64,000 nt of DNA, taken from positions 1 to 64,000 of the forward strand of contig NZ_BSSE01000023.1 of NCBI RefSeq assembly GCF_030268965.1. The letters run 5' to 3'. The notes beneath the pieces are model-generated. The model had not been told where the DNA came from and did not search any database. It worked only from the letters and a program-made list of their open reading frames with translations. The DNA comes from Microtetraspora sp. NBRC 16547 (GTDB taxonomy: Bacteria > Actinomycetota > Actinomycetes > Streptosporangiales > Streptosporangiaceae). A program made the translations under genes and the position numbers. Of this stretch, positions 1 through 64,000 are shown one piece after another (the stretch's first letter is position 1; each line of letters opens with the position of its first letter).

Positions 1-177
1 CACCGTGACGCTGCCTCCCGTGACGGCACTCGGTTCTCGTGCGCCAACCCCGCGTGCGGGTGGACCGGCCACGCTGACACCAACGCCGCGATCAACATCA
101 GCAACGCCGCAGGAACTGTGGTGTCAGACATCCCTGGAGCTTGGATGTCAAGCTATGAGGGCTTGGGATCGGTGTGA
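1..177 (+). pseudogene. tnpB: TnpB (IS200/IS605 type) C-terminal fragment, cut by window edge and by IS110
   Basis: Frame 1 reads through to a TGA at 175-177. It contains the second half of a TnpB zinc ribbon (CANPACGW) followed by GHADTNAAINIS, the hallmark tail of TnpB RNA-guided nucleases, in which the Asp of HAD-N-A belongs to the RuvC active site. The first CxxC pair and the rest of the protein lie left of the window. After about residue 39 (near base 118) the sequence stops looking like TnpB and overlaps the 3' end of the opposite-strand IS110 gene, so the last ~19 residues are probably read-through into the insertion. A matching TnpB tail resumes at 1611-1670. Family assignment is strong; exact junction is inferred. 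Confidence 0.8.
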
Positions 178-1392
178 CCAGGCGGTTGTCTGGTCGTAGT
201 GGGTGCGGGTCTTGAGGCAGCCGTGGAGGATGCCGACGAGGCGGTTGCCGACCTGGCGGAGGGCTGCGTTGTGCCCGACATCGCGGGCGCGGAGCTGGTC
301 GTAGTAGGCGCGGACCTCGGAGTCGTGCAGGATGGCGCAGGAAGCCTGGAGATGGAGCGCGTCCACGAGGCGGTCGTTGTGGACAAAGCGGGCATGAACG
401 GTGCGCATCTTCCCGGATTGGCGGGTGATCGGGCTGGTTCCCGCGTAGTTCTTACGGGCCTTGGCAGAGGTGTAGCGTCCGGGAGCATCTCCGAACTCGG
501 CAAGCACCCGGGCGCCGAGAACGACACCGATACCGGGCTGGCTGAGGATGATCTCAGCATCCGGGTGCCGGCCAAAATGCGCCTCGACCTCGCTCTCGAG
601 GGTGCTGATCTCGGCGTTCAGAGTGGTGATGACCGCAACCAGGGCGCGGACAGTGGAGGCGTAGGCGGCGGTGACCAGGCCAGACTGGCCCAGATGCTCA
701 CCGCGCAATGACTGCTGGATCGCGGCGGCTTTGCCCGCGATGTCCCGGCGGCCCTTGAGTGCCGCGCTGATCTGGCTGATCGTCAGCTTCGCCGCCGCGG
801 CCGAGGTAGGTGCCTTGGCCAGCAGCTTCAGCACCGGCTCGGAGGTCAGGCCGAGGGGCTTATAGGCGTCCAGCGCGGCGGGGAAGTAGTCGCGCAATGC
901 GACCCGCAACCGGAGCATGTGCCGGGTGCGTTCCCACAGCAGGGTCTGGTGGGCCCGCGTGACGACCTTGACCGCCTCAGCGACCTCGGAGTCACCGGCG
1001 ACCTCCAGCAGTTGGTGGTGGCGGGTGCGCACCATGTCGGCCAGCGCATGGGCGTCGCCCCTGTCACTTTTGGCGCCGGAGCTGCTCAGAATCTCCCGAT
1101 GCCGGGCGGCCTGCTTGGGGTCCACCCCGAACACCCGGTATCCAGCTGCCCGCAGCGCCCGCACCCACGGGCCCCGGTCGGTCTCGATACACACCAGCAC
1201 GTCAGACGGCTCGGCGTCCTCGGCCACGAACCGGGCCACCAGTTCGTGGAAGCGCGATATCCCGGCTATGCCCTCGGGCAGCCGTACTCGCTTGAGAACC
1301 TTTCCGGCCTCGTCCTGGACCTCCACATCGTGATGTTCCTCAGCCCAGTCATCTCCGACGAACAGCACCGAGCCCCCAAAGATCGACAACAT
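148..1392 (-). CDS. IS110-family transposase (DEDD recombinase)
   Basis: A 414-residue protein of usual IS110 length. The N-terminal RuvC-like DEDD domain shows FVGDDWAEEHHD (first Asp, about residue 14), CIETDRGPW, and SDRGDAHALADMVR (DxxD). A charged helical linker follows. The C-terminal transposase domain carries SQPGIGVVLGARVLAEFGD and NYAGTSPITRQSGK, which holds the family's nucleophilic serine region. I chose the ATG at 1392 because family proteins start just before the first Asp; the open frame extends to 1551 but that part has no family character. IS110 enzymes recombine DNA guided by a bridge RNA encoded in the element's non-coding end. All key acidic residues are present, so it may be active. 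Confidence 0.9.
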   Translation of the reverse strand: MLSIFGGSVLFVGDDWAEEHHDVEVQDEAGKVLKRVRLPEGIAGISRFHELVARFVAEDAEPSDVLVCIETDRGPWVRALRAAGYRVFGVDPKQAARHREILSSSGAKSDRGDAHALADMVRTRHHQLLEVAGDSEVAEAVKVVTRAHQTLLWERTRHMLRLRVALRDYFPAALDAYKPLGLTSEPVLKLLAKAPTSAAAAKLTISQISAALKGRRDIAGKAAAIQQSLRGEHLGQSGLVTAAYASTVRALVAVITTLNAEISTLESEVEAHFGRHPDAEIILSQPGIGVVLGARVLAEFGDAPGRYTSAKARKNYAGTSPITRQSGKMRTVHARFVHNDRLVDALHLQASCAILHDSEVRAYYDQLRARDVGHNAALRQVGNRLVGILHGCLKTRTHYDQTTAWSHRSQALIA

Positions 1393-1610
1393 AACCAGCA
1401 GCCTGCAGGAGCCGGTCAGCGACCTAATGGACAAGTGTTCACGCCATGCGATCGGCGGACACGACATCCCATCAGCGATCAAGACCCCTGACCACTGGTG
1501 AGGGCACAATCTGACACTAGGACTCGAGATCCAGGCCGTGGAAGTGCTCACTCACCAGCGGCTACCAGGCACCGAGTCTGCCCGAACAGCAGGCCCGGTA
1601 GCTTCCATTA
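1393..1610 (-). ncRNA. candidate IS110 bridge-RNA region
   Basis: About 218 bases lie between the transposase start and the point where the TnpB tail resumes. In the IS110 group of this family the bridge RNA is encoded upstream of the recombinase gene, in the same direction, and is about 180 nt long, so position and size fit. I saw no separate gene here. No fold was computed, so this rests on position alone. Confidence 0.35.
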
Positions 1611-1670
1611 GGACGTGGAGACCTCGGGGCTGCCCGGTCTGTGAAGCGTCAACCCCCGCGCGCCGCTTGA
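1602..1670 (+). pseudogene. tnpB: TnpB C-terminal tail, displaced by IS110
   Basis: Codons 1611-1670 read GRGDLGAARSVKRQPPRAA then TGA, the terminal sequence commonly seen after NAAINI in actinobacterial TnpB proteins. It is preceded in frame by a TAG at 1599-1601. It must once have been continuous with the TnpB fragment at 1-118. This tail is what dates the IS110 insertion as later than the TnpB element. Confidence 0.7.
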
Positions 1671-1679
1671 CCGTGACGC

Positions 1680-1720
1680 GACGGGAGAAGCTCCGGCCTT
1701 CAGGCCGGGGAGGAGTTCAA
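1680..1720 (+). ncRNA. right end of TnpB element / 3' end of guide RNA scaffold
   Basis: The sequence holds the hairpin CCGGCCTTCAGGCCGG (1693-1708), a 7-bp stem, followed by GGAGGAGTTCAA ending at 1720. This is the conserved right-end signature of actinobacterial IS200/IS605 TnpB elements, where the omega RNA scaffold ends and the guide begins. The guide would start at about 1721 (TCGTACGCCGAAGAGA). The scaffold upstream is now interrupted by the IS110 insertion, so a functional RNA is doubtful. Confidence 0.65.
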
Positions 1721-1773
1721 TCGTACGCCGAAGAGACCCCGCCGCCGCCACCGAGGTCCGCCAGGCGGCCCCC

Positions 1774-2385
1774 GTGACCACCGTCGGGATCGTCGGGACC
1801 GGGCCGGAGGCGGCGACGCTCGCCGCGGCCGTCGACGGCGCCGGATTCACGGCCGTGGTGGCGGAGAGCTCCGACCTGGCCCCGGTGAGGAACGCCGACG
1901 TGATCGTCGCGCTGTCCGACCGCCCCATTGTCGAGCTCGCCGTACGGCTCCCGCACCCGGACCGGCTGGCCGGGCTGCACCTCGTGGGCGACGACGTGGC
2001 CGAGGTCGCCTCCACCGTGCTGACCTCCGAGGAGACGACCGGGGCCGTCCGCGATCTGGTGGAGATCCTGGGACGGACGCCGGTGATGTGCGGGGACCGG
2101 GCGGAGTTCGTCGTCAACGCCCTGCTGTACGCGCACATCAACGACGCGGTCCGCATGCTGGAGTCGGGATACGCCTCGGCGGGCGACATCGACACCGGGA
2201 TGCGGCTCGGCTGTGGATACCCCGCCGGGCCGCTGGAGATGCTCGACGCCATCGGCCTGGAGGCGGTCAGGGACGGGCTCCGCGCCCTCTACGCGGAGTA
2301 CCGCGAGCCGTCCTTCGCTCCCGCGCCGCTGCTCGACCAGCTCGTCACGGCCGGGGTGCCGAGCATCCGGGAATACGCCGGCTGA
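1774..2385 (+). CDS. compact 3-hydroxyacyl-CoA dehydrogenase-like protein
   Basis: 203 residues, against about 280-290 for 3-hydroxybutyryl-CoA dehydrogenases. The N-terminus keeps a Rossmann glycine motif (GIVGTGPEA), a GLH segment matching the catalytic-His region, and a short linker. The C-terminal substrate domain is clear: NALLYAHINDAVRMLESGYAS, DIDTGMRLGCGYPAGPLEMLDAIGL, then FAPAPLLDQLVTAG. About 80 residues of the NAD domain and the usual LGRKxGRGF end are missing. GTG start at 1774 lies about 50 bases past the TnpB right end. It may be a reduced paralogue with altered activity rather than an intact enzyme. Confidence 0.75.
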   Translation: MTTVGIVGTGPEAATLAAAVDGAGFTAVVAESSDLAPVRNADVIVALSDRPIVELAVRLPHPDRLAGLHLVGDDVAEVASTVLTSEETTGAVRDLVEILGRTPVMCGDRAEFVVNALLYAHINDAVRMLESGYASAGDIDTGMRLGCGYPAGPLEMLDAIGLEAVRDGLRALYAEYREPSFAPAPLLDQLVTAGVPSIREYAG

Positions 2386-2426
2386 ACGGCTCCTGACTGA
2401 ACGGCTCCTGACTGAACGACTCCTAC
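2382..2426 (+). repeat. 15-bp tandem repeat x3 starting at the stop codon
   Basis: Unit CTGAACGGCTCCTGA at 2382-2396 and 2397-2411, with a diverged third copy at 2412-2426. The first unit contains the TGA of the dehydrogenase gene, so the stop codon itself is repeated. It lies between that gene and the convergent iron-transport ATPase. Confidence 0.9.
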
Positions 2427-2433
2427 GGCCGCG

Positions 2434-3615
2434 TCACGCCGGTCGGGGCCGGGAGTCCGCCACCGCCGGATAGGCCAGGACGTCACCGGTCACGGTGAGC
2501 GTGACCAGCGCGCCGGTCGCCGGAAGGTCACCGCCCGAGACGCGGGCGGTGACCTGTGGTCCGCCGGGCACGCCGGACAGCAGGTCCAGCCGTACGGCGG
2601 CGTCGTGCCCGAAGTAACTGACCTCCGCGACACGAGCCGCCACCCCGGCGGCGTCCGAAGCGTGGTCCAGCCGGATCTGCTCCGGCCGGATCAGCACCTG
2701 GGCCGGTCCGTTCGCGGGCGCGCCGCCGTCATGTCGGCCGCTGTCCCCGATGTTGTCCCCGACGTTGTCCCCGATGTCGTCCCCGATGTCGTCTCGGCCG
2801 ACGTTCCCGGCCGGCTCGCGTACGGCGAGGCTGCCGAGGGCGCACTCCGCCCGTCCGTCACGGAGAACCGCGGACAGGAGCACCGCCTCTCCGACGAACT
2901 CGGCCACCCCGGCGTCGCACGGGTACCCGTAGACGGTCGCGGGAGAGTCGAGCTGGACGAGGCGGCCCTGCCGCATGACGGCCACCTGGTCGGCGAGCGA
3001 GAGCGCCTCGCTCTGGTCGTGGGTGACGAGCACGGCGGTGGCCTGGGTCCTGCGCAGGGCTTGGGCCACGGCCCGCCGGGTTCCTTCACGCAGGCCCGCG
3101 TCGAGTGAGGAGAAGGGTTCGTCGAGGAGGACGACGGACGGCTCGGGGGCGAGGGCCCGCGCCAGCGCGACCCGCTGCTGCTGCCCGCCGGAGAGCTCGT
3201 GCGGGAACCTCGTGGCGAGCCGCTGCTCGAGGCCGACGAGATCGAGCAGTTCGGCCACCCGCGCACCGGTCTTGCGGGCCCGCCGGGGCAGCCCGAACGT
3301 GATGTTGGCCGCCACGGTCAGATGCGGGAACAGCGCGCCTTCCTGGGGGACGTATCCGACGCGTCGCCGCTGGGGCGGCACGGAACGACCGTCGGCGAAA
3401 ACCGTCTCCTCACCGAAGGCGATGGTGCCGGCGTCCGGGTCGGCGAAGCCCGCGATCAGCCGCAGCAGCGTGGTCTTGCCGCAGCCCGAGGGGCCCAGGA
3501 CCGCGGTGAGGGTCCGCGGGCGGATGCGCAGGTCGATCCCCATGAGCACCGGGGTGGCCCCGAAGGACTTGGTGACTCCGGTGATGGTCAGCCCGGTGAT
3601 GGTTGAGGCCGTCAT
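2434..3615 (-). CDS. iron(III) ABC transporter ATP-binding protein (FbpC-like)
   Basis: 393 residues. Walker A GPSGCGKTT, signature [16 protein letters not shown], Walker B VVLLDEPFSSLD and H-loop LVTHDQSEA are all present in the first ~220 residues. The C-terminal regulatory domain (VLIRPEQIRLD...) is TOBE-like, as in FbpC/PotA ATPases. Its ATG overlaps the stop of the permease gene by ATGA (3612-3615), so the two are translationally coupled. An unusual Gly/Asp-rich insert (GDDIGDNVGDNIGD) in the regulatory domain comes from a 12-bp DNA repeat. It powers uptake by the permease and binding protein encoded just upstream in the operon. Confidence 0.9.
   Translation of the reverse strand: MTASTITGLTITGVTKSFGATPVLMGIDLRIRPRTLTAVLGPSGCGKTTLLRLIAGFADPDAGTIAFGEETVFADGRSVPPQRRRVGYVPQEGALFPHLTVAANITFGLPRRARKTGARVAELLDLVGLEQRLATRFPHELSGGQQQRVALARALAPEPSVVLLDEPFSSLDAGLREGTRRAVAQALRRTQATAVLVTHDQSEALSLADQVAVMRQGRLVQLDSPATVYGYPCDAGVAEFVGEAVLLSAVLRDGRAECALGSLAVREPAGNVGRDDIGDDIGDNVGDNIGDSGRHDGGAPANGPAQVLIRPEQIRLDHASDAAGVAARVAEVSYFGHDAAVRLDLLSGVPGGPQVTARVSGGDLPATGALVTLTVTGDVLAYPAVADSRPRPA
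2745..2803 (-). repeat. 12-bp tandem repeat coding for I/V-G-D-D/N
   Basis: Unit CCCCGATGTCGT (or variants with TTGT and GACG) is repeated about four to five times inside the ATPase gene, adding repeats of Ile/Val-Gly-Asp-Asp/Asn to the C-terminal domain. In-frame unit length means copy number can change without breaking the gene. Confidence 0.85.
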
Positions 3616-5198
3616 CCGCGCGCTCCTCGTCGTGACTCTCGGGTGAGCAGGTAGGTCGCCGGTGCCGAGATCAGCACCATCAGAGCCGCGTAGGGTGCGG
3701 ACGCGGCGTACGCGATGCTGTCGCTGTGGCTCCAGAACTGGGTGGCCAGCGTCTGCGTGCCGATGGGTGCGAGCAGCAGTGTCGCGGTCAGTTCGGTGAC
3801 GATGGCGATGAAGACCAGGGCGGCGCCGGCCCCCAGCCCCGGGGCGATCAGCGGCAGCGTGACCCGCCGGAAGGTGGCCGCGCGGCCGAGGCCGAGCGCG
3901 TGCGCGACGTCCTCCAGCGCGGGCGCCGACTGAGCCAGCGCGGAACGGACGTTCACCATGGCCCGGGGCAGGAAGAGGATCGTGTAGGCGACCAGCAGCA
4001 GCGCCGTCGTCTGGTAGAGCGGCGGCGTGAGCCGGATCGCGATCGTCACCAGGGCGAGCGCCACGACGATGCCGGGCAGCGCGTTGCCGAAGTAGGTGCT
4101 GCGCTCCAGCGCGACGCTCAGCCTTCCTGGCCTGCGGACGCACAGCCAGGCCACCGGAATCGCCAGGATCGAGGTGAGGAGTGCCCCCGCCGCGCCCAGT
4201 CCGATCGAGGTGAGCGTGGAGGAGAGCAGGGGCTCCACCGGGATGGCCGCGGAGCTTCCCGCCGTCAGCCAGTACACCAGGCTGCCCAGCGGCACCCCCA
4301 GCGCGAGCGCGATCAGCACGCCCAGGCCGAGCAGCGCCGGAACCGTGAACCCGCCCAGGCGGGCCCGTACGGCGGGGCGTGCCACTCCGGCGCCCAGGCG
4401 CGCGTAGCGGGCGCGCCCGCGCAGCCGCAACTCGGCGAGGAGCAGCACCAGGCACAGCAGCACCAGCACCCCGGCCAGCATGTTGGCGGCGGGACCGTTG
4501 AACGTCGACTGGTACTGGTCGTAAATCGCGGTCGTGAAGGTGGGGAAGCGCAGCATCTGCAGGGCGCCGAACTCGGCCAGCAGGTGCAGGCTGATCAGCA
4601 GCGACCCGCCGAGCAGGGCGGGCCGCAGCTGGGGGAGGACGACGCGCAGGAAGGTCCGCCAGGGGGTGTGCCCGAGCGCGTGCGCGGTCTCCTCGAGCGC
4701 CGGGTCGAGCCCGCGCAGCGCGGCGGCGACCGGGAGGTAGACCAGCGGAAAGTACGACAGGGTCACGATGAGCAGGGCACCGCCGTATCCGGTGGCCCAC
4801 GGAACGACGGAGACCCAGCCGAAACTGTTGACGAACGCGGGAACGGCCAGAGGCGCCACGAGCAGCACGTTCCACACCCGCCGGCCGGGCAGCGTGGTGC
4901 GCTCCACCAGCCAGGCCGCGCCGGTGCCGAGCAGCGCGCACAGCAGCACGCAGCCGGCCGCGAGCCGTACTGTGTTCCACAGCAGCTCCCCGGTCCGCGG
5001 CCGGACGATGAGCCGCACCGCCTCCGCCGGGCCGACGCTCACCGAGTAACCGGCGACGAAGACCAGCGGGATCAGCGCGACCAGCGCCACGAGCGCCGCG
5101 GCCGCCAGCACAAGGGGCGGGTAGAACCGCGGGGTGCGGCCCGCCCTCGTTCGGCGTGGCACGCCGGGAAGGGGGGCGGGGGCGTCCGTGGACGACAC
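3612..5198 (-). CDS. iron(III) ABC transporter permease (FbpB-like, fused halves)
   Basis: 528 residues with about 12 hydrophobic segments, made of two tandem binding-protein-dependent permease domains. EAA-loop-like segments appear twice: EETAHALGHTPWRTFLRVVLPQL and EDVAHALGLGRAATFRRVTLPLI, each at the place where the ATPase docks. This fused-dimer form is typical of FbpB/SfuB iron permeases. The GTG start at 5198 directly abuts the TAG of the binding-protein gene, and the end overlaps the ATPase start. Confidence 0.9.
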   Translation of the reverse strand: MSSTDAPAPLPGVPRRTRAGRTPRFYPPLVLAAAALVALVALIPLVFVAGYSVSVGPAEAVRLIVRPRTGELLWNTVRLAAGCVLLCALLGTGAAWLVERTTLPGRRVWNVLLVAPLAVPAFVNSFGWVSVVPWATGYGGALLIVTLSYFPLVYLPVAAALRGLDPALEETAHALGHTPWRTFLRVVLPQLRPALLGGSLLISLHLLAEFGALQMLRFPTFTTAIYDQYQSTFNGPAANMLAGVLVLLCLVLLLAELRLRGRARYARLGAGVARPAVRARLGGFTVPALLGLGVLIALALGVPLGSLVYWLTAGSSAAIPVEPLLSSTLTSIGLGAAGALLTSILAIPVAWLCVRRPGRLSVALERSTYFGNALPGIVVALALVTIAIRLTPPLYQTTALLLVAYTILFLPRAMVNVRSALAQSAPALEDVAHALGLGRAATFRRVTLPLIAPGLGAGAALVFIAIVTELTATLLLAPIGTQTLATQFWSHSDSIAYAASAPYAALMVLISAPATYLLTRESRRGARG

Positions 5199-6230
5199 CT
5201 AGAGCAGTCCCGCCTGCTGCATGAGCTCGACCACCTTGGGGCCGTTGAGCGTGGAGACGTCGACGGAGGGGGGATCGAGCTCGCTCAGCGGCTTGAGCAC
5301 GGGGTTGGCGGGGACGTCGCTGGCGATGCTGTACTCCAGGGCCGTGCTCGCGGAGAGGATCTGCTGGCCGTTCTTGCCGGTGAGGTACTTCACGAGTTGC
5401 TGAGCCTGCTCCGGGTGCTTGCTCGACTTGAGCACTCCGGCTCCGGAGACGCTGACGAACGCCCCGGCGTCCTTACCGCCGAAGTACTTGAGCTCGGTGT
5501 TCGAGCTGTTCGTGCCCGACTCCGCCCGGTCCTTGTACCAGTAGTAGTGGTAGATGACGCCGGCCTGGATCTCGCCCGCGTTCACCGCCTTCATGACGGC
5601 GGAGTTGCCCTGGTAGATCTTCGCGTTGGCCTTCAGGCCCTTGAGCCACTCAGCCGCCGCCTGCTCGCCCTCCACGGCGACGACCGCACTGACGATCGCC
5701 TGGAAGTCGGCGCCGGCCGCGGCGATGCCGATCTTGTCCTTCCACTCCGGCTTGGCCAGGTCCATGATCGACGCGGGCAGCTTCTCGGGCGTCAGCGCCG
5801 TGGAGTTGTACGCGAGGACGGTGGCCCGGGCGGCGAAACCCACCCAGTTGCGGCTCGACGGGACGAACTGTGCGGGCACCTGGGACAACGTCGCGTCGTC
5901 GACCTTGGCGAATCCGCCGTGGGTGTCCACCAATCCCATGGCCGGCGAGTTCTCGGTCAGGAAGACGTCGGCGGGCGACGCCGCCCCTTCCTGGACGAGC
6001 TGGTTCGCCAGCTCGAAGTCCTTGCCGGACCGGATGTCCACCTTGATGCCGGTGTCCTTGGTGAAGCCCGCCACCATCGCCTCGATAAGGTCGTCGTGCT
6101 GGGCGTTGTACAGCGTCAGGGTGCCCTTGTCCGACGCCGTGGTGGCGTCGCCTCCGCAGGCCGTCGTCATCATCATCGCGAGGGCGGCGATCCCCGCCAG
6201 CGCCATCGTCATGTGTCTGGGCCGTCGCAT
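5199..6230 (-). CDS. iron(III) ABC transporter substrate-binding lipoprotein
   Basis: 343 residues. A lipoprotein signal peptide runs from MRRPRHM through a hydrophobic stretch to the lipobox MTTAC, with Cys about residue 25, followed by GGDATTAS. The mature part is an FbpA/FutA-class binding protein (LTLYNAQHDDLIEAMVAGF, GIKVDIRSGKDFELANQL, YHYYWYKDRAESG). The YHYYW tyrosine cluster resembles the tyrosines that ligate ferric iron in this family. It is first in a three-gene operon and lies just downstream of an iron box, consistent with repression in iron-replete cells. Start ATG is preceded by GGGGA. Confidence 0.92.
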   Translation of the reverse strand: MRRPRHMTMALAGIAALAMMMTTACGGDATTASDKGTLTLYNAQHDDLIEAMVAGFTKDTGIKVDIRSGKDFELANQLVQEGAASPADVFLTENSPAMGLVDTHGGFAKVDDATLSQVPAQFVPSSRNWVGFAARATVLAYNSTALTPEKLPASIMDLAKPEWKDKIGIAAAGADFQAIVSAVVAVEGEQAAAEWLKGLKANAKIYQGNSAVMKAVNAGEIQAGVIYHYYWYKDRAESGTNSSNTELKYFGGKDAGAFVSVSGAGVLKSSKHPEQAQQLVKYLTGKNGQQILSASTALEYSIASDVPANPVLKPLSELDPPSVDVSTLNGPKVVELMQQAGLL

Positions 6231-6268
6231 GCCGTCCCCATCTCTCTCAGAAACCCGTCAGGCTTTGC

Positions 6269-6287
6269 TTAGGTTAGGCATACCTTA
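6269..6287 (-). promoter_or_regulatory. IdeR/DtxR-type iron box
   Basis: TTAGGTTAGGCATACCTTA matches the 19-bp consensus of DtxR/IdeR/DmdR iron-dependent repressors (TTAGGTTAGSCTAACCTAA) at all but a few right-arm positions. It lies 39-57 bases upstream of the binding-protein start, so it should control the whole importer operon. Confidence 0.88.
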
Positions 6288-6382
6288 GCGGGACCTCGGA
6301 TCCGGGTAAGCACGGGCCCCTGGAAGAATGGGGGAGGATCTCCCGTTCCGACTGACATGAACCTCCCGCAAGGACCGTCGTC

Positions 6383-6700
6383 ATGAGCCCCCGCCGTGCC
6401 CGCCGCCTGAGCCCGTTCGACCGCGCCAACGGTCGTGGCACCGCTCGTCCGGTCGGCTCGGTGCCGGGTGTGGACCGCGTGGAGACCTCGTCCGACGGCG
6501 AGTGGGTGGTGCGGAACGTGTCGGGGTCCGCACTCGCCAAGAGCTACCGATGTCCCGGGTGCGACCAGGAAATCCGTGTCGGCGTGCCGCATATCGTGAG
6601 CTGGCCCAACTGGCCGGGGGGCGAGGACGAGCGCCGGCACTGGCACACCGCCTGCTGGCGTAACCGCGTCAACCGCGGGCCGGGCCGTACGCGCTACTGA
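6383..6700 (+). CDS. conserved actinobacterial zinc-knuckle protein, function unknown
   Basis: 105 residues. A basic N-terminus is followed by VRNVSGSALAKSYRCPGCDQEIRVGVPHIVSWP and DERRHWHTACWRNRV. The CPGC pair with HWHTAC gives a likely four-ligand zinc site. Similar small proteins occur widely in actinomycetes, sometimes loosely named ATP/GTP-binding protein, but no nucleotide-binding motif is visible here. ATG at 6383 follows AAGGA by 8 bases. Confidence 0.75.
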   Translation: MSPRRARRLSPFDRANGRGTARPVGSVPGVDRVETSSDGEWVVRNVSGSALAKSYRCPGCDQEIRVGVPHIVSWPNWPGGEDERRHWHTACWRNRVNRGPGRTRY

Positions 6701-6800
6701 CCCCGGCCCCTGCCCCCACGGGGTACGTGAGGGACGGTAGAGCTCGTCCGGCCCGGGACACCGGGACGGACCATCACATGATCGTGCAGGAGGTTTCGGG

Positions 6801-7511
6801 ATGGTGGCGGAGATCCGGGCGTCGACGGTGCTGCCCGCGCGGCGCGAGGACATCGAGTTGCACACGGCCGACGGGCTGACGCTGGTCGGGGAGCTGGCGC
6901 TGCCCGAGGACAGGCCGCCGGTAGCCACGCTGGTCTGCCTGCACCCGCTGCCCACACACGGCGGCATGATGGACAGCCACGTGCTGCGCAAGGCGTCCTA
7001 CCGCCTGCCGGCGCTGGCCGATCTCGCCGTGCTGCGCTTCAACACCCGAGGCACCACCTCCGATCGCGGGACCTCCGAGGGCGCTTTCGGCGACGGCGTG
7101 GACGAGCGGTTCGACGTGGCGGCGGCCCTGGAGTACGCCGAGTTCCACGACCTGCCCCACCCGTGGCTCGTCGGATGGTCCTTCGGCACCGAGCTGGCCC
7201 TCAGGTGGGGTCGCGACCCCCTCGTCCAGGGCGCGATCCTGCTCTCGCCGCCGCTCCGCCGCGCGTCGGACTCGGACCTGGACGCCTGGGCGGAGTTCGG
7301 CAGGCCGCTGGTCGCGCTGGTGCCCGAACACGACGACTACCTCCAGCCCGAGGAGGCCCGCAAGCGATTCGCCCGCGTGCCGCAGGCCGAGGTCGTCGGG
7401 GTCGACGGCGCCAAGCACCTCTGGGTCGGCGAGCCGTACGTGCGGATCGTGCTCGACGAGATCGTCAAGCGGGTGAACCCGGCGGCCGGGCCGCTGCCCA
7501 CGCAGATCTGA
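6801..7511 (+). CDS. alpha/beta hydrolase
   Basis: 236 residues. The nucleophile elbow is GWSFGTELAL (Ser about residue 126); Asp and His are likely in EHDDYLQP and GAKHLWVGEP. The N-terminus (LHTADGLTLVGELALP, VCLHPLPTHGGMMDS) resembles the KANL3/Tex30 and dienelactone-hydrolase-like families. Substrate unknown. ATG at 6801 has GGAGG 8 bases upstream. Confidence 0.82.
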   Translation: MVAEIRASTVLPARREDIELHTADGLTLVGELALPEDRPPVATLVCLHPLPTHGGMMDSHVLRKASYRLPALADLAVLRFNTRGTTSDRGTSEGAFGDGVDERFDVAAALEYAEFHDLPHPWLVGWSFGTELALRWGRDPLVQGAILLSPPLRRASDSDLDAWAEFGRPLVALVPEHDDYLQPEEARKRFARVPQAEVVGVDGAKHLWVGEPYVRIVLDEIVKRVNPAAGPLPTQI

Positions 7512-7597
7512 GCCTCCCCGGGGCGGGGTGCCGTGCTGGAAGTCGAAGCGGTATAAAACAGGAACGGTAGAGCTATGTTCTGTTCCAGGGAGGCACC

Positions 7598-8359
7598 GTG
7601 CAGGCGTTCGATCTCTCCGGCAAGAAGGCGTTCGTCACGGGGGCGTCCCGCGGCATCGGCAGGGCCATCGCCCTCACGTTCGCCGAGGCGGGAGCCGACG
7701 TGGCCCTCGTCTCCCGATCCGCCGAGAACCTCGCCCAGGTGGCCAAGGAGGTCGAGGACCTCGGCCGCCAGGCCCACGTCATCCCCTGCGACGTGACCGA
7801 CCGCGAGGCCGTGGCGGCAGCCGTCCACGCGGCGATCGAGGCGCTCGGCCACGTGGACGTCGTCGTCAACAACGCCGGCGGTTCGAGCTTCCTCGCCGAG
7901 TTCAAGGACCTGCGGCTGAGCGGCTGGGACAAGCTCATGCGGCTCAACCTGGACTCGGCGATGGCCGTCCTGCACGCGCTCGCTCCCCACCTGCTCGAGC
8001 GCGGCGGCGGCTCCGTCATCAACGTCGCGTCCGTCGCGGCCAAGGGCGCCCCGTTCCTCGCCCCGTACGCGGCGGCCAAGGCCGGGCTGGTGGCCCTGAC
8101 CAAGACCCTCGCGATCGAGTGGGCGTCCCGCGGCGTCCGGGTGAACGCGCTGTGCCCCGGATGGACCGCGACGGAGCTCAACCGCAACCTGTGGGAGGAC
8201 GAGAACGCCAGCAGGGCCACCATCAGCGGGGTCCCGATGGGACGCTGGGGTACCCCCGACGAGATGGCTTACCCGGCGCTGTTCCTCGCCGGCTCGGCCT
8301 CCGCCTACATGACCGGCCAGGTCCTGTTCGTCGACGGAGGACAGACCGCCACGGCGTGA
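7598..8359 (+). CDS. SDR-family NAD(P)-dependent oxidoreductase
   Basis: 253 residues, classical short-chain dehydrogenase length. Cofactor motif TGASRGIGRA (residues 13-22), NNAGG (about 88), catalytic Ser in INVASVAA, and YAAAKAG for Tyr-x3-Lys. The C-terminal GQVLFVDGG matches the 3-oxoacyl-ACP reductase/glucose-dehydrogenase-like group. GTG start is preceded by GGGAGG. Substrate unknown; the neighbouring hydrolase at 8427 is not clearly linked. Confidence 0.9.
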   Translation: MQAFDLSGKKAFVTGASRGIGRAIALTFAEAGADVALVSRSAENLAQVAKEVEDLGRQAHVIPCDVTDREAVAAAVHAAIEALGHVDVVVNNAGGSSFLAEFKDLRLSGWDKLMRLNLDSAMAVLHALAPHLLERGGGSVINVASVAAKGAPFLAPYAAAKAGLVALTKTLAIEWASRGVRVNALCPGWTATELNRNLWEDENASRATISGVPMGRWGTPDEMAYPALFLAGSASAYMTGQVLFVDGGQTATA

Positions 8360-8426
8360 GCGCGATCTTCCCGGTGCGGCCGAGTCGGGGGATGGCAGGC
8401 GGCCGAACGCGGGTTACGGTGACCAT

Positions 8427-9197
8427 GTGCAGCTGTACTCGCGATCGGCCGGATCCGGGACGCCCGTGGTCCTGCTCCACGCCTTCCCGCTCTCCTCGGC
8501 GATGTGGCTGGCGCAGCGTGAGGGGCTGGCGCCGGCCTGCCGGGTGATCACCCCTGACCTGCGCGGCTTCGGCGGCTCGCGGCTGGGGGACGAGGCGCCC
8601 TCGCTCGACCTCATGGCCGACGACGTGGCGCGGCTCCTCGATCACGAGGGCGTCGAACGGGCGGTGGTCGGCGGCCAGTCCATGGGCGGTTACGTCACGA
8701 TGGCCTTCTGCCGCCGCCACCCCGACCGCCTGCTCGGCGTGGTCCTCGCCGACACGAAGGCGGCGGCCGACCCGCCACCCGCCCGGGAGAACCGGGAGCG
8801 GATCGCGGAGGCCGTGCTCCGCGACGGCTCGGAGATCCTCGTGCGGGAGGTCCTGCCGCCGCAGCTCGGCGCGACGACCAAGCAGGGTAGGCCCATGGTG
8901 GCCGGCCGGGTCCGCGGCCTGGTCCAGAGCGCGCCGCCGGCGGCCGTGGCGTGGGCGCAGCGCGCGATGGCGGCCCGCCCAGACTCCTCCGACACGCTTC
9001 GCACTCTGAAGGTGCCCGCGCTGGTCGTCGTGGGGGACGAGGACGAGCTGTCCCCGCCGGCCGAGGCGGAGGCGATGGCCGGGACGGTGCCCGACGGCAG
9101 GCTTGTCGTGATCGAGAAGGCCGGTCATCTGTCCGCGATGGAACAGCCCGAGGCGTTCAACCACGCCGTCGCGGACTTCGTCCGTTCCCTGGCCTGA
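8427..9197 (+). CDS. alpha/beta-fold hydrolase
   Basis: 256 residues with the classic alpha/beta-hydrolase plan: VVLLHAFPLSSAMW oxyanion region, DLRGFGGS, nucleophile GGQSMGGYV (Ser about 91), Asp in VVGDEDELSP and His in EKAGHLSAMEQP. Close to the 3-oxoadipate enol-lactonase/esterase group; substrate not predictable. No Shine-Dalgarno is visible, but TACGGT (8415-8420) lies 6 bases before the GTG, so the mRNA may be leaderless. Confidence 0.85.
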   Translation: MQLYSRSAGSGTPVVLLHAFPLSSAMWLAQREGLAPACRVITPDLRGFGGSRLGDEAPSLDLMADDVARLLDHEGVERAVVGGQSMGGYVTMAFCRRHPDRLLGVVLADTKAAADPPPARENRERIAEAVLRDGSEILVREVLPPQLGATTKQGRPMVAGRVRGLVQSAPPAAVAWAQRAMAARPDSSDTLRTLKVPALVVVGDEDELSPPAEAEAMAGTVPDGRLVVIEKAGHLSAMEQPEAFNHAVADFVRSLA

Positions 9198-9264
9198 GCG
9201 GCCGACCCTGAGCTGCCGACTCTGAGCTGCCGACCCTGAGAGCGGCCGACCCTGAGCGGCCGAC
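9193..9264 (+). repeat. 14-bp tandem repeat x5 starting at the stop codon
   Basis: Unit CCTGAGCGGCCGAC (variants TCTGAGCTGCCGAC and a 16-base copy) at 9193, 9207, 9221, 9235 and 9251. Each unit holds a TGA, and the first TGA is the stop codon of the hydrolase gene. Confidence 0.9.
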
Positions 9265-9471
9265 TCGGGGCGGTGAGCGAGGGGCGGACGCGGCCGACGG
9301 GGTCACCGTCCAGGCCTGCGTCCCCTCCCTCTGCTTTCCTCCCTCGGGAGCTCACGGAGTCAAGCTCCGTGTCTGCTCCATGTCGTCACCTTTACGGCTC
9401 GACACCCCGATTGTGGTACAAACTTGTGACCTGATCCGGCCATTGGCCGGAACATGCCACGGAGGTGTACG

Positions 9472-10422
9472 TTGTGGGACGCCATCGGGCTGGACGTTCT
9501 CGAAGAACGGATCTATCGTCTGCTGCTCCGTGACCCCCGCTGTTCGGTGGAAGAGTGCGCGCGGCGGCTGGAGGCGTCGACCGACGCCGTACGCGCCTCG
9601 GTCGACCGGCTCATGGAGCTCGGCCTGCTGGAGTCGTCCGGTGGGCACGGCCTGCGCGCGGCCGACCCCAGGATCGGCCTCGGCGGGGCGATCCGCCGCC
9701 GCCGGGCCGAGCTGGACCGGCTGACGCTGGAGGCCGAGGAGCTGGCGGCCTCCTTCCAGGAGGGGCTGCTGCGCGCCGATCCCGAACGCGTCATCGAGGT
9801 CGTCGAAGGCTCGGCCGCCGCGGGTCGGCGGGTGGGGGAGCTGCTGGCCGGCGCGTCCAAGGAGGTGCTCGCGCTGGATGCCCCGCCGTACGCCGCCTTG
9901 GGGACGTCGATCAGCGCCGAGGAATCGGCCATGGCACGCGGTGTGCGCTGCCGTGCGATCTACTCGTCCGCCGTGCTGGACCTGCCCGCCAAGCTCGACG
10001 AGATCCGGAAGATGATGAGCCTCGGCGAGCAGTCACGGGTGCACGCCAACCTGCCGATCAAGCTGGTCCTGGTCGACGGCACGACCGCCCTGCTGCCGCT
10101 CACCGGCAGCGAGGAGGGCATCCGCTTCACCTCCGTCGTGGTACGGCACAGCGCGCTCACGGACGCCCTGGTCGCGCTGTTCGAGACCCTGTGGCGCGAG
10201 GCCGCCCCTCTCGCGGGGACGTCGGCCGTACCGGGTCTGGACGCGGTGGACCGGCAGATCCTGGAGCTGCTGGCGGTCGGGATGAAGGACGAGGCGATCC
10301 TGCGGCACCTCGGCATCTCCGAGCGGACCCTGCGGCGCCGGATCGCCTCGCTGCTCGGCCGTCTGGGCGCGACCGGCCGGTTCCAGGCCGGAGTGCAGGC
10401 CGCCCGCCGCGGCTGGATCTGA
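9472..10422 (+). CDS. TrmB/LuxR-like transcriptional regulator
   Basis: 316 residues from the TTG at 9472, which has GGAGG 6 bases upstream; an in-frame ATG at 9454 lacks a ribosome site. The N-terminus (LEERIYRLLLRDPRCSVEECARRLEAS) is a winged-helix TrmB-like domain. The middle contains a sensor-like region (ALDAPPYAALGTSISAEESAMARGVRCRAIYSSAV). The C-terminus (LDAVDRQILELLAVGMKDEAILRHLGISERTLRRRIASLLGRLGA) is a LuxR-type helix-turn-helix. Such dual-HTH regulators are common in actinomycetes; targets unknown. Confidence 0.82.
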   Translation: MWDAIGLDVLEERIYRLLLRDPRCSVEECARRLEASTDAVRASVDRLMELGLLESSGGHGLRAADPRIGLGGAIRRRRAELDRLTLEAEELAASFQEGLLRADPERVIEVVEGSAAAGRRVGELLAGASKEVLALDAPPYAALGTSISAEESAMARGVRCRAIYSSAVLDLPAKLDEIRKMMSLGEQSRVHANLPIKLVLVDGTTALLPLTGSEEGIRFTSVVVRHSALTDALVALFETLWREAAPLAGTSAVPGLDAVDRQILELLAVGMKDEAILRHLGISERTLRRRIASLLGRLGATGRFQAGVQAARRGWI

Positions 10423-10475
10423 GATCTCAAGGGCGCCCCGAGCCGCCGAGCGGAGCGAGGCCAATAAACACAGCA

Positions 10476-10504
10476 GGGCCCGGCGGAGGTGATCCGCTGG
10501 GCCC
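10476..10504. terminator. bidirectional hairpin between convergent genes
   Basis: Arms GGGCCCGGCGGA and TCCGCTGGGCCC with a 5-base loop and one mismatch, between the regulator end (10422) and the convergent coiled-coil gene end (10555). No T-run, as often in actinomycetes. Confidence 0.7.
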
Positions 10505-10554
10505 CGTTCAGTGTGCCGGAATAGCCGTCGCCAACTCCCCGAAAGCGCCGGCCG

Positions 10555-11850
10555 TTACTCCTGCCACCACTCGGCGTCGTCGTCGGCCTTGGCGCTGGTC
10601 TCGACGGGCTTGGAGACCGAGGCGGGCTTGTCGACACCGCTCGGGGCCGCGGACAGCGCGGGCTTGGCCGGGGAGGCCGCGACCGGCGCGGGCTCCGGGT
10701 CCATGCCGGGCAGCGGGGCGCCACCGAGCAGCTGGCGCAGCTGGGCGAGGTGGCTGGTGATGCTGTCGCGCTGGCGGGTCAGCTCGTCGACCTGGCGCTG
10801 CATGGAGGTGCGGGTGCGCTCGGCCTCGTTCTTGGCGTCGGTCACGATCGACTCGGAGCTGGCCTTGGCCTCGGCCACGAGCTGGTCGGCGTTCTTCCGC
10901 GCGTTGGCGAGCAGCTGCTTGGCGTGGGTGTCGGCCTCGCGGCGGGTCTGCTCGGCCTGCTGGGTCGCCTTGCTGGCCCGCTGCTCGGCGGTGGCGGCGC
11001 GCTGCTCCGCCTCGGCGACGAGCTTCTGCGTGTTGGTCTGGGCGGTGGCGTGGCGCTCGGCCTCCTGCCGCTCGGCCTCCTCGCGGCGGGACGCGAGCTG
11101 GATCTCGAACTCCGCCTCGTCCTGCGCCCGCTTGGCCTCGGACTCCTCCAGCACGCGCTGCGCCTGGGCGCGCATCTCGTCGGCCTGGCGCTTGGCGGTG
11201 GTGAGCACCTCGTCACGCTCGCGCTTGGTGGACGCCCGGAGCTGGGCCACCTCGCGCTCGGTGGTGGTGCGCAGCTTGGCGATCTCCCGCTCGGCGTCCG
11301 CCCGCTTCTCGGCGACCTCGTGGTCGGCGGTGGCGCGAACCTTGGCGACCTCCCGCTCGGTGGTCGAGGTCAGCTCGTCGGCCTCCCGCTTGGCGGTCGA
11401 GCGGATCTCGTCGGCGTCCCGCTCGGCCGTGCTGCGCATGTCCTCGGCCTCGCGCGCGGCGAGGGCGCGCTTCTCGGCCGCCTCGTTCTCGGCGGCGGCG
11501 CGCATGTCGGCGGCGTCGACCTTGGCCGCCGCCTTGATCTCGTTCGCCTCGGACCTGGCGGCCTGGACGAGCTCGGTGGCCTGCTCCTCCGCAAGACGAA
11601 GCAACTGCTCAATGCGGGCACCGAGCCCCGAATAGGTCGGACGCTCCTGCTCCTGCAACTGGCGCTGCGAGTCCGAAAGGTCCCGCTGGAGCGTGCCGAC
11701 CTGTTCCCGGGCCTGACGCAGTTCGGTGTCGAGCGTCTTCAAGTGGTCGTGGACCTGGTGCCGGTCATAGCCGCGGAGCACCACGTCGAATTCCCGAGAA
11801 GGGGCGTCTTCAAAGAAATTGTTGAGCTGGGCGTCGATGTCGGACTGCAT
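10555..11850 (-). CDS. FilP/Scy-like coiled-coil polar scaffold protein
   Basis: 431 residues. The N-terminus (FDVVLRGYDRHQVHDHL) is DivIVA-like. From about residue 75 to 350 the protein is one long Ala/Glu/Arg-rich coiled coil with 11-residue periodicity, for example AEREIAKLRTT, TEREVAQLRAS, TKRERDEVLTT, AKRQADEMRAQ. The tail is Pro/Ala-rich and ends DDDAEWWQE. In Streptomyces, FilP and Scy (tip-growth cytoskeleton) lie next to methylmalonyl-CoA epimerase and an acetoacetyl-CoA thiolase, which is the same arrangement as here. Length is between FilP (about 310) and Scy (over 1000). Confidence 0.82.
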   Translation of the reverse strand: MQSDIDAQLNNFFEDAPSREFDVVLRGYDRHQVHDHLKTLDTELRQAREQVGTLQRDLSDSQRQLQEQERPTYSGLGARIEQLLRLAEEQATELVQAARSEANEIKAAAKVDAADMRAAAENEAAEKRALAAREAEDMRSTAERDADEIRSTAKREADELTSTTEREVAKVRATADHEVAEKRADAEREIAKLRTTTEREVAQLRASTKRERDEVLTTAKRQADEMRAQAQRVLEESEAKRAQDEAEFEIQLASRREEAERQEAERHATAQTNTQKLVAEAEQRAATAEQRASKATQQAEQTRREADTHAKQLLANARKNADQLVAEAKASSESIVTDAKNEAERTRTSMQRQVDELTRQRDSITSHLAQLRQLLGGAPLPGMDPEPAPVAASPAKPALSAAPSGVDKPASVSKPVETSAKADDDAEWWQE

Positions 11851-12039
11851 GAGGCTCGATCCTGGGTTGTCGAGACGGCTACACGGGCCGGACGGGGGGT
11901 TCGGACAGAGGAGGCGGGGAGCCCATCTCAGGATCCACGTCCGGTGATAGGCCAGCGTACTCCGGTGCTGCCGCGTTGGCGGCCCCCTCCGACTTTATGC
12001 GCGACTTGTTACGTATGAACCTTTCTTGTGTTCAGAGTG

Positions 12040-12462
12040 TCAATGCCGCGCTGTCTCGACCAGCTCCGTCAGGACTCCTCCCACGTCTTTCGGGTGGAGA
12101 AACGCGATTGACGCGCCCATTGAACCGTGCCTCGGACGCTCATCGATGAGTTTTATGCCCTTTGCGGCGATATCCTGCAAGGCTTGCGTGACATCCGCCA
12201 CGCCATAGCCGATGTGGTGCACACCCTCGCCGCGCTTCGCCAGGAACTTTCCGACCGCGGTGTCCGGGTGAAGGGGCTCCAGCAGCTGCACGTACGAGGC
12301 GCCGCTGGGACCGTCGGTCACGTGCAGCATCGCCTCCCTCACGCCCTGCTCCTCGTTCACCTCACGGCTCACGACCGTGAGCCCGAACGTCGACTCGTAG
12401 AACTCGATCTTCTCTTCGAGGTTGTGGCAGGCGATGCCCACGTGATCGATCCTGAGCAGCAT
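12040..12462 (-). CDS. mce: methylmalonyl-CoA epimerase
   Basis: 140 residues, usual length. Vicinal oxygen chelate fold with metal ligands in IDHVGIAC, VQLLEPL, HHIGYGVAD and the final VLTELVE. It interconverts (2R)- and (2S)-methylmalonyl-CoA, linking propionyl-CoA carboxylation to the B12 mutase. It is 189 bases upstream of the coiled-coil gene on the same strand and divergent from the thiolase gene; the shared upstream region carries an 18-bp palindrome. Confidence 0.95.
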   Translation of the reverse strand: MLLRIDHVGIACHNLEEKIEFYESTFGLTVVSREVNEEQGVREAMLHVTDGPSGASYVQLLEPLHPDTAVGKFLAKRGEGVHHIGYGVADVTQALQDIAAKGIKLIDERPRHGSMGASIAFLHPKDVGGVLTELVETARH

Positions 12463-12525
12463 GTCTCACTCCGTCCGCATCACAGTCCGCGCTCCAGTCC
12501 GTGCTCCCGCCCGTCCGGCGACCAC

Positions 12526-12543
12526 TGTTCCACGTGTGGAACA
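12526..12543. promoter_or_regulatory. palindromic operator candidate between mce and the thiolase gene
   Basis: TGTTCCACGTGTGGAACA has two 8-base arms that are exact reverse complements around a 2-base centre. It is in the divergent promoter region, 64 bases from the mce start and 85 from the thiolase start, so one dimeric repressor could control both. The regulator is not known. Confidence 0.65.
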
Positions 12544-12627
12544 TATGGCCGACCACCATGGCGATCGCTCGGGCACTCCTGGGTATCGTGACATCGTCGC
12601 CCCGATCCCGTGATGGAGGCCCCTCCA

Positions 12628-13821
12628 ATGTCCGGTTCCGTGATCGTCGCAGGAGCTCGTACGCCCATCGGGCGGTTGCTGGGCTCACTCGCCGGCCTGT
12701 CCGCCGTCGACCTCGGTGGCATCGCCATCAAGGCCGCGCTCGAGCGCGCCGGCGTCGCGCCATCCGATGTGCAATATGTGATCATGGGGCAGGTGCTCCA
12801 GGCCGGCGCGGGCCAGATCCCGTCCCGGCAGGCCGCCGTCAAGGCGGGCATCCCCATGACCGTCCCGTCGCTGACGATCAACAAGGTGTGCCTCTCCGGG
12901 CTCGACGCGATCGCCCTGGCCGACCAGCTCATCCGGGCCGGCGAGTTCGACATCGTGGTCGCCGGCGGCATGGAGTCCATGACCAACGCGCCGCACCTGC
13001 TGCCCGGCCTGCGCAAGGGAGTCAAGTACGGCCCGGCCGGCATCGTCGACTCCATGGCCTTCGACGGGCTCACCGACGCCTTCGACCAGATCGCCATGGG
13101 CGAGTCGACCGAGCGGCACAACGCCCGGCTCGGCATCACCCGCGAGGAGCAGGACGAGTTCTCCGCCCGCTCCCACCAGCTCGCGGCCCAGGCCACCAAG
13201 ACCGGCGTCTTCGACGACGAGATCGTGCCCGTCAGCCTGCCGGGGCGCAAGGGCGGCGAGCCCATCGTGTTCTCGGCCGATGAGGGCATCCGCGGCGACA
13301 CCACGGCCGAGACGCTCGCCGGGCTGCGGCCGGCCTTCGCCAAGGACGGCACGATCACGGCGGCGTCGGCCTCGCAGATCTCCGACGGCGCCGTCGCCGT
13401 CGTCGTCATGTCGCGGGCGAAGGCCGAGGAGCTCGGCCTGGAGTGGCTGGCCGAGATCGGGGCGCACGGCAACGTCGCCGGACCGGACAACTCGCTCCAG
13501 TCCCAGCCGGCCAACGCGATCAAGCACGCGCTGGGCAAGCAGGGCCTGTCCGCAGACGACCTCGACCTGGTGGAGATCAACGAGGCGTTCGCCCAGGTGG
13601 TGCTCCAGTCCGTCAAGGAGCTCGGCGTCCCGCTGGACAAGGTCAACGTCAACGGCGGCGGCATCGCGCTGGGCCACCCGATCGGCGCGTCCGGCGCGCG
13701 CATCGTGCTCACGCTGGCCCACGAGCTGAAGCGGCGCGGCGGCGGCGTGGGCGCGGCCGGCCTGTGCGGAGGCGGCGGCCAGGGCGACGCCCTGATCATC
13801 CGCGTCCCCTCGCGCGACTGA
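12628..13821 (+). CDS. acetyl-CoA C-acetyltransferase (thiolase)
   Basis: 397 residues from the ATG at 12628, with GGAGG 8 bases upstream. All thiolase active-site parts are present: nucleophile Cys in [44 protein letters not shown] with the catalytic His, and the second Cys in [11 protein letters not shown]. It condenses or cleaves acetoacetyl-CoA and longer 3-ketoacyl-CoAs. Position next to mce and meaB places it in short acyl-CoA metabolism. Confidence 0.93.
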
Positions 13822-13921
13822 TCCGCACCCCGTGCGCGCGGGCGTCACCGCCCGCGCGACGGAGGCCGTACGCGATCAAGCGTTTAGGCTGGTCAGCGGG
13901 CGACCAGGACGGGAGGTCTCC

Positions 13922-14908
13922 ATGGACGTCGGGGCGCTCGTGGCGGACGCGAAGCGGGGACGGCCCCGCGCCGTCGCCCGGCTGATCACCCTGATCGAGA
14001 ACGCGACCGCGGTGCCGGGTGGCGTCGATCCGCTGCGCGAGGTGATGGCGGCGTTCGCCGCCGAGAGGGGCCCCGGAGGCGCCGGCGGGCGGCGCGGGCC
14101 GTACGGCGCGCGGGTGATCGGGCTGACCGGGTCCCCGGGCGTGGGGAAGTCGACCTCGACCGGCATGCTCATCCGGGCGCTCCGCAAGCGCGGCCAGCGG
14201 GTCGGCGTCCTGGCCGTGGACCCGTCCAGCCCGTTCACGGGCGGCGCGCTGCTGGGTGACCGGGTACGGATGCAGGAGCACGCCACCGACCCCGAGGTCT
14301 TCATCCGCAGCATGGCGAGCCGGGGCCACCTCGGAGGTCTCGCGTGGGCCACCCCGCAGGCCCTCCGGGTGCTGGACGCGGCCGGGTGCGACGTGATCCT
14401 GGTCGAGACCGTCGGTGTCGGCCAGGCCGAGGTCGATGTCGCGCGGCTGGCGGACACCACGATCGTCCTGCTCGCGCCGGGGATGGGCGACGGCATCCAG
14501 GCGGCGAAGGCCGGCATCCTGGAGGTCGCGGACGTGTTCGTGGTCAACAAGGCCGACCGTGACGACGCCCACGCGGTGGTCCGCGAGCTGCGGAACATGG
14601 TCGCGCTGGTCCACGCGCCGTGGAAGCCGCCGATCGTCTCCACGGTGGCGTCGAAAGGCGAGGGGGTCGACGACCTGCTCGCCGCGCTCGACAAACACGC
14701 CGCGTACCTCGACGAGTCGGGTGAGTTGCGCCGCCGCAGGCTGGCCCGCGCGCGGGACGAGATCGAGACCATCGCGCTGGCGCAGCTGCGGGCGCGGTTC
14801 GCGCTGGCCGGCCGCGAGCGGCGGCTCGACCTCCTCGCGGAACGCCTGCTGGCCGCCGAGACCGACCCCTACACCGCCGCCGACGACCTGCTCTCCTCGC
14901 TCGGCTGA
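13922..14908 (+). CDS. meaB: MeaB/ArgK G3E-family GTPase (acyl-CoA mutase chaperone)
   Basis: 328 residues from the ATG at 13922, preceded by GGGAGG. G-motifs: P-loop GSPGVGKST, VDPSSPFTGGALLGDRVRM, ETVGVGQAEVDV and NKAD. MeaB proteins load and protect the adenosylcobalamin cofactor of methylmalonyl-CoA or isobutyryl-CoA mutase. A mutase large subunit lies 5 kb downstream (19896-21569), a likely client. The gene starts 100 bases after the thiolase and is probably in its operon. Confidence 0.93.
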   Translation: MDVGALVADAKRGRPRAVARLITLIENATAVPGGVDPLREVMAAFAAERGPGGAGGRRGPYGARVIGLTGSPGVGKSTSTGMLIRALRKRGQRVGVLAVDPSSPFTGGALLGDRVRMQEHATDPEVFIRSMASRGHLGGLAWATPQALRVLDAAGCDVILVETVGVGQAEVDVARLADTTIVLLAPGMGDGIQAAKAGILEVADVFVVNKADRDDAHAVVRELRNMVALVHAPWKPPIVSTVASKGEGVDDLLAALDKHAAYLDESGELRRRRLARARDEIETIALAQLRARFALAGRERRLDLLAERLLAAETDPYTAADDLLSSLG

Positions 14909-14932
14909 TCCCGGCTGATCCCGGCTGATCCC
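14903..14932 (+). repeat. 10-bp tandem repeat x3 starting at the stop codon
   Basis: Unit GGCTGATCCC repeated three times, followed by a partial GGCTG. The first TGA (14906-14908) is the meaB stop codon. Confidence 0.9.
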
Positions 14933-14986
14933 GGCTGCTTGCGTGGCTGATCGCGGCGCTCGGCTGATCCGGCGCGCGCGGGGGCG

Positions 14987-15676
14987 TCAGGGCTCGGAGG
15001 AGTACTGGACCACCACGTCGGTGAAGCCGAGCGACCCCAGCATGCCCTGGAGCATGGCCCGGGTGTTCTGGTCGGCCCGCGCGCGCAGGTCGCTGGACGT
15101 GGCCGCGTCGGCGATCTTCTTCTCGGCCAGCACGTAGAGCTCCTGCTGGTTCTGCGGGGAGGACGAGAGGAAATCCGACACCCGGTCGAGCAGCCCGCGC
15201 TGCTGGGCGAAGACGTACGACCTGGTGTTGTCCAGATTGGGCTTCTCGAGCTGGGCGTGCGGGAGCCGTACGGTGACGGTCGTGCGGTCGGCCGAGACAG
15301 TGATCGCGTCCTTGGCGAGCGAGCCGAAGTCGACGTAGGCGTCGACGCTGCCCGCGCCCACGAACAGGGTCCTGGTGCCCTTGATGGCGTCGGGCAGGAA
15401 GGCGGCGTCCTTCTCCAGGTCGACGACGACCTGGAAGTTGCCGGTGGCGGCCTCGAAGCGGCTCAGGTTGTGGATGGACCGCAGCAGCACGGGACCGCTG
15501 CGGTCCACGGTCCGCTCGTCGAACGGGTCGAGCCAGGAGAGGGCGAGCCGCGCGCCGACGACGAGGAGCAATGCGAGGAAGAGCAGGCCGGCCAGCCACC
15601 GCCAGCCGCGTCGGGAGCGCCGGTTCGCCGGTTCTGCGGGCGACGACCCCTGGGGGGCTCGAGTCTGGCGGTTCAC
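14987..15676 (-). CDS. DUF4230 membrane-anchored protein
   Basis: 229 residues. One transmembrane helix (WLAGLLFLALLLVVGARLAL, about 27-46) follows a basic N-terminus; the rest is predicted outside. The extracytoplasmic part has the DUF4230 pattern: LLRSIHNLSRFEAATGNFQVVVDLE, GTRTLFVGAGSVDAYVDF and VTVRLPHAQLEKPNLD. Function unknown. It is about 30 bases downstream of a second membrane protein gene on the same strand, likely co-transcribed. Confidence 0.85.
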   Translation of the reverse strand: MNRQTRAPQGSSPAEPANRRSRRGWRWLAGLLFLALLLVVGARLALSWLDPFDERTVDRSGPVLLRSIHNLSRFEAATGNFQVVVDLEKDAAFLPDAIKGTRTLFVGAGSVDAYVDFGSLAKDAITVSADRTTVTVRLPHAQLEKPNLDNTRSYVFAQQRGLLDRVSDFLSSSPQNQQELYVLAEKKIADAATSSDLRARADQNTRAMLQGMLGSLGFTDVVVQYSSEP

Positions 15677-15706
15677 GGAAGGAGTCTTCCCGTGATCGGC
15701 CCGGTC

Positions 15707-17050
15707 TCACCTTGGAGTGACAAGTGGTGATCCGTCGGTTTCCGCCGGCGCATCTGGGGTCTCGCGGCCGAACGGCGGATTCATGGGGTAGCTGGGGGCG
15801 GCGGGGGCGTCCCGCCGGACGTCTCCGCCGAAGTACCGGCTCTGCAGCCGGCAGGTGGCGAAGTCCGTGTAGAACATCCGCAGCCAGTCCCGGCGCTGTG
15901 TCTCGGTCAGGTGGGCGAACCAGGTCGCGGCACGCCGGTGCTCCGCCAACGGCCCCGAGGGCAGCGGCTCGTCCCGCAGCCAGGCGATGACGATCGCGCG
16001 GTATCCGTCGGCCGGGGAGCCGGGGCACGGCCGGGCGAGCTGCTCGACGAACTCGGACGCCGCGCGGGCGGCGTACCCGGCGTCGAGATCGTCCACGTAG
16101 ATGGGCACCACGCCCTTGGCGACCTTGTCGGCGTCGGAGCGTGAGCGCTGCTCGACCCGGTTGAACGCCGCGGGGGTGCCGGCCAGCCGGGCCGCGATCG
16201 TGGTGAACGTGCTGCCCAGCTCGCCGAGGCCGCCGCGCATCCCCGGATGCACGCATACGACGATCGGCCATTCCTGGCAGCTGTAGGCGAAATTCTCGCT
16301 CACCGCGACCGCCTGCGGCTCGCTCAGCAGCCGGGCCACGCCCGTACCCGCGGCGAGCAGCGCGATCATGGCGGCGGCCAGCGCGAGCGCCTGCCGCGTG
16401 ACGAACGCGGCCCAGCCCAGCAGGAGCGCGACGCTGATGCCGACCAGCCACAGCGCCTGGGCGGTGAACGTCCCCAGGGGCATCATCCGGAAGGCGTCGT
16501 ACGGCTCCCGGCCGGCGGGCGTCAGCCGGTCGGCCCACGGCGCGCCCGAGGCGACCCAGGTGAACAGCGCGTACGTGCCGAACCCGGCGATCAGGGGCGC
16601 GACGGCGACCGGCGCCAGCCAGCCGGCGACCCATCCGGCGACCACGTAAAGGGCGAGCCCGGCGGCTCCCAGCGCCACCCCGCCGGCGCGCAGGCCGTTG
16701 CCCTCCCCGGTCAGCAGGGCACGCACGGTGAGCACGGTCATGGTGGCGGCGAAGGACCCCACGACGACCATGAGGATCGCGAGCGGCGGCCGCACCGCCT
16801 GCCATGTGGTGAGCGTGCGGCGGCGGCCCGCGCGGCGCCTGCGCGCCGCGATCCACGCGGCGAAGGCGGCGGCGACCGGACCGGTGAGCCGGAGCGATCC
16901 GATGACCGCCACCATGATGTTGTCCCAGTCCATGACACCCGGAATCAGGACGCTCCACGCGGTGACGAGCCCAAGCACGAGCAGCACGGCCAGAAGTACG
17001 ACCGCGCCCTGCTTGAGTTCCTCGCGTGAAACGCCTCTGCGGCTATCCAC
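15707..17050 (-). CDS. multi-pass membrane protein with C-terminal extracytoplasmic domain
   Basis: 447 residues. Residues 1-235 hold about six or seven hydrophobic helices with a basic loop (ARRRRAGRRRTL). The last ~200 residues are soluble, starting YSCQEWPIVVCVHPGMRGGL with two cysteines that may pair. This helix bundle plus CVHP-containing tail resembles actinobacterial proteins found with ABC-2 exporters, but I do not recognise a named function. Probably an operon with the DUF4230 gene. Confidence 0.6.
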   Translation of the reverse strand: MDSRRGVSREELKQGAVVLLAVLLVLGLVTAWSVLIPGVMDWDNIMVAVIGSLRLTGPVAAAFAAWIAARRRRAGRRRTLTTWQAVRPPLAILMVVVGSFAATMTVLTVRALLTGEGNGLRAGGVALGAAGLALYVVAGWVAGWLAPVAVAPLIAGFGTYALFTWVASGAPWADRLTPAGREPYDAFRMMPLGTFTAQALWLVGISVALLLGWAAFVTRQALALAAAMIALLAAGTGVARLLSEPQAVAVSENFAYSCQEWPIVVCVHPGMRGGLGELGSTFTTIAARLAGTPAAFNRVEQRSRSDADKVAKGVVPIYVDDLDAGYAARAASEFVEQLARPCPGSPADGYRAIVIAWLRDEPLPSGPLAEHRRAATWFAHLTETQRRDWLRMFYTDFATCRLQSRYFGGDVRRDAPAAPSYPMNPPFGRETPDAPAETDGSPLVTPR

Positions 17051-17390
17051 GACCCGGCGCGGCAGCCGGCCGCGCCCATGGTCGTGTGCGGCGCTGCGCC
17101 CGCGCCGTCAGCTGCATGTTGCCCATTAACCAAAACCCCCCGTGCGGGTGGGCGGTGGCGTCGGACCGCGCCGGTCCCCGTGGCGCTGGTCCGCAAGGTG
17201 CGCCCGCCGTGCCTGCCAGCTAGCAGACTTGGCTCGCGTTGCCCTCCGGGTTTGCCGCCGCCTCACCTTTTGACGTGGCAACCATAACGGAGCGTGATGT
17301 TTGACGCCGGAGTTCTGGAGTCAAGGAATCAATTTGATTACACAGCGTACGCATCGCAATCGGGACTAACGTCGCGCTACCGTATCCGCT
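17051..17390. other. 340-bp intergenic region upstream of the MarR gene
   Basis: Non-coding region between divergent genes. Its right half (17280-17345) is AT-richer than its surroundings and contains the palindrome at 17327-17339. TACCGT at 17378-17383, 7 bases before the GTG of the MarR gene, may be a -10 box for a leaderless transcript. No small gene was seen. Confidence 0.6.
17327..17339. promoter_or_regulatory. MarR-type operator candidate
   Basis: AATCAATTTGATT is a perfect 13-bp palindrome (arms AATCAA/TTGATT) about 51 bases upstream of the MarR regulator start, in an otherwise GC-rich region. Autoregulation is inferred. Confidence 0.5.
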
Positions 17391-17903
17391 GTGTTCATCT
17401 CGAAGCCGCTCAACCTCCCGTTCGACCCCATTGAGAGGGCTGCTGAGAGCTGGCGAGCGAACTTCGGGCCGTCCTCCGCGATGGCCGCCGTCACTTCGAT
17501 CATGAGAGCTCACCAGATACTCCTGGCGCAACTGGACGCGCTGCTCAAGCCGTACGATTTGACCTTCGCCCGGTACGAAGCGCTGGTTCTGCTCACGTTC
17601 AGCAAGGCGGGATCGCTGCCGCTCTCCAAGATCGGCGAGCGCCTCATGGTGCATCCGACCAGCGTGACCAACACGGTCGACCGGCTGGAGCGCGCCGGAC
17701 TTGTACGCCGCATGCGCAACCCCCGAGACGGGCGCGGCGTGCTCGCCGAGATCACCGACCGGGGCCGCGATGTCGTACGGCTCGCCACCGCCGATCTGAT
17801 GGCCGCCGACTTCGGCCTGGACATGTACGGCGAGGAGGACCTCGGCGAGATGTTCGGCCTCCTGCGGACCCTCAGGGTCGCCGCCGGCGACTTCGCCGAC
17901 TGA
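17391..17903 (+). CDS. MarR-family transcriptional regulator
   Basis: 170 residues. The winged helix-turn-helix is clear: MRAHQILLAQLDALLKPYDL, LPLSKIGERLMVHPTSVTNTVDRLERAGLVRRMRNPRDGRGVLAEITDRGR. Length and DNA-binding motif are normal for MarR. The upstream palindrome suggests autorepression, and the divergent membrane-protein operon could be a target. No ribosome site is seen; the GTG may be leaderless. Confidence 0.9.
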   Translation: MFISKPLNLPFDPIERAAESWRANFGPSSAMAAVTSIMRAHQILLAQLDALLKPYDLTFARYEALVLLTFSKAGSLPLSKIGERLMVHPTSVTNTVDRLERAGLVRRMRNPRDGRGVLAEITDRGRDVVRLATADLMAADFGLDMYGEEDLGEMFGLLRTLRVAAGDFAD

Positions 17904-17906
17904 CCT

Positions 17907-17934
17907 GACGGCACACCGCCGACGGTGTGCCGTC
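17907..17934 (+). terminator. hairpin terminator after marR-like gene
   Basis: GACGGCACACCG and CGGTGTGCCGTC form a perfect 12-bp stem with a 4-base loop, starting 4 bases after the stop codon. Confidence 0.8.
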
Positions 17935-17949
17935 AGCGGTGCGCCGCCG

Positions 17950-17979
17950 GGATGTCCGGCCACCGGTGGCCGGACATCC
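17950..17979. terminator. perfect 30-bp palindrome, probable bidirectional terminator
   Basis: GGATGTCCGGCCACC is followed directly by its reverse complement, giving 15-base arms with no spacer. It lies between convergent marR-like and subtilase genes, 22 bases from the subtilase stop. Confidence 0.7.
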
Positions 17980-18001
17980 GTGTCGTACTTGTAGGCACCA
18001 G

Positions 18002-19720
18002 CTAGCGGTGCACGGCGCGGAGGGCGTCGACGATGCCCTTGCCGTAGAAGCCGTTCGCCGCGGCGTCGCCCTCACAGGTGTGCGTGGCGGTCGCGGTGGT
18101 GCCGTTCGGCAGGTGCCGCGTGTAGGTGAACGCCGCCGGGGTCGGGCACGGAGTGGGCGTGGCCGTTTCCGTGAGGATCCGCTTCACGACGTCGGGGTCC
18201 AGGGTGAGCCCACCCGGGTGACGGGGGTCGGGCCTGCCGTACTTGCTGACGATCAGGGCGGCGACGCCCGCGGCGCGCGGCGAGGCCATCGAGGTGCCCT
18301 GGAGGTACTGGTAGTAGCCGCAGACCTTGCCCTTGCAGTCCTTCACCACGTAGGGAACCGTCGGGTCGCCGTTCTCGTCGATCTCGCCGTTGGCGACGGC
18401 GAGCGACTTCGGGTACGCCGAGAGGGTCGCCTTGGTGATGTCCCGCGTGTTGTCGGGCGTGTCGTACACGTCGCCGCCGGGGGAGGCGACGTCGATGAAG
18501 CCGTTGCCGTGGTTGGAGTAGTACGACTTCCGCTTGCTGATGCCGGTCGACGAGACCGAGATCACGTGGTCGCCCTGGCCGGGCATCGACTTGCAGCTGG
18601 TCGGCGTGATCGTGCGGGGGTACGGCGCCTGGCCGGGCACGCTCACGAAGTCCGGGCTGGTCCTGTCGACGTTGGTCTTGGTGTAGTCCATCGCCTCGTT
18701 GCCCGCCGCGGAGACCAGGGTCACGCCCTTGCCGTGCGCGTAGGTGAGGGCACGCTGCGTGGCGGCGATGACCGTGGCCTGCTCCAGCTGGCTCTCGGGA
18801 GAGTCGGCGGGGTTGTTCACGCAGTTGAACAGCCACGGGTCGACGTAGTAGCTCATGTTGACCACGTCGACGCCGATGTCGCCGGCGTAGGTGAGCGCGT
18901 CGACGGTCGGCTGCAGGAAGAAGTACCCCGAGTCCTGGCCGGCGCGGATGTTCACGATCGAGACCTTGGGGGCCACGCCGGAGACGCCCAGCCCGTTGAC
19001 CGGGGACGCGATCGAGGAGGCGACGTGCGTGCCGTGGCCGTCGTCGTCCACATCCGCCGGGTCGACGCAGGAAGCCACCTCGCAGGGGCCGTCCACCTCG
19101 TTGCCGTCGGCGTCCGTGGGGATGTCGACGGTGAAGTTACGGCTCAGCGCCCTGTTGAAGTTGGGCGCGATGTCCGGGTGGGATCCGTCGACCCCGGTGT
19201 CGATAATGCCGACGAGCACCCGCTTGTCGCCCATCTCGTACTTGTGCGCCTCGTTGGCGTGGATCTGCTGCATGTCCCACTGCAGATCGCTGAGCGGTTC
19301 GGCCGTGGGCTTCTTGCCCCGCTTGACCGGAGTGGCTCCGGCCCTGCCCTCCTTCTCGACGGCCTTGGCCTTGACGGCCTTGACGGCCGCGGCCGGGGCC
19401 TTGGCCATCTTCGGGGCGGAGCCGATGGCGCGGTTGCGCGCGACCCCCTCGATGGCGGAGTTGTCCTTGATCGCGGCGATGAAGCCGCTGTTGGTCGTGG
19501 TGACCGTGGCCAGTCCAACCGCGTTGTTGACCTTCACGATGGAGCCGCCGGCGGCCTCGATCGCCTTTTGGGCGTCGGCCGCGTTGGCACTCTCCTTGTA
19601 AAGGACGACGTACTCGGTCTGCGCGGCCGGCTAGGCAACGGTACGCACCGCCTGAGCCGGAGACGCCAGCGTAGCCGCGGCCAAAGCCGCGGCTGCGGCG
19701 ACGACAATGACGCGCTTCAC
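18002..19720 (-). pseudogene. secreted S8 subtilisin-like protease, interrupted by in-frame TAG
   Basis: From GTG 19720 (GGGAGG upstream) the frame encodes a signal peptide (MKRVIVVAAAAALAAATLAS-PAQA) and VRTVA, then a TAG at 19631-19633. The same frame continues to 18002 with PAAQTEYVVLYKESANAADA (an I9-type inhibitor propeptide) and a complete peptidase: Asp in GIIDTGVDGSHPD, His in DDGHGTHVASS, oxyanion Asn in SAAGNEA, Ser in GTSMASPRAAG. A single base change (TAG from CAG or GAG) would restore a ~570-residue preproprotease. Translation restarting at GTG 19537 would lack the signal peptide. Either a recent nonsense mutation, readthrough, or a sequencing error. Confidence 0.8.
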
Positions 19721-19855
19721 ATCCACCTCCCTGTGGATAGCAACCATGCGCGTCTCATATTTCGGTATTGACGGTCTCTGCCATAGATCCGCGGGGTTTT
19801 GCGACCAAGGTGTGACATTCGAGTGTCCGGGGGGCGCGGTTCCCTGGCGCGATTT

Positions 19856-19871
19856 ACTAGGACGTCCTAGT
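19856..19871. promoter_or_regulatory. TetR-type palindromic operator candidate upstream of mutase
   Basis: ACTAGGACGTCCTAGT is a perfect 16-bp palindrome ending 24 bases before the mutase start codon. Position over or just after the promoter suggests repression. The regulator is not in view; TetR-family acyl-CoA sensors use sites of this shape. Confidence 0.65.
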
Positions 19872-19895
19872 GTTTTGGGTGAGGGGAGGGGGAGT

Positions 19896-21569
19896 ATGAA
19901 CGCGGACGAGATCGAGGCCGGGCGGGCCCGCTGGCAGGCGCGGTACGACGCGGCGGCGACACGCGCCCCGCGGCGGGAGCACCGGACGCTGTCCGGGCTG
20001 GAGGTCACTCCGGTCTACGGGCCGGACGGCGACGATCCGAGGTTCGAGCGCATCGGCTGGCCGGGGGAGTACCCCTACACCCGTGGCCTGCACCCGACCG
20101 GATACCGGGGGCGGCCGTGGACGATCCGGCAGTTCGCCGGGTTCGGCAACGCCCGCCAGACCAACGAGCGCTACAAGATGATCCTCGGCGCGGGTGGCGG
20201 CGGCCTCTCCGTGGCCTTCGACATGCCGACCCTGATGGGCCGTGACTCCGACGATCCCCGCGCCCTCGGCGAGGTCGGTCACTGCGGCGTGGCGATCGAC
20301 TCCGCGCTGGACATGGACGTGCTCTTCGAGGGCATCCCGCTGGGCGAGGTCACCACCTCGATGACGATCAGCGGCCCCGCCGTCCCGATCTTCTGCATGT
20401 ACGTCGTCGCGGCCGAGCGTCAGGGCGTGCCGGCCGGACGGCTCAACGGGACGCTGCAGACCGACATCTTCAAGGAGTACATCGCGCAGAAGGAGTGGCT
20501 GTTCGCCCCCGAGCCGCACCTACGGCTGATCGGCGACCTGATGGAGTTCTGCGCCGCCGAGATCCCGGCGTACAAGCCGCTGTCGGTGTCCGGCTACCAC
20601 ATCAGGGAGGCCGGGTCCACGGCCGCGCAGGAGCTGGCCTTCACGCTCGCCGACGGCTTCGGGTACGTCGAGCTCGGGCTCTCGCGCGGCCTCGACGTCG
20701 ACGTCTTCGCCCCCGGGCTGTCCTTCTTCTTCGATGCGCATATCGACTTCTTCGAGGAGATCGCGAAGTTCCGGGCCGCGCGCCGCATCTGGGCCCGCTG
20801 GATGCGCGACGTGTACGGCGCCCGCACGGAGAAGGCCCAGTGGCTGCGGTTCCACACCCAGACGGCCGGGGTGTCGCTGACGGCGCAGCAGCCGGACAAC
20901 AACATCGTCCGCACCGCGATCGAGGCGCTCGCCGCGGTCCTGGGCGGCACCAACTCGTTGCACACGAACGCGCTGGACGAGGTGCTCGCGCTGCCCTCGG
21001 AGAAGGCCGCGGAGATCGCCCTGCGCACCCAGCAGGTGATCATGGAGGAGACCGAGGTCGTCAACGTCGTCGATCCGCTGGGCGGATCCTGGTACGTGGA
21101 GGCGCTCACCGATCGGCTGGAGGCCGAGGCCGAGTCAATTTTCACGAAAATTCGTGAAATGGGTTCCGACGGCACGATGACCTCCGGCATCCTGCGCGGC
21201 ATCGAGGACGGCTGGTTCACGGCGGAGATAGCCGAGGCCGCCTTCGACTACCAGCGCAAGCTGGAGAAGGGCGACAAGAAGATCGTCGGAGTGAACCGCC
21301 ACACCTCGACCGTGGAACAGCCGCTGGAGATCCTCCGGATCAGCCACGAGGTCGAGCTGGAGCAGCGCCGCGTCCTCGCCGACCGGCGTGCCGTACGGGA
21401 TCGGAAGGCCGTGGACGACGCGCTCGCCGTTCTCGTCGCGGCCGCGCGGTCCGACCGGAACATGATCCCGCCCATGCTGGACGCCGTACGGGCCGAGGCC
21501 ACGCTCGGCGAGATCTGCGACGCCCTCCGCGCCGAATGGGGCACCTACACCGAGCCCGCGCGCTTCTGA
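19896..21569 (+). CDS. icmA: acyl-CoA mutase large subunit, isobutyryl-CoA mutase-like
   Basis: 557 residues from the ATG at 19896, preceded by GGGGAGGGGG. Catalytic TIM-barrel subunit without the B12-binding domain, as in IcmA (about 566 residues). Specificity positions fit isobutyryl-CoA mutase rather than methylmalonyl-CoA mutase: Phe in WTIRQFAGFGNA (Tyr in methylmalonyl-CoA mutase) and Gln in NGTLQTDIFKEY (Asn in the usual NDILKE). The conserved YHIREAGSTAAQELA and HFTQTAG-like segment are intact. It would interconvert isobutyryl- and n-butyryl-CoA with a small B12 subunit (IcmB) that is not in the window. MeaB at 13922 is a plausible chaperone. Confidence 0.9.
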   Translation: MNADEIEAGRARWQARYDAAATRAPRREHRTLSGLEVTPVYGPDGDDPRFERIGWPGEYPYTRGLHPTGYRGRPWTIRQFAGFGNARQTNERYKMILGAGGGGLSVAFDMPTLMGRDSDDPRALGEVGHCGVAIDSALDMDVLFEGIPLGEVTTSMTISGPAVPIFCMYVVAAERQGVPAGRLNGTLQTDIFKEYIAQKEWLFAPEPHLRLIGDLMEFCAAEIPAYKPLSVSGYHIREAGSTAAQELAFTLADGFGYVELGLSRGLDVDVFAPGLSFFFDAHIDFFEEIAKFRAARRIWARWMRDVYGARTEKAQWLRFHTQTAGVSLTAQQPDNNIVRTAIEALAAVLGGTNSLHTNALDEVLALPSEKAAEIALRTQQVIMEETEVVNVVDPLGGSWYVEALTDRLEAEAESIFTKIREMGSDGTMTSGILRGIEDGWFTAEIAEAAFDYQRKLEKGDKKIVGVNRHTSTVEQPLEILRISHEVELEQRRVLADRRAVRDRKAVDDALAVLVAAARSDRNMIPPMLDAVRAEATLGEICDALRAEWGTYTEPARF

Positions 21570-21738
21570 CAACATCGCGTTTCCCAGCGTTCCGCCCGAC
21601 TTGTCCCGTCATTTCCGGGGTTCGGCGCGCCTTCCGAGCGCGGCGGACCCGCCGGAGCTGACGAGGGGGCGACCCCTCGTCAGACAAGGAGGCACGGTTG
21701 GCACGGAACAGCCGCGCGCGTACGGCAGGATTGGATTC

Positions 21739-22662
21739 ATGGCAGCGGATTTCACTCGACCTGGATCGCTCTACGGCGCCGTGGACCTCGGCGCGCGCAA
21801 GCAGGCTCTGGAAGCCCAGGCGCGGCGCGAGGCCGCCGCGCAGAACCCGGACGCGGCGGCCGCGCACGTCATCGAGGTGACCGCGGCGACCTTCACCGCC
21901 GACGTCGTCGAGCGCTCGATGAGCGTTCCCGTGATCGTCGAGGCCACTGTGCCGCGGGCGGAGCAGGTCCAGCAGTTCAGCCAGACCATGGAGAAGCTCG
22001 CGGCGGAGGCGGGCGGCGCGTGGATCCTGGCCCGGGCGGACGTCGAGGCCAACCCCGAGCTCGCTCAGGCGTTGCGCATGCGCGCCGTGCCGACCGTCTA
22101 CCTGGCCGTCCAGGGGCAGCTCATGCCCCTGTTCGAGGGGCCGCTTCCCGAGCCGCAGCTGCGCGAGGCGCTCACCCAGGTGTTCGAGCAGCTCGGCGTC
22201 ACGCTGGCCGCCCCGGCGCCCGGCGCCGAGGAGTCGGCGGAGCCGCCGCTCGACCCCGACCTGGCCGCCGCGGACGAGGCCGTCGAGAAGGGTGACCTGG
22301 CCGCGGCCGCGGCCGCGTTCGAGCGGCTTCTCGCCCGGCAGCCCGGCAGCCAGGAGGCCAAGATCGGCCTCGCCGGAGTCGGGCTGGTCCGCCGCACCCA
22401 GGACCTCGACCCGGCGGACGTGCTGGCCCGCGCGGCCGAGCAGCCCGGCGACGTCGGCCTCCAGATCCAGGCGGCCGACCTGGAGATGATGGCCGGCGAC
22501 GTGGACACCGCCTTCGACCGGCTCATCGGCGTCGTACGGCGTTCCGCCGGAGACGACCGGGAGCAGGCCAGAGTCCACCTGCTCGGCCTGTTCGACGCGC
22601 TGCCCGCCGACGACCCCGCCGTCTCCAAGGGGCGCCGCGGTCTCGCGAGCGCGCTGTTCTGA
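21739..22662 (+). CDS. YbbN/CnoX-like thioredoxin-TPR protein lacking CxxC
   Basis: 307 residues from the ATG at 21739. The N-terminal thioredoxin fold is visible (ERSMSVPVIVEATVPRAEQV, ALRMRAVPTVYLAVQGQ with the cis-Pro), followed by TPR-like helices (LAAADEAVEKGDLAAAAAAFERLLARQP). This matches the YbbN/CnoX chaperedoxin plan. The active-site CxxC is replaced by VPRA, and the whole protein has no cysteine, so it cannot do thiol chemistry; a holdase or scaffold role is inferred. Confidence 0.82.
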   Translation: MAADFTRPGSLYGAVDLGARKQALEAQARREAAAQNPDAAAAHVIEVTAATFTADVVERSMSVPVIVEATVPRAEQVQQFSQTMEKLAAEAGGAWILARADVEANPELAQALRMRAVPTVYLAVQGQLMPLFEGPLPEPQLREALTQVFEQLGVTLAAPAPGAEESAEPPLDPDLAAADEAVEKGDLAAAAAAFERLLARQPGSQEAKIGLAGVGLVRRTQDLDPADVLARAAEQPGDVGLQIQAADLEMMAGDVDTAFDRLIGVVRRSAGDDREQARVHLLGLFDALPADDPAVSKGRRGLASALF

Positions 22663-22760
22663 TCACGCCGCCCAGACCCGGCCGCCTAGATCACGCCGCC
22701 CGGATCCGGCCGCTCTGACCACGCCGCCCGGATCCGGCGGCTCTGATCCGGAGGCTCTGA
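22659..22760 (+). repeat. degenerate ~28-bp tandem repeat starting at the stop codon
   Basis: Units of about 28 bases beginning TCTGATCACGCCGCCC, TAGATCACGCCGCCC and TCTGACCACGCCGCCC, then shorter TCTGATCCGGAGGC and TCTGATCCGACGGC. The first TGA is the stop codon of the thioredoxin-like gene. Confidence 0.85.
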
Positions 22761-22921
22761 TCCGACGGCCGGCCCCGCCGCGTTCCGGAGGAGCAGATCC
22801 ATCCCGGCGAGCGCTGTAGTGTGTGGGCACTGGTGCGTCCCCGGCGTCGTCACGGATCAGAACGACACAGCCTCCGGAGGCGTGCCCGCGCAGACAGCCA
22901 TGACAACAGGAGCGAATTGAC

Positions 22922-24331
22922 GTGGCCACCGTGCCGAGCGTTTCGTACTCGATCACCGTTCGTCTCGAGGTGCCGGCGGGCGGCAAGGCCGTCAGCCTTC
23001 TCACCCACGCGGTGGAGAGCGCCGGTGGGGTGATCACCGCACTCGACGTCACCACGGCGGGTCACGAGAAGCTCCGCATCGACGTCACCTGTGCCGCCAG
23101 GGACACCGACCACGCGCAGGCGCTCGTCGACGCCCTCGGCACGGTCGAGGGCGTCGCCATCCACAAGGTGTCCGACCGGACCTTCCTCATGCACCTCGGC
23201 GGCAAGATCGAGATGCAGTCGAAGGTCCCGCTGCGCAACCGTGACGAACTCTCGATGGCGTACACGCCGGGTGTTGCGCGGGTCAGCATGGCCATCGCGC
23301 GTAACCCCGAGGACGCGCGCCGCCTCACGATCAAGCGCAACTCGGTGGCCGTGGTCACCGACGGTTCGGCCGTCCTCGGCCTCGGCAACATCGGCCCGGC
23401 CGCCGCGCTGCCCGTGATGGAGGGCAAGGCGGCGCTGTTCAAGCGGTTCGCCGGCATCGACGCCTGGCCGATCTGCCTCGACACCCAGGACGTCGACGAG
23501 ATCGTGCGCACCGTCCAGGTGATCGCCCCCGGGTTCGGCGGCATCAATCTGGAGGACATCTCCGCGCCGCGTTGCTTCGAGGTCGAGCGCCGGCTGCGCG
23601 AGCTCCTGGACATCCCGGTCTTCCACGACGACCAGCACGGCACCGCGATCTGCGTCCTCGCCGCGCTGACGAACGCGCTCAAGGTGGTCGGCAAGGAGAT
23701 CTCCGACGTCCGCGTCACGCTCGCCGGAGCGGGCGCGGCCGGTACGGCGGTGCTGCGCCTGCTGCTCGCCGGCGGCGTGCGGCACGTGGTGGTCTGCGAC
23801 TACCTCGGCGCCGTCCACAAGGGCCGCGACGACCTCGACGAGTCGCTGCGCTGGATCGCCGAGCACACCAACGCCGAGGGATACAGCGGCGACCTGCGCG
23901 GCGCGGTCAAGGGCGCGGACGTCTTCATCGGCGTGTCCGCCCCCGGCATCCTCGACGGCGAGGACATCGCCGCGATGGCCGAGGGCTCGGTGGTGTTCGC
24001 GCTCGCCAATCCGGAGCCGGAGGTCTCGCCCGACGAGGCCAGGGAGCACGCGGCCGTCGTGGCGACCGGGCGCTCCGACTACCCGAACCAGATCAACAAC
24101 GTGCTGGCCTTCCCCGGCGTGTTCCGCGGCCTGCTCGACGCGCAGGCCAACGTGGTCACCCCGGAGATGCTGCTGGCCGCGGCCCGGGCGCTCGCCGCCG
24201 TCGTGACCGACGAGGAGCTCGGCCCCAACTACATCATCCCCAGCGTCTTCCACCCCGACGTGGCGGGCGCGGTCGCGGCGGCCGTACGCGAATCGGCCGG
24301 CGGGCGGGCCCGCGGGTTCACGGAGGCCTGA
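22922..24331 (+). CDS. NAD-dependent malic enzyme with N-terminal ACT domain
   Basis: 469 residues. Residues 1-90 form an ACT-like regulatory domain ([19 protein letters not shown]). The malic enzyme follows: [58 protein letters not shown] and Rossmann [13 protein letters not shown]. It decarboxylates malate to pyruvate, feeding pyruvate from the TCA cycle. GTG start has AGGAG about 9 bases upstream. Cofactor preference is not certain. Confidence 0.9.
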
Positions 24332-24409
24332 TCGTCTTTCGCCGCGCGCCGGAGCCCGCGGGCTGAAGTCGATGCCGGGGCGACGTGCGAGATTCCCGCC
24401 TTCTCCCTC

Positions 24410-25000
24410 ATGATGGAGGGTATGGCGGAAGGGATCTACGTGGGCCGGCTGCTCGTCGCGACGCCACTGCTCGAGGACCCCAACTTCCGGCGCAGTGTCG
24501 TCCTCGTTCTCGAGCACGACGAGGGCAGCGGCTCGCTCGGCGTCGTGCTCAACCGTCCCAGCGAGATCTCGGTGACGCAGGTGCTGCCCTCGTGGGACGC
24601 GCTGGTGACGGGTCCCTCCGTGCTGTTCGAAGGCGGTCCGGTGCAGACCGACAGCGCGCTCGCGCTCGCCGCCGTGCAGAGCGGCGGTGAGCCCCTGGGC
24701 TGGCGGCGGCTGCAGTCGGGCCGCTCCGCCGCCTCCCGCCTGGGCACGGTCGACCTCGACGCGCCGCCCGAGATCCTCGCCGGCGAGATCTCGCAGATGC
24801 GCATCTTCGCCGGCTACGCGGGCTGGACCGCCGGCCAGCTCCGCAACGAGGTCGAGGAGGGCGCGTGGTACGTCGTGGACTCCGAGCCGGAGGACACCTT
24901 CCATTCCGACCCGACGACGCTCTGGCGCTCGGTGCTGCGCCGCCAACAGGGGGAGCTGTCCTTCGTGGCGACCTATCCCGATGATCCCGAGCTCAACTGA
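24410..25000 (+). CDS. YqgE/AlgH family protein
   Basis: 196 residues, full length for the family (DUF179). Conserved blocks: YVGRLLVATPLLEDPNFRRSVVLVLEH, GSLGVVLNRPSEI, GGPVQTDSALAL and RIFAGYAGWTAGQLRNEVEEGAWYV. Function is unsettled in bacteria. An alternative ATG at 24422 is only one base from GGAGGG, so the 24410 start is kept. Confidence 0.88.
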   Translation: MMEGMAEGIYVGRLLVATPLLEDPNFRRSVVLVLEHDEGSGSLGVVLNRPSEISVTQVLPSWDALVTGPSVLFEGGPVQTDSALALAAVQSGGEPLGWRRLQSGRSAASRLGTVDLDAPPEILAGEISQMRIFAGYAGWTAGQLRNEVEEGAWYVVDSEPEDTFHSDPTTLWRSVLRRQQGELSFVATYPDDPELN

Positions 25001-25095
25001 CGGCCGGCAAGGGAACTGGGCATGTCCGGGAAGTCCGCCGCGCGCATCCGCTGATCACGCTGGACGTGGCGCGGGTCCACCCCAGGGTGTCATCG

Positions 25096-25133
25096 TCGGG
25101 GTTCGCCGGGGTTCGTCGGGGTTCGTCGGGGTG
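25096..25133 (+). repeat. 10-bp tandem repeat x4
   Basis: Unit TCGGGGTTCG (one copy with CC) repeated between the convergent yqgE-like and TetR genes. Confidence 0.85.
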
Positions 25134-25155
25134 AAGCCGGACTCAAGCCGGTCTC

Positions 25156-25770
25156 TCAGCGGTCCCATCCGGGGCGCAGGCACCGCTCCGCGATCGCGAG
25201 GGTCTGCTCCAGGCGCTCCGCCAGGAGCGCGAGATCCTGCGGGCCGTGCTCGAAGCAGACCCGGCCGATCGCAGTGAACACCGAGACCGCGAACTGGGTG
25301 TGGAGGTCATCCACGCCTGTGCCGCGGCGGCGGGCGACCTCCTCGGTCAGCAGCCGTTCGCTTTCCATGATCAGGCACATCTGCACGGCGGACAGCGAGG
25401 ACGTGCACTCGACGAGCCGCCTCGCCTTGTCGAATCGCCTCGCCTCGTCGGGGTCGCCTTCGCGCAGGGCGGTCAGCATGGCCCGAATCGCCTGGCTCAC
25501 CGCCTGGTAGGGAGTCTCCTCGGCGGGCCTGGCGGCCAGCTCGCTCTGGAAGATCTCCTGGCCGTCCCGGCACAGCGAGAGCGCGACCTCCTCCTTCGAG
25601 GCGAAGTAGCGGAAGAAGGTCCGCGGCGAGACGTCCACCGCGGCGGCGATCTGGTCGATCGTCGTTATGTCGTACCCCTGCGATAAGAACAGGTCGAGGG
25701 CGGCGTCGATCAGCGCTATCCGGGTCTTCTGCTTCTTGCGCTCTCGTAGACCCATGGTTGTCATCTTCAC
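25156..25770 (-). CDS. TetR-family regulator of adjacent exporter
   Basis: 204 residues. N-terminal helix-turn-helix: RIALIDAALDLFLSQGYDITTIDQIAAAVDVSPRTFFRYFASKEE. The C-terminal ligand domain is diverged as usual. It is transcribed divergently from a 14-TM drug exporter with 118 bases between them, the standard arrangement for local repression released by the drug. Confidence 0.9.
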   Translation of the reverse strand: MKMTTMGLRERKKQKTRIALIDAALDLFLSQGYDITTIDQIAAAVDVSPRTFFRYFASKEEVALSLCRDGQEIFQSELAARPAEETPYQAVSQAIRAMLTALREGDPDEARRFDKARRLVECTSSLSAVQMCLIMESERLLTEEVARRRGTGVDDLHTQFAVSVFTAIGRVCFEHGPQDLALLAERLEQTLAIAERCLRPGWDR

Positions 25771-25831
25771 GAAACCCTCGCTTCATAATCTGTCAGTTGT
25801 CACGTTATGACGGAAAATAGCGTTTGTCATG

Positions 25832-25846
25832 TGTCATTGAGTGACA
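25832..25846. promoter_or_regulatory. operator candidate for the TetR regulator
   Basis: TGTCATTGAGTGACA has 5-base inverted arms TGTCA/TGACA around TTGAG. More TGTCA half-sites lie at about 25786-25830. It is in the AT-rich divergent promoter region between regulator and exporter. Confidence 0.55.
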
Positions 25847-25888
25847 TAAGTTGCTCCGGTTGACTTCTACCAGGGGGGACTCCCGATC

Positions 25889-27454
25889 ATGGCTCAGGCG
25901 TTAGCCGTACATTCCAACGCGCCCGCGGAGAGCGGCAAGGACCGCCCGTGGATGACGCTGCTCGCCGTCTCGCTCGGCGTGATCATGGTGATGCTCGACG
26001 GCACCGTGGTCGCGATCGCGAACCCCGTGATCGGAACGGAGCTCAATGCGGACCTGGCCGATCTCCAATGGGTGACCAGCGGCTACCTGCTCGCGCTGGC
26101 GGTGTTCCTCATCACCGCGGGCAAGCTCGGTGACCTTTTCGGCCACAAGCGGATCTTTCTGATCGGCGTGGCCGGCTTCGCCCTCACGTCGCTCGCGATC
26201 GGCCTCACCGGCTCGGTGTTCACGCTGATCGCGTTCCGTGTGCTGCAGGGCCTCTTCGGCGCGATGCTGCAGCCCGCCGCGCTGGCCTTGCTGCGGTCCG
26301 CCTTCCCCGGCGAGAAGCTGAACATGGCGATGGGCGCGTGGGGGGCGATCATCGGTCTGTCCAGCGCGGGCGGTCCCATCATCGGCGGCCTGCTGGTGGA
26401 GAACGTCAGCTGGCAGTCGGTCTTCTTCATCAACGTGCCGGTCGGCGTGGTCGCCCTCGCGGTCGGCCTGCTGGTCCTCAAGGAGAGCAGGGCGCAGACG
26501 CTGTCGAGGGTCGACTGGCTCGGCGTCGTGCTGCTGTCCGGCACGATGTTCTCGCTGATCTGGGCGATCATCAAGGCTCCCGAGTGGGGCTGGAGCGACC
26601 CCTGGACGATCGCGTTCATCGCCGCCACCGTGGTCCTCGGCGCGATCTTCCTGGTCTGGCAGTCCCTGGCGAAGGAGCCGCTGCTGCCGTTGAGCCTGTT
26701 CCGCAACTTCTCGGTCTCCATCGGCACCGGCTTGATGATCATGGTCGCGTTCTCGATGTTCGGCGCGATGTTCTTCCTCACGTTCTTCTTCCAGGGCGTG
26801 CACGGGCTGTCCCCGATGGAGTCCGGCCTCCGGATGCTGCCGATGAGCGCAGGCATGATCGTCGCGTCGCCGCTCGCGGGCGTCCTCATCGGAAAGCTCG
26901 GCCCCAAGGTCACCATCGCGGGCGGCATGCTGGTCACCGCGGTCGCGATGTTCCTGATGTCCCGGTTGAGCGTGGACGCCGCGTTCATCGACAGCGCGAT
27001 CCCGTTCGTCCTGCTCGCCTTCGGCCTCTCGCCGGTCTTCGTCGGCGCCACCGAGATCATCGTCGGCAACGCGCCCGAGGATCTCAGCGGCGTCGCGGGC
27101 GGCGTGCAGAACTCGGCCATGCAGGTCGGCGGCGCGCTCGGCACCGCCATCCTGGGCGCCGTGGTGTCGGGGAAGGTGGCCGACGTGTTCCCCGGTCACC
27201 TCGGCCCGGCCGCGTCGAGCATCCCGGCGGAGCAGCTGGGAGCCCTGGAGAAGGCCGCCGCCGTGGGCATGACCCCTCCCGGGCTTCCCGAGCCGATGAG
27301 CAGCCTGCTCGCCAAGGCGGCGCACCTGTCCTTCATGGACGGCCTGCACCTCGGCTTCACCGTGAGCACGGGCGTCGCCGTCCTGGCCGCGATCCTCGCC
27401 CTGTTCGTCCAGGCGGGCCGCAAGACCGAGGGCGGCGCGGTCCACATGGGCTGA
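25889..27454 (+). CDS. MFS drug exporter, DHA2/EmrB-QacA type
   Basis: 521 residues with about 14 transmembrane helices. Motif A-like GKLGDLFGHKRIF, the DHA2 start MVMLDGTVVAIANP with Asp in TM1, and antiporter motif C-like GAWGAIIGLSSAGGPIIGG. These proteins expel hydrophobic or cationic drugs using the proton gradient. Regulated by the divergent TetR protein, by inference. Confidence 0.9.
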   Translation: MAQALAVHSNAPAESGKDRPWMTLLAVSLGVIMVMLDGTVVAIANPVIGTELNADLADLQWVTSGYLLALAVFLITAGKLGDLFGHKRIFLIGVAGFALTSLAIGLTGSVFTLIAFRVLQGLFGAMLQPAALALLRSAFPGEKLNMAMGAWGAIIGLSSAGGPIIGGLLVENVSWQSVFFINVPVGVVALAVGLLVLKESRAQTLSRVDWLGVVLLSGTMFSLIWAIIKAPEWGWSDPWTIAFIAATVVLGAIFLVWQSLAKEPLLPLSLFRNFSVSIGTGLMIMVAFSMFGAMFFLTFFFQGVHGLSPMESGLRMLPMSAGMIVASPLAGVLIGKLGPKVTIAGGMLVTAVAMFLMSRLSVDAAFIDSAIPFVLLAFGLSPVFVGATEIIVGNAPEDLSGVAGGVQNSAMQVGGALGTAILGAVVSGKVADVFPGHLGPAASSIPAEQLGALEKAAAVGMTPPGLPEPMSSLLAKAAHLSFMDGLHLGFTVSTGVAVLAAILALFVQAGRKTEGGAVHMG

Positions 27455-27597
27455 CCGTCGCCCCGTACGGCCCTGTGATCCATACGGCTTCGCACGGCTC
27501 CGTATGGCTCCGTACGATTCCGCCCCGTACGGCTTCCGCACCTCGCCCGGGCGGAGGCCGACGGGGCGGTGCGTTTCCGCGCGTAAAATCGGTACCC

Positions 27598-27849
27598 GTG
27601 AGCGGTACGAAGATTCTTCCCGAGAGCGATGTCACTCCGAGGCTCTCGCACGGGGACGGCGACCATGAGCGGTTCTCGCACTACGCCGACAGGAACAAGA
27701 TCACCGAGAGTATGGTGACCGGCACTCCGATCCGCGCCCTCTGCGGCAAGATCTGGGTGCCCAGCCGGGATCCGAAGAAGTACCCCGTCTGCCCGGAATG
27801 CAAGGAGATCTACGAGGGACTGCCCAAGGGAGAGCCCTCCGGCGAGTGA
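27598..27849 (+). CDS. DUF3039 protein
   Basis: 83 residues. Motif block DHERFSHYADRNKITESMVTGTPIRALCGKIWVPSRDPKKYPVCPECKEIYEGL, which defines DUF3039, with three cysteines and a histidine that may bind zinc. Widespread in actinobacteria, function unknown. TAAAAT at 27584-27589 lies 8 bases before the GTG and there is no ribosome site, so translation is probably leaderless. Confidence 0.88.
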   Translation: MSGTKILPESDVTPRLSHGDGDHERFSHYADRNKITESMVTGTPIRALCGKIWVPSRDPKKYPVCPECKEIYEGLPKGEPSGE

Positions 27850-27924
27850 GTGTCGATCCGGGATGACCACCCCCGGTACGGCTAGCGTCAGCTGTCTGTC
27901 TGACCAGTCGTATCGGGGGAATGA

Positions 27925-28836
27925 ATGGCCCGGCGCGTGCTCGCCGTCTCTTTGGCATGTCTGTTCGCGGTGTGCGGGGTTCCCGCCGAGAGCCGGGCCG
28001 GGGTCGCCGGGACCAGGGATGAGTGTCGCGCCGGACCGCATCCTCCGGCACCGGCGCGCATGGCGGAACCCCGCGCCCCGGAATCGCGCCAGATCGACCG
28101 GATGTCCGCCGATCTCCGCCGCCGGCTCGGCCGCGCGCACGCCGGTCACGGCAGGAAGGCCGTCGAGAGGGTCACCGTGCCGCTGTGGGTGCACGTCATC
28201 AAGGACGGCGCGCTCGGCGCGCCCGACACTGCCGTGCGGGATCAGGTCGCCGCGCTCAACGCCGCCTACGGCGGCAAGATCGGCGGCGTGGACACCGGGT
28301 TCCGTTTCGAGCTCAAGGGCATCACCCACACCGTCAACCCCCAGTGGTTCCGCGATCCCGTGGGGTACGAGCAGCCGATGAAGCGCAAACTCCGGACCGG
28401 GGGGTCGGAGACGCTGAACCTCTACCTCGCCCAGCTCAGCCAGCTCGTCCTCGGCTACGCGACCTATCCGTACTGGTACAAGGACGAGCCGCAGCTGGAC
28501 GGCGTGGTCATCGACTGGCGGAGCATGCCGGGAGGGCCGCTGGTCAACTTCAACCGGGGATACACGGCGGTGCACGAGATCGGGCACTGGTTCGGGCTGC
28601 TGCACACCTTCGAGAACGGGTGCGACGCCCCGGGCGACTTCGTGGACGATACGCCTCCCGAGGCGGAGCCCAGCTCCGGCTGCCCCGGGCGCAGGGATTC
28701 GTGCCCGGCGCCCGGTGACGACCCGATCCACAACTTCATGGACTACGGGTACGACCGGTGCATGTCCGAGTTCACCGCGGGTCAGGCGGCCCGGATGCTC
28801 GAGATGTGGACGACCTACCGCCAGCCCCGGACGTGA
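27925..28836 (+). CDS. secreted M43-type zinc metalloprotease
   Basis: 303 residues. A signal peptide (MARRVLAVSLACLFAVCGVPAES) is followed by a propeptide-like stretch. The catalytic motif is VHEIGHWFGLLH (HExxHxxGxxH, metzincin), with a Met-turn NFMDY and six cysteines nearby, as in pregnancy-associated-plasma-protein-A-like M43 peptidases. The sequence PWLF-free substrate cleft is not predictable. Probably an extracellular protein-degrading enzyme. GGGGG precedes the ATG. Confidence 0.9.
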   Translation: MARRVLAVSLACLFAVCGVPAESRAGVAGTRDECRAGPHPPAPARMAEPRAPESRQIDRMSADLRRRLGRAHAGHGRKAVERVTVPLWVHVIKDGALGAPDTAVRDQVAALNAAYGGKIGGVDTGFRFELKGITHTVNPQWFRDPVGYEQPMKRKLRTGGSETLNLYLAQLSQLVLGYATYPYWYKDEPQLDGVVIDWRSMPGGPLVNFNRGYTAVHEIGHWFGLLHTFENGCDAPGDFVDDTPPEAEPSSGCPGRRDSCPAPGDDPIHNFMDYGYDRCMSEFTAGQAARMLEMWTTYRQPRT

Positions 28837-28840
28837 GAGC

Positions 28841-28885
28841 GAAGCCGGGGGGCACGGCCACCACGTGGGCGCGCCCCCCGGCTTC
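28841..28885 (+). terminator. hairpin terminator after M43 protease
   Basis: Arms GAAGCCGGGGGGC and GCCCCCCGGCTTC (13 bp, perfect) with a 19-base loop, starting 4 bases after the stop codon. Confidence 0.8.
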
Positions 28886-29000
28886 GGCTATCAGTCCTTT
28901 CCATGGCGAATGTGTGGATTTCCGTTGACGGACGGTCTGCGGCGTGAGTAACTCCTGATCAGCGCTCGCCGGTGAGCCGGGCGCCGGTTCAGGAGGCGCC

Positions 29001-29735
29001 GTGGACGATGAGTGGACGCGCCGGGTGTGGCCGCCCGCCGCCAGTGACTCAGACGGGGACGACACCCACCGGGGCGCCCCTGCTGAGGACCTGCCGCCGT
29101 CCGCCAGCTGGTACGGCACGCCGGCCCCGCCGCAGCGCCGGATACCGCGCCGGATGCCGCGCCGGATGCCGCGCCGGATGCCGCGCTGGGTGGTGCGCCT
29201 CATCGTCGGCACCCTCGCCTCAGCCGCGGCCGGCACGCTGATCGGCGTACTGGTCGTCACCGTCATGAGCGGGACGGACAGCGCGCCCTCGGGCACGGTC
29301 ACGGACCGGCTCGCCGGGGTCGCGTACGACCTTCCGGCCGGCTGGCGGGAGGCCGTCGTCGCCCCGGTCACCGGCTTCACGTCCGTCGCCGTCAGCGACG
29401 GCCGCGCGACGGTGATGGCCAGGCGCGGAGAGCGCGCCGATCCGGCGAACCCGCGCCCGGCGGCGGTCGGTCTGACCGATCTCTACGCGCGGCTGCTGCT
29501 CCACGGCGACAAGATCGACGTCATGGACGACAGGGCGGTGACCGCGGGCTCCCGGCGTGGCTACACCCGTGCCCTGCGCGCGGAGTACCGGGACGACGTG
29601 AACCAGCCGGCTTTCCTCCGGGTGACGCTGCTCCTGGACGGTGAGGGGAGGACCACGGTGCTGCTGGGGCTCGCCCACCCGGACGACCCCGCGTCGCGGG
29701 CGGACATCGACGCCCTCATGGCGGGCGTGCGCTGA
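29001..29735 (+). CDS. single-pass membrane protein, function unknown
   Basis: 244 residues. A charged, proline-rich N-terminus leads to a repeat of RRMP just before one transmembrane helix (VVRLIVGTLASAAAGTLIGVLVVTV, about 64-88). The outside domain (about 100-244) begins GVAYDLPAGWREAVV and may be a small folded module; similar proteins are common in actinomycetes. GTG start with GGAGG-like AGGAGGCGCC upstream. No function assigned. Confidence 0.7.
   Translation: MDDEWTRRVWPPAASDSDGDDTHRGAPAEDLPPSASWYGTPAPPQRRIPRRMPRRMPRRMPRWVVRLIVGTLASAAAGTLIGVLVVTVMSGTDSAPSGTVTDRLAGVAYDLPAGWREAVVAPVTGFTSVAVSDGRATVMARRGERADPANPRPAAVGLTDLYARLLLHGDKIDVMDDRAVTAGSRRGYTRALRAEYRDDVNQPAFLRVTLLLDGEGRTTVLLGLAHPDDPASRADIDALMAGVR
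29137..29184 (+). repeat. 12-bp in-frame tandem repeat x4 (RRMP/RRIP)
   Basis: Unit GCCGGATGCCGC (first copy GCCGGATACCGC) repeated four times. It codes Arg-Met-Pro-Arg repeats that form a basic stretch against the membrane helix. Confidence 0.9.
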
Positions 29736-30042
29736 TCGCTCCATCGGCAGCGGCGCCCCCTGCCGAGTGCGTCCTTCGCCCCGTCATCCGGCCCGCTCGG
29801 CGGCGACCCGGCGGATCCGTCCCGGCTCCTGCGAGGCCGTCCCGATGGGCCCGGTCGGAGCGGCGGCGGGGCGGGTGTGAGGGATGTCTCAGGCGTGCGG
29901 CGGCCGTAGCACAACGGGGGTATCGCCGCCAGGATCTCGGTGGGTCGGCACGTCTTGTCAGTCGATCCGGCTACTCTGAGGTCACTGTGAGGGAGCGAAC
30001 CGATAGATACAGCATTGTCCCAACGGGATGGGGGAGGCGTCG
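29736..30042. other. 307-bp intergenic region before helicase
   Basis: No gene recognised. It must hold the helicase promoter, but no clear -35/-10 pair was found. GGGGGAGG (30031-30038) is the ribosome site for the helicase TTG start. Confidence 0.5.
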
Positions 30043-31794
30043 TTGAGCGTATCCGCCGCATCGCATCTCTCGCCTTCCTATCCCGACAGAGCCGCCTGGG
30101 GCACCGCGCCCAAGCTGCGCGCGTGGCAGCAGGAGGCGTTCGACCTCTACTTCCAGCGTGAGCCGAGGGATTTCCTCACCGTCGCGACGCCGGGCGCGGG
30201 AAAGACCACCTACGCGCTGCGGATCGCCAGCGAGCTGCTGTCCAGGGGCATCATCCGGGCCGTGACGATCGTCACCCCGACGGAGCACCTCAAGCGGCAG
30301 TGGGCCGACGCGGCCGGCCGCGTCGGCATCGGCATCGACCCCGAGTTCAAGAACAGCCAGGGCACGACCTCCCGTGACTACACCGGCGTCGCGATCACGT
30401 ACGCCCAGGTGGCGATGCATCCGGCGTTGCACCGGGCGCGCACGGAGGCCCGCAAGACGCTGGTCATCTTCGACGAGATCCACCACGCGGGCGACGCGAA
30501 GTCGTGGGGTGACGGCGTCCGTGAGGCGTTCGAGCCGGCCACCAGGCGGCTGTCGCTGACCGGCACGCCGTTCCGCTCCGACGACAGCCCCATCCCGTTC
30601 GTCACGTACGTCGAGGAGGCCGACGGCGCGCTGCGCAGCGCCTCCGACTTCTCCTATGGCTACGGCCCGGCGCTGGCCGACGGGGTCGTCCGTCCGGTCA
30701 TCTTCCTTGCCTACTCGGGGGAGATGAGGTGGCGGACCCGGGCGGGCGACGAGATCGCCGCCACGCTCGGCACCCCGCTGACCAAGGATCAGCTCTCCCA
30801 GGCGTGGCGGTCCGCGCTCGACCCCAAGGGCGACTGGATCCGCCAGGTCATCCACGCGGCCGACCGGCGGCTCACCGAGGTGCGCCGCGGCGTGCCCGAC
30901 GCAGGGGGCCTGATCATCGCCTCCGACCACGAGTCGGCCCGGGCCTACGCCCGGCACATCAGGACGGTGACCGGCGAGGGGGCCGTGGTCGTCCTCTCCG
31001 ACGATCCGGGCGCGTCCAAGAAGATCAAGGATTTCTCCGCCTCGCAGGCGCGGTGGCTGGTCGCGGTCCGGATGGTTTCCGAGGGCGTCGACATCCCCCG
31101 GCTCGCCGTCGGGGTCTACGCCACCAGCATCTCGACGCCGCTGTTCTTCGCCCAGGCCGTCGGGCGTTTCGTCCGCGCGCGCAAGCGGGGCGAGATGGCG
31201 TCGGTCTTCGTGCCGTCGGTGCCGGTCCTGATGGGGCTCGCCGCCGAGATGGAGGAGGAGCGCGACCACGTCCTCGGCCGCTCGCAGCCGGAGGACGGGC
31301 TGGATGACTCCCTGCTCGAACGAGCCCAGCAGGAGCGCAAGCAGCCTGACGCGCTCGGCGACGAGTTGCCGTTCCAGACCCTGGAGGCGTCCGCGACCTT
31401 CGACCGGGTGCTGTTCGACGGCGGCGAGTTCGGCACCTCCGCCGCCCCCGGGTCCCCGGAGGAGGAGGACTTCATCGGCCTCCCCGGGCTGCTGGAGCCC
31501 GACCAGGTGGCCTCGCTGCTGCGCCGGCGGCAGGCCGACCAGCAGGCTGCGAAGCGGCGGAAGAAGCCCGAGGAGGAGGCGCCCGCGCTCGCTCCGCACG
31601 AGCAGATCCACGAGCTTCGCAAGGAGCTCAACGGCCTCGTCGGCGCGTGGAACCACCGCACCGGCCAACCGCACGGCGTCATCCACGCCGAGCTGCGCCG
31701 ATCCTGCGGCGGTCCGGCCATCGCGCAGGCGTCGGCGGACCAGATCAAGGATCGGATCGCCATGATCAGGAAGTGGGCCACCCAGCGGAGGTGA
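30043..31794 (+). CDS. DEAD/DEAH-box (SF2) helicase
   Basis: 583 residues from the TTG at 30043, with GGGGAGG 5-6 bases upstream; an ATG at 30028 lacks a site. SF2 motifs: Q-like LRAWQQEAF, Walker A ATPGAGKTT, motif Ia VTPTEHLKRQW, Walker B/II FDEIHHAG, motif III SLTGTPFRS, motif V MVSEGVDIPRL, motif VI FAQAVGRFVRARKRGE. The C-terminus is charged (RRRQADQQAAKRRKKPEEE) and ends with a conserved HGVIHAELRRSCGGP block. A widely conserved actinobacterial helicase, probably in DNA repair or replication restart; exact role unknown. Confidence 0.9.
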   Translation: MSVSAASHLSPSYPDRAAWGTAPKLRAWQQEAFDLYFQREPRDFLTVATPGAGKTTYALRIASELLSRGIIRAVTIVTPTEHLKRQWADAAGRVGIGIDPEFKNSQGTTSRDYTGVAITYAQVAMHPALHRARTEARKTLVIFDEIHHAGDAKSWGDGVREAFEPATRRLSLTGTPFRSDDSPIPFVTYVEEADGALRSASDFSYGYGPALADGVVRPVIFLAYSGEMRWRTRAGDEIAATLGTPLTKDQLSQAWRSALDPKGDWIRQVIHAADRRLTEVRRGVPDAGGLIIASDHESARAYARHIRTVTGEGAVVVLSDDPGASKKIKDFSASQARWLVAVRMVSEGVDIPRLAVGVYATSISTPLFFAQAVGRFVRARKRGEMASVFVPSVPVLMGLAAEMEEERDHVLGRSQPEDGLDDSLLERAQQERKQPDALGDELPFQTLEASATFDRVLFDGGEFGTSAAPGSPEEEDFIGLPGLLEPDQVASLLRRRQADQQAAKRRKKPEEEAPALAPHEQIHELRKELNGLVGAWNHRTGQPHGVIHAELRRSCGGPAIAQASADQIKDRIAMIRKWATQRR

Positions 31795-31878
31795 CCCCGC
31801 TCCGGCATCGGTCGTGGCGGCTGCTCGCCGCCCGCCGGCTCGTGTACGCGTGGAGCGGGCCAGGTGCGGGCGGTCAGG

Positions 31879-32538
31879 TCAGCCGTTCGTGGGTCGCCGC
31901 TCAGGGATGCGGTGCCCGGTGCGGCCGTCCACCGCCACGTAGCGTGGCCCGGGGCGGAGCGGCGGCATGAGCGTCAGGTCGAGTGTCGCCCGTCCCTCGG
32001 CGACGTGTACGGGCAGCGTCCGCGATTCCCGGCCCTCGATCTCGTCTCGGCCCGCCGCGCCCTCGTCCAGCCAGATCCGCACCTGCCGCCCGGCGCGCCG
32101 GTACGTCACCGTCGCCGTCCCGCACTGCTCGGACGTCGCCGTCCAATAGATCGTCATGCCCTGTACGCCCTGGTGCGGGCGGTGCGTGAGCCGTACGGAC
32201 TCGGGGGCGGGTGTGCGGGTCGCACAGGTGGGGGATGGCGCGGGGGTGGGCGTGGTGCCCGGCCCGGAGGACGGCACAGAGGACGGCGCGGAGGACGGCC
32301 TGGAGTGCGGCCCGGAGGACGCGGCCATGGCGGGGGCCGTTGCGGGCCGGTCGGATGGCGGCTGCTCCGCCCAGCCGACCGCCAGCGTGGTCGCCTCCAG
32401 CGCCGCCAGCGTCAGCACCCCTGTCGCGCGCGCGAGCCGGGACTGCTCGCGGCCGAAGAGCCGCCAGATGCAGATGGGGGTGAGGACGAGCCAGGACAGC
32501 CCGAGCAGGAACGCGAACATCGACGCCGCCAATCGCAA
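31879..32538 (-). CDS. membrane-anchored protein, function unknown
   Basis: 219 residues. Two hydrophobic helices (FAFLLGLSWLVLTPICIW and ATGVLTLAALEATTLAVGW) are followed by a Ser/Pro/Gly linker (about 60-100) and a ~110-residue beta-like domain with two cysteines. The start is uncertain: TTG 32538 or ATG 32520. Looks like a secreted or surface-tethered small domain; no family recognised. Confidence 0.6.
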   Translation of the reverse strand: MRLAASMFAFLLGLSWLVLTPICIWRLFGREQSRLARATGVLTLAALEATTLAVGWAEQPPSDRPATAPAMAASSGPHSRPSSAPSSVPSSGPGTTPTPAPSPTCATRTPAPESVRLTHRPHQGVQGMTIYWTATSEQCGTATVTYRRAGRQVRIWLDEGAAGRDEIEGRESRTLPVHVAEGRATLDLTLMPPLRPGPRYVAVDGRTGHRIPERRPTNG

Positions 32539-32639
32539 GGAGTTGTCACTCTACGTAACACATCTTTCGCGTATCGTGTCGGTCGAATTGAACATTTGCT
32601 CGCCTGTATGGCGCTCATCACACCGGGCGGGGAGGCGGG

Positions 32640-33212
32640 TCAGCCGCGCAAGACGGGGGTTCCGGAGAGCCGCACACCGGCCTCGGCCAGCTCGGCGAGC
32701 GCCGCCCGGGTGGTCGCCGGAGCCACGCCCGCGGTCAGGTCGAGCAGCACCTGTACGGCGAAGCCGTCGCGGACGCCGTCCAGGGCCGTCGCCCGTACGC
32801 AGTGGTCGGTGGCGATGCCGACCACGTCCAGGGACTCCACGCCCCGATCCCGGAGCCAGTCCGCAAGACGGGTGCCGTCGTCGGCGGCGCCCTCGAACCC
32901 GCTGTAGGCCGCCGCGTGGGCGCCCTTGCTGAACACCTCCTCGATCGGGGCGACGTCGAGCGCGGGATGGAAGCCGGCGCCCGCCGTGCCCGCGACGCAG
33001 TGCGCCGGCCAGGTGTCCACGTAGTCGGGCCGCTCGGCGAAGTGCGCCCCGGGGTCGATGTGGTAGTCCCGGGACGCCACCACATGGTCGTAGCCGTGCC
33101 GCCGCGCGTGCCGTCCGATCGCGGCGGCCACGTCGGCGCCGCCGCCGACCGCGAGGCTGCCGCCCTCGCAGAAGTCGTTCTGCACGTCCACGATGATGAG
33201 CGCGGATTTCAT
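32640..33212 (-). CDS. pncA: nicotinamidase
   Basis: 190 residues, usual length. Catalytic Asp in IVDVQNDFCEGG, metal-binding DYHIDPGAHF, Lys in EVFSKG, and nucleophile Cys in GIATDHCVRATALDG. It hydrolyses nicotinamide to nicotinate for NAD salvage; the adjacent upstream gene encodes the next enzyme. TAGGCT lies 7 bases before the ATG with no ribosome site, suggesting a leaderless message. Confidence 0.95.
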   Translation of the reverse strand: MKSALIIVDVQNDFCEGGSLAVGGGADVAAAIGRHARRHGYDHVVASRDYHIDPGAHFAERPDYVDTWPAHCVAGTAGAGFHPALDVAPIEEVFSKGAHAAAYSGFEGAADDGTRLADWLRDRGVESLDVVGIATDHCVRATALDGVRDGFAVQVLLDLTAGVAPATTRAALAELAEAGVRLSGTPVLRG

Positions 33213-33275
33213 GCGAAACAGCCTAAAACGATCGCGAGGAGACCGGCGTCGTCCTCATACGCCTGTCCCTCGCGA

Positions 33276-34559
33276 TCAACTGAAGATAGTAGGGATCGCG
33301 GGGTCTCCAGGGGAGAGGCTGTGCGCCATCGTCGGCAGCTCCGCCACGGTCGCGCGGTGGCGGGCCCTCGCGTCCTCCAGCGGTTCGCGGCCCACGATCT
33401 CGCCGTCCCTGACGAGCTCCGCCAGGAGCGGCCGGTGCCTGGTCTCGGCGGGTTCGCCGGTGACGACCTCGGCGACGGCGGTGTCGTCCTCGACCGCGCG
33501 GTAGGCCCACTTGCGGCCGCCCTTGCTCGGCTTGCCCACCGACTGCTTGGCCACCGGCCGCAGCACCCCGGCGGCGTCCTCTCGGGCGACCAGCTTGTAG
33601 ACGAAGTTGGCCGTGGGGTGGCCGGACCCGGTGACGACGGACGTGCCGACGCCGTACCCGTCGACGGGGGCGGCGGCGAGCGCCGCGATGGCGAACTCGT
33701 CGAGATCGCCTGTCACGACGATCCGGGTCCGGTTCGCACCGAACGCGTCGAGGATCCGCCGCACGTCCAGCGCGACCTCGGCCAGGTCGCCGGAGTCGAT
33801 CCGCACGGCGCCGAGGTCCGGCCCAGCCAGCTCGACCGCCGTGCGCACGGCCTTCGCCACGTCGTACGTGTCGACGAGGAGGGTCGTGCCGACGCCGAGC
33901 GAGTCGAGCTGGGCGCGGAAGGCGTCCTCCTCGGAGTCGTGCAGCAGCGTGAACGCGTGCGCGGAGGTGCCCGCGGTCGGCACGCCGTACAGGCGCCCGG
34001 CCATCAGGTTGGAGGTGGAGCCGAAGCCGCACAGGTACGCGGCGCGGGCCGCGGCGACCGCCGCGAACTCCTGGGTGCGGCGGGAGCCCATCTCGATGAT
34101 GGGCCGCTTGCCCGCGGCCTGCACCATGCGGGCGGCGGCGGAGGCGACCGCGCAGTCGTGGTTGAGTATCGAGAGGATCACGGTCTCGAGCAGGACCGCC
34201 TCGGCGAACGTGCCCTCCACCACCATGACGGGCGATCCGGGGAAGTAGGACTCGCCCTCGCGGTAGCCGTACACGTGGCCGGAGAACCGGTAGTCGGCGA
34301 GGAACTCCAGGGTGGGCTCGTCGACGACGCGGGTGGCGCGCAGGAAGTCGAGCTCCTCCTGGCCGAATCGGAAGTTCTCCAGCGCGTCGAGCACGCGGGC
34401 TGTCCCAGCGACCACTCCGTACCGCCGCCCTCCGGGCAGCCGGCGGGCGAACACCTCGAAGACCGCCCGGCGGTGCGCGGCTCCTCCGGCGAGGGCCGCC
34501 TGCAGCATGGTCAGTTCGTAGTGATCGGTGAGCAATGCGCTGCTCATGGTCATCTGCAC
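33276..34559 (-). CDS. pncB: nicotinate phosphoribosyltransferase
   Basis: 427 residues. [14 protein letters not shown] at the N-terminus, the phosphorylatable His in [27 protein letters not shown] and [10 protein letters not shown]. It joins nicotinate and PRPP to form NaMN with ATP hydrolysis. It follows the same strand as pncA (63 bases apart), so the two form a nicotinamide-to-NaMN salvage operon. GTG 34559 is preceded by TACTCT 6 bases upstream, again a leaderless pattern. Divergent from clpS. Confidence 0.95.
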
Positions 34560-34597
34560 GTGTCGAGAGTACGGCGGTCGTGGTGCAGGATGGTTAC

Positions 34598-34885
34598 GTG
34601 GGTGGCACCGCTCCGATGGAGGTCGAGCGTCCGGCGATGGACGTGCGGCCCGATTTGCCGTGGCTGACGATTGTCTGGAACGACCCGGTCAATCTTATGT
34701 CGTACGTCACATACGTCTTCCAGACGGTGTTCGGCTACCCCCGCCAGAAGGCGGAGAAGCTGATGATGGACGTGCACCACAAGGGCAAGGCGGTGGTCGC
34801 CAGCGGCAGCCGCGAGGAGATGGAGCGCGACGTCCAGATCCTGCACTCCTACGGCCTGTGGGCCACCGTCCAGCAGGACTCCTGA
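34598..34885 (+). CDS. clpS: ClpS adaptor of the ClpAP/ClpCP protease
   Basis: 95 residues from GTG 34598 (AGGA 7 bases upstream); ATG 34616 is an alternative. Core [27 protein letters not shown] and [39 protein letters not shown] carry the N-end-rule pocket residues. It delivers N-degron proteins to ClpC. First gene of the clpS-DUF2017-mec cluster conserved in actinobacteria. Confidence 0.93.
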
Positions 34886-34924
34886 TGGATCACACGGAAC
34901 GATGAGCACGGAACGGGGTGACCT

Positions 34925-35449
34925 GTGAGCACCGGCTTCACGGCCACGGGTGCGGGCGTGTCCGTCACGCTCGATGCCGGGGAGGTGTCCGTGCTCACGT
35001 TGCTGGTCTCCCAGATCCTCGGCCTCGTCGAGCCCGGCGTGACGGGAGAGGACCCGCTGGAGCGGGCGCTCGGCATCGGCTCCGGCGACGCCCCTTCGGA
35101 CCCGGTGCTCGCCCGGCTGTTCCCCTCGGCGTACGCCGAGGACGAGAAGGCGTCGGAGGAGTTCCGCCGCTACACCGAGGCGACACTGCGCGAGGGGAAG
35201 CGCGCCGACGCGCGGACGCTGCTGGACACAGCGGGGCCGGGAGTGGTGGAGCTCACCTCCGAGCAGGGGCAGGCGTGGCTGCGCGCGCTCAACGACGTAC
35301 GGCTCGCGCTCGGCGTCCGGTTCGACGTGACGGAGCAGATCCACGAGGAGATGGCGGAGATGTCGGAGGAAGATCCGCGCTACCCGGCGCTCGCGATCTA
35401 CGAGTGGCTGACCTATCTCCAGGACACTCTCGTCCGTGCCCTATGGTGA
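34925..35449 (+). CDS. DUF2017 protein
   Basis: 174 residues. The FPSAYAEDEKASEEFRRYTEATLREGKRADA segment and ALRVRFDVTE-like RLALGVRFDVTEQ region are typical of DUF2017, which lies between clpS and mec in many actinobacteria. Function unknown. It ends 4 bases before the mec start. Confidence 0.88.
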   Translation: MSTGFTATGAGVSVTLDAGEVSVLTLLVSQILGLVEPGVTGEDPLERALGIGSGDAPSDPVLARLFPSAYAEDEKASEEFRRYTEATLREGKRADARTLLDTAGPGVVELTSEQGQAWLRALNDVRLALGVRFDVTEQIHEEMAEMSEEDPRYPALAIYEWLTYLQDTLVRALW

Positions 35450-35453
35450 GGCC

Positions 35454-35867
35454 ATGCTGACGATCGCGCGGGAGCTGGTGGACAAGATCGTGGCCCACGC
35501 GCGGGCGGATCACCCGGACGAGGCGTGCGGCGTGGTCGCCGGGCCCGCGGGCTCCGACCGGCCCGAGCGGTTCGTCCCGATGGAGAACGCCGAGCGTTCT
35601 CCGACGTTCTACCGGTTCGACTCGATGGAGCAGTTCCGGGTGTGGCGGGAGATGGACGACAAGGACGAGGAGCCCGTCGTCATCTACCACTCGCACACCG
35701 CGACGCAGGCCTACCCCTCCCGGACGGACGTGTCCTACGCGTCCGAGCCGAACGCCCACTACGTGCTGGTGTCGACGGCCTCGGACGACGTGGAGTTCCG
35801 GTCCTATCGCATCGTGGAGGGCGTCATAACGGAGGAGCCAGTCAAGATCGTGGAGGCGTACGGCTAG
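35454..35867 (+). CDS. mec: Mec-type JAMM peptidase (M67)
   Basis: 137 residues from the ATG at 35454. The JAMM zinc motif is complete: Glu in DEEPVVIYHSHTATQAYPSRTD (HxH and Ser-x2-Asp). In Mycobacterium tuberculosis Mec releases cysteine from the CysO-cysteine adduct. Its TAG stop (35865-35867) overlaps a TAGACT that may be the -10 box of the next small ORF. It likely also trims CysO here, because this CysO has residues after GlyGly. Confidence 0.93.
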   Translation: MLTIARELVDKIVAHARADHPDEACGVVAGPAGSDRPERFVPMENAERSPTFYRFDSMEQFRVWREMDDKDEEPVVIYHSHTATQAYPSRTDVSYASEPNAHYVLVSTASDDVEFRSYRIVEGVITEEPVKIVEAYG

Positions 35868-35870
35868 ACT
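35865..35870 (+). promoter_or_regulatory. -10 box candidate for small ORF before cysO
   Basis: TAGACT fits TANNNT and ends 6 bases before an ATG, which is the spacing of leaderless actinobacterial transcripts. It overlaps the mec stop codon. Confidence 0.5.
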
Positions 35871-35876
35871 GGCCGC

Positions 35877-36005
35877 ATGCCTTTTGATGACGTCCGCGCC
35901 GGGCTGTCGTCGGCTGTCCTCCGGGGTCGGGTGCGTCCCGAATCTCCCGTGCAGAAGTTCCTCTTCGCGCACACCCCTTCTGTCGTCGTCTACGACTGTC
36001 GCTGA
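35877..36005 (+). CDS. leaderless small ORF, possible cysteine attenuator
   Basis: 42 codons: MPFDDVRAGLSSAVLRGR... ending VVVYDCR then TGA. No ribosome site; start is 6 bases after a TAGACT box. A cysteine codon is the penultimate codon before Arg. It is 91 bases upstream of cysO-cysM, whose product is cysteine. Leaderless small ORFs with cysteine codons act as cysteine-responsive attenuators in mycobacteria, but those carry several Cys codons while this has one. I infer a leader peptide; it could also be a small protein of unknown role. Confidence 0.45.
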   Translation: MPFDDVRAGLSSAVLRGRVRPESPVQKFLFAHTPSVVVYDCR

Positions 36006-36054
36006 ATTCCGCACCGGAATCGCCGTGTGCCCGCCTCCGTTCCAATGAGGTGGG
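36006..36054 (+). promoter_or_regulatory. two hairpins between small ORF and cysO
   Basis: ATTCCG-CAC-CGGAAT (36006-36020) and CCCGCCTC...GAGGTGGG (about 36030-36054, one G-U pair). They follow the small ORF stop directly, where an attenuator structure would be expected. Not folded by computation. Confidence 0.4.
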
Positions 36055-36096
36055 CCGTTCATCATGACGACCACAGATCAAGGAGACTGACCCACG

Positions 36097-37339
<1,243 letters not shown>

Positions 37340-37540
37340 GTCGTGTTTCGTGGATCTTTTTGGCCTACTGCGGTCGGCCAGATGGCGCCTCGCTTCGTTG
37401 TCGCCCCACCCACGAAAAACTCCCTAGCGGCCACGTGGGATTTCGCACAGAGCCGGCCGTGCTCAGGGTGAGGCACAGTTGCCGTGTCCTCATCCTGAGC
37501 CTGCCGGGCGTTAGCGTGCTGGATGGCGTCCCAGTAGTCC
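37340..37540. other. intergenic region with possible decayed element end
   Basis: No convincing gene. GTGTTTCGTGGATC at 37344 and a read-through peptide containing FFVGGATTKRG on the minus strand resemble degraded insertion-sequence ends, but I cannot name a family. The region also lies directly downstream of the second sigma-promoter copy at 37541-37565. Confidence 0.35.
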
Positions 37541-37565
37541 CACGACACAACCGCTGGGAATGTGA
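37541..37565 (-). promoter_or_regulatory. second, imperfect ECF41-type promoter copy
   Basis: On the minus strand TCACA, 16 bases, then CGTG, in a ~55-bp block (37526-37580) repeated at 38033-38090. The CGTC of the consensus is CGTG here. It points leftwards into sequence with no clear gene. Confidence 0.5.
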
Positions 37566-37581
37566 GGCGACGCGTCGACCG

Positions 37582-37983
37582 TCATGCCGCAGTGGCCAGG
37601 TGAGTGCGGCGGCCGGTCCAGATCCAGACGAGCTGAAGGGCGCTCATGCCGAACATCAGGACGCCCAATGGGATGTGCAGGGTCTTCACCTGCGCGATGC
37701 CCAGCGCCACCTGCGCCAGCGTGAGCCCCAAGAACCCGCCCGCGTACAGGATGGGCCTGGGCGAGCCGCCGCCTGGCCGCCACACCAAGATCGCGACGAC
37801 CAGGTGCAACAGCGCCACCACGAACAGCCCGTACGCCCCAGCACTATGCAGTGCCGCACTGTTGGGTGAAGACAACAACAGCCCCGCGGTGATCGCCTGG
37901 ACGAAGACGCCCACGGTTTGCAGGGTGATCGCGATACGCAAGAACATGAGGTTGCCCTGCTTCGTCGTCGTGCGCGTGGGCAT
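37582..37983 (-). CDS. small membrane protein of the ECF41 regulon, function unknown
   Basis: 133 residues from the ATG at 37983 (GGGAAGGGA upstream). Four transmembrane helices, with histidines in helix 2 (ALHSAG, LLHLVVA) and helix 4 (LHIPLGVLMF) that could bind haem. Its promoter region carries the ECF41-type signature TCACA-N16-CGTC (38049-38073), so it is a probable direct target of the sigma factor gene on the opposite strand. Function unknown. Confidence 0.7.
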   Translation of the reverse strand: MPTRTTTKQGNLMFLRIAITLQTVGVFVQAITAGLLLSSPNSAALHSAGAYGLFVVALLHLVVAILVWRPGGGSPRPILYAGGFLGLTLAQVALGIAQVKTLHIPLGVLMFGMSALQLVWIWTGRRTHLATAA

Positions 37984-38048
37984 GGCGAGGTTTCCCTTCC
38001 CAATCTCAGCGAGGGTTTGAGGCTTGGGACCAGGTGTCCCAGTAGTCC

Positions 38049-38073
38049 GACGACACAACTGCCGGGAATGTGA
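38049..38073 (-). promoter_or_regulatory. ECF41-type promoter of the membrane protein gene
   Basis: Minus-strand TCACA (38073-38069), 16-base spacer, CGTC (38052-38049). This matches the promoter described for ECF41 sigma factors (TGTCACA, 16 bases, CGTC) in its right-hand part and spacing. About 65 bases from the membrane protein start. Confidence 0.6.
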
Positions 38074-38155
38074 GGTGACGCGCCAACCTCACAGTTCGGC
38101 GCGTTGTCTCGTCGATCTGGTGAGGGCGGATGCGACCAAGGAAGTCGGGGGCACC

Positions 38156-39172
38156 ATGACCACCCAATCGGAGTCAGGAGACGGTCGGCTCGATCCGAGC
38201 CTGAGCGCGATCATGAGTGAGCGGCGTCAGCTGATCAATCTGGCGTACCGGCTGCTGGGCTCCCTGGCCGATGCCGAGGATGTCGTACAGGAGACGTACG
38301 CCCGCTGGTACGCCATGTCCCGGCAGCAGCAGGAGGCGATCGAGTCGCCCGGCGCGTGGTTGACGAAGGTGGCCAGTCGCATCTGCCTGGACCTGCTCGG
38401 CTCGGCTCGGGCCCGGCGCGAGAGCTACGTGGGCGAATGGGTCCCGGAGCCGTTGCCCGATCGTACGGAGTGGATCAGCGGGCGGCTGGGCGGCGCCATG
38501 GTCGATCCGGCCGACCGGGTCACTCTCGATGAGTCGGTCAACATGGCTTTCTTGGTCGTGCTCGAGTCGATGACCCCGGCCGAGCGTGTCGCGTTCATCC
38601 TGCACGATGTCTTCCGGTATTCCTTCGCCGAAGTGGCCGAGATCGTCGGCCGCACTCCGGCGGCATGTCGCCAGCTGGCCTCCTCGGCCCGCCGTCGCAT
38701 CCGCGCCGCGCAGGCTCCCGCGGCTCCGACAGGGCGGCAGGCCGGCCTCGTCGGGGACTTCAAGCGGGCCTGGGAGGCGAAGGACATCGAGGCCCTCGTC
38801 GGCCTCCTCGACCCCGACGCCACGATGGTCGCCGATGGCGGTGGCCTGGTCAGCGCCGTGCTCCGCCCAATCGAAGGCGGCGAGCAGATCGCCCGCTACA
38901 TCATCGCCATTGCCGACATGGCACCCAACCTGACGATCCTGGAGCGTACGGTCAACGGTCAGCCCGGTCTGGTGGCCCAGCACAACGGCGTCACCGTGAC
39001 GGTGGCGGCGTTCGACGTTCCAGGCAACCGGATCAAGCGCATCTGGGCGGTACGCAACCCCGAAAAGCTCTGGCCTTGGACGGTGAGGCCACAGCACCGG
39101 GACCAACCCAGCAGCGCAGCCGTCGAAGCAACCGACAGTGATTACGCCGTGTGCCGTCGTCGGCGAAGGTGA
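38156..39172 (+). CDS. ECF41-family sigma factor with SnoaL-like C-terminal domain
   Basis: 338 residues from the ATG at 38156. Sigma region 2: QLINLAYRLLGSLADAEDVVQETYARWY; region 4: SMTPAERVAFILHDVFRYSFAEVAEIVGRTPAACRQLASSARRRIR. A C-terminal SnoaL-like domain (FKRAWEAKDIEALVGLLDPDATMVADGGG) defines ECF41/SigJ-type factors, which lack an anti-sigma factor and self-regulate through this domain. Divergent gene 37582-37983 is the likely target. The last ~35 residues are unusual (basic, ending RRRRR). Confidence 0.88.
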   Translation: MTTQSESGDGRLDPSLSAIMSERRQLINLAYRLLGSLADAEDVVQETYARWYAMSRQQQEAIESPGAWLTKVASRICLDLLGSARARRESYVGEWVPEPLPDRTEWISGRLGGAMVDPADRVTLDESVNMAFLVVLESMTPAERVAFILHDVFRYSFAEVAEIVGRTPAACRQLASSARRRIRAAQAPAAPTGRQAGLVGDFKRAWEAKDIEALVGLLDPDATMVADGGGLVSAVLRPIEGGEQIARYIIAIADMAPNLTILERTVNGQPGLVAQHNGVTVTVAAFDVPGNRIKRIWAVRNPEKLWPWTVRPQHRDQPSSAAVEATDSDYAVCRRRRR

Positions 39173-39247
39173 ACGCGGTCAGACCGCACCTCGCGTAGGC
39201 GAAAGCGGCGATCTTCCGAGTGTTGTTGCCGTGTTGTTGCTGCGAGC

Positions 39248-39279
39248 GGCGTGGTCACGCGGGACCGCGTGACCACGCC
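39248..39279. terminator. 15-bp perfect hairpin terminator between convergent genes
   Basis: GGCGTGGTCACGCGG, 2-base turn, CCGCGTGACCACGCC. Between the sigma factor end and the convergent DUF3352 gene end (39289). Confidence 0.8.
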
Positions 39280-39288
39280 GGGGTCATG

Positions 39289-40860
39289 TCAGTTGAACAC
39301 GACCCGGAGGAGGAATCCCGCGCCCTCGTCGCTCACGCGGCCGCTCAGGCCCACCGCGCGCAGCATCTGGAGGTCGGCCGCGGAGTCGCCCTGCACATCC
39401 TTGAGATAGAGGGGCTCGACCTTGTCGAGGTCGGCGTACAGGCCGAAGGTGGCGTCCTGGGCTCCGGGCACCGCCAGCCGGAACGCCTCGCTGTCGCCGA
39501 GCGTGCCCTCCGAGTTGAGCTTGTTCGCGTAGTCCTGGGAGGCGGCCACGACCAGCTTGTCGTCGCCGTCGACCTTGACGAGCTGGGGTGTCGCCCCGTT
39601 CCCGGAGGCGGCCGTCTCCAGCTTGTTCAGGACCGCCCGTGCCTTGGCCGGGTCGGTGTGCAGCACCACGCCGACGTTCGGCTGCTCGGCGTTCAGGCCT
39701 TCGGCGTCCACGGCGGCGGTGACTCCCTCGCCGAGCAGCGTGATCAGGTCGCCCGGAAGGGCCAGGCCGGTCTCCTGGGAGAGCCGCGCCACCGCGCCCC
39801 TGTCAGCGGATTCGACTGCCTTCTGGATCTTGGGCCACTGCTCGCCCAGGATGGCGCCGAGACCGGAGATCCCGATCGCGCCGGCCGTGGAGGCGGGCAG
39901 CTCGCCCAGCTTGAGCGGCTTGGCGTCGGTCTTCGTCGTCTCGATGCCGCGGGTGAACCCGGTCAGCTCGGCGTAGTCGTCGCCGAACCTGAGCGCTCCG
40001 GTGAACCGGGCGTTCCTCACGAGGTCCGTCACGGCCGGGTTCTGGTCCTTGCCTGTGTTCTCGGCGATCGCGCCGAGGTCCGCCCAGAAGGACAGCACGC
40101 CCGGCTCGCCCAGCGCGTCGAGGTCGCCGGTGAACCGCTCGTTCTCCGACAGCGGCGTCGCCCCTGCGTACCGGTCGGCCTTCTCCTGGTTTTCCGCGAT
40201 GATCACGTAGCCCTCGCGGAAGACGACGCCGGCCTTCGTCCCCTCCGTCCCGGAGTCCAGCTTGGCGAAGGCCGTCTTGGCCGCGGCCTCGTCCTTGACC
40301 TGGATCGCCACGACCGCGTCCGGCTCCGAGCCGACCCGGGCCGGGGCGAGTATGGCGGCGCCGATCCGGTCGCCCAGCCACGGCTCGACGTCCTTGGCGA
40401 AGTCGAGTTCGGCGAACGCGCTCACGCCCTTGCGCATCTCCTCGAACAGGGCCTTGCGCGGGTCGTCCCCGGCGAAGACGTCCTTGGTGGCGGAGAACTT
40501 GCGGGCGATGTTGAGCAACGCGAGCTTCTGGTTGGCCGCAGGGTCGAGGTCGAGCCGCAGGTAGCCGATGGCGTTGCCGGGGAGCACCTCGTGGGGCTGG
40601 GTTCCCCCGCCGCTGAGCATGCTCGCCGCCCACACGCCGCCTCCGCCGACGACGCCCACGAGGAGCGCCGCGACGAGCGCGATGATCCAGCCGCGACCGC
40701 GCTTCGCGGGGGTGGGTGGCACGGGGGCGTACCCGAGCTCCTCCGGGTGCGGCCACTGCCGGGTGTGGGCGTCGTTCGAAGGCTGTGGCTGCGGCGACCG
40801 GTAAGCGATCGTCTGGTCGGGATCCTGCCCCTCAGGGAACGGGGGGATATCGGCAGGCAT
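39289..40860 (-). CDS. DUF3352 membrane-anchored protein
   Basis: 523 residues from ATG 40860 (GAGAG upstream). Proline-rich cytoplasmic N-terminus, one helix (GWIIALVAALLVGVVGGGGVWAASML, about 55-80), then a ~440-residue outside domain with AIGYLRLDLDPAANQKLALLNIARKF and repeated beta-alpha units typical of DUF3352. Function unknown; common in actinomycetes. Convergent with the ECF gene and divergent from the thioesterase. Confidence 0.85.
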   Translation of the reverse strand: MPADIPPFPEGQDPDQTIAYRSPQPQPSNDAHTRQWPHPEELGYAPVPPTPAKRGRGWIIALVAALLVGVVGGGGVWAASMLSGGGTQPHEVLPGNAIGYLRLDLDPAANQKLALLNIARKFSATKDVFAGDDPRKALFEEMRKGVSAFAELDFAKDVEPWLGDRIGAAILAPARVGSEPDAVVAIQVKDEAAAKTAFAKLDSGTEGTKAGVVFREGYVIIAENQEKADRYAGATPLSENERFTGDLDALGEPGVLSFWADLGAIAENTGKDQNPAVTDLVRNARFTGALRFGDDYAELTGFTRGIETTKTDAKPLKLGELPASTAGAIGISGLGAILGEQWPKIQKAVESADRGAVARLSQETGLALPGDLITLLGEGVTAAVDAEGLNAEQPNVGVVLHTDPAKARAVLNKLETAASGNGATPQLVKVDGDDKLVVAASQDYANKLNSEGTLGDSEAFRLAVPGAQDATFGLYADLDKVEPLYLKDVQGDSAADLQMLRAVGLSGRVSDEGAGFLLRVVFN

Positions 40861-41011
40861 GTCTCTCTCACATTTCCGGTTACAGCGGGCAATCTTGAAT
40901 GTAAGCCACAACGGTAGCGAAACTCATGCACTTTGCTTGACCCGGACGGTAGCGGTTCCGGAGGAGTCGATAAGGTATTCACTAGAACAACATTCGGCAG
41001 ACGGGGGCGCG

Positions 41012-41806
41012 GTGACCAAGTTCGACGAGGCGACGCAGGCGATCAAGGTGGACGACACGACCTACGACGTCTGCCTCGACGACGGATACGCAATCGGCGG
41101 CCCCCTGAACGGCGGATACCTGATGGCCGTGATGCTGCGGGCGGTGACGGACTCCTCCCCGCACGCGCACCCCGTCTCGACCTCCGCGCAGTTCCTCCGG
41201 GCTCCGGCGCCCGGACCGGCCAGGGTCAGGCTGGAGCGGCTCAAGACGGGCCGGACCGCGACCATGACACGGGCGACGCTCATCCGGGACGGCGAGCGGT
41301 ACATCGACATGCAGGTCACGACGGCCACGCTGGACGGGGACGCCGCACCGCACTGGTCGGCGCCCCCGGAGACCGCCATGCCCGACCAGGCCGACTGCGT
41401 ACGGTTCCCCAACCCCAAGCCCGAGTCGAACATGACGCTGAGCACGCAGATCGACCTGCTGTTCGACCCGAGCTCGATCGGATGGCTGCGCGGCGCGCCC
41501 AGCGGGCGCCCGGAGTCGCGCGCGTACTTCCGGATGGTCGAGCCGCAGGACCCGGACCCGTACGTCCTGGCGCTCGCCGTGGACTCGCTCCCGCCGGTGG
41601 TGTTCTCGACGGGCGCCAGGGGATGGGCGCCGACGGTCGAGCTGACCTGGCATCTGCGCGCGCTGCCCGCGCCCGGCTGGCTGACCCTGCTCGGCAGCGG
41701 CAGGCTGATCAGCGACGGCTGGTTCGACGAGGAGGTCGAGGTGTGGGACTCGGCCGGCCGCCTGGTCGCCCAGTGCCGCCAGCTCGCCCGCGTCGGCCGC
41801 GGCTGA
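41012..41806 (+). CDS. acyl-CoA thioesterase family protein
   Basis: 264 residues from GTG 41012 with CGGGGGCGCG upstream. Tandem hotdog-fold, TesB-like: GPLNGGYLMAVMLRAV at the first helix and VELTWHLRALPAPGWLTLLGSGRLISDGWFDEEVEVWDSAGRLVAQCRQLARV at the end. It hydrolyses acyl-CoA esters; chain length unknown. The promoter is not obvious. Confidence 0.8.
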   Translation: MTKFDEATQAIKVDDTTYDVCLDDGYAIGGPLNGGYLMAVMLRAVTDSSPHAHPVSTSAQFLRAPAPGPARVRLERLKTGRTATMTRATLIRDGERYIDMQVTTATLDGDAAPHWSAPPETAMPDQADCVRFPNPKPESNMTLSTQIDLLFDPSSIGWLRGAPSGRPESRAYFRMVEPQDPDPYVLALAVDSLPPVVFSTGARGWAPTVELTWHLRALPAPGWLTLLGSGRLISDGWFDEEVEVWDSAGRLVAQCRQLARVGRG

Positions 41807-41820
41807 GCCGGGGGGTTGTG

Positions 41821-43176
41821 TCATGGATCCCCTGCTGCTCCGAGTGTGAGGCCCACGATGGCTCCGCCGCCCGAGCGGTTGGCGGCGAAGGCGGCACCGC
41901 CGTGGCGGTGTGCGACGTCCTTGACGATGGCCAGGCCCAGGCCGGAGCCGGGCAGGTCGCGGGTGGCGATCGCGCGGTAGAAGCGGTCGAAGACGCGCTC
42001 CAGGTCGTGCTCGGCGATGCCGGGACCCCGGTCGCGGACCTCGATCCGCCCGGCCTCCGTGACCAGATCGATCGGCTCGGCGCCGTCAGGGTCGAACTTC
42101 GCGGCGTTGTCGAGCAGGTTGGACATGGCGCGCTTGAGAGCCACCGGGCGCGCGGTGACCACGGCGGGGGCGGCGCGTACCCGGATCTCCCGCCCGCTGC
42201 GGCGCCTGGCCATGGCCGCCGTCTCTTCGGCGAGGTCGGCCAGCTGGATCTCGACCGGCTCTTCGCCCTCGTGCTCGCCGGCGGCCAGCTCCAAGAGCTC
42301 GTCGACGAGGGTGGTCAGCTGGCGCGACTCCTGGGTCAAGTCCCGTAGGAGGTTCTCCCGCTCCTGCGGCGGCAGCTCGCCCAGGCGGGGCAGGATCGCG
42401 ATGTTCGCACGCAGGCTCGTGAGCGGCGTACGCAGTTCGTGCCCTGCGTCCTGGACCAGACGTTGCTGGTCGTGCTTGGCGCGGGCGAGACGGCCGAGCA
42501 TGTCGTCGAAGGACCGGCCGAGCCGGCCGATCTCGTCCTCGCCGGTGACCGGCACGGCCACCTCCAGCTCGCCGGTGGAGGCGACCTCTTCGGCGACGGC
42601 GGTCAGCCGGATCAGCCGCCGGGTGCTCCTGCGGGCCAGCCACCATCCGCCTACCGCCGCGATGACGACGACGGCCCCGGCCAGGAGCATGACACGTCGG
42701 CCCAGCTGGGCCAGGAGCCCGTCGGTGTCACTGAGCCGCTGGGTGATCCTGATGGCACCACGGCCGTCGCCGAGTGGCATGGTGGCGGTGCGATAGCGCA
42801 CGCCACCGATGGTGAACTCGCCCCGGGGCCCGTTGCCGGGCTGTCGGTCGGTGCCCGGCCTGTCCAAAGGGAGCGGGGCAGGGCGCTGCGCGGCGGACTC
42901 GGGACCCAGGATCTGGATGCTGATCCGGGCGGCCCGGAACAACTTGGGCAGCAGATTCCGGCCGGGGTTGTCGGTGCTGAGGTCGTCGGCCGCGAAGCGT
43001 CCCTGCCGCACCTGGATCTGCAGGTCGCTGACGATCCCCGCGAAGAGGGCCTTCTCGTCGGCGCGCACCATGTCGGCGGCGGTGTCGTAGCTCAGCCCGC
43101 CGACGAGCACGATGACCAGCGTTCCCATGGCGGCGAAGCCAAGCGCCAGAGTGGTGCGCAGGCTGCGACGGCTCAT
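41821..43176 (-). CDS. sensor histidine kinase (HisKA, HAMP)
   Basis: 451 residues. TM1 near residues 8-28, sensor loop to about 155, TM2 (VMLLAGAVVVIAAVGGWWLA), HAMP (RLTAVAEEVASTGELEVAVPVTGEDEIGRLGRSFDDM), H-box QDAGHELRTPLTSLRANI, N-box SNLLDNAAKFD, G1 VRDRGPGIAEHD, G2 GSGLGLAIVKDV. Start overlaps the regulator stop by ATGA, giving a coupled pair. Resembles MtrB/PrrB-type kinases for envelope signals. Confidence 0.92.
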   Translation of the reverse strand: MSRRSLRTTLALGFAAMGTLVIVLVGGLSYDTAADMVRADEKALFAGIVSDLQIQVRQGRFAADDLSTDNPGRNLLPKLFRAARISIQILGPESAAQRPAPLPLDRPGTDRQPGNGPRGEFTIGGVRYRTATMPLGDGRGAIRITQRLSDTDGLLAQLGRRVMLLAGAVVVIAAVGGWWLARRSTRRLIRLTAVAEEVASTGELEVAVPVTGEDEIGRLGRSFDDMLGRLARAKHDQQRLVQDAGHELRTPLTSLRANIAILPRLGELPPQERENLLRDLTQESRQLTTLVDELLELAAGEHEGEEPVEIQLADLAEETAAMARRRSGREIRVRAAPAVVTARPVALKRAMSNLLDNAAKFDPDGAEPIDLVTEAGRIEVRDRGPGIAEHDLERVFDRFYRAIATRDLPGSGLGLAIVKDVAHRHGGAAFAANRSGGGAIVGLTLGAAGDP

Positions 43177-43853
43177 GGTCGCCTCAGGGCGTAGCCGACC
43201 CCGCGCACGGTGTGGATCAGCGGCGGCCGCCCGGGCACGTCCAGCTTGCGGCGCAGGTAGCCGACGTAGACGACGAGGTTCTTGGCCCCGGGGCCGAAGT
43301 CGTAGCCCCAGATGTGCTCGTAGATGGTGGCGTGGCTGAGGACGATGCCCTGGTTGCGGGCCAATAGTTCGAGCAGGTCGAATTCGGTGCGGGTGAGGGC
43401 GAGCTCGCACGGGCCGCGCCAGGCGCGCCGGGCGGCGGGGTCCACGCGCAGGTCGCCGACCTGGATGACGGCGCCGTCCTGCCCGTGCCCGGCGCGACGC
43501 AGCAGCGCGCGCAGGCGGGCCGACAGTTCCAGCGGTTCGAACGGCTTGGGCAGGTAGTCGTCCGCGCCGGCGTCCAGGCCGGCCACCCGGTCGGAGGTCT
43601 CGACCCTGGCGGTGAGCATCAGGATCGGCGTCTGGTCGCCTTCGGCGCGCAACACCCGGCACACGCCGAGCCCGTCGACGCCCGGCATCATCACATCCAG
43701 CACCAGCACATCAGCGGCGCGATCATGTGCGGCGGCCAGGGCCTGGACGCCGTCGGCCACGGCGATCACCTCGTACCCTTCCAGGCGGAGGATGCGCACC
43801 AGGGAGTCCCGGATGGGCCGGTCGTCCTCAGCGAGCAGCACGGTGTAGGTCAC
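43173..43853 (-). CDS. OmpR-family response regulator
   Basis: 226 residues from GTG 43853. Receiver: LLAEDDRPIRDSL, phospho-Asp in VLVLDVMMPGVDG, Lys in LPKPFEPLE. Winged-helix domain: LTRTEFDLLELLARNQGIVLSHATIYEHIWGYDF, RPPLIHTVRGVGYALR. Divergent from an ABC ATPase/FtsX exporter at 43956, which it likely controls. Confidence 0.93.
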   Translation of the reverse strand: MTYTVLLAEDDRPIRDSLVRILRLEGYEVIAVADGVQALAAAHDRAADVLVLDVMMPGVDGLGVCRVLRAEGDQTPILMLTARVETSDRVAGLDAGADDYLPKPFEPLELSARLRALLRRAGHGQDGAVIQVGDLRVDPAARRAWRGPCELALTRTEFDLLELLARNQGIVLSHATIYEHIWGYDFGPGAKNLVVYVGYLRRKLDVPGRPPLIHTVRGVGYALRRP

Positions 43854-43955
43854 CAGCGAATTGTGGCAATGACAGCACGTTTGTCGGTGATTTCTTGCCA
43901 TCCTCTTGCCTTGCTCACGTGGTGCTGTAGCCCGGCCCGGCCACGCTGATGTGCC

Positions 43956-44663
43956 ATGACAATGGACGACAACGCGGGAGAGCCCGTCATCCGGGTCGAG
44001 GGCCTGCGTAAGGAGTACGGCAGTGCGGCGGCACTGGACGGAGTCTCCCTGGAGATCCGCGCCGGGGAGTCCGTGGCGGTCATGGGCCCCTCGGGCTGCG
44101 GCAAGTCGACCCTGCTCAACATGGTCGCGGGCCTGGATCGACCGACCTCGGGCACGATCCTGGTGCACGGGCAGGATCTGGGCCGGCTGGACGAGACCGG
44201 CCTGGCGTTGTTCCGGCGCCGGCAGATCGGCATGATCTTCCAGTTCTTCAACCTCATCGACGACCTGCCCGCGCTGGACAACGTCACTCTGGCCGCGCAG
44301 CTGACCGGCACCCCGGCCAGGCAGGCGCGCCTGCGCGCACTGGAGTTACTCGAGGAACTCGGCGTGGCCGGGCGCCGTGACAACTACCCGGCGACGCTGA
44401 GCGGGGGCGAGCGTCAGCGGGTCGCGGTCGCCAGGGCTCTGATGAACCGCCCTGCCCTCCTGCTGGCCGACGAGCCGACCGGAGCGCTGGACAGCGGCTC
44501 CGGCCGGCAGGTGATGGACCTGCTGGTCGATCTCAACCGGGCCGGCCACACCCTGCTGATCGTCACCCACGATCCTCAGCTGGCCACCCGCTGCGCCACC
44601 CGGCTGGTCGAGTTCGCCGACGGCAGGGTGGTGCGCCAGAGCGCGCTGGAGTCGGCCTCATGA
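43956..44663 (+). CDS. ABC exporter ATP-binding protein (MacB/LolD-like)
   Basis: 235 residues. Walker A GPSGCGKST, Q-loop MIFQFFNLIDDL, signature [16 protein letters not shown], Walker B LLLADEPTGALD, H-loop IVTHD. LolD/MacB class, ATPase of MacB-type mechanotransmission exporters. Stop overlaps the next start by ATGA. Next to the divergent OmpR pair, as in antimicrobial-peptide sensing modules. Confidence 0.93.
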   Translation: MTMDDNAGEPVIRVEGLRKEYGSAAALDGVSLEIRAGESVAVMGPSGCGKSTLLNMVAGLDRPTSGTILVHGQDLGRLDETGLALFRRRQIGMIFQFFNLIDDLPALDNVTLAAQLTGTPARQARLRALELLEELGVAGRRDNYPATLSGGERQRVAVARALMNRPALLLADEPTGALDSGSGRQVMDLLVDLNRAGHTLLIVTHDPQLATRCATRLVEFADGRVVRQSALESAS

Positions 44664-46972
44664 GCGCGGTGTGGCAGGCCGCGCGCGCGGCGGTACGGCG
44701 GCGCAGACTCCAGACCGTGGTGATCGGGCTGGTCGTGCTCGCTTCCAGCGCCACCAGCATGCTCGCGCTGGGGCTGATCGACGCCGCCACCTCCCCCTTC
44801 GACAAGGCATTCGGCCAGCAGAACGGTGCCCACGTGGTCGCCGTCTTCGATACCGCGAAGGTCTCGCGCGCCGAGTTGGAGAAGACCACCCGGCAGGAGG
44901 GCGTCGAGGCCGCGGCCGGTCCTTTCGACCAGACGATCATCGCCGTCCCCAAGGGCTCGCCCGCCGCGCCCGCCGGACCTCTCGTCGTAGCGGGCCGGGC
45001 CGACCCCGCAGGTGCCGTGGACCGCGTCGAGGTCGTCCAGGGGCGCTGGCCCTCCGCCCCCGGAGAGATCGCCATCAACCAGGGCTTCAACGTCCCACCC
45101 AAGCCCGGCGCCCTGGGATCGAAGCTCGAGCTGCCCGGGGGAACGTCACTGACCGTCGTCGGCTTCGCCACCAGCATGAGCCGATCCGCCGGTGCGTGGG
45201 TGCTCCCCGAGCAACTTGCGCTCGCCCCGGCCACCAGCCAGATGCTCTACCGCTTCGCATCGGCGGCGACGGAGCAGCAGATCCGTACAAGCCTGGCCAC
45301 CATCACCGCGGCGCTGCCGGAGGGGGCCTTGAGCAGCTCTCGCTCCTATCTCTCCGTCAAGGCGGCCTTCTCCGGCCAGAGTGAGGACTACCTGCCCTTC
45401 ATGACGCTCTTCGGCGTCCTCGGACTGGTGGTCGCGGTCCTGATCGTCGGCAACGTGATCAGCGGCGCGGTCATTTCGGGGTTCAGGCACATCGGCGTGC
45501 TCAAGGCGCTGGGCTTCACCCCCAACCAGGTGGTCGCGGTCTATCTCACCATGGTCTGCCTGCCCGCCGTGGCCGGCTGCGTCCTGGGAATCACGCTCGG
45601 CGCCCTGCTGACCAAACCCGTTCTGCAGGCCGCCTTCGAGGGCATCGAGACCGGCACTGCCACCATCGGGACCAGCGCCTGGGTCCCGATCGTCGTCCTG
45701 ATCGCCATGCCCGCGCTGGCCGCCCTCGCCGCACTGATCCCCGCACTGCGGGCGCGCCGGCTCTCGGCCACCCGCGCCCTCAACGCGGGCAGCGCGCCGC
45801 GCACCGGCCGCGGGCTGCGGGCGCAGCGCCTCCTCGGCGCGACCCGACTGCCGCGTTCCCTCAGCCTGGGCCTGGGCCAGCCGTTCGCCCGCCCTGGACG
45901 CTCCCTCATGGCCATGGGCGCCGTCATCGTAGCTGTGACCACGGTGACCCTCTCCACCGGCCTGACCAGCACACTCGTCGCCTTCGCCGAAGCCGGCGGC
46001 ACCGGCGCGGCCACCGAGTTCTACGTGCGCGCCGGCAGGCCCGGACTCGGGCAGCCGACGCGGAAGCTGAGCGACCGGGAGACCGAGAAGATGCTCCGCG
46101 CCCTGCCCGGCACCCTCAAGGTCACCGCGGGCGTCTTCGTCGGCGTGGACCTGGCCGGCTACCAGCAGCAGCCGCTCGACGTGCAGTTCCTGCGCGGGGA
46201 CACGCCCAGCCTGGCCGGCCAGATAGTCAAGGGCCGCTGGCTGGAAGGACCGGGCGAGGTCATCGTCCCGCCGGCATTCCTGTCCCAGCGGGGCCTGAAC
46301 ATCGGCGATGAGATCACCCTGACGCTCAAGGGCAAGCAGGAACCGGCCACCATCGTCGGAGAGGTCATGGACGGCGGGCCCCGCTTCATCTGGTCCTCCT
46401 GGCAGACGCTGGCCGCGCTCGACCCGAAGATCCCAGCCGACCTCTACCACGTCCAGCTCACGCCCGGCGCCGACCCCAAGGCCTACGCGAAGGCGGTCCG
46501 ATCCGCCGATCCCGGACTGCGTGCAGAAATCGACGCGGACCTGGGCGAGTCCATCAGTACTCCCACCGTGGTCGGGTTCGCCTCGATCTTCACCGTGCTG
46601 CTCACGCTGGTCGCGGCACTCGGCGTCTTCAACACCGTCCTGCTGAACGCCAGGGAGCGTCGCCGCGACCTGGGCATGCTCAAATCGATCGGCATGACGC
46701 CGCGGCAGGTCACGGTGATGATGACGGCCTCCGTGGCGCTTCTGGGCACAGTGGGCGGGCTGCTCGGCATCCCCATCGGGATCGCCGGACACCGCATCGT
46801 TGTGGACAGTGTCGGCTCGATCGTCTTCCCCGAGTCGGCGAAGGCGGTCTGGCATGTGCCGCAGCTGGCCCTGTTGACCCTCGCGGGCCTGGCGATCGCC
46901 GTCCTCGGCGCGTTCGCTCCCGCGCGGTCGGCGGCGCGCCTGACGATCGCCGAGGTGCTCCACACGGAGTAG
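44660..46972 (+). CDS. FtsX-like ABC permease (MacB type)
   Basis: 770 residues. An N-terminal helix (TVVIGLVVLASSATSMLALGLI), a large extracytoplasmic domain, three FtsX helices (GVLGLVVAVLIVGNVISGAV, VCLPAVAGCVLGITLG, WVPIVVLIAMPALAALAAL), another outside domain and a second FtsX set ending in LTIAEVLH. This is the double-length, BceB-like architecture. Partner of the preceding ATPase. Confidence 0.9.
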   Translation: MSAVWQAARAAVRRRRLQTVVIGLVVLASSATSMLALGLIDAATSPFDKAFGQQNGAHVVAVFDTAKVSRAELEKTTRQEGVEAAAGPFDQTIIAVPKGSPAAPAGPLVVAGRADPAGAVDRVEVVQGRWPSAPGEIAINQGFNVPPKPGALGSKLELPGGTSLTVVGFATSMSRSAGAWVLPEQLALAPATSQMLYRFASAATEQQIRTSLATITAALPEGALSSSRSYLSVKAAFSGQSEDYLPFMTLFGVLGLVVAVLIVGNVISGAVISGFRHIGVLKALGFTPNQVVAVYLTMVCLPAVAGCVLGITLGALLTKPVLQAAFEGIETGTATIGTSAWVPIVVLIAMPALAALAALIPALRARRLSATRALNAGSAPRTGRGLRAQRLLGATRLPRSLSLGLGQPFARPGRSLMAMGAVIVAVTTVTLSTGLTSTLVAFAEAGGTGAATEFYVRAGRPGLGQPTRKLSDRETEKMLRALPGTLKVTAGVFVGVDLAGYQQQPLDVQFLRGDTPSLAGQIVKGRWLEGPGEVIVPPAFLSQRGLNIGDEITLTLKGKQEPATIVGEVMDGGPRFIWSSWQTLAALDPKIPADLYHVQLTPGADPKAYAKAVRSADPGLRAEIDADLGESISTPTVVGFASIFTVLLTLVAALGVFNTVLLNARERRRDLGMLKSIGMTPRQVTVMMTASVALLGTVGGLLGIPIGIAGHRIVVDSVGSIVFPESAKAVWHVPQLALLTLAGLAIAVLGAFAPARSAARLTIAEVLHTE

Positions 46973-47065
46973 CCGCTACGCGAAGCCGCCCAGCGCGAAA
47001 CCCACCGGCGGTGTGACCATTCTTACCCTCAGTGAACCGCCGCCGGTCCCCTAACCTTGGGACTC

Positions 47066-47920
47066 ATGCCGGAGAACAGCAGGCCGATCGGGATCTTCGA
47101 CAGCGGTGTGGGCGGCCTCACCGTCGCGCGGGCGATCATCGATCAGCTGCCGCACGAACCGATCGTGTACGTGGCCGACACCGCCCGCCAGCCGTACGGG
47201 CCGAAGGCGATCGCCGAGGTGCGCAAGTACGCCCTGGAGGTCATGGACCACCTGGTCGAGCACGACGTCAAGATGCTCGTCATCGCCTGCAACAGCGCCA
47301 GCGCCGCCGTGCTGCGCGACGCACGGGAGCGGTACGACGTCCCGGTCATCGAGGTGATCCAGCCGGCCACCCGGCGGGCCGTGCGCGCCACCCGCAACGG
47401 CAAGGTCGGGGTGATCGGCACGCGGGCCACGATCGCGTCGATGGCCTACCACGACGCGTTCGCCGCCGCCCCCGACGTCGAGCTGGTCGGCGTGCCCGCG
47501 CCGCTGCTCGTCGACTTCGTGGAGCGCGGCGAGACGATGAGCGACGAGCTCATCGAGGTGATCCGCGGCTATCTGAAACCGATCCAGGACGCCGACTGCG
47601 ACACGCTGATCCTCGGCTGCACCCACTATCCCCTGCTCACCGGCGCGGTCTCGTACGTCACGGGGGAGGGCGTCACACTCGTGTCCAGCGCCGAGGAGAC
47701 GGCCAAGGACGTCTACCGCGTCCTCCACGACCGGGGTCTGCCGCGGTCGCCGGGCGAGCCGCCGCGGCATATCTTCCGCGCGACGGGGGAGACGGCTCTG
47801 TTCGAGCAGCTCGGCCGGCGCTTCCTCGGCCCGGAGATCCAGGCGGTGGAGCTCGCCCCGATGGGGGACGGTTCAGGCGACGGGCGAGTCGACGATTCCG
47901 GCGACGGGAGGGCGCGGTGA
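47066..47920 (+). CDS. murI: glutamate racemase
   Basis: 284 residues from ATG 47066. Catalytic cysteines in [12 protein letters not shown] and [11 protein letters not shown], with [16 protein letters not shown] at the N-terminus. It makes D-glutamate for peptidoglycan. TAACCT ends 8 bases before the ATG, so it may be leaderless. First of a set with the MBL hydrolase, rph and rdgB, spaced tightly. Confidence 0.95.
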
Positions 47921-48669
47921 AGCTGACGATCATCGGCTGCTCTGGCAGCTTCCCCGGTCCGGAAAGCCCGGCCTCCTGCTACCTCCTGGAGGCCGACGGA
48001 TTCCGACTGCTCCTGGACTTCGGCAACGGGGCGCTCGGCGCGCTGCAGCGCCACGCCGGGCTCTACGACGTGGACGCCATCTGCCTGTCCCACCTGCACG
48101 CCGACCACTGCCTCGACCTGTGCGCGTACCACGTCGTGCGGACGTACTCCCCGGACGGGCCGCTGCCCAAGGTCCCGGTCTACGCCCCGGCCGATGCCTC
48201 GCGCCGGCTCAACGCGGCGTACGCGATGCCCGATGAGCCGGTGATGGAGAGCTCCTTCGACTTCGTACGGCTCCAGCCCGGCGTGCGGCGCATCGGCCCG
48301 TTCGAGGTGGTCACCGCGCCGATGAACCACCCGGTCGAGACGTACGGCTTCCGCGTCTCCCACGGCGGGCGCTCCATGGCGTACTCGGCGGACACCGGCG
48401 AGTCGGCCGAGCTGGTCACGCTGGCCCGCGACGTGGACGTGCTGCTGTGCGAGGCGTCGTTCGTCGAGGGCCCGGGTGAGCGGCCCGACATCCACCTCAC
48501 CGGGCGGCAGGCGGCCGAGCACGCGGCCAGGGCCGGGGCGCGGAGCCTCGTGCTCACCCACCTCGTGCCGTGGTACGACCAGGAGCGGGTGCTCGGCGAC
48601 GCGGCCGCCGGGGGCTTCGGCGGCCGGACCGAGTTGGCCCGAAGCGGTGCGGTATATGACCTAGGGTGA
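47917..48669 (+). CDS. MBL-fold metallohydrolase (RNase Z-like)
   Basis: 250 residues; GTG start overlaps the murI stop (GTGA). Metal motif [11 protein letters not shown] (HxHxDH), Asp in [11 protein letters not shown] and His in [10 protein letters not shown]. RNase Z/cAMP-phosphodiesterase-like class. Placement between murI and rph is conserved in actinobacteria, but the substrate is unknown. Confidence 0.88.
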
Positions 48670-48674
48670 GCGTC

Positions 48675-49391
48675 ATGGCTCGTGCAGACGGACGTCGACC
48701 CGATCAGCTTCGCCCCGTGACGATCACCAGGAACTGGCTCGCCCATGCCGAGGGTTCCGTGCTCGTCGAGTTCGGTGGCACCAAGGTGCTGTGCGCCGCG
48801 ACGGTGGAGGCGGGCGTGCCCCGCTGGCGCAAAGGCAGCGGCCTGGGCTGGGTCACCGCCGAGTACGCCATGCTGCCCCGCTCGACCAACACCCGCAGCG
48901 ATCGCGAGTCGGTCCGCGGCAAGATCGGCGGGCGGACCCACGAGATCTCCCGGCTGATCGGCCGCTCGCTGCGCGCCTGCGTCGACTACAAGGCGCTCGG
49001 GGAGAACTCCGTCCTCCTCGACTGCGACGTGCTGCAGGCGGACGGCGGCACCCGCACCGCCGCCATCACGGGCGCGTACGTCGCGCTCGCCGACGCGATC
49101 GCCTGGATGCGCGGCAAGAAGATGTGCCCCGGCAACCCGCTGGTCGACTCGGTGGCGGCCGTCTCGGTCGGCGTCGTCGGCTCCGAGCCGATGCTCGACC
49201 TGTGCTACGTCGAGGACGTCAAGGCCGAGACCGACATGAACGTGGTGATGACCGGCAAGGGCGACTTCGTGGAGGTCCAGGGCACGGCCGAGGGCGCGCC
49301 CTTCGACCGCACCACGCTGGACGGCCTGCTCGACCTGGCCGCCGTCGGGTGCGCGGAGCTCACCCGCCTGCAGGCCGAGGCGCTTGCCTGA
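48675..49391 (+). CDS. rph: ribonuclease PH
   Basis: 238 residues from ATG 48675 with AGGGTGA upstream; GTG 48666 is possible. [28 protein letters not shown] and [33 protein letters not shown] (phosphate-binding arginines). Trims tRNA 3' ends by phosphorolysis. Confidence 0.95.
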
Positions 49392-49443
49392 CCCGCCGGT
49401 ACGGCCCGGCTGCGAGCAGCCGGTAGCAAGGGAGAAAGAAAGA

Positions 49444-50055
49444 ATGCACAAGGTCGTCCTGGCCACCCGCAACGCGGGGAAGGTCGCCGAGCTCCGCCGG
49501 ATCCTGGCCGAGTCCGGCGCCCAGGTCGAGCTCCTCGGGATGGACTCCTTCCCCGAAGTCCCGGACGTCGCCGAGACCGGCCTCACGTTCGCCGAGAACG
49601 CCCTGCTCAAGGCGCATGCGGTGGCCTCCGAGACCGGCCTGCCCGCCATCGCGGACGACTCCGGACTCTGCGTGGACGCGCTGAACGGCATGCCCGGCAT
49701 CTTCTCGGCCAGGTGGGCGGGATCCCACGGGGACGACAAGGCCAACCTCGACCTCCTGCTCGCCCAGGTCTCCGACGTGCCCGACGGGCGCCGCCGGGCG
49801 CACTTCGCCTGCACGGCGGCGCTCGCGCTGCCGTCCGGAGCGGAGCAGGTCGTCGAGGGCACCGTGGACGGGGTCCTGATCCGGGAGCCGCGCGGCACCA
49901 ACGGCTTCGGCTACGACCCGATCTTCGTGCCCGAGGGTGAGACCCGGACGACCGCCGAGCTGTCGCCCGAGGAGAAGGACGCGATCAGCCACCGCGGCCG
50001 GGCCTTCCGTGCGCTCGCGGCCGAGCTGCCCGAGCTGCTGGGGTCCTCCTCCTGA
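49444..50055 (+). CDS. rdgB: RdgB/HAM1 non-canonical purine NTP pyrophosphatase
   Basis: 203 residues from ATG 49444 (GGGAGAAAGAAAG upstream). LATRNAGKVAELRRIL, ADDSGLCVDALNGMPGIFSARW, GTNGFGYDPIF, then SHRGRA. Hydrolyses ITP, dITP and XTP to keep the nucleotide pool clean; often follows rph. Confidence 0.95.
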   Translation: MHKVVLATRNAGKVAELRRILAESGAQVELLGMDSFPEVPDVAETGLTFAENALLKAHAVASETGLPAIADDSGLCVDALNGMPGIFSARWAGSHGDDKANLDLLLAQVSDVPDGRRRAHFACTAALALPSGAEQVVEGTVDGVLIREPRGTNGFGYDPIFVPEGETRTTAELSPEEKDAISHRGRAFRALAAELPELLGSSS

Positions 50056-50135
50056 ACGATTCCCGTTCCCCGCTCGGCTGCCCCGAAGGTGGGTAGGTCG
50101 CGGTCGCCGGTGTGAGTCGCCGGGAGTGTCCCGTG

Positions 50136-50157
50136 CGGCGGCTTGCGTGAGCCGCCG
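50136..50157 (+). terminator. hairpin after rdgB
   Basis: CGGCGGC, 8-base loop, GCCGCCG. Weak terminator candidate between rdgB and the next gene. Confidence 0.45.
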
Positions 50158-50225
50158 AGGGTGTTCCGTGCGGATTTCCGGTGTCGGCTCCCAGCCGCGG
50201 GCCGCGGAGGCATAGCGTCGGACAC

Positions 50226-51917
50226 ATGAGTGCAAACGCGACCGGCTCGCGCCTGCCCGCGTGGGCGGCGGGCCTCGCCGGGGTGACCGCGGGCGCGGTG
50301 GCGCTCGGCGTCGCGGAGCTCGTGGCGGGGCTGACCACCGCGAGCGCGTCGCCGGTGATCGCCGTCGGCGGCGCGATGGTGGACCGGACCCCCGCCGTGG
50401 TCAAGGAATGGGCCATCCGGACCTTCGGTGAGAGCGACAAAGCGGTCCTGGTCACCGGCATCGTCATCGTGGTGGCCCTGATCGCGGCCGGTCTCGGCCT
50501 GCTGGCCCGACGGCGTGTCGGGTACGGCACCGCGGGCCTGGTCGCGTTCGGCGTGGTGGGGGTCATCGCCGCGGTGAGCCGTCCCGACTCCGGGCCGCTC
50601 GACTTCCTGCCGTCGACAGTGGGTGCGGCGGCGGGCGCCTGGGCGCTCGCCCTCCTCTTCCGGCGGGCCGAGCGGCACGAGGAGCCGAGCGTGGCGACCG
50701 AGCCGGACACAAGGACCGGGCGGGACGGCGCGCCTCACCACGACAGACCGGTCGCTTTACGGGAACCGGCGGGTTCGCGGGAACCGGCGGATTCGCGCAA
50801 ACGGGCGGAGCCGCCGGTCAGGCGCGCCGGGGCCGCCCTCTACACCTTCGACCGGCGGAAACTCCTGACCGGCGTCGCGGTCGGCGTCGGCGTCGCCGGT
50901 GCCGGCACGGTGGCCGGGCGCCTGCTCGGCGGGCGCGAGGACGTGACCGCCGCCAGGAGGAGCGTGGCGCTCGCTCTGCCGCGCCCCGCCGTCGCGGCGA
51001 AGCCGCTCCCCGCCGGGGCGGATCTCCACATCAGCGGGCTGTCGCCGTTCGTCACGCCCAACCACGAGTTCTACCGGGTGGACACCGCGCTGGTCGTTCC
51101 CGGCGTCGATCCCCGGTCCTGGACGCTGAAGATCCACGGCATGGTGGACCGACCCGTCGAGCTCACCTTCGCCGACCTGCTCAGGCGGCCCCTGGTGGAG
51201 GCGGACGTCACCCTGACCTGCGTGTCCAACGACGTCGGCGGGCCGTACGTGGGAAACGCCCGCTGGCTCGGCGCCCGGCTGGCCGACGTGCTGCGCGAGG
51301 CCGGGATCCGGCGCGGCGCGGACATGTTGCTCAGCGTCTCGCAGGACGGCTGGACCAGCGGCACGCCGGTGGATGTCGTCATGGACGGCAGGGAGGCCCT
51401 GCTCGCGGTCGCGATGAACGGCGAGGTGCTGCCCGCGGCTCACGGGTTCCCGGTGCGCCAGGTCGTCCCCGGCCTGTACGGCTACGTCTCCGCCACCAAA
51501 TGGGTCACCGAGATCAAGGTCACCCGGTTCGACCAGGACACCGCCTACTGGACGCCGCGCGGGTGGGCCGCCCGGGCTCCGATCAAGACCGAGTCCAGGA
51601 TCGACGTCCCACGCGATGGGGACAGGGTGCCCGCCGGCCGTACGACCATCGCGGGGGTGGCCTGGGCGCAGCACCGAGGCGTGGACGCGGTGGAGGTCCA
51701 GGTGGACGGCGGAGCGTGGCGGCGGGCGACGCTGGCCGATGTCCCGGGGCCCGACACCTGGCGGCAGTGGTCGATCGACTGGGACCTCGAACCGGGCGGT
51801 CACACGATTTCCGTCCGGGCGACGGACGCCACCGGATACACCCAGACCCCGAAAGTCGCCCCGCCCGCGCCGGACGGAGCCACCGGCTACCACTCCATCA
51901 GGGTCCGGGTCGGCTGA
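50226..51917 (+). CDS. membrane-anchored molybdopterin oxidoreductase (sulfite-oxidase-like)
   Basis: 563 residues from ATG 50226; TAGCGT ends 7 bases upstream. Four N-terminal helices (about 1-145), an Arg-rich linker with a small repeat (REPAGSREPADSRKRAE), then a RRKLLTG helix. The cofactor domain follows, with HISGLSPFVTPNHEFYRVDTALVVP and Mo-ligating Cys in TLTCVSNDVGG. The last ~95 residues are the Mo-co dimerisation domain (VEVQVDGGAWRRATL). Likely a periplasmic-side reductase or oxidase; substrate unknown. Confidence 0.88.
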   Translation: MSANATGSRLPAWAAGLAGVTAGAVALGVAELVAGLTTASASPVIAVGGAMVDRTPAVVKEWAIRTFGESDKAVLVTGIVIVVALIAAGLGLLARRRVGYGTAGLVAFGVVGVIAAVSRPDSGPLDFLPSTVGAAAGAWALALLFRRAERHEEPSVATEPDTRTGRDGAPHHDRPVALREPAGSREPADSRKRAEPPVRRAGAALYTFDRRKLLTGVAVGVGVAGAGTVAGRLLGGREDVTAARRSVALALPRPAVAAKPLPAGADLHISGLSPFVTPNHEFYRVDTALVVPGVDPRSWTLKIHGMVDRPVELTFADLLRRPLVEADVTLTCVSNDVGGPYVGNARWLGARLADVLREAGIRRGADMLLSVSQDGWTSGTPVDVVMDGREALLAVAMNGEVLPAAHGFPVRQVVPGLYGYVSATKWVTEIKVTRFDQDTAYWTPRGWAARAPIKTESRIDVPRDGDRVPAGRTTIAGVAWAQHRGVDAVEVQVDGGAWRRATLADVPGPDTWRQWSIDWDLEPGGHTISVRATDATGYTQTPKVAPPAPDGATGYHSIRVRVG

Positions 51918-52043
51918 TCCGGATGTAACGGGGCGAACCGGCGCGACGCGCCCGGGCGAGTTCGGGAATGGCGCCTGCCGTGGGGCCGCGCCCCTCTAGC
52001 ATCGGCTCCTGATACGCGCGTGAGTGGAGGGGAGCCCCGGCAC

Positions 52044-52862
52044 GTGTCTCAGGAGATGATCCACCGGCAGTCCCGCTGGCAGCCGCGCGGCCTGTCCCGG
52101 TGGCGGTTGCCGACCGGCGTATACAACCCTGTCGTCACCCCCGACGGCCGCCGGTGGCGGGACTACGAGAAGGCCGCCGAGGCTCCCGCGCCCTCGCTCG
52201 ACGAGCATCCGCTGCGGGTCCGCGTGCCGGTGGCGCTCGCCGGAGGCCGGGACTGGTTCGACCGGCCCGGCCGGCCGCCCCGCCTCGACCTGGCCAGGCC
52301 GTACGGCATGCCGGGCGGGCTGGCGGAGCCGGACCCCCGGACACAGCGGGACCTGGACCAGGCGGTGCGCGGACGCTTTCCCGACCCGCGCGGGACCTGG
52401 ATCCGGCTCATCAACGCCGAAGGGCCGTCGGAGGATCCGTTCCGGTCCACCAACGCCGTGGACTGCGCCCTCTCCGTGCTGTCCACCTGGCACGGCGAGC
52501 CCGTGGTGGCGGCCCCCAGGCAGCCGGAGTTCGACGAGAGCGGTTCGCCCGTCCTGACCGGCGAGACCAAGGGCGTGTCCCGCGCGGAGCGGTGGATCGG
52601 GCATCGTTTCGAGTACGTGGGACACGGCCGCCGGGCCTACGCCGCAATCGGCCGGCGGCTTCTCACCGGCGGCCACGGCGCCGCCGCGATCCTCATCACC
52701 CGCTGGCCGAGCGGCGGCAGCCACGCGTGGAACGCCGTCAACTGCCACGGCGAGATCCTGTGGATCGACGCCCAGCGGGGGCACATGGCGGTCGAGCCGC
52801 CGTACACCGACGTGACGGGCGTCTTCTGCGTGATCATCGACCACGAGGGGCAGCGCCTTTGA
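52044..52862 (+). CDS. Tox-PL-like glutamine deamidase/papain-fold toxin candidate
   Basis: 272 residues from GTG 52044 (GGAGGGG upstream; start uncertain). The C-terminal half has a papain-fold toxin (Tox-PL) pattern: Cys in RSTNAVDCALSVLSTW, His in GGSHAWNAVNCHG and Asp in LWIDAQRGH, the expected catalytic triad order. The N-terminal ~120 residues are Arg/Pro-rich with no signal peptide or WXG domain, so a route of export is not seen. TTGA overlap (52859-52862) with the next small gene suggests a toxin/antidote pair. Target unknown. Confidence 0.7.
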   Translation: MSQEMIHRQSRWQPRGLSRWRLPTGVYNPVVTPDGRRWRDYEKAAEAPAPSLDEHPLRVRVPVALAGGRDWFDRPGRPPRLDLARPYGMPGGLAEPDPRTQRDLDQAVRGRFPDPRGTWIRLINAEGPSEDPFRSTNAVDCALSVLSTWHGEPVVAAPRQPEFDESGSPVLTGETKGVSRAERWIGHRFEYVGHGRRAYAAIGRRLLTGGHGAAAILITRWPSGGSHAWNAVNCHGEILWIDAQRGHMAVEPPYTDVTGVFCVIIDHEGQRL

Positions 52863-53107
52863 AGGTCTCGCCCCAGAGGGCGCGCGAGCTGGCGGAGGGA
52901 TACTTCGCCGGCCGGTCCGCCAAAGTGGAGATCTTCACCTTCGGCCGCATCTACGTGGCCTGGGTGCGGAGCGGCGATCCGACCGACCCCAGGACGCTGC
53001 CGGAGACGGTCGGGGGCGGCTGCCTCGTCATCGACAAGGAATCCGGCGAGATCGCCGTCCGCCCCCTCCTCGCTCCGCAGGCCGTAGCCGACCAGTTCCC
53101 CCGCTGA
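52859..53107 (+). CDS. YrhB-like immunity protein candidate
   Basis: 82 residues, TTG start overlapping the toxin-like gene stop. KVSPQRARELAEGYFAGRS, YVAWVRSGDPTDPRTLPETVGGGCLVIDKESGEIAV matches the YrhB/Imm35-like fold: a small beta-rich domain with GGGCxVID. Tight overlap with a papain-fold toxin domain argues for an immunity role. Small size and family alone do not prove it. Confidence 0.65.
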   Translation: MKVSPQRARELAEGYFAGRSAKVEIFTFGRIYVAWVRSGDPTDPRTLPETVGGGCLVIDKESGEIAVRPLLAPQAVADQFPR

Positions 53108-53177
53108 CCGGCCACGGCCGTGGCTTCGGGCTGTCTCCCGCTTTCGGATGAGCCGTCTGAGGCCGTCCGCCGGCTCG

Positions 53178-55676
53178 TCAGCTGCTCGCCAGCGAGCCGA
53201 CGATCGACGCCTTCGCGGCACGCCGGCCGGGGAGAACGGCGGCGAGCACGCCCGCCAGCCCGGACAGGGCGACGAAGCCGAGGATCTGGCCGACCGGGGC
53301 CCGGAAGATGACGTCGCTCACCATGGTCTGCGTCGCCGCCCAGCCGAACGCGACACCGAGGGCGACGCCCACGAGCGCTCCGATCAGGCCGAGCACCAGC
53401 GCCTCGATCGAGAGCATCCGGCGGAGCTGGGGCCGGGTGAGGCCGAGCGCGCGCAGCAGCGCCGACTCCCGGGTCCGCTCGTGCACCGAGAGCGACAGGG
53501 TGTTGGCGATGCCCAGCAGGGAGATGAGGACCGCCAGCCCCAGCAGGCCGGTGATGATCATGGTCATCATGTCGAGCGCCTTGTCGAACTCGCCGCGGAC
53601 CTCGCGCGTGCTCTCCACCAGCACGGTGGGATACGGCTCGGCCGCCGCTTCGACGATCCTGCGCGACTGGTCGGCGGCCACGCCGTCCTTGGCGTTGACG
53701 AGGATCTGCTTGTCCGGGGTGTTGGGGAACGCCGCCTCGAAGTCCCGCTCGCTCAGGCTCACGCCGTACACAGGGGAGGCCTGGTCCGAGAGGAGGGCGA
53801 CGACGCGGTAGTTCTTGCCGGCCGCCTTCAGGGTGTCGCCCAGCCCGACGCCGAGCTCCTTGGCGACGTAGCTCGTCACCGCGGCGGTGCCCGGGCCGAA
53901 GTCCTTCATCGACCCCGTGGTCGGGGTGACCTTGAAAGCCGGGTCGATCGTGAACGTGCCGATCCGTACCGTCTGGCCCTTGATCCTGGTCTGGGTCTCG
54001 CGGACCGCGACCACGGCCGCGAGCTCGGGCTTGGAGCGCAGCTCCTCGGCCACGGTGCGCGGGACCGTCGAGTCGTGCTCCTGCGTGGCGATCATGTAGT
54101 CCACCGGGAACTGCTGGTCGAGCTGCTGGCCAACGGTCACGCGGGTCGTGGTGGTGATCACGGAGATGAGCGTCATCAACGTCACACCGACGGTGAGCGC
54201 GACGGTGGTCGTCGCGGCGCGCTTGGGGTTGCGCCGGGAGTTGTCCACGGCCAGCCTGCCCGGCACTCCGAAGAGCCGCGCGGGCAGCCATCCGGCGAGC
54301 GCGCTCATCGGCTTGACGATCACCGGCGCCACGATCAGCACGCCGAGGAAGAAGATCGAGCCGCCCGCCATGACGGCGATCAGGGCGTCCTGACCGGGGT
54401 CCTTGGCCACCCCGAGCGCCGTGACGGCCGTGCCGGCGAGGAGGAAGAGCGCCGCGAAGACCATCCGGAGTACGCCGGCGCGGAAGGTGTTCTCCTCCAC
54501 CTGCATCCGCAGCGCCGCGATGGGCGCCACCCGGGTCGCCGCCCGAGCGGGCAGCAGGGCCGCGGCGACCGTCACGACGATGCCCGTGACGAGTCCCACG
54601 GCGATCGTACGCGGGGCGAGGGAGACGCCGACCCCGGTCGGGATGGGGGCGTCCATCGCGCCGAGCACCGCCAGCGCCCCCGCCCCGAGACCGAGCCCGA
54701 TGAGCAGGCCGAGCACGGAGGAGAGCACGCCGACCACGGCCGACTCCAGCACGATCGAGCCGAAGACCTGCTTCCTCGTCGCGCCGATGCAGCGCAGCAG
54801 CGCCATCTCCCTGGTGCGCTGGGCGACCAGGATGTTGAACGTGTTGTAGATGACGAGCGCCGCCACGAACATCGCGACCAGGCCGAACAGCAGGAGGGCC
54901 ACAGTGATGAAGCCGGTGTTCATGTTGTTGGCCGCGGCCAGATCGTCGGCGAACTGCTTGCCCGTCTTGACCGTGTGGTTCGAGCCGAACGCGGCGTCGA
55001 TCGAATCGCGCAGGTGGACGTTGGAGACCCCGTCGGCCGCGAGGACGTCGATCTCCCTGAAGCCCTTCTCCCCGGTCATGCGCCGCGCGGTGTCCGTGGT
55101 GAAACCGACCGCCCCCGAGAAGGCCAGTTCCTGGTTCACGCCGACGTCGAACAGGCCCACGAGCGTGAACTCGTGCTTGGCCTTCGCGGAGTCGAGCACC
55201 GTGATGGTGTCGCCGACCTTGAAACCGCGGGTCTTCGCGGTGGCCTCGTCGAGGACGGCCTCGGCCTCGGTCTTGGGGCCCGACCCCAGGGTGATCACCG
55301 TGCGGTTGAGCAAGCCTTCCGGGATGGAGATCCCCATCGTCGGCCTGCTCCCCGCCACCTTTCCGTTCTTGCCGATGAGAGGGGCGGTGCCGTACACGAG
55401 GCCCTGCGCGTCGGCCACACCCTCCACCCGGCGTACCTTGGCGAGGTCGTCGGCGGAGAGGATGGGCGACTCCTTCGGGTTGTCGCCCCCCTTGGGCAGG
55501 ACCGCGACCGAAAGCTTCGCGGCGTCCGCGGTGAACTTCTGCGCGAACCCGGCGTCGATGGTGTCCGTCAGCACGAACGTCCCGGCGATGAACCCCACGC
55601 CCAGCGTGATCGCGAGCGAGGTGAGCAGCAGGCGCAGCTTGTGCGCCAGCAGCCCGGCCAGAGTCGTCTTGAACAC
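53178..55676 (-). CDS. FtsX-like ABC permease (MacB type)
   Basis: 832 residues. N-terminal helix ([21 protein letters not shown]), large outside domain, FtsX helices ([61 protein letters not shown]), second outside domain and final set ([20 protein letters not shown]). Follows its ATPase by 3 bases; downstream of the LuxR-type two-component pair. Confidence 0.92.
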
Positions 55677-55679
55677 GGC

Positions 55680-56423
55680 TCAGGCCTCCAGCTTCAGCAA
55701 CGTGTCGAGTACGGTCTGCGCGGTGGGCTGGTGCAGCTCGTTCACCAGCAGCCCGTCGCGCAGGAAGATCACCCGGTCGGCGTAGGACGCCGCGACGGGG
55801 TCGTGGGTCACCATCACGATCGTCTGGCCGAGCTCCCGCACCGACCGGCGCAGGAAGGCCAGGACCTCCGCGCCGCTGCGCGAGTCGAGGTTGCCCGTCG
55901 GCTCGTCCGCGAAGATCACCTGTGGCTTGCTGATCAAGGCGCGCGCCACCGCGACGCGCTGCTGCTGGCCACCCGAGAGTTGGTTCGGCCGGTGCCCCAG
56001 CCGGTTCCCCAGCCCGACGGTCTCGATCACACGGTCGAAGAGGACCTGGTCGGCCTGCCGGCCCGCGATCTCAAGAGGCAGCCTGATGTTCTGTTCCGCG
56101 GTGAGGGTCGGCAGCAAGTTGAAGGCCTGGAACACGAACCCGATGCGCTCCCGGCGCAGCAGCGTGAGCTGCTTGTCGTTCAGTCTCGTGATCTCGACGT
56201 CGCCGATGTAGATCTCTCCGTCGGAGACCGTGTCGAGCCCGGCCAGGCAGTGCATCAATGTCGACTTGCCGGAGCCGGACGGCCCCATGATCGCCGTGAA
56301 CGCCCCCGTGGCGAACCCGACCTCGATTCCGCGCAGAGCGTGCACTTCGGCGTCGCCCTGGCCGTACACCTTTGTGAGTCCACGTGCCGTTACGGCCTGC
56401 CGGACGTCCGTAGTCATCGTCAT
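55680..56423 (-). CDS. ABC exporter ATP-binding protein (MacB/LolD-like)
   Basis: 247 residues from ATG 56423. Walker [11 protein letters not shown]-loop [10 protein letters not shown], signature [16 protein letters not shown], Walker [14 protein letters not shown]-loop MVTHDPVA. It powers the adjacent FtsX permease; both lie downstream of the histidine kinase/LuxR regulator. Confidence 0.93.
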
Positions 56424-56539
56424 GACGACAACGCTATGGGCGTGATCTGCCGTTTCTCTCGGCTTGCGGAAGGGACCTGATCTGCACTCTCCGGCCATCC
56501 CCGGCCGCCCGATGTGCGACTTCTGATGTACTTCCGCTC

Positions 56540-57205
56540 CTACCTGGGTCCCCCGTGCGGCACGACCAGCCCGGTCTCGTACGCGTAGACGACGGCCTGG
56601 GCCCGGTCACGGAGCCGCAGTTTGGCGAGAACCCGGCCGAGATGCGTCTTCACCGTCGCCTCGGCGAGGTGCAACTGCGCGGCGATCTCCGTGTTCGACA
56701 GACCCTGCGCCACGTGGAGAAGCACCTCACGTTCTCGCGCGGTCAGCTCGTCCAGGTCACGCGAAGTGTCCCCCTCGTGGGGCAGGTGGACGGCGAAGCG
56801 CTCCAGCAGCCGGCGGGTCGTGCTCGGCGCGACCACCGCGTCCCCGGCGTGGACCGATCGGATGGCGCTCAGCAGGTCGGTGGGGAGGACGTCCTTCAAC
56901 ATGAAGCCGGAGGCCCCGGCCTTGATCGCGGCGAAGGCGTACTCGTCCAGGTCGAACGTCGTGAGGATGAGCACCCGCGCCTCCGGCGACGTCGCGCAGA
57001 TGATCCGGGTCGCCTCCACGCCGTCCATGCGCGGCATGCGCACGTCCATGAGGACCACGTCGGCCTCGATCTCGCGCAGCGCCTCCACCGCCGCCGCGCC
57101 GTCCGCCGCCTCGGCGACGACCTCGATGTCCGGCTGTGCCCCGAGCACCATCCGGAAACCCGCCCGTACCAGCTCCTGGTCGTCGACCAGCATCACGCGT
57201 ATCAC
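56540..57205 (-). CDS. NarL/FixJ (LuxR-type) response regulator
   Basis: 221 residues from GTG 57205. Receiver MLVDDQELVRAGF, phospho-Asp in VVLMDVRMPRMDG, Lys in FMLKDVLP. LuxR helix-turn-helix: LTAREREVLLHVAQGLSNTEIAAQLHLAEATVKTHLGRVLAKLRLRDR. Paired with the upstream HisKA_3 kinase; LiaR-like control of the ABC exporter is inferred. Confidence 0.93.
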   Translation of the reverse strand: MIRVMLVDDQELVRAGFRMVLGAQPDIEVVAEAADGAAAVEALREIEADVVLMDVRMPRMDGVEATRIICATSPEARVLILTTFDLDEYAFAAIKAGASGFMLKDVLPTDLLSAIRSVHAGDAVVAPSTTRRLLERFAVHLPHEGDTSRDLDELTAREREVLLHVAQGLSNTEIAAQLHLAEATVKTHLGRVLAKLRLRDRAQAVVYAYETGLVVPHGGPR

Positions 57206-57312
57206 AGTTCCTCGTTCCTTCTCCACGGGACGGCCCGCCCGCGGCCGTTCTGGCGGCACCGCGAACGACCGGGGTGGGCCGTCCCGGCGGTCGCGCCGAT
57301 CAGCGCGGTCAT

Positions 57313-57371
57313 GTCACTCACGTCGTTCGGCGGCTCGTTCACGTCGTTCGGCGGCTCGCTCACGTCGCTCA
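57313..57371 (-). repeat. ~21-bp tandem repeat overlapping the kinase stop codon
   Basis: On the minus strand repeated units GTGAGCGAC and GTGANCGAGCCGCCGAACGAC follow from the kinase TGA (57371-57369), each unit carrying a further TGA. Confidence 0.8.
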
Positions 57372-58550
57372 CGCCGTCTGGCCGATCGGGAGCCGAGCGG
57401 TCACGCGGAAGCCGCCACCCGGCCGGGGCGCGGCGCTGACCGTGCCGCCGTACATGGAGACCCGCTCCCGCATGCCGATCAGGCCGTGCCCGTCGTCGGA
57501 CCGTGCCGCGGAGGCGCCCCGGCCGTCGTCGGACACCGTCAGCGTGACGTCGTGGGAGCCGTACTCCATCAGGACGCTGGCGCGGACACCGGGCCCGCCG
57601 TGCTTGAGCGTGTTCGTCAGCGCCTCCTGGATGATCCGGTAGATCACCAGCTGCTCTCCCTCCCGGATGTCCTGCGGGCTCCCCGACACGATGAACTCCA
57701 CCGGAAGGCCCGAGGCGCGGACCTGCTCGACGAGATCGGTGAGCTGGTCCAGGCCCGGCTGCGGAGCGTACTCTCCGGCCGAGTTCCGGTCGTCGCGCAG
57801 CACCCCCACCAGCCGCCGCATCTCCGCCAGCGCCTGCCGCCCGGTCGACGACACCGCCTGTACGGCACGGCGGGCCTGCTCGGGGTCGGTGTCGATGGCG
57901 TACCCGGCGCCGTCCGCCTGGACGACCATCACGCTGACGTTGTGCGCGACCACGTCGTGCAGCTCGCGGGCGATGCGCGTGCGCTCGGCGGCGGCCGCGA
58001 TGCGGGCCTGCTGGTCCGTCTCGCGTTCGGCGCGCTCCGCCCGCTCCAGGAGGCTCTCCACGTACCTCTGCCGCATGTTGACGTAGATGCCGGTGACCCA
58101 GATCGCCACGACGAAGACGGACGACGTGGGCCAGGCCGTCAGCGCCTGGTCACCCTGGCGGACGAAGGCGAGGAACAGACCTAACTCGGTGACCACGAAG
58201 GCCGCGATCGCCCACTTCAGGGGACGGCGCGCGGCCACGGTGTACATCGCCGCGAGGACCGCCATGTCGCTCGGCAGGATGTCGATGTGCGCCAGCCACT
58301 GGACGAAGCACACCAGGGCCACGATCGCGAACACCGCGAGGGGGTACTTGCGCCGCCAGATCAGCGGTGTCAGGAGCAGCGCGGAGAGCAGGAGCGCCCC
58401 AACGGGGCCGATTCCGTACAGCTCGGGCCCCCGCGGGACGCCGGACATGGCTACGGAGGAGAGCAGGCTGAGCAGCACGAGCGGCGTGAGAGCGAGCGTG
58501 TCAACAAGGAGGGAGTGGCGTCGCTTCCAGGCGCGCAGTCTGCCGAACAC
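57369..58550 (-). CDS. HisKA_3 sensor histidine kinase
   Basis: 393 residues from GTG 58550 (start uncertain; the frame is open to 58628). About five or six N-terminal helices without an outside sensor loop. H-box ARELHDVVAHNVSVMVVQADG, N-box IIQEALTNTLKHGG, G-box SDDGRGASAARSDDGHGLIGMRERV. Intramembrane-sensing, LiaS/DesK-like kinase. A GGGGAGG/CCCCCTCC hairpin upstream may cover an alternative start. Confidence 0.88.
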   Translation of the reverse strand: MFGRLRAWKRRHSLLVDTLALTPLVLLSLLSSVAMSGVPRGPELYGIGPVGALLLSALLLTPLIWRRKYPLAVFAIVALVCFVQWLAHIDILPSDMAVLAAMYTVAARRPLKWAIAAFVVTELGLFLAFVRQGDQALTAWPTSSVFVVAIWVTGIYVNMRQRYVESLLERAERAERETDQQARIAAAAERTRIARELHDVVAHNVSVMVVQADGAGYAIDTDPEQARRAVQAVSSTGRQALAEMRRLVGVLRDDRNSAGEYAPQPGLDQLTDLVEQVRASGLPVEFIVSGSPQDIREGEQLVIYRIIQEALTNTLKHGGPGVRASVLMEYGSHDVTLTVSDDGRGASAARSDDGHGLIGMRERVSMYGGTVSAAPRPGGGFRVTARLPIGQTA

Positions 58551-58706
58551 GACACCAACGATAAGTAATCCCCAGGTGGGGAGGTTCCCCCCTCCGGTGG
58601 ATCCCTGTCTACGACCCGGGTCGCACAACCGCTTACACCACTCTTACGGATCGTGCGGCATGCTCTTCTTCGGAGCCCTTGGGGGGGCGAGTAAAGGGAG
58701 ATCTGT

Positions 58707-59528
58707 GTGATGGCGGATCGCGACGCCGGGTCGCGCGGTGCAGAGGACGAGCCGCGCGGCCCAGAGGACACGGCACCCGAGGGTCGTCAGGAGCCCGAAC
58801 CCAAGCCCGTCGAGACCGACGCGCAGGCAGAGGGCGCCAAGGCGGAGTCAGGTGACGAGCCCGTGACGGCCGAGCCAGTGGCCGGAGGAGAGGCCGGAGC
58901 CGGCACGCCCGCCGCGAGCGGAGCAGACGCGGAGCGGCCGACGACGGTCAACCCGGTGCCCACGCCCCCGACCAGGCCGTTCGCATCGCCCGACGGATCG
59001 CCCGGGCCGCGTCCGGGAAACTTCGGACCCACCCCGCCGGCCTATGGTTTCGGGGCGCCGACCTTCGGCCCCGCGTCGGGAAGCGTCGGCCCCACCGTAT
59101 CCGCGGCCTTCGGGTCCGCGCCGGGATCCGGCAATTACGCGTACGGCCCCGGCGGTCCCGGCTGGACCGCTCCGGGCTGGAGGACCGCGCCCGGTGTCGG
59201 CGTTCCAGGCCACGGGAGCCGGCTGCCTTCGCACGCCGCCAGGTTCGGCGCGTTCGCGCGCGGACGGGGCGGCCAGCTGATCGTCGCCGGGTTGATCGGC
59301 GCGATCATCGGAGGTGGCGCCGTCGCCGTGGGCACCGCGATCTGGGACCGCGGCCAGGTGTACGACGCGACCCTGGAGAGGGGCTACGGAGACGGCCGGA
59401 ACCCGCTGGACCGCTCCTTCGGCCAGAGGCAGGGCCCGAGCGAGCTGCAGGACCAGCTGTCGCGGTACTGCAAGCGGACCGAAACCGGCTTCCGTTGCGA
59501 GCTTCCCCGCTCGGGCGGCTCCTGGTAA
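58707..59528 (+). CDS. single-pass membrane protein with disordered N-terminus
   Basis: 273 residues. The first ~180 residues are acidic, then Pro/Gly-rich and probably disordered; one helix (LIVAGLIGAIIGGGAVAVGTAI, about 191-212) and a ~60-residue tail with two cysteines (YCKRTETGFRCELP). Start GTG 58707 or ATG 58710, with GGGAGA upstream. Unknown function. Confidence 0.7.
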   Translation: MMADRDAGSRGAEDEPRGPEDTAPEGRQEPEPKPVETDAQAEGAKAESGDEPVTAEPVAGGEAGAGTPAASGADAERPTTVNPVPTPPTRPFASPDGSPGPRPGNFGPTPPAYGFGAPTFGPASGSVGPTVSAAFGSAPGSGNYAYGPGGPGWTAPGWRTAPGVGVPGHGSRLPSHAARFGAFARGRGGQLIVAGLIGAIIGGGAVAVGTAIWDRGQVYDATLERGYGDGRNPLDRSFGQRQGPSELQDQLSRYCKRTETGFRCELPRSGGSW

Positions 59529-59582
59529 CTCGATCACGCCGTGGGAGGCTGTCCGATCCCTCTCAGCGCCGAAAATCACAAA

Positions 59583-59612
59583 AGCCGCCTCTCATCGAAA
59601 AGAGGCGGTTTT
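59583..59612. terminator. bidirectional terminator between membrane protein gene and tRNA
   Basis: Stem GCCGCCTCT/AGAGGCGGT (one G-U pair) with an 8-base loop, T-run TTTT on the plus strand and a T-run on the minus strand. Ends transcripts of both the upstream gene and the minus-strand tRNA. Confidence 0.85.
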
Positions 59613-59622
59613 CGCCGGTGAT

Positions 59623-59940
59623 TCAGATGTGGGGCCGGTGGGATTCGAACCCACGCTGTACGGCACCTAAAGCCGCTGTCTCTGCCGTTGGACTACGGCC
59701 CCTTCGTTTTCCTTTGCCTGCGAAATTATCTGTCTGTGAATGACAGTTCGGGCAGAGGAAACGCAAATTCTCTTTTCTGTTATCGAGCTGGACCCGATTA
59801 ATGGCCGGCATCAACGGCCGACCGGGCCAGGCGCCGCCTATCTTACAGCGCGAACGCTGGTAAGGGACTCCCGCTTCGTGAAGCGTCCTTCGCGGGATCA
59901 CCGAGATCGGACGATGGCCGCGATGCCGAAACCGAGCCAC
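59623..59940 (-). pseudogene. decayed HNH endonuclease reading through into the tRNA
   Basis: A 105-residue frame. Residues 19-82 resemble the tail of a short HNH endonuclease (LHEAGVPYQRSRCKIGGAWPGRPL, LDNRKENLRFLCPNCHSQTDNFAGKGKRRG). The second zinc pair CPNC and following H survive, but the first Cys pair is now RSRC, and the catalytic DH of the usual DHVNG is replaced (AINRVQ). The last residues RGFESHRPHI are the translated T-arm and acceptor of the tRNA. The N-terminal domain is missing. Its GC content is visibly lower than neighbours, suggesting transfer. Confidence 0.7.
59630..59702 (-). tRNA. tRNA with anticodon UAG, class I shape (nominal Leu)
   Basis: 73 nt on the minus strand. 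Acceptor stem GGGGCCG/CGGCCCC (7 bp), D-stem GTC/GAC with G18G19, anticodon stem GCGGC/GCCGT with loop TTTAGGT, variable loop of only 5 (ACAGC), T-stem GTGGG/CCCAC with TTCGAAT. Discriminator A73; CCA is not encoded. Anticodon UAG reads CUA (and possibly CUG) leucine codons, but bacterial tRNA-Leu has a long variable arm, which this lacks. It sits at the end of the HNH relic. A GATAAT hexamer 23 bases upstream could be its -10 box. Confidence 0.8.
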
Positions 59941-59957
59941 GGGAACGCGCAGGCGGG

Positions 59958-60008
59958 GAGGCCGTCGTTCTTGGCGGTGTGGGAAAACCGGAAAAGAACG
60001 ACGGCCTC
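59958..60008 (-). terminator. hairpin terminator of the branched-chain importer operon
   Basis: GAGGCCGTCGTTCTT and its exact complement AAGAACGACGGCCTC with a 21-base loop, starting 2 bases after the LivM stop codon. Confidence 0.75.
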
Positions 60009-60009
60009 G

Positions 60010-61104
60010 TCACTTGGATGAGCCGCGCAGGCGGGTGGTCAGGCTGGCCAGCCCGCCGGGCAGGAAGTACACCATCACGATGAAGAGCACGCCGAGCACG
60101 AACAGCGGCTCGGACAGCGGGGCGCGCAGCACCTCGGGCAGACCCGCCACGGCGTCGGACGTGCCGAGCGCGGCGAGCCGGTGGTCGAGATAGGTGTACA
60201 GCACGCCGCCGAGCATCGCGCCCCACCGGCTTCCCGTACCGCCGAGCACCACCATGACCAGGAAGGCGAGGGTGAAGTTCGACGTGGTGATCTGCGGGCT
60301 CGACCCGCCGACCAGGAACAGGTGGACCACCCCGCCGAGCGTCGCCAGGAAGGACGCGATGACGAAGGCCAGCAGCCGGAAGCGGTACGACGGGAGGCCG
60401 AGCACCGACACCCGGCGTTCGTTCTCGCGGATCGCCTGCCAGACGCGGCCGGGTTCCGACTCGACCACCCACGCGATCACGGCCAGCACGACGACCAGGT
60501 AGCCGAGGGCGAGCCAGTACAGGTTCGCCGTGTTGGCCACACCGGAGAGGAAGCCGGGGATCGCGCCCGGCGCGAGCGGCAGCCCCTCCTCGCCGCCGGT
60601 GAGCCGGCCCGGGTCGCTCATCACCACGATGGAGCCGACCTGGGCGGTGGCGAGGGTCACCATGGCGAAGGCGATGCCGTTCACCCGCAGCGCCACGGCG
60701 CCGAGCAGCGCGGGCACGATCAGGCCCACGAGTACGGCGAGCAGCAGGGCGGCCGGGAGCGCGAGATCAAGCTTCGTCACGGCGATGTTGACGGTGTAGC
60801 TGCCCAGCGCCACGTAGAGCGCGTGCCCGAAGGACAGCAGCCCCGTACGGCCGAAGAGCAGGTCGTAGGTGGCCGCGAGCCCGGCGAAGACCAGGCAGAT
60901 CGCGAGCAACTGCAGCGATCCGGGGCTGTTGACCGGGCCGGGCAGCAGCGCGGGCAGGTCCACCGTCGAGAACGGCAGGACGGCCAGTACGGCGACGGCG
61001 GCGAGCGGCACGCCCCGGCGCAGCCACCGGCTGCGGGGCGACGCCGGACGCGGCCGGATGTCGTCCACGGTCACGGTTTCGGGGACGTCTGCTGTCGTGG
61101 TCAC
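60010..61104 (-). CDS. branched-chain amino-acid ABC transporter permease LivM-like
   Basis: 364 residues from GTG 61104, overlapping the LivH stop (GTGA). About 10 helices, with FGRTGLLSFGHALYVALGSY, GIAFAMVTLATAQ and VLGGTGSRWGAMLGGVLYTYLDHRL, all typical of LivM. Last gene of the importer operon. Confidence 0.93.
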   Translation of the reverse strand: MTTTADVPETVTVDDIRPRPASPRSRWLRRGVPLAAVAVLAVLPFSTVDLPALLPGPVNSPGSLQLLAICLVFAGLAATYDLLFGRTGLLSFGHALYVALGSYTVNIAVTKLDLALPAALLLAVLVGLIVPALLGAVALRVNGIAFAMVTLATAQVGSIVVMSDPGRLTGGEEGLPLAPGAIPGFLSGVANTANLYWLALGYLVVVLAVIAWVVESEPGRVWQAIRENERRVSVLGLPSYRFRLLAFVIASFLATLGGVVHLFLVGGSSPQITTSNFTLAFLVMVVLGGTGSRWGAMLGGVLYTYLDHRLAALGTSDAVAGLPEVLRAPLSEPLFVLGVLFIVMVYFLPGGLASLTTRLRGSSK

Positions 61105-61967
61105 GCGGCCCTCCCTGCCAGACCGCCCGGCCGGGCCAGCAGGACCACGGCGAGCAGGAGCACGACCGAGGCCTCCCCGACGCCGGCGGCGGCGTAGAAG
61201 CTGGTGAACTGCTGGACGAGGCCGACCAGCACGGCGGCGACCGCCGAGCCGGTCACCGAGCCCATGCCGCCGATGACGACGACGATGAAGGCGAAGATGA
61301 GCAGGGAGGTGCCCTGCCCGGGGGACACGTTGCCGAAGTAGACCCCGGCCAACGCTCCGGCGAGCGCCGCCGCCGCGCCGCCGATGGCGAACACCAGCGT
61401 GAAGGCGGTGCGTACGTTGATGCCGAGCGCGGTGACCATGGTCCGGTCCTCGACGCCGGCCCGGACGATCAGGCCGAAGCGGGTCCGGCGCAGGAACACC
61501 TGGATGGCGGCCAGCACCACCACGGCCGCGCCGATCAGCAGGAACCGGTCGTTGGGGACGATCGCGCCCAGGATGCGGGTGGTCCCGGTGGCCCACTCCG
61601 GGCGGGGGAACGTCAACGGGTCGGCTCCGAACGCGGCCTGCAGCAACGCCACCCCGGCGAGGCTGAGCCCGACGGTGACCAGCACCTGCTCGATCGTCCG
61701 CCGGTAGAGCGGCCGGATCAGCAGCATCTCGACCAGTACGGCGGTGGCCGTGCCGGCGAGGACGCCGAACACGACGGCGGGGACGAAGCCGAGTCCCAGG
61801 TGGGTGGACGACCACCAGGTGCCGTACGCCCCGACGGCGAGAAACAGGCCGTGGGCGAAATTCAGCACGTCGGCCAGGCCGAAGATCAGCGATAGTCCGG
61901 ACGCGATGAGGAAGTAGAGCGCGCCCAGACCGAGGCCGGTGAGCGCGAGGAGCACGATGTTGCTCAT
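61101..61967 (-). CDS. branched-chain amino-acid ABC transporter permease LivH-like
   Basis: 288 residues from ATG 61967 (GAGGCGGC upstream). GLGLGALYFLIASGLSLIFGLADVLNFAHG and RTRFGLIVRAGVEDRTMVTALGINV, FVVVIGGMGSVTGS-like signature near the end. The second integral membrane subunit. Confidence 0.93.
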   Translation of the reverse strand: MSNIVLLALTGLGLGALYFLIASGLSLIFGLADVLNFAHGLFLAVGAYGTWWSSTHLGLGFVPAVVFGVLAGTATAVLVEMLLIRPLYRRTIEQVLVTVGLSLAGVALLQAAFGADPLTFPRPEWATGTTRILGAIVPNDRFLLIGAAVVVLAAIQVFLRRTRFGLIVRAGVEDRTMVTALGINVRTAFTLVFAIGGAAAALAGALAGVYFGNVSPGQGTSLLIFAFIVVVIGGMGSVTGSAVAAVLVGLVQQFTSFYAAAGVGEASVVLLLAVVLLARPGGLAGRAA

Positions 61968-62043
61968 GCCGCCTCCTCGCCCGGCGGCTCGGAGCCGCAT
62001 TCGCAAGATGCGCTGTGCCTGTCGATTCGCGCGTTTCGCTCGT

Positions 62044-62739
62044 TCATGCCACCCCTAGGAGTTCGCGGGTGAGGTCGGGGTCGGAGAGCAGGGAGTCGGC
62101 CTTCCCGGTGTGAACCACGGCCCCCTGCTCGATGACCACGACGTGGTCGGCGATCCGGCGCACCAGCGCGAGGTTCTGCTCCACGAGCAGGATGGGCACC
62201 TCGCGGGCGGCGCGTTCCAGCACGTCGGCCACCTCGGTGACGATCTTCGGGGCGAGGCCCTTGGTGGGTTCGTCCACCAGCAGCATCCGGTTGTCGTTGA
62301 GCAGCGTGCGGCCGATCGCGACCATCTGCTGCTGGCCGCCGGACAGCGTGCCCGCGCGCTGCGCGCCCCGCTGCCTCAGCTCGGGGAACATCTCGTAGAC
62401 CAGGTCGTACCGGTGGGGGCCGCGCCCACGCTCGGCGAGCCGCAGGTTCTCGGTGACGGCCAGGCCGGCGAAGACGTTGCGGTCCTCGGGCGCGTAGCCG
62501 AGGCCGCGCCGGACGATCGCGTGGGTGGGCAGCCCGCTGATCTCCTCGCCGTCCAGCCGTACGGTCCCGGTCTTCGGCACGATGCCGAGCACGGCCTTCA
62601 GCGTGGTGGTCTTGCCCGCGCCGTTGCGCCCGAGGACGGCGGTGACCCCCTTGGGGGCGACGGCGAAGCCGATTCCCTGGAGGATGTGCGAGCTGCCGAT
62701 CCGCACGTGCAGGTCGGCGATCTCCAGCAGCGGCGTCAC
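62044..62739 (-). CDS. branched-chain amino-acid ABC ATPase LivF-like
   Basis: 231 residues from GTG 62739, overlapping the LivG stop. Walker A GRNGAGKTT, signature LSGGQQQMVAIGRTLL, Walker B MLLVDEPTKGLAP, EQNLALVRRIADHVVVIEQG tail of LivF. Confidence 0.93.
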   Translation of the reverse strand: MTPLLEIADLHVRIGSSHILQGIGFAVAPKGVTAVLGRNGAGKTTTLKAVLGIVPKTGTVRLDGEEISGLPTHAIVRRGLGYAPEDRNVFAGLAVTENLRLAERGRGPHRYDLVYEMFPELRQRGAQRAGTLSGGQQQMVAIGRTLLNDNRMLLVDEPTKGLAPKIVTEVADVLERAAREVPILLVEQNLALVRRIADHVVVIEQGAVVHTGKADSLLSDPDLTRELLGVA

Positions 62740-63524
62740 AGCGCCTCCCCGAGGTAGGCCTCCTGCACGACGGGGTTGGCCATGACCTCGTCCGGCGCGT
62801 CCAGGGCGAGCAGGCTGCCGTGGTGCATGACGGCGACCCGGTCGGCGAGGCCGAGCAGGACGTCCATGTGGTGCTCCACCATCAGCACCGTGCGGCCCTC
62901 CTCCCGGTGCACGGCCCGGATGACCTCGGTCAGCGCGGGCACGTCCGCGACGCCGACCCCGGCCATGGGCTCGTCCAGCAGGATGAGGCGGGGGTCGGTG
63001 GCCAGCAGGATGGCGATCTCCAGCTTGCGCTTGTCGCCGTGGGACAACGAGCCGGCGATCTCGGCGGCCCGGTGGGCGAGCCCCACGCGTTCCAGGGCCT
63101 CCGCGGTGGCGCGCCACGCCGCGTCGTCGGACTCGGCCCGGCGCCAGATCCGCAGGCAGGCGCCGCGGTGCGCCGCGGCGGCCAGCCGTACGTTCTCCGC
63201 GACGGTGAGCGCGGGGAAGACGCTGGAGGACTGGAAGGTACGGCCGAGCCCGCGCCGGGCCCGCCGGTGCGGCGGCGCGTGCGTGATGTCGAGCTCGTCC
63301 AGCTCGATCGTCCCCGCGGTCGGCCGGGTCAGCCCGGAGATCAGGTTGAACAGCGAGGTCTTGCCCGCGCCGTTGGGGCCGATGACGGCGACGAACTCGC
63401 CCTCGGCCACGTCGAAGCCGACGTCGGAGACGATCTGGGCCCCGCCGACCGCCCAGCTCAGCCCGCGTACGCGCAGGACCGGCCGGGCGGGGGCGGTTAC
63501 AGAGCCGTGCACAGGGCTCGTCAC
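62736..63524 (-). CDS. branched-chain amino-acid ABC ATPase LivG-like
   Basis: 262 residues from GTG 63524, overlapping the binding-protein stop (GTGA). Walker A GPNGAGKTS, GRTFQSSSVFPALTVAENVRLA, signature-like LSHGDKRKLEIAILLA (typical of LivG), Walker B LILLDEPMAGV, VEHHMDVLLGLADRVAVMHHG. Confidence 0.93.
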   Translation of the reverse strand: MTSPVHGSVTAPARPVLRVRGLSWAVGGAQIVSDVGFDVAEGEFVAVIGPNGAGKTSLFNLISGLTRPTAGTIELDELDITHAPPHRRARRGLGRTFQSSSVFPALTVAENVRLAAAAHRGACLRIWRRAESDDAAWRATAEALERVGLAHRAAEIAGSLSHGDKRKLEIAILLATDPRLILLDEPMAGVGVADVPALTEVIRAVHREEGRTVLMVEHHMDVLLGLADRVAVMHHGSLLALDAPDEVMANPVVQEAYLGEAL

Positions 63525-64000
63525 TTCTGCGCGGCCGCGGGGGCGACGACGTCGGCGTCGAGCTTCTTGACCAGCTCGGCCGTGGGCGTCGCACCGCCGG
63601 TCAGCTTGGCCTGGAACATCGGCTGGAGCAGGGCGTGGTCCTCGGCCCGGACGGTCATCGCGCCCTTGACGCCGTCGAAGCTCCACCCGGCGAGGCTCTT
63701 GACCATCGCGTCCGGGTCGTCGCCCTTCTCGGCGGCGTGCACGATCATCTGCGCGGCGGTGAAACCGTCGCCGGTGAACAGGTCCACGGTGCCGCCCGCC
63801 TTGGTGACGCGCTCCGTCATGGCCTTCTCCACGTCCGTGCCCGCCGCGCCGGCGAAGTAGTGGGACAGGAAGTTGACCTTGTCCGCGACCGGTCCGTACG
63901 CGGGCCAGGTGGCGGTGATGTCCAGGCCGGTCACGACCGTGGTCGCCTCGAAGACGCCCTGCTGGCCGAGCGCGGTCCACATGGCCTGCGCGGTCGTGCC
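63521..64000 (-). CDS. branched-chain-type ABC substrate-binding protein, 5' end outside window
   Basis: The last ~159 residues are present. Type I periplasmic-binding fold: VTGLDITATWPAYGPVADKVNFLSHYFA, GFTAAQMIVHAAEKGDDPDAMVKSLAGWSFDGVKGAMTVRAEDHALLQPMFQAKL. Lys/Ala-rich end. Its start lies beyond 64000. Ligand unknown, branched-chain amino acid or another small solute. Confidence 0.88.
   Translation of the reverse strand, partial: GTTAQAMWTALGQQGVFEATTVVTGLDITATWPAYGPVADKVNFLSHYFAGAAGTDVEKAMTERVTKAGGTVDLFTGDGFTAAQMIVHAAEKGDDPDAMVKSLAGWSFDGVKGAMTVRAEDHALLQPMFQAKLTGGATPTAELVKKLDADVVAPAAAQK

Follow-up and report, generated by a model that had tools for sequence, protein, structure and literature searches.

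The locus raises the question of why, in Microtetraspora sp. NBRC 16547, a tRNA gene with the anticodon UAG and the compact shape of class I lies at the end of a decayed gene for an HNH endonuclease, and whether the two belong together. We analyzed the window, that is, the whole 64,000-nt stretch at the start of contig NZ_BSSE01000023.1 (positions 1 to 64,000), together with related genomes and phages. A preliminary description of the window had taken the pair for the remains of a mobile HNH–tRNA unit whose tRNA had outlived the nuclease, and had suggested that the tRNA carries an amino acid other than leucine or serves as a decoy.

ARAGORN called one tRNA in the 64,000-nt window, a tRNA-Leu with the anticodon TAG at 59629–59702 on the minus strand, and Rfam model RF00005 matched 59630–59702 at 59.2 bits, well above its gathering score (29). 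The gene (59630–59702, minus strand) specifies a tRNA-Leu(UAG) of class-I shape, 73 nt long, with a short variable loop in place of the long variable arm of class II. Its anticodon loop reads UUUAGGU, the discriminator position is A73, and CCA is not encoded. The sequence is thus a good short-loop tRNA, as had been described. The 60 bases 3′ of the tRNA gave a folding z-score of −4.29 and include a terminator-like hairpin at 59585–59608 (minus strand; nine pairs, six of them G–C). No sigma-70-like promoter was found at 59400–60200.

Upstream of the tRNA on the same strand, alignment with relatives placed the remnant of the HNH gene at 59707–59982, and its open frame of 105 aa (59623–59940, minus strand) crosses the entire tRNA gene and stops just beyond it. 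Residues 51–148 of the HNH query matched the window copy with 55% identity, and the Pfam HNH model scored the window frame at 19.2 bits, under the cut-off of 21.4. When the window copy was aligned with 13 relatives, the first approximately 65 residues were absent, RSRC stood in place of the CxxC motif of the relatives, with the loss of one zinc Cys, and NR followed by a three-residue gap occupied the position of the Asp-His pair; the CPNCH end was retained. The catalytic Asp-His and two Cys pairs were kept in the 13 relatives. The GC content was 53.5–56% in 200-base windows from 59600 to 59899 and mostly 65–77% around them (61.5–65.5% immediately beside and 70–77% farther out on both sides), with a second low-GC stretch of 62–66.5% at 58500–58799. 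These data agreed with the preliminary description on three points: the HNH frame runs into the tRNA, the catalytic His and a Cys have been lost, and the region is richer in AT than its neighbors.

The family of the nuclease was better seen in intact relatives. Three of these matched phrog_10822 (E 2e-49 to 2e-63), the library label of which is just HNH endonuclease and of which the window copy would be a decayed member, and Pfam HNH or HNH_3 scored at or near the cut-offs. Profile scans of the intact relatives yielded HNH and zinc-ribbon models only, with no GIY-YIG match, and the AF2 model of an intact relative had a mean pLDDT of 85.3 and a pTM of 0.56.

On the other side of the tRNA lies a convergent ORF (58707–59528, plus strand), which corresponds to homologous DNA past the tRNA in relatives and gave no hit to Pfam at E values up to 1. 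The ORF upstream of the HNH remnant (60010–61815, minus strand; its bounds are mechanical, the start being that of the ORF list) presumably encodes a branched-chain amino acid ABC permease, and its end, with 91–93% nucleotide identity to four near relatives, marks the locus. On both sides or only on the upstream side, the flanks of the locus matched three loci of the same genus and Microtetraspora fusca; the downstream flank also matched Microbispora, Streptosporangium, and HNH-less g22 loci. In three other loci (L033, about 1576–1775; L070; L042), a small ORF after the tRNA, which we take to encode a ribbon-helix-helix protein, is in frame with the HNH gene when read through the tRNA. Elsewhere in the window, Rfam matched the Actinobacteria sRNA Ms_AS-4 at 460–541 (plus strand; 55.1 bits).

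We then compared the locus with genomes of the same order and class. The window tRNA had a BLAST match (E 0.001) in 253 of 297 genomes of the order, of which some may be other tRNAs, the 30 best having been checked and all being class-I UAG; it is therefore not a lone relic. At the 30 best loci, the HNH gene was full-length and open in five, broken in four, including the window, and went undetected within 800 nt in 21. The same-genus genome G082 carries a tRNA with a 100% BLAST match adjoined by a full-length open HNH gene, so that the same tRNA beside an intact nuclease, which the preliminary description had proposed to look for, does exist. Homing genes are gained, decay, and are lost in a cycle, and the full, broken, and absent states of the HNH gene resemble these stages.

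The pairing was examined in samples that overlap and in which several loci come from the same species. In the first search, a tRNA-Leu was near the HNH relative at all 20 loci (17 class-I UAG, two class-II UAG, and one UAA), with the tRNA on the other strand at one of the class-II UAG loci, a short match (L081). In the class sample, an HNH relative was present in 32 of 197 genomes, from which 30 loci were fetched, the hits of G299 and G459 and second HNHs being left out. A tRNA-Leu followed downstream on the same strand in 25 of these 30, the window included (22 Leu(UAG) and three Leu(UAA)), and in 24 of the 25 no more than 101 nt separated the end of the HNH match from the tRNA; in the other one (L159), the distance was 416 nt, but the frame stayed open until 5 nt from the tRNA. 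The five further loci (L175–L179), all with weaker HNH matches, had a Thr(UGU) tRNA near, not downstream on the same strand. From 60 tRNAs in 7.8 Mb, we calculated odds of about 4e-4 that a tRNA starts by chance in the 110 nt that follow an HNH match. Of the 69 loci examined, some of which are the same locus entered twice, 11 had the HNH stop codon at tRNA positions 8–10. The pairing of HNH with tRNA-Leu is real. Plasmid carriage was rejected, as one HNH record (36% coverage) and four tRNA records were obtained, one of the latter being a chromosome.

To relate the chromosomal HNHs to those of phages, we used the best 80 of 458 viral loci. Among these 80, a tRNA occurred somewhere in the fetched stretch at 79 and within 150 nt downstream at 39. 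After removal of identical proteins and L284, 71 distinct viral loci of this set remained, of which 58 had an adjacent tRNA, 39 a tRNA-Leu, and 23 a tRNA-Leu(UAG). At these 71 loci, Leu(UAG) accounted for 24 of 77 adjacent tRNAs versus 20 of the 398 other tRNAs (odds ratio 8.6, p 5e-10). HNHs at tRNA-Leu(UAG) inside tRNA arrays were found in Vibrio phage D69, Pseudomonas phage phiPsa347, and Citrobacter phage Maleficent; three other high-ranking phage HNHs adjoined Gly or Arg tRNAs, and that of phage Cursive had no tRNA downstream. The window tRNA itself matched 50 phage records, and the Leu tRNA was short-looped in the five examined.

In a tree of 42 distinct HNHs (at least 100 residues, score at least 60, and a same-strand downstream tRNA), the 38 HNHs beside Leu(UAG) formed one group (97/92), set against four outsiders only. 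Within these 38, the class of the tRNA changed at least seven times, five of the changes being forced by starred branches. In a larger tree of 112 rows (the 42 plus 70 viral rows from the best 80 of 458), in which few forks were resolved, the label Leu(UAG) needed 25 changes, whereas shuffled labels needed a mean of 37.2 and none of 500 shufflings was as low; partner choice is therefore clustered, not fixed. A single Leu(UAG) clade embracing all HNHs was rejected on the same count. The actinobacterial Leu(UAG) HNHs, except L168, formed a single group (36 rows, two of them viral; SH-aLRT 91). The chromosomal HNH branch thus looks tied to Leu(UAG), and its phage kin appear to favour Leu(UAG) without being bound to it.

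The tRNA has been replaced at a fixed locus. In genus g79, ten loci with common upstream and downstream DNA carried six types of UAG tRNA. Type and control identities were computed both ways with respect to gaps: with gaps counted, the UAG tRNAs of different types were 52.8–74.7% identical (mean 61.9%, 39 pairs), versus a mean of 94.3% and a minimum of 83.3% (45 pairs) for the tRNA-Leu(CAG) of these genomes, taken as a control; with gap columns left out, the means were 75.3% and 94.7%. The downstream DNA of g79 was 83–90% identical (36 pairs from nine loci), and between types homology was regained some 25 to 65 bases past the tRNA; by eye, this point lay near the end of a convergent gene, and each tRNA type had its own hairpin. 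In the genus of the window, the CAG tRNA was identical in all four genomes. The UAG tRNA of one of its members (G198), which equals that of M. fusca (L075), was 78% identical to the window tRNA at the same locus, with flanks 75–92% identical.

Replacement extended to the structural class of the tRNA. Alleles of class I without an HNH and alleles of class II with one had the upstream gene in common in genus g120 and, within family f28, at six of the eight class-I loci; the other two class-I loci of f28 had no upstream DNA in common with the HNH-bearing locus. Among 394 genomes, UAG patterns identified class I in 45, class II in 241, both in none, and neither in 108, the last because the patterns are strict (G007, for example, carries a class-I tRNA in which one loop base differs; L155/L214). 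Genus g99 showed the same partition among its 19 genomes, with seven class I, 12 class II, and none with both. As judged from these patterns, class-I and class-II UAG tRNAs are mutually exclusive. The nuclease did not follow the tRNA strictly in locus pairs, for which gap columns of the tRNAs were counted in one comparison and omitted in another: L162 and L164 had tRNAs 97% and HNHs 47% identical, and L161 and L164 had tRNAs 57% and HNHs 63% identical. On these comparisons, the coupling of HNH and tRNA is loose.

In our view, the window probably holds what is left of a free-standing homing unit of HNH type that resides in Actinomycetes at the tRNA-Leu(UAG) locus, the nuclease having decayed and the tRNA having been kept. 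The tRNA-Leu(UAG) gene would be the resident site of a homing endonuclease lying directly 5′ on the same strand. We infer that the endonuclease cuts tRNA-Leu(UAG) alleles without the unit, or their border, and that the break is repaired by copying the HNH gene together with its uncut neighboring tRNA allele, or at times the tRNA alone. The resident could in this way be replaced by unrelated tRNAs, including the short-variable-loop kinds seen in phages, because any UAG tRNA accepted by LeuRS would suffice for a very rare codon. In the window, the nuclease would have degenerated and the tRNA stayed as the only CUA reader found. The position of the HNH gene and the allele replacement fit a free-standing homing endonuclease whose target and co-inheritance with a resistant allele are putative and whose coupling to the tRNA is loose. 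With regard to the preliminary description, the remains of an HNH–tRNA unit with a tRNA outliving its nuclease are upheld by G082 and by the intact, broken, and absent HNH genes of relatives; mobility would follow only indirectly, from allele replacement at one locus.

The swap might instead have been driven by selection for tRNA-Leu(UAG) alleles resistant to tRNA-cutting toxins or phage defences, with the HNH as a passenger that settles beside tRNAs. Such selection could explain tRNA alleles that differ while their HNHs stay similar (L161/L164) as well as HNH-less class-I and HNH-bearing class-II alleles with the same upstream gene (L122 with L159; L157 with L125 and five others), and one paper describes a phage homing endonuclease that amplifies a tRNA to counter a defence that cuts tRNAs (PMC13096335). 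It leaves unexplained, however, the fixed 5′ same-strand position of the HNH and its overlap with the tRNA, as well as the Leu(UAG) bias in phage arrays, and we regard it as unlikely.

The shape of the tRNA also has to be viewed against the other Leu tRNAs. Among the 60 tRNA places of the Microtetraspora genome, the Leu tRNAs with anticodons CAG and GAG were class II, and those with UAA, CAA, and UAG had the class-I shape and resembled one another in the D-arm. In 42 of 197 Actinomycetes genomes, a class-I Leu(UAA) pattern was found (75–76 nt at eight checked loci), and a short loop in Leu tRNAs seems to be a more widespread trait. The short loop therefore does not single out the window tRNA, and its treatment as an oddity was not sustained for tRNA-Leu of this clade. 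No HNH adjoined the class-I Leu(UAA) tRNAs at any of the eight loci checked, and no convincing HNH match lay within about 1.5 kb of the UAA and CAA tRNAs of the same genome. Some short-looped Leu tRNAs also occurred among 33 ARAGORN calls within 5 kb on a plasmid of Nonomuraea sp. NBC_00507 (L193). Other unusual tRNAs of the Microtetraspora genome were a tandem of Ala(GGC) and Glu(CTC) at C39:48573–48730 (L095), unlike the others of these types in the genome, and a weak match of 39 bits at C1:26686–26764 (L105), called Cys(GCA) by ARAGORN and very unlike other Cys tRNAs.

The wide occurrence of the class-I Leu(UAA) pattern, and of matches to the window tRNA in most genomes of the order, would suit vertical inheritance of an old actinobacterial Leu tRNA with the HNH as a chance neighbor. 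We consider this improbable, given that UAG alleles at a fixed locus are far more divergent than their flanks and the control tRNA in g79 and in the genus of the window, both of which speak against the UAG tRNA tree following that of the species, and that HNH adjacency is far above chance.

Next, we focused on the amino acid carried. No second UAG tRNA was found among the 60 tRNA places of the draft genome, although its 151 contigs may have let a tRNA escape notice, and one protein exceeded the LeuRS cut-off. A second LeuRS serving class-I tRNAs was rejected, the weaker hits including two valyl- and one methionyl-tRNA synthetase by NCBIfam; another weaker hit of 1086 aa is presumably an isoleucyl-tRNA synthetase. 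One of the two valyl-tRNA synthetases (L114, C2; L115, C55) matches alt_ValS, an NCBIfam exception model, with 1452.7 bits. The class-I group was sampled by 353 selected ORFs at 143 loci, in which CTA made up 92 of 94,541 codons. At the 36 CTA sites with aligned relatives, the majority residue was Leu at 17, Ile at 16, and Thr, Ser, and Asp at one each; the 16 Ile sites and the Ser site fell in two recurring columns near ORF starts, and the Thr and Asp sites in doubtful ORFs. The window tRNA most likely carries leucine, because Leu is the main residue aligned with CTA codons in its clade, and a changed genetic code was rejected for the same reason. Charging with another amino acid or a decoy role, for which the shape atypical for Leu and the rarity of CTA might speak, is very improbable in view of the mainly Leu-aligned CTA sites, the one LeuRS above the cut-off, the sole UAG tRNA found, and the three Leu anticodons with the same shape.

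These data bear on how tRNA sets evolve, since they are usually viewed as slowly evolving core genes and here a core tRNA has been swapped in place within single genera, with the nuclease as the likely driver. Going further, and with somewhat less confidence than in the decayed homing unit itself, we suggest that a branch of HNH homing endonucleases of phage type may have settled on the tRNA-Leu(UAG) gene of actinobacterial chromosomes and, as a selfish unit, have repeatedly exchanged it for unrelated tRNAs, a serial takeover of the cell's only CUA decoder, structural class included. The locus makes it possible to test how a single LeuRS copes with class-I and class-II tRNA-Leu in one cell, and how parts pass between the tRNA arrays of phages and the tRNA genes of their hosts.

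Among known systems, SegB of phages T4 and T6 is a free-standing homing endonuclease beside tRNA genes, tied to their inheritance or amplification (PMC2988022, PMC13096335), and resembles the present unit in its position beside a tRNA. It is, however, a GIY-YIG enzyme of phage tRNA arrays with no favored isotype, in contrast to an HNH at a single UAG tRNA on a bacterial chromosome. The mob HNH homing endonucleases of T4-like phages are likewise free-standing and adjoin their presumed target genes, which, where listed, are protein genes (PMC2988022), in contrast to the putative tRNA target here. In mycobacteria and their phages, HNHs lie beside tRNAs in arrays for which horizontal transfer was inferred (PMC6582537, PMC5966550, PMC9569102), and a short-variable-loop tRNA-Leu(TAG) was noted in one such array (PMC6582537). 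The likeness extends to both the adjoining HNH and the short-loop Leu(TAG), but these arrays supply many extra tRNAs, whereas here one tRNA at a fixed locus replaces the standard one. In the open PMC literature, no report was found in which HNHs are linked to one chromosomal tRNA; searches on actinobacterial class-I tRNA-Leu and on its pairing with an HNH gave, as relevant reports, only the mycobacterial and phage array papers, and the available portions of PMC9437257, PMC6297222, and PMC11541572 made no mention of such a pairing. Links between HNHs and tRNAs in phages and mycobacterial arrays have thus already been published, and the form found here, a single chromosomal tRNA replaced in place, looks like a new variation on them.
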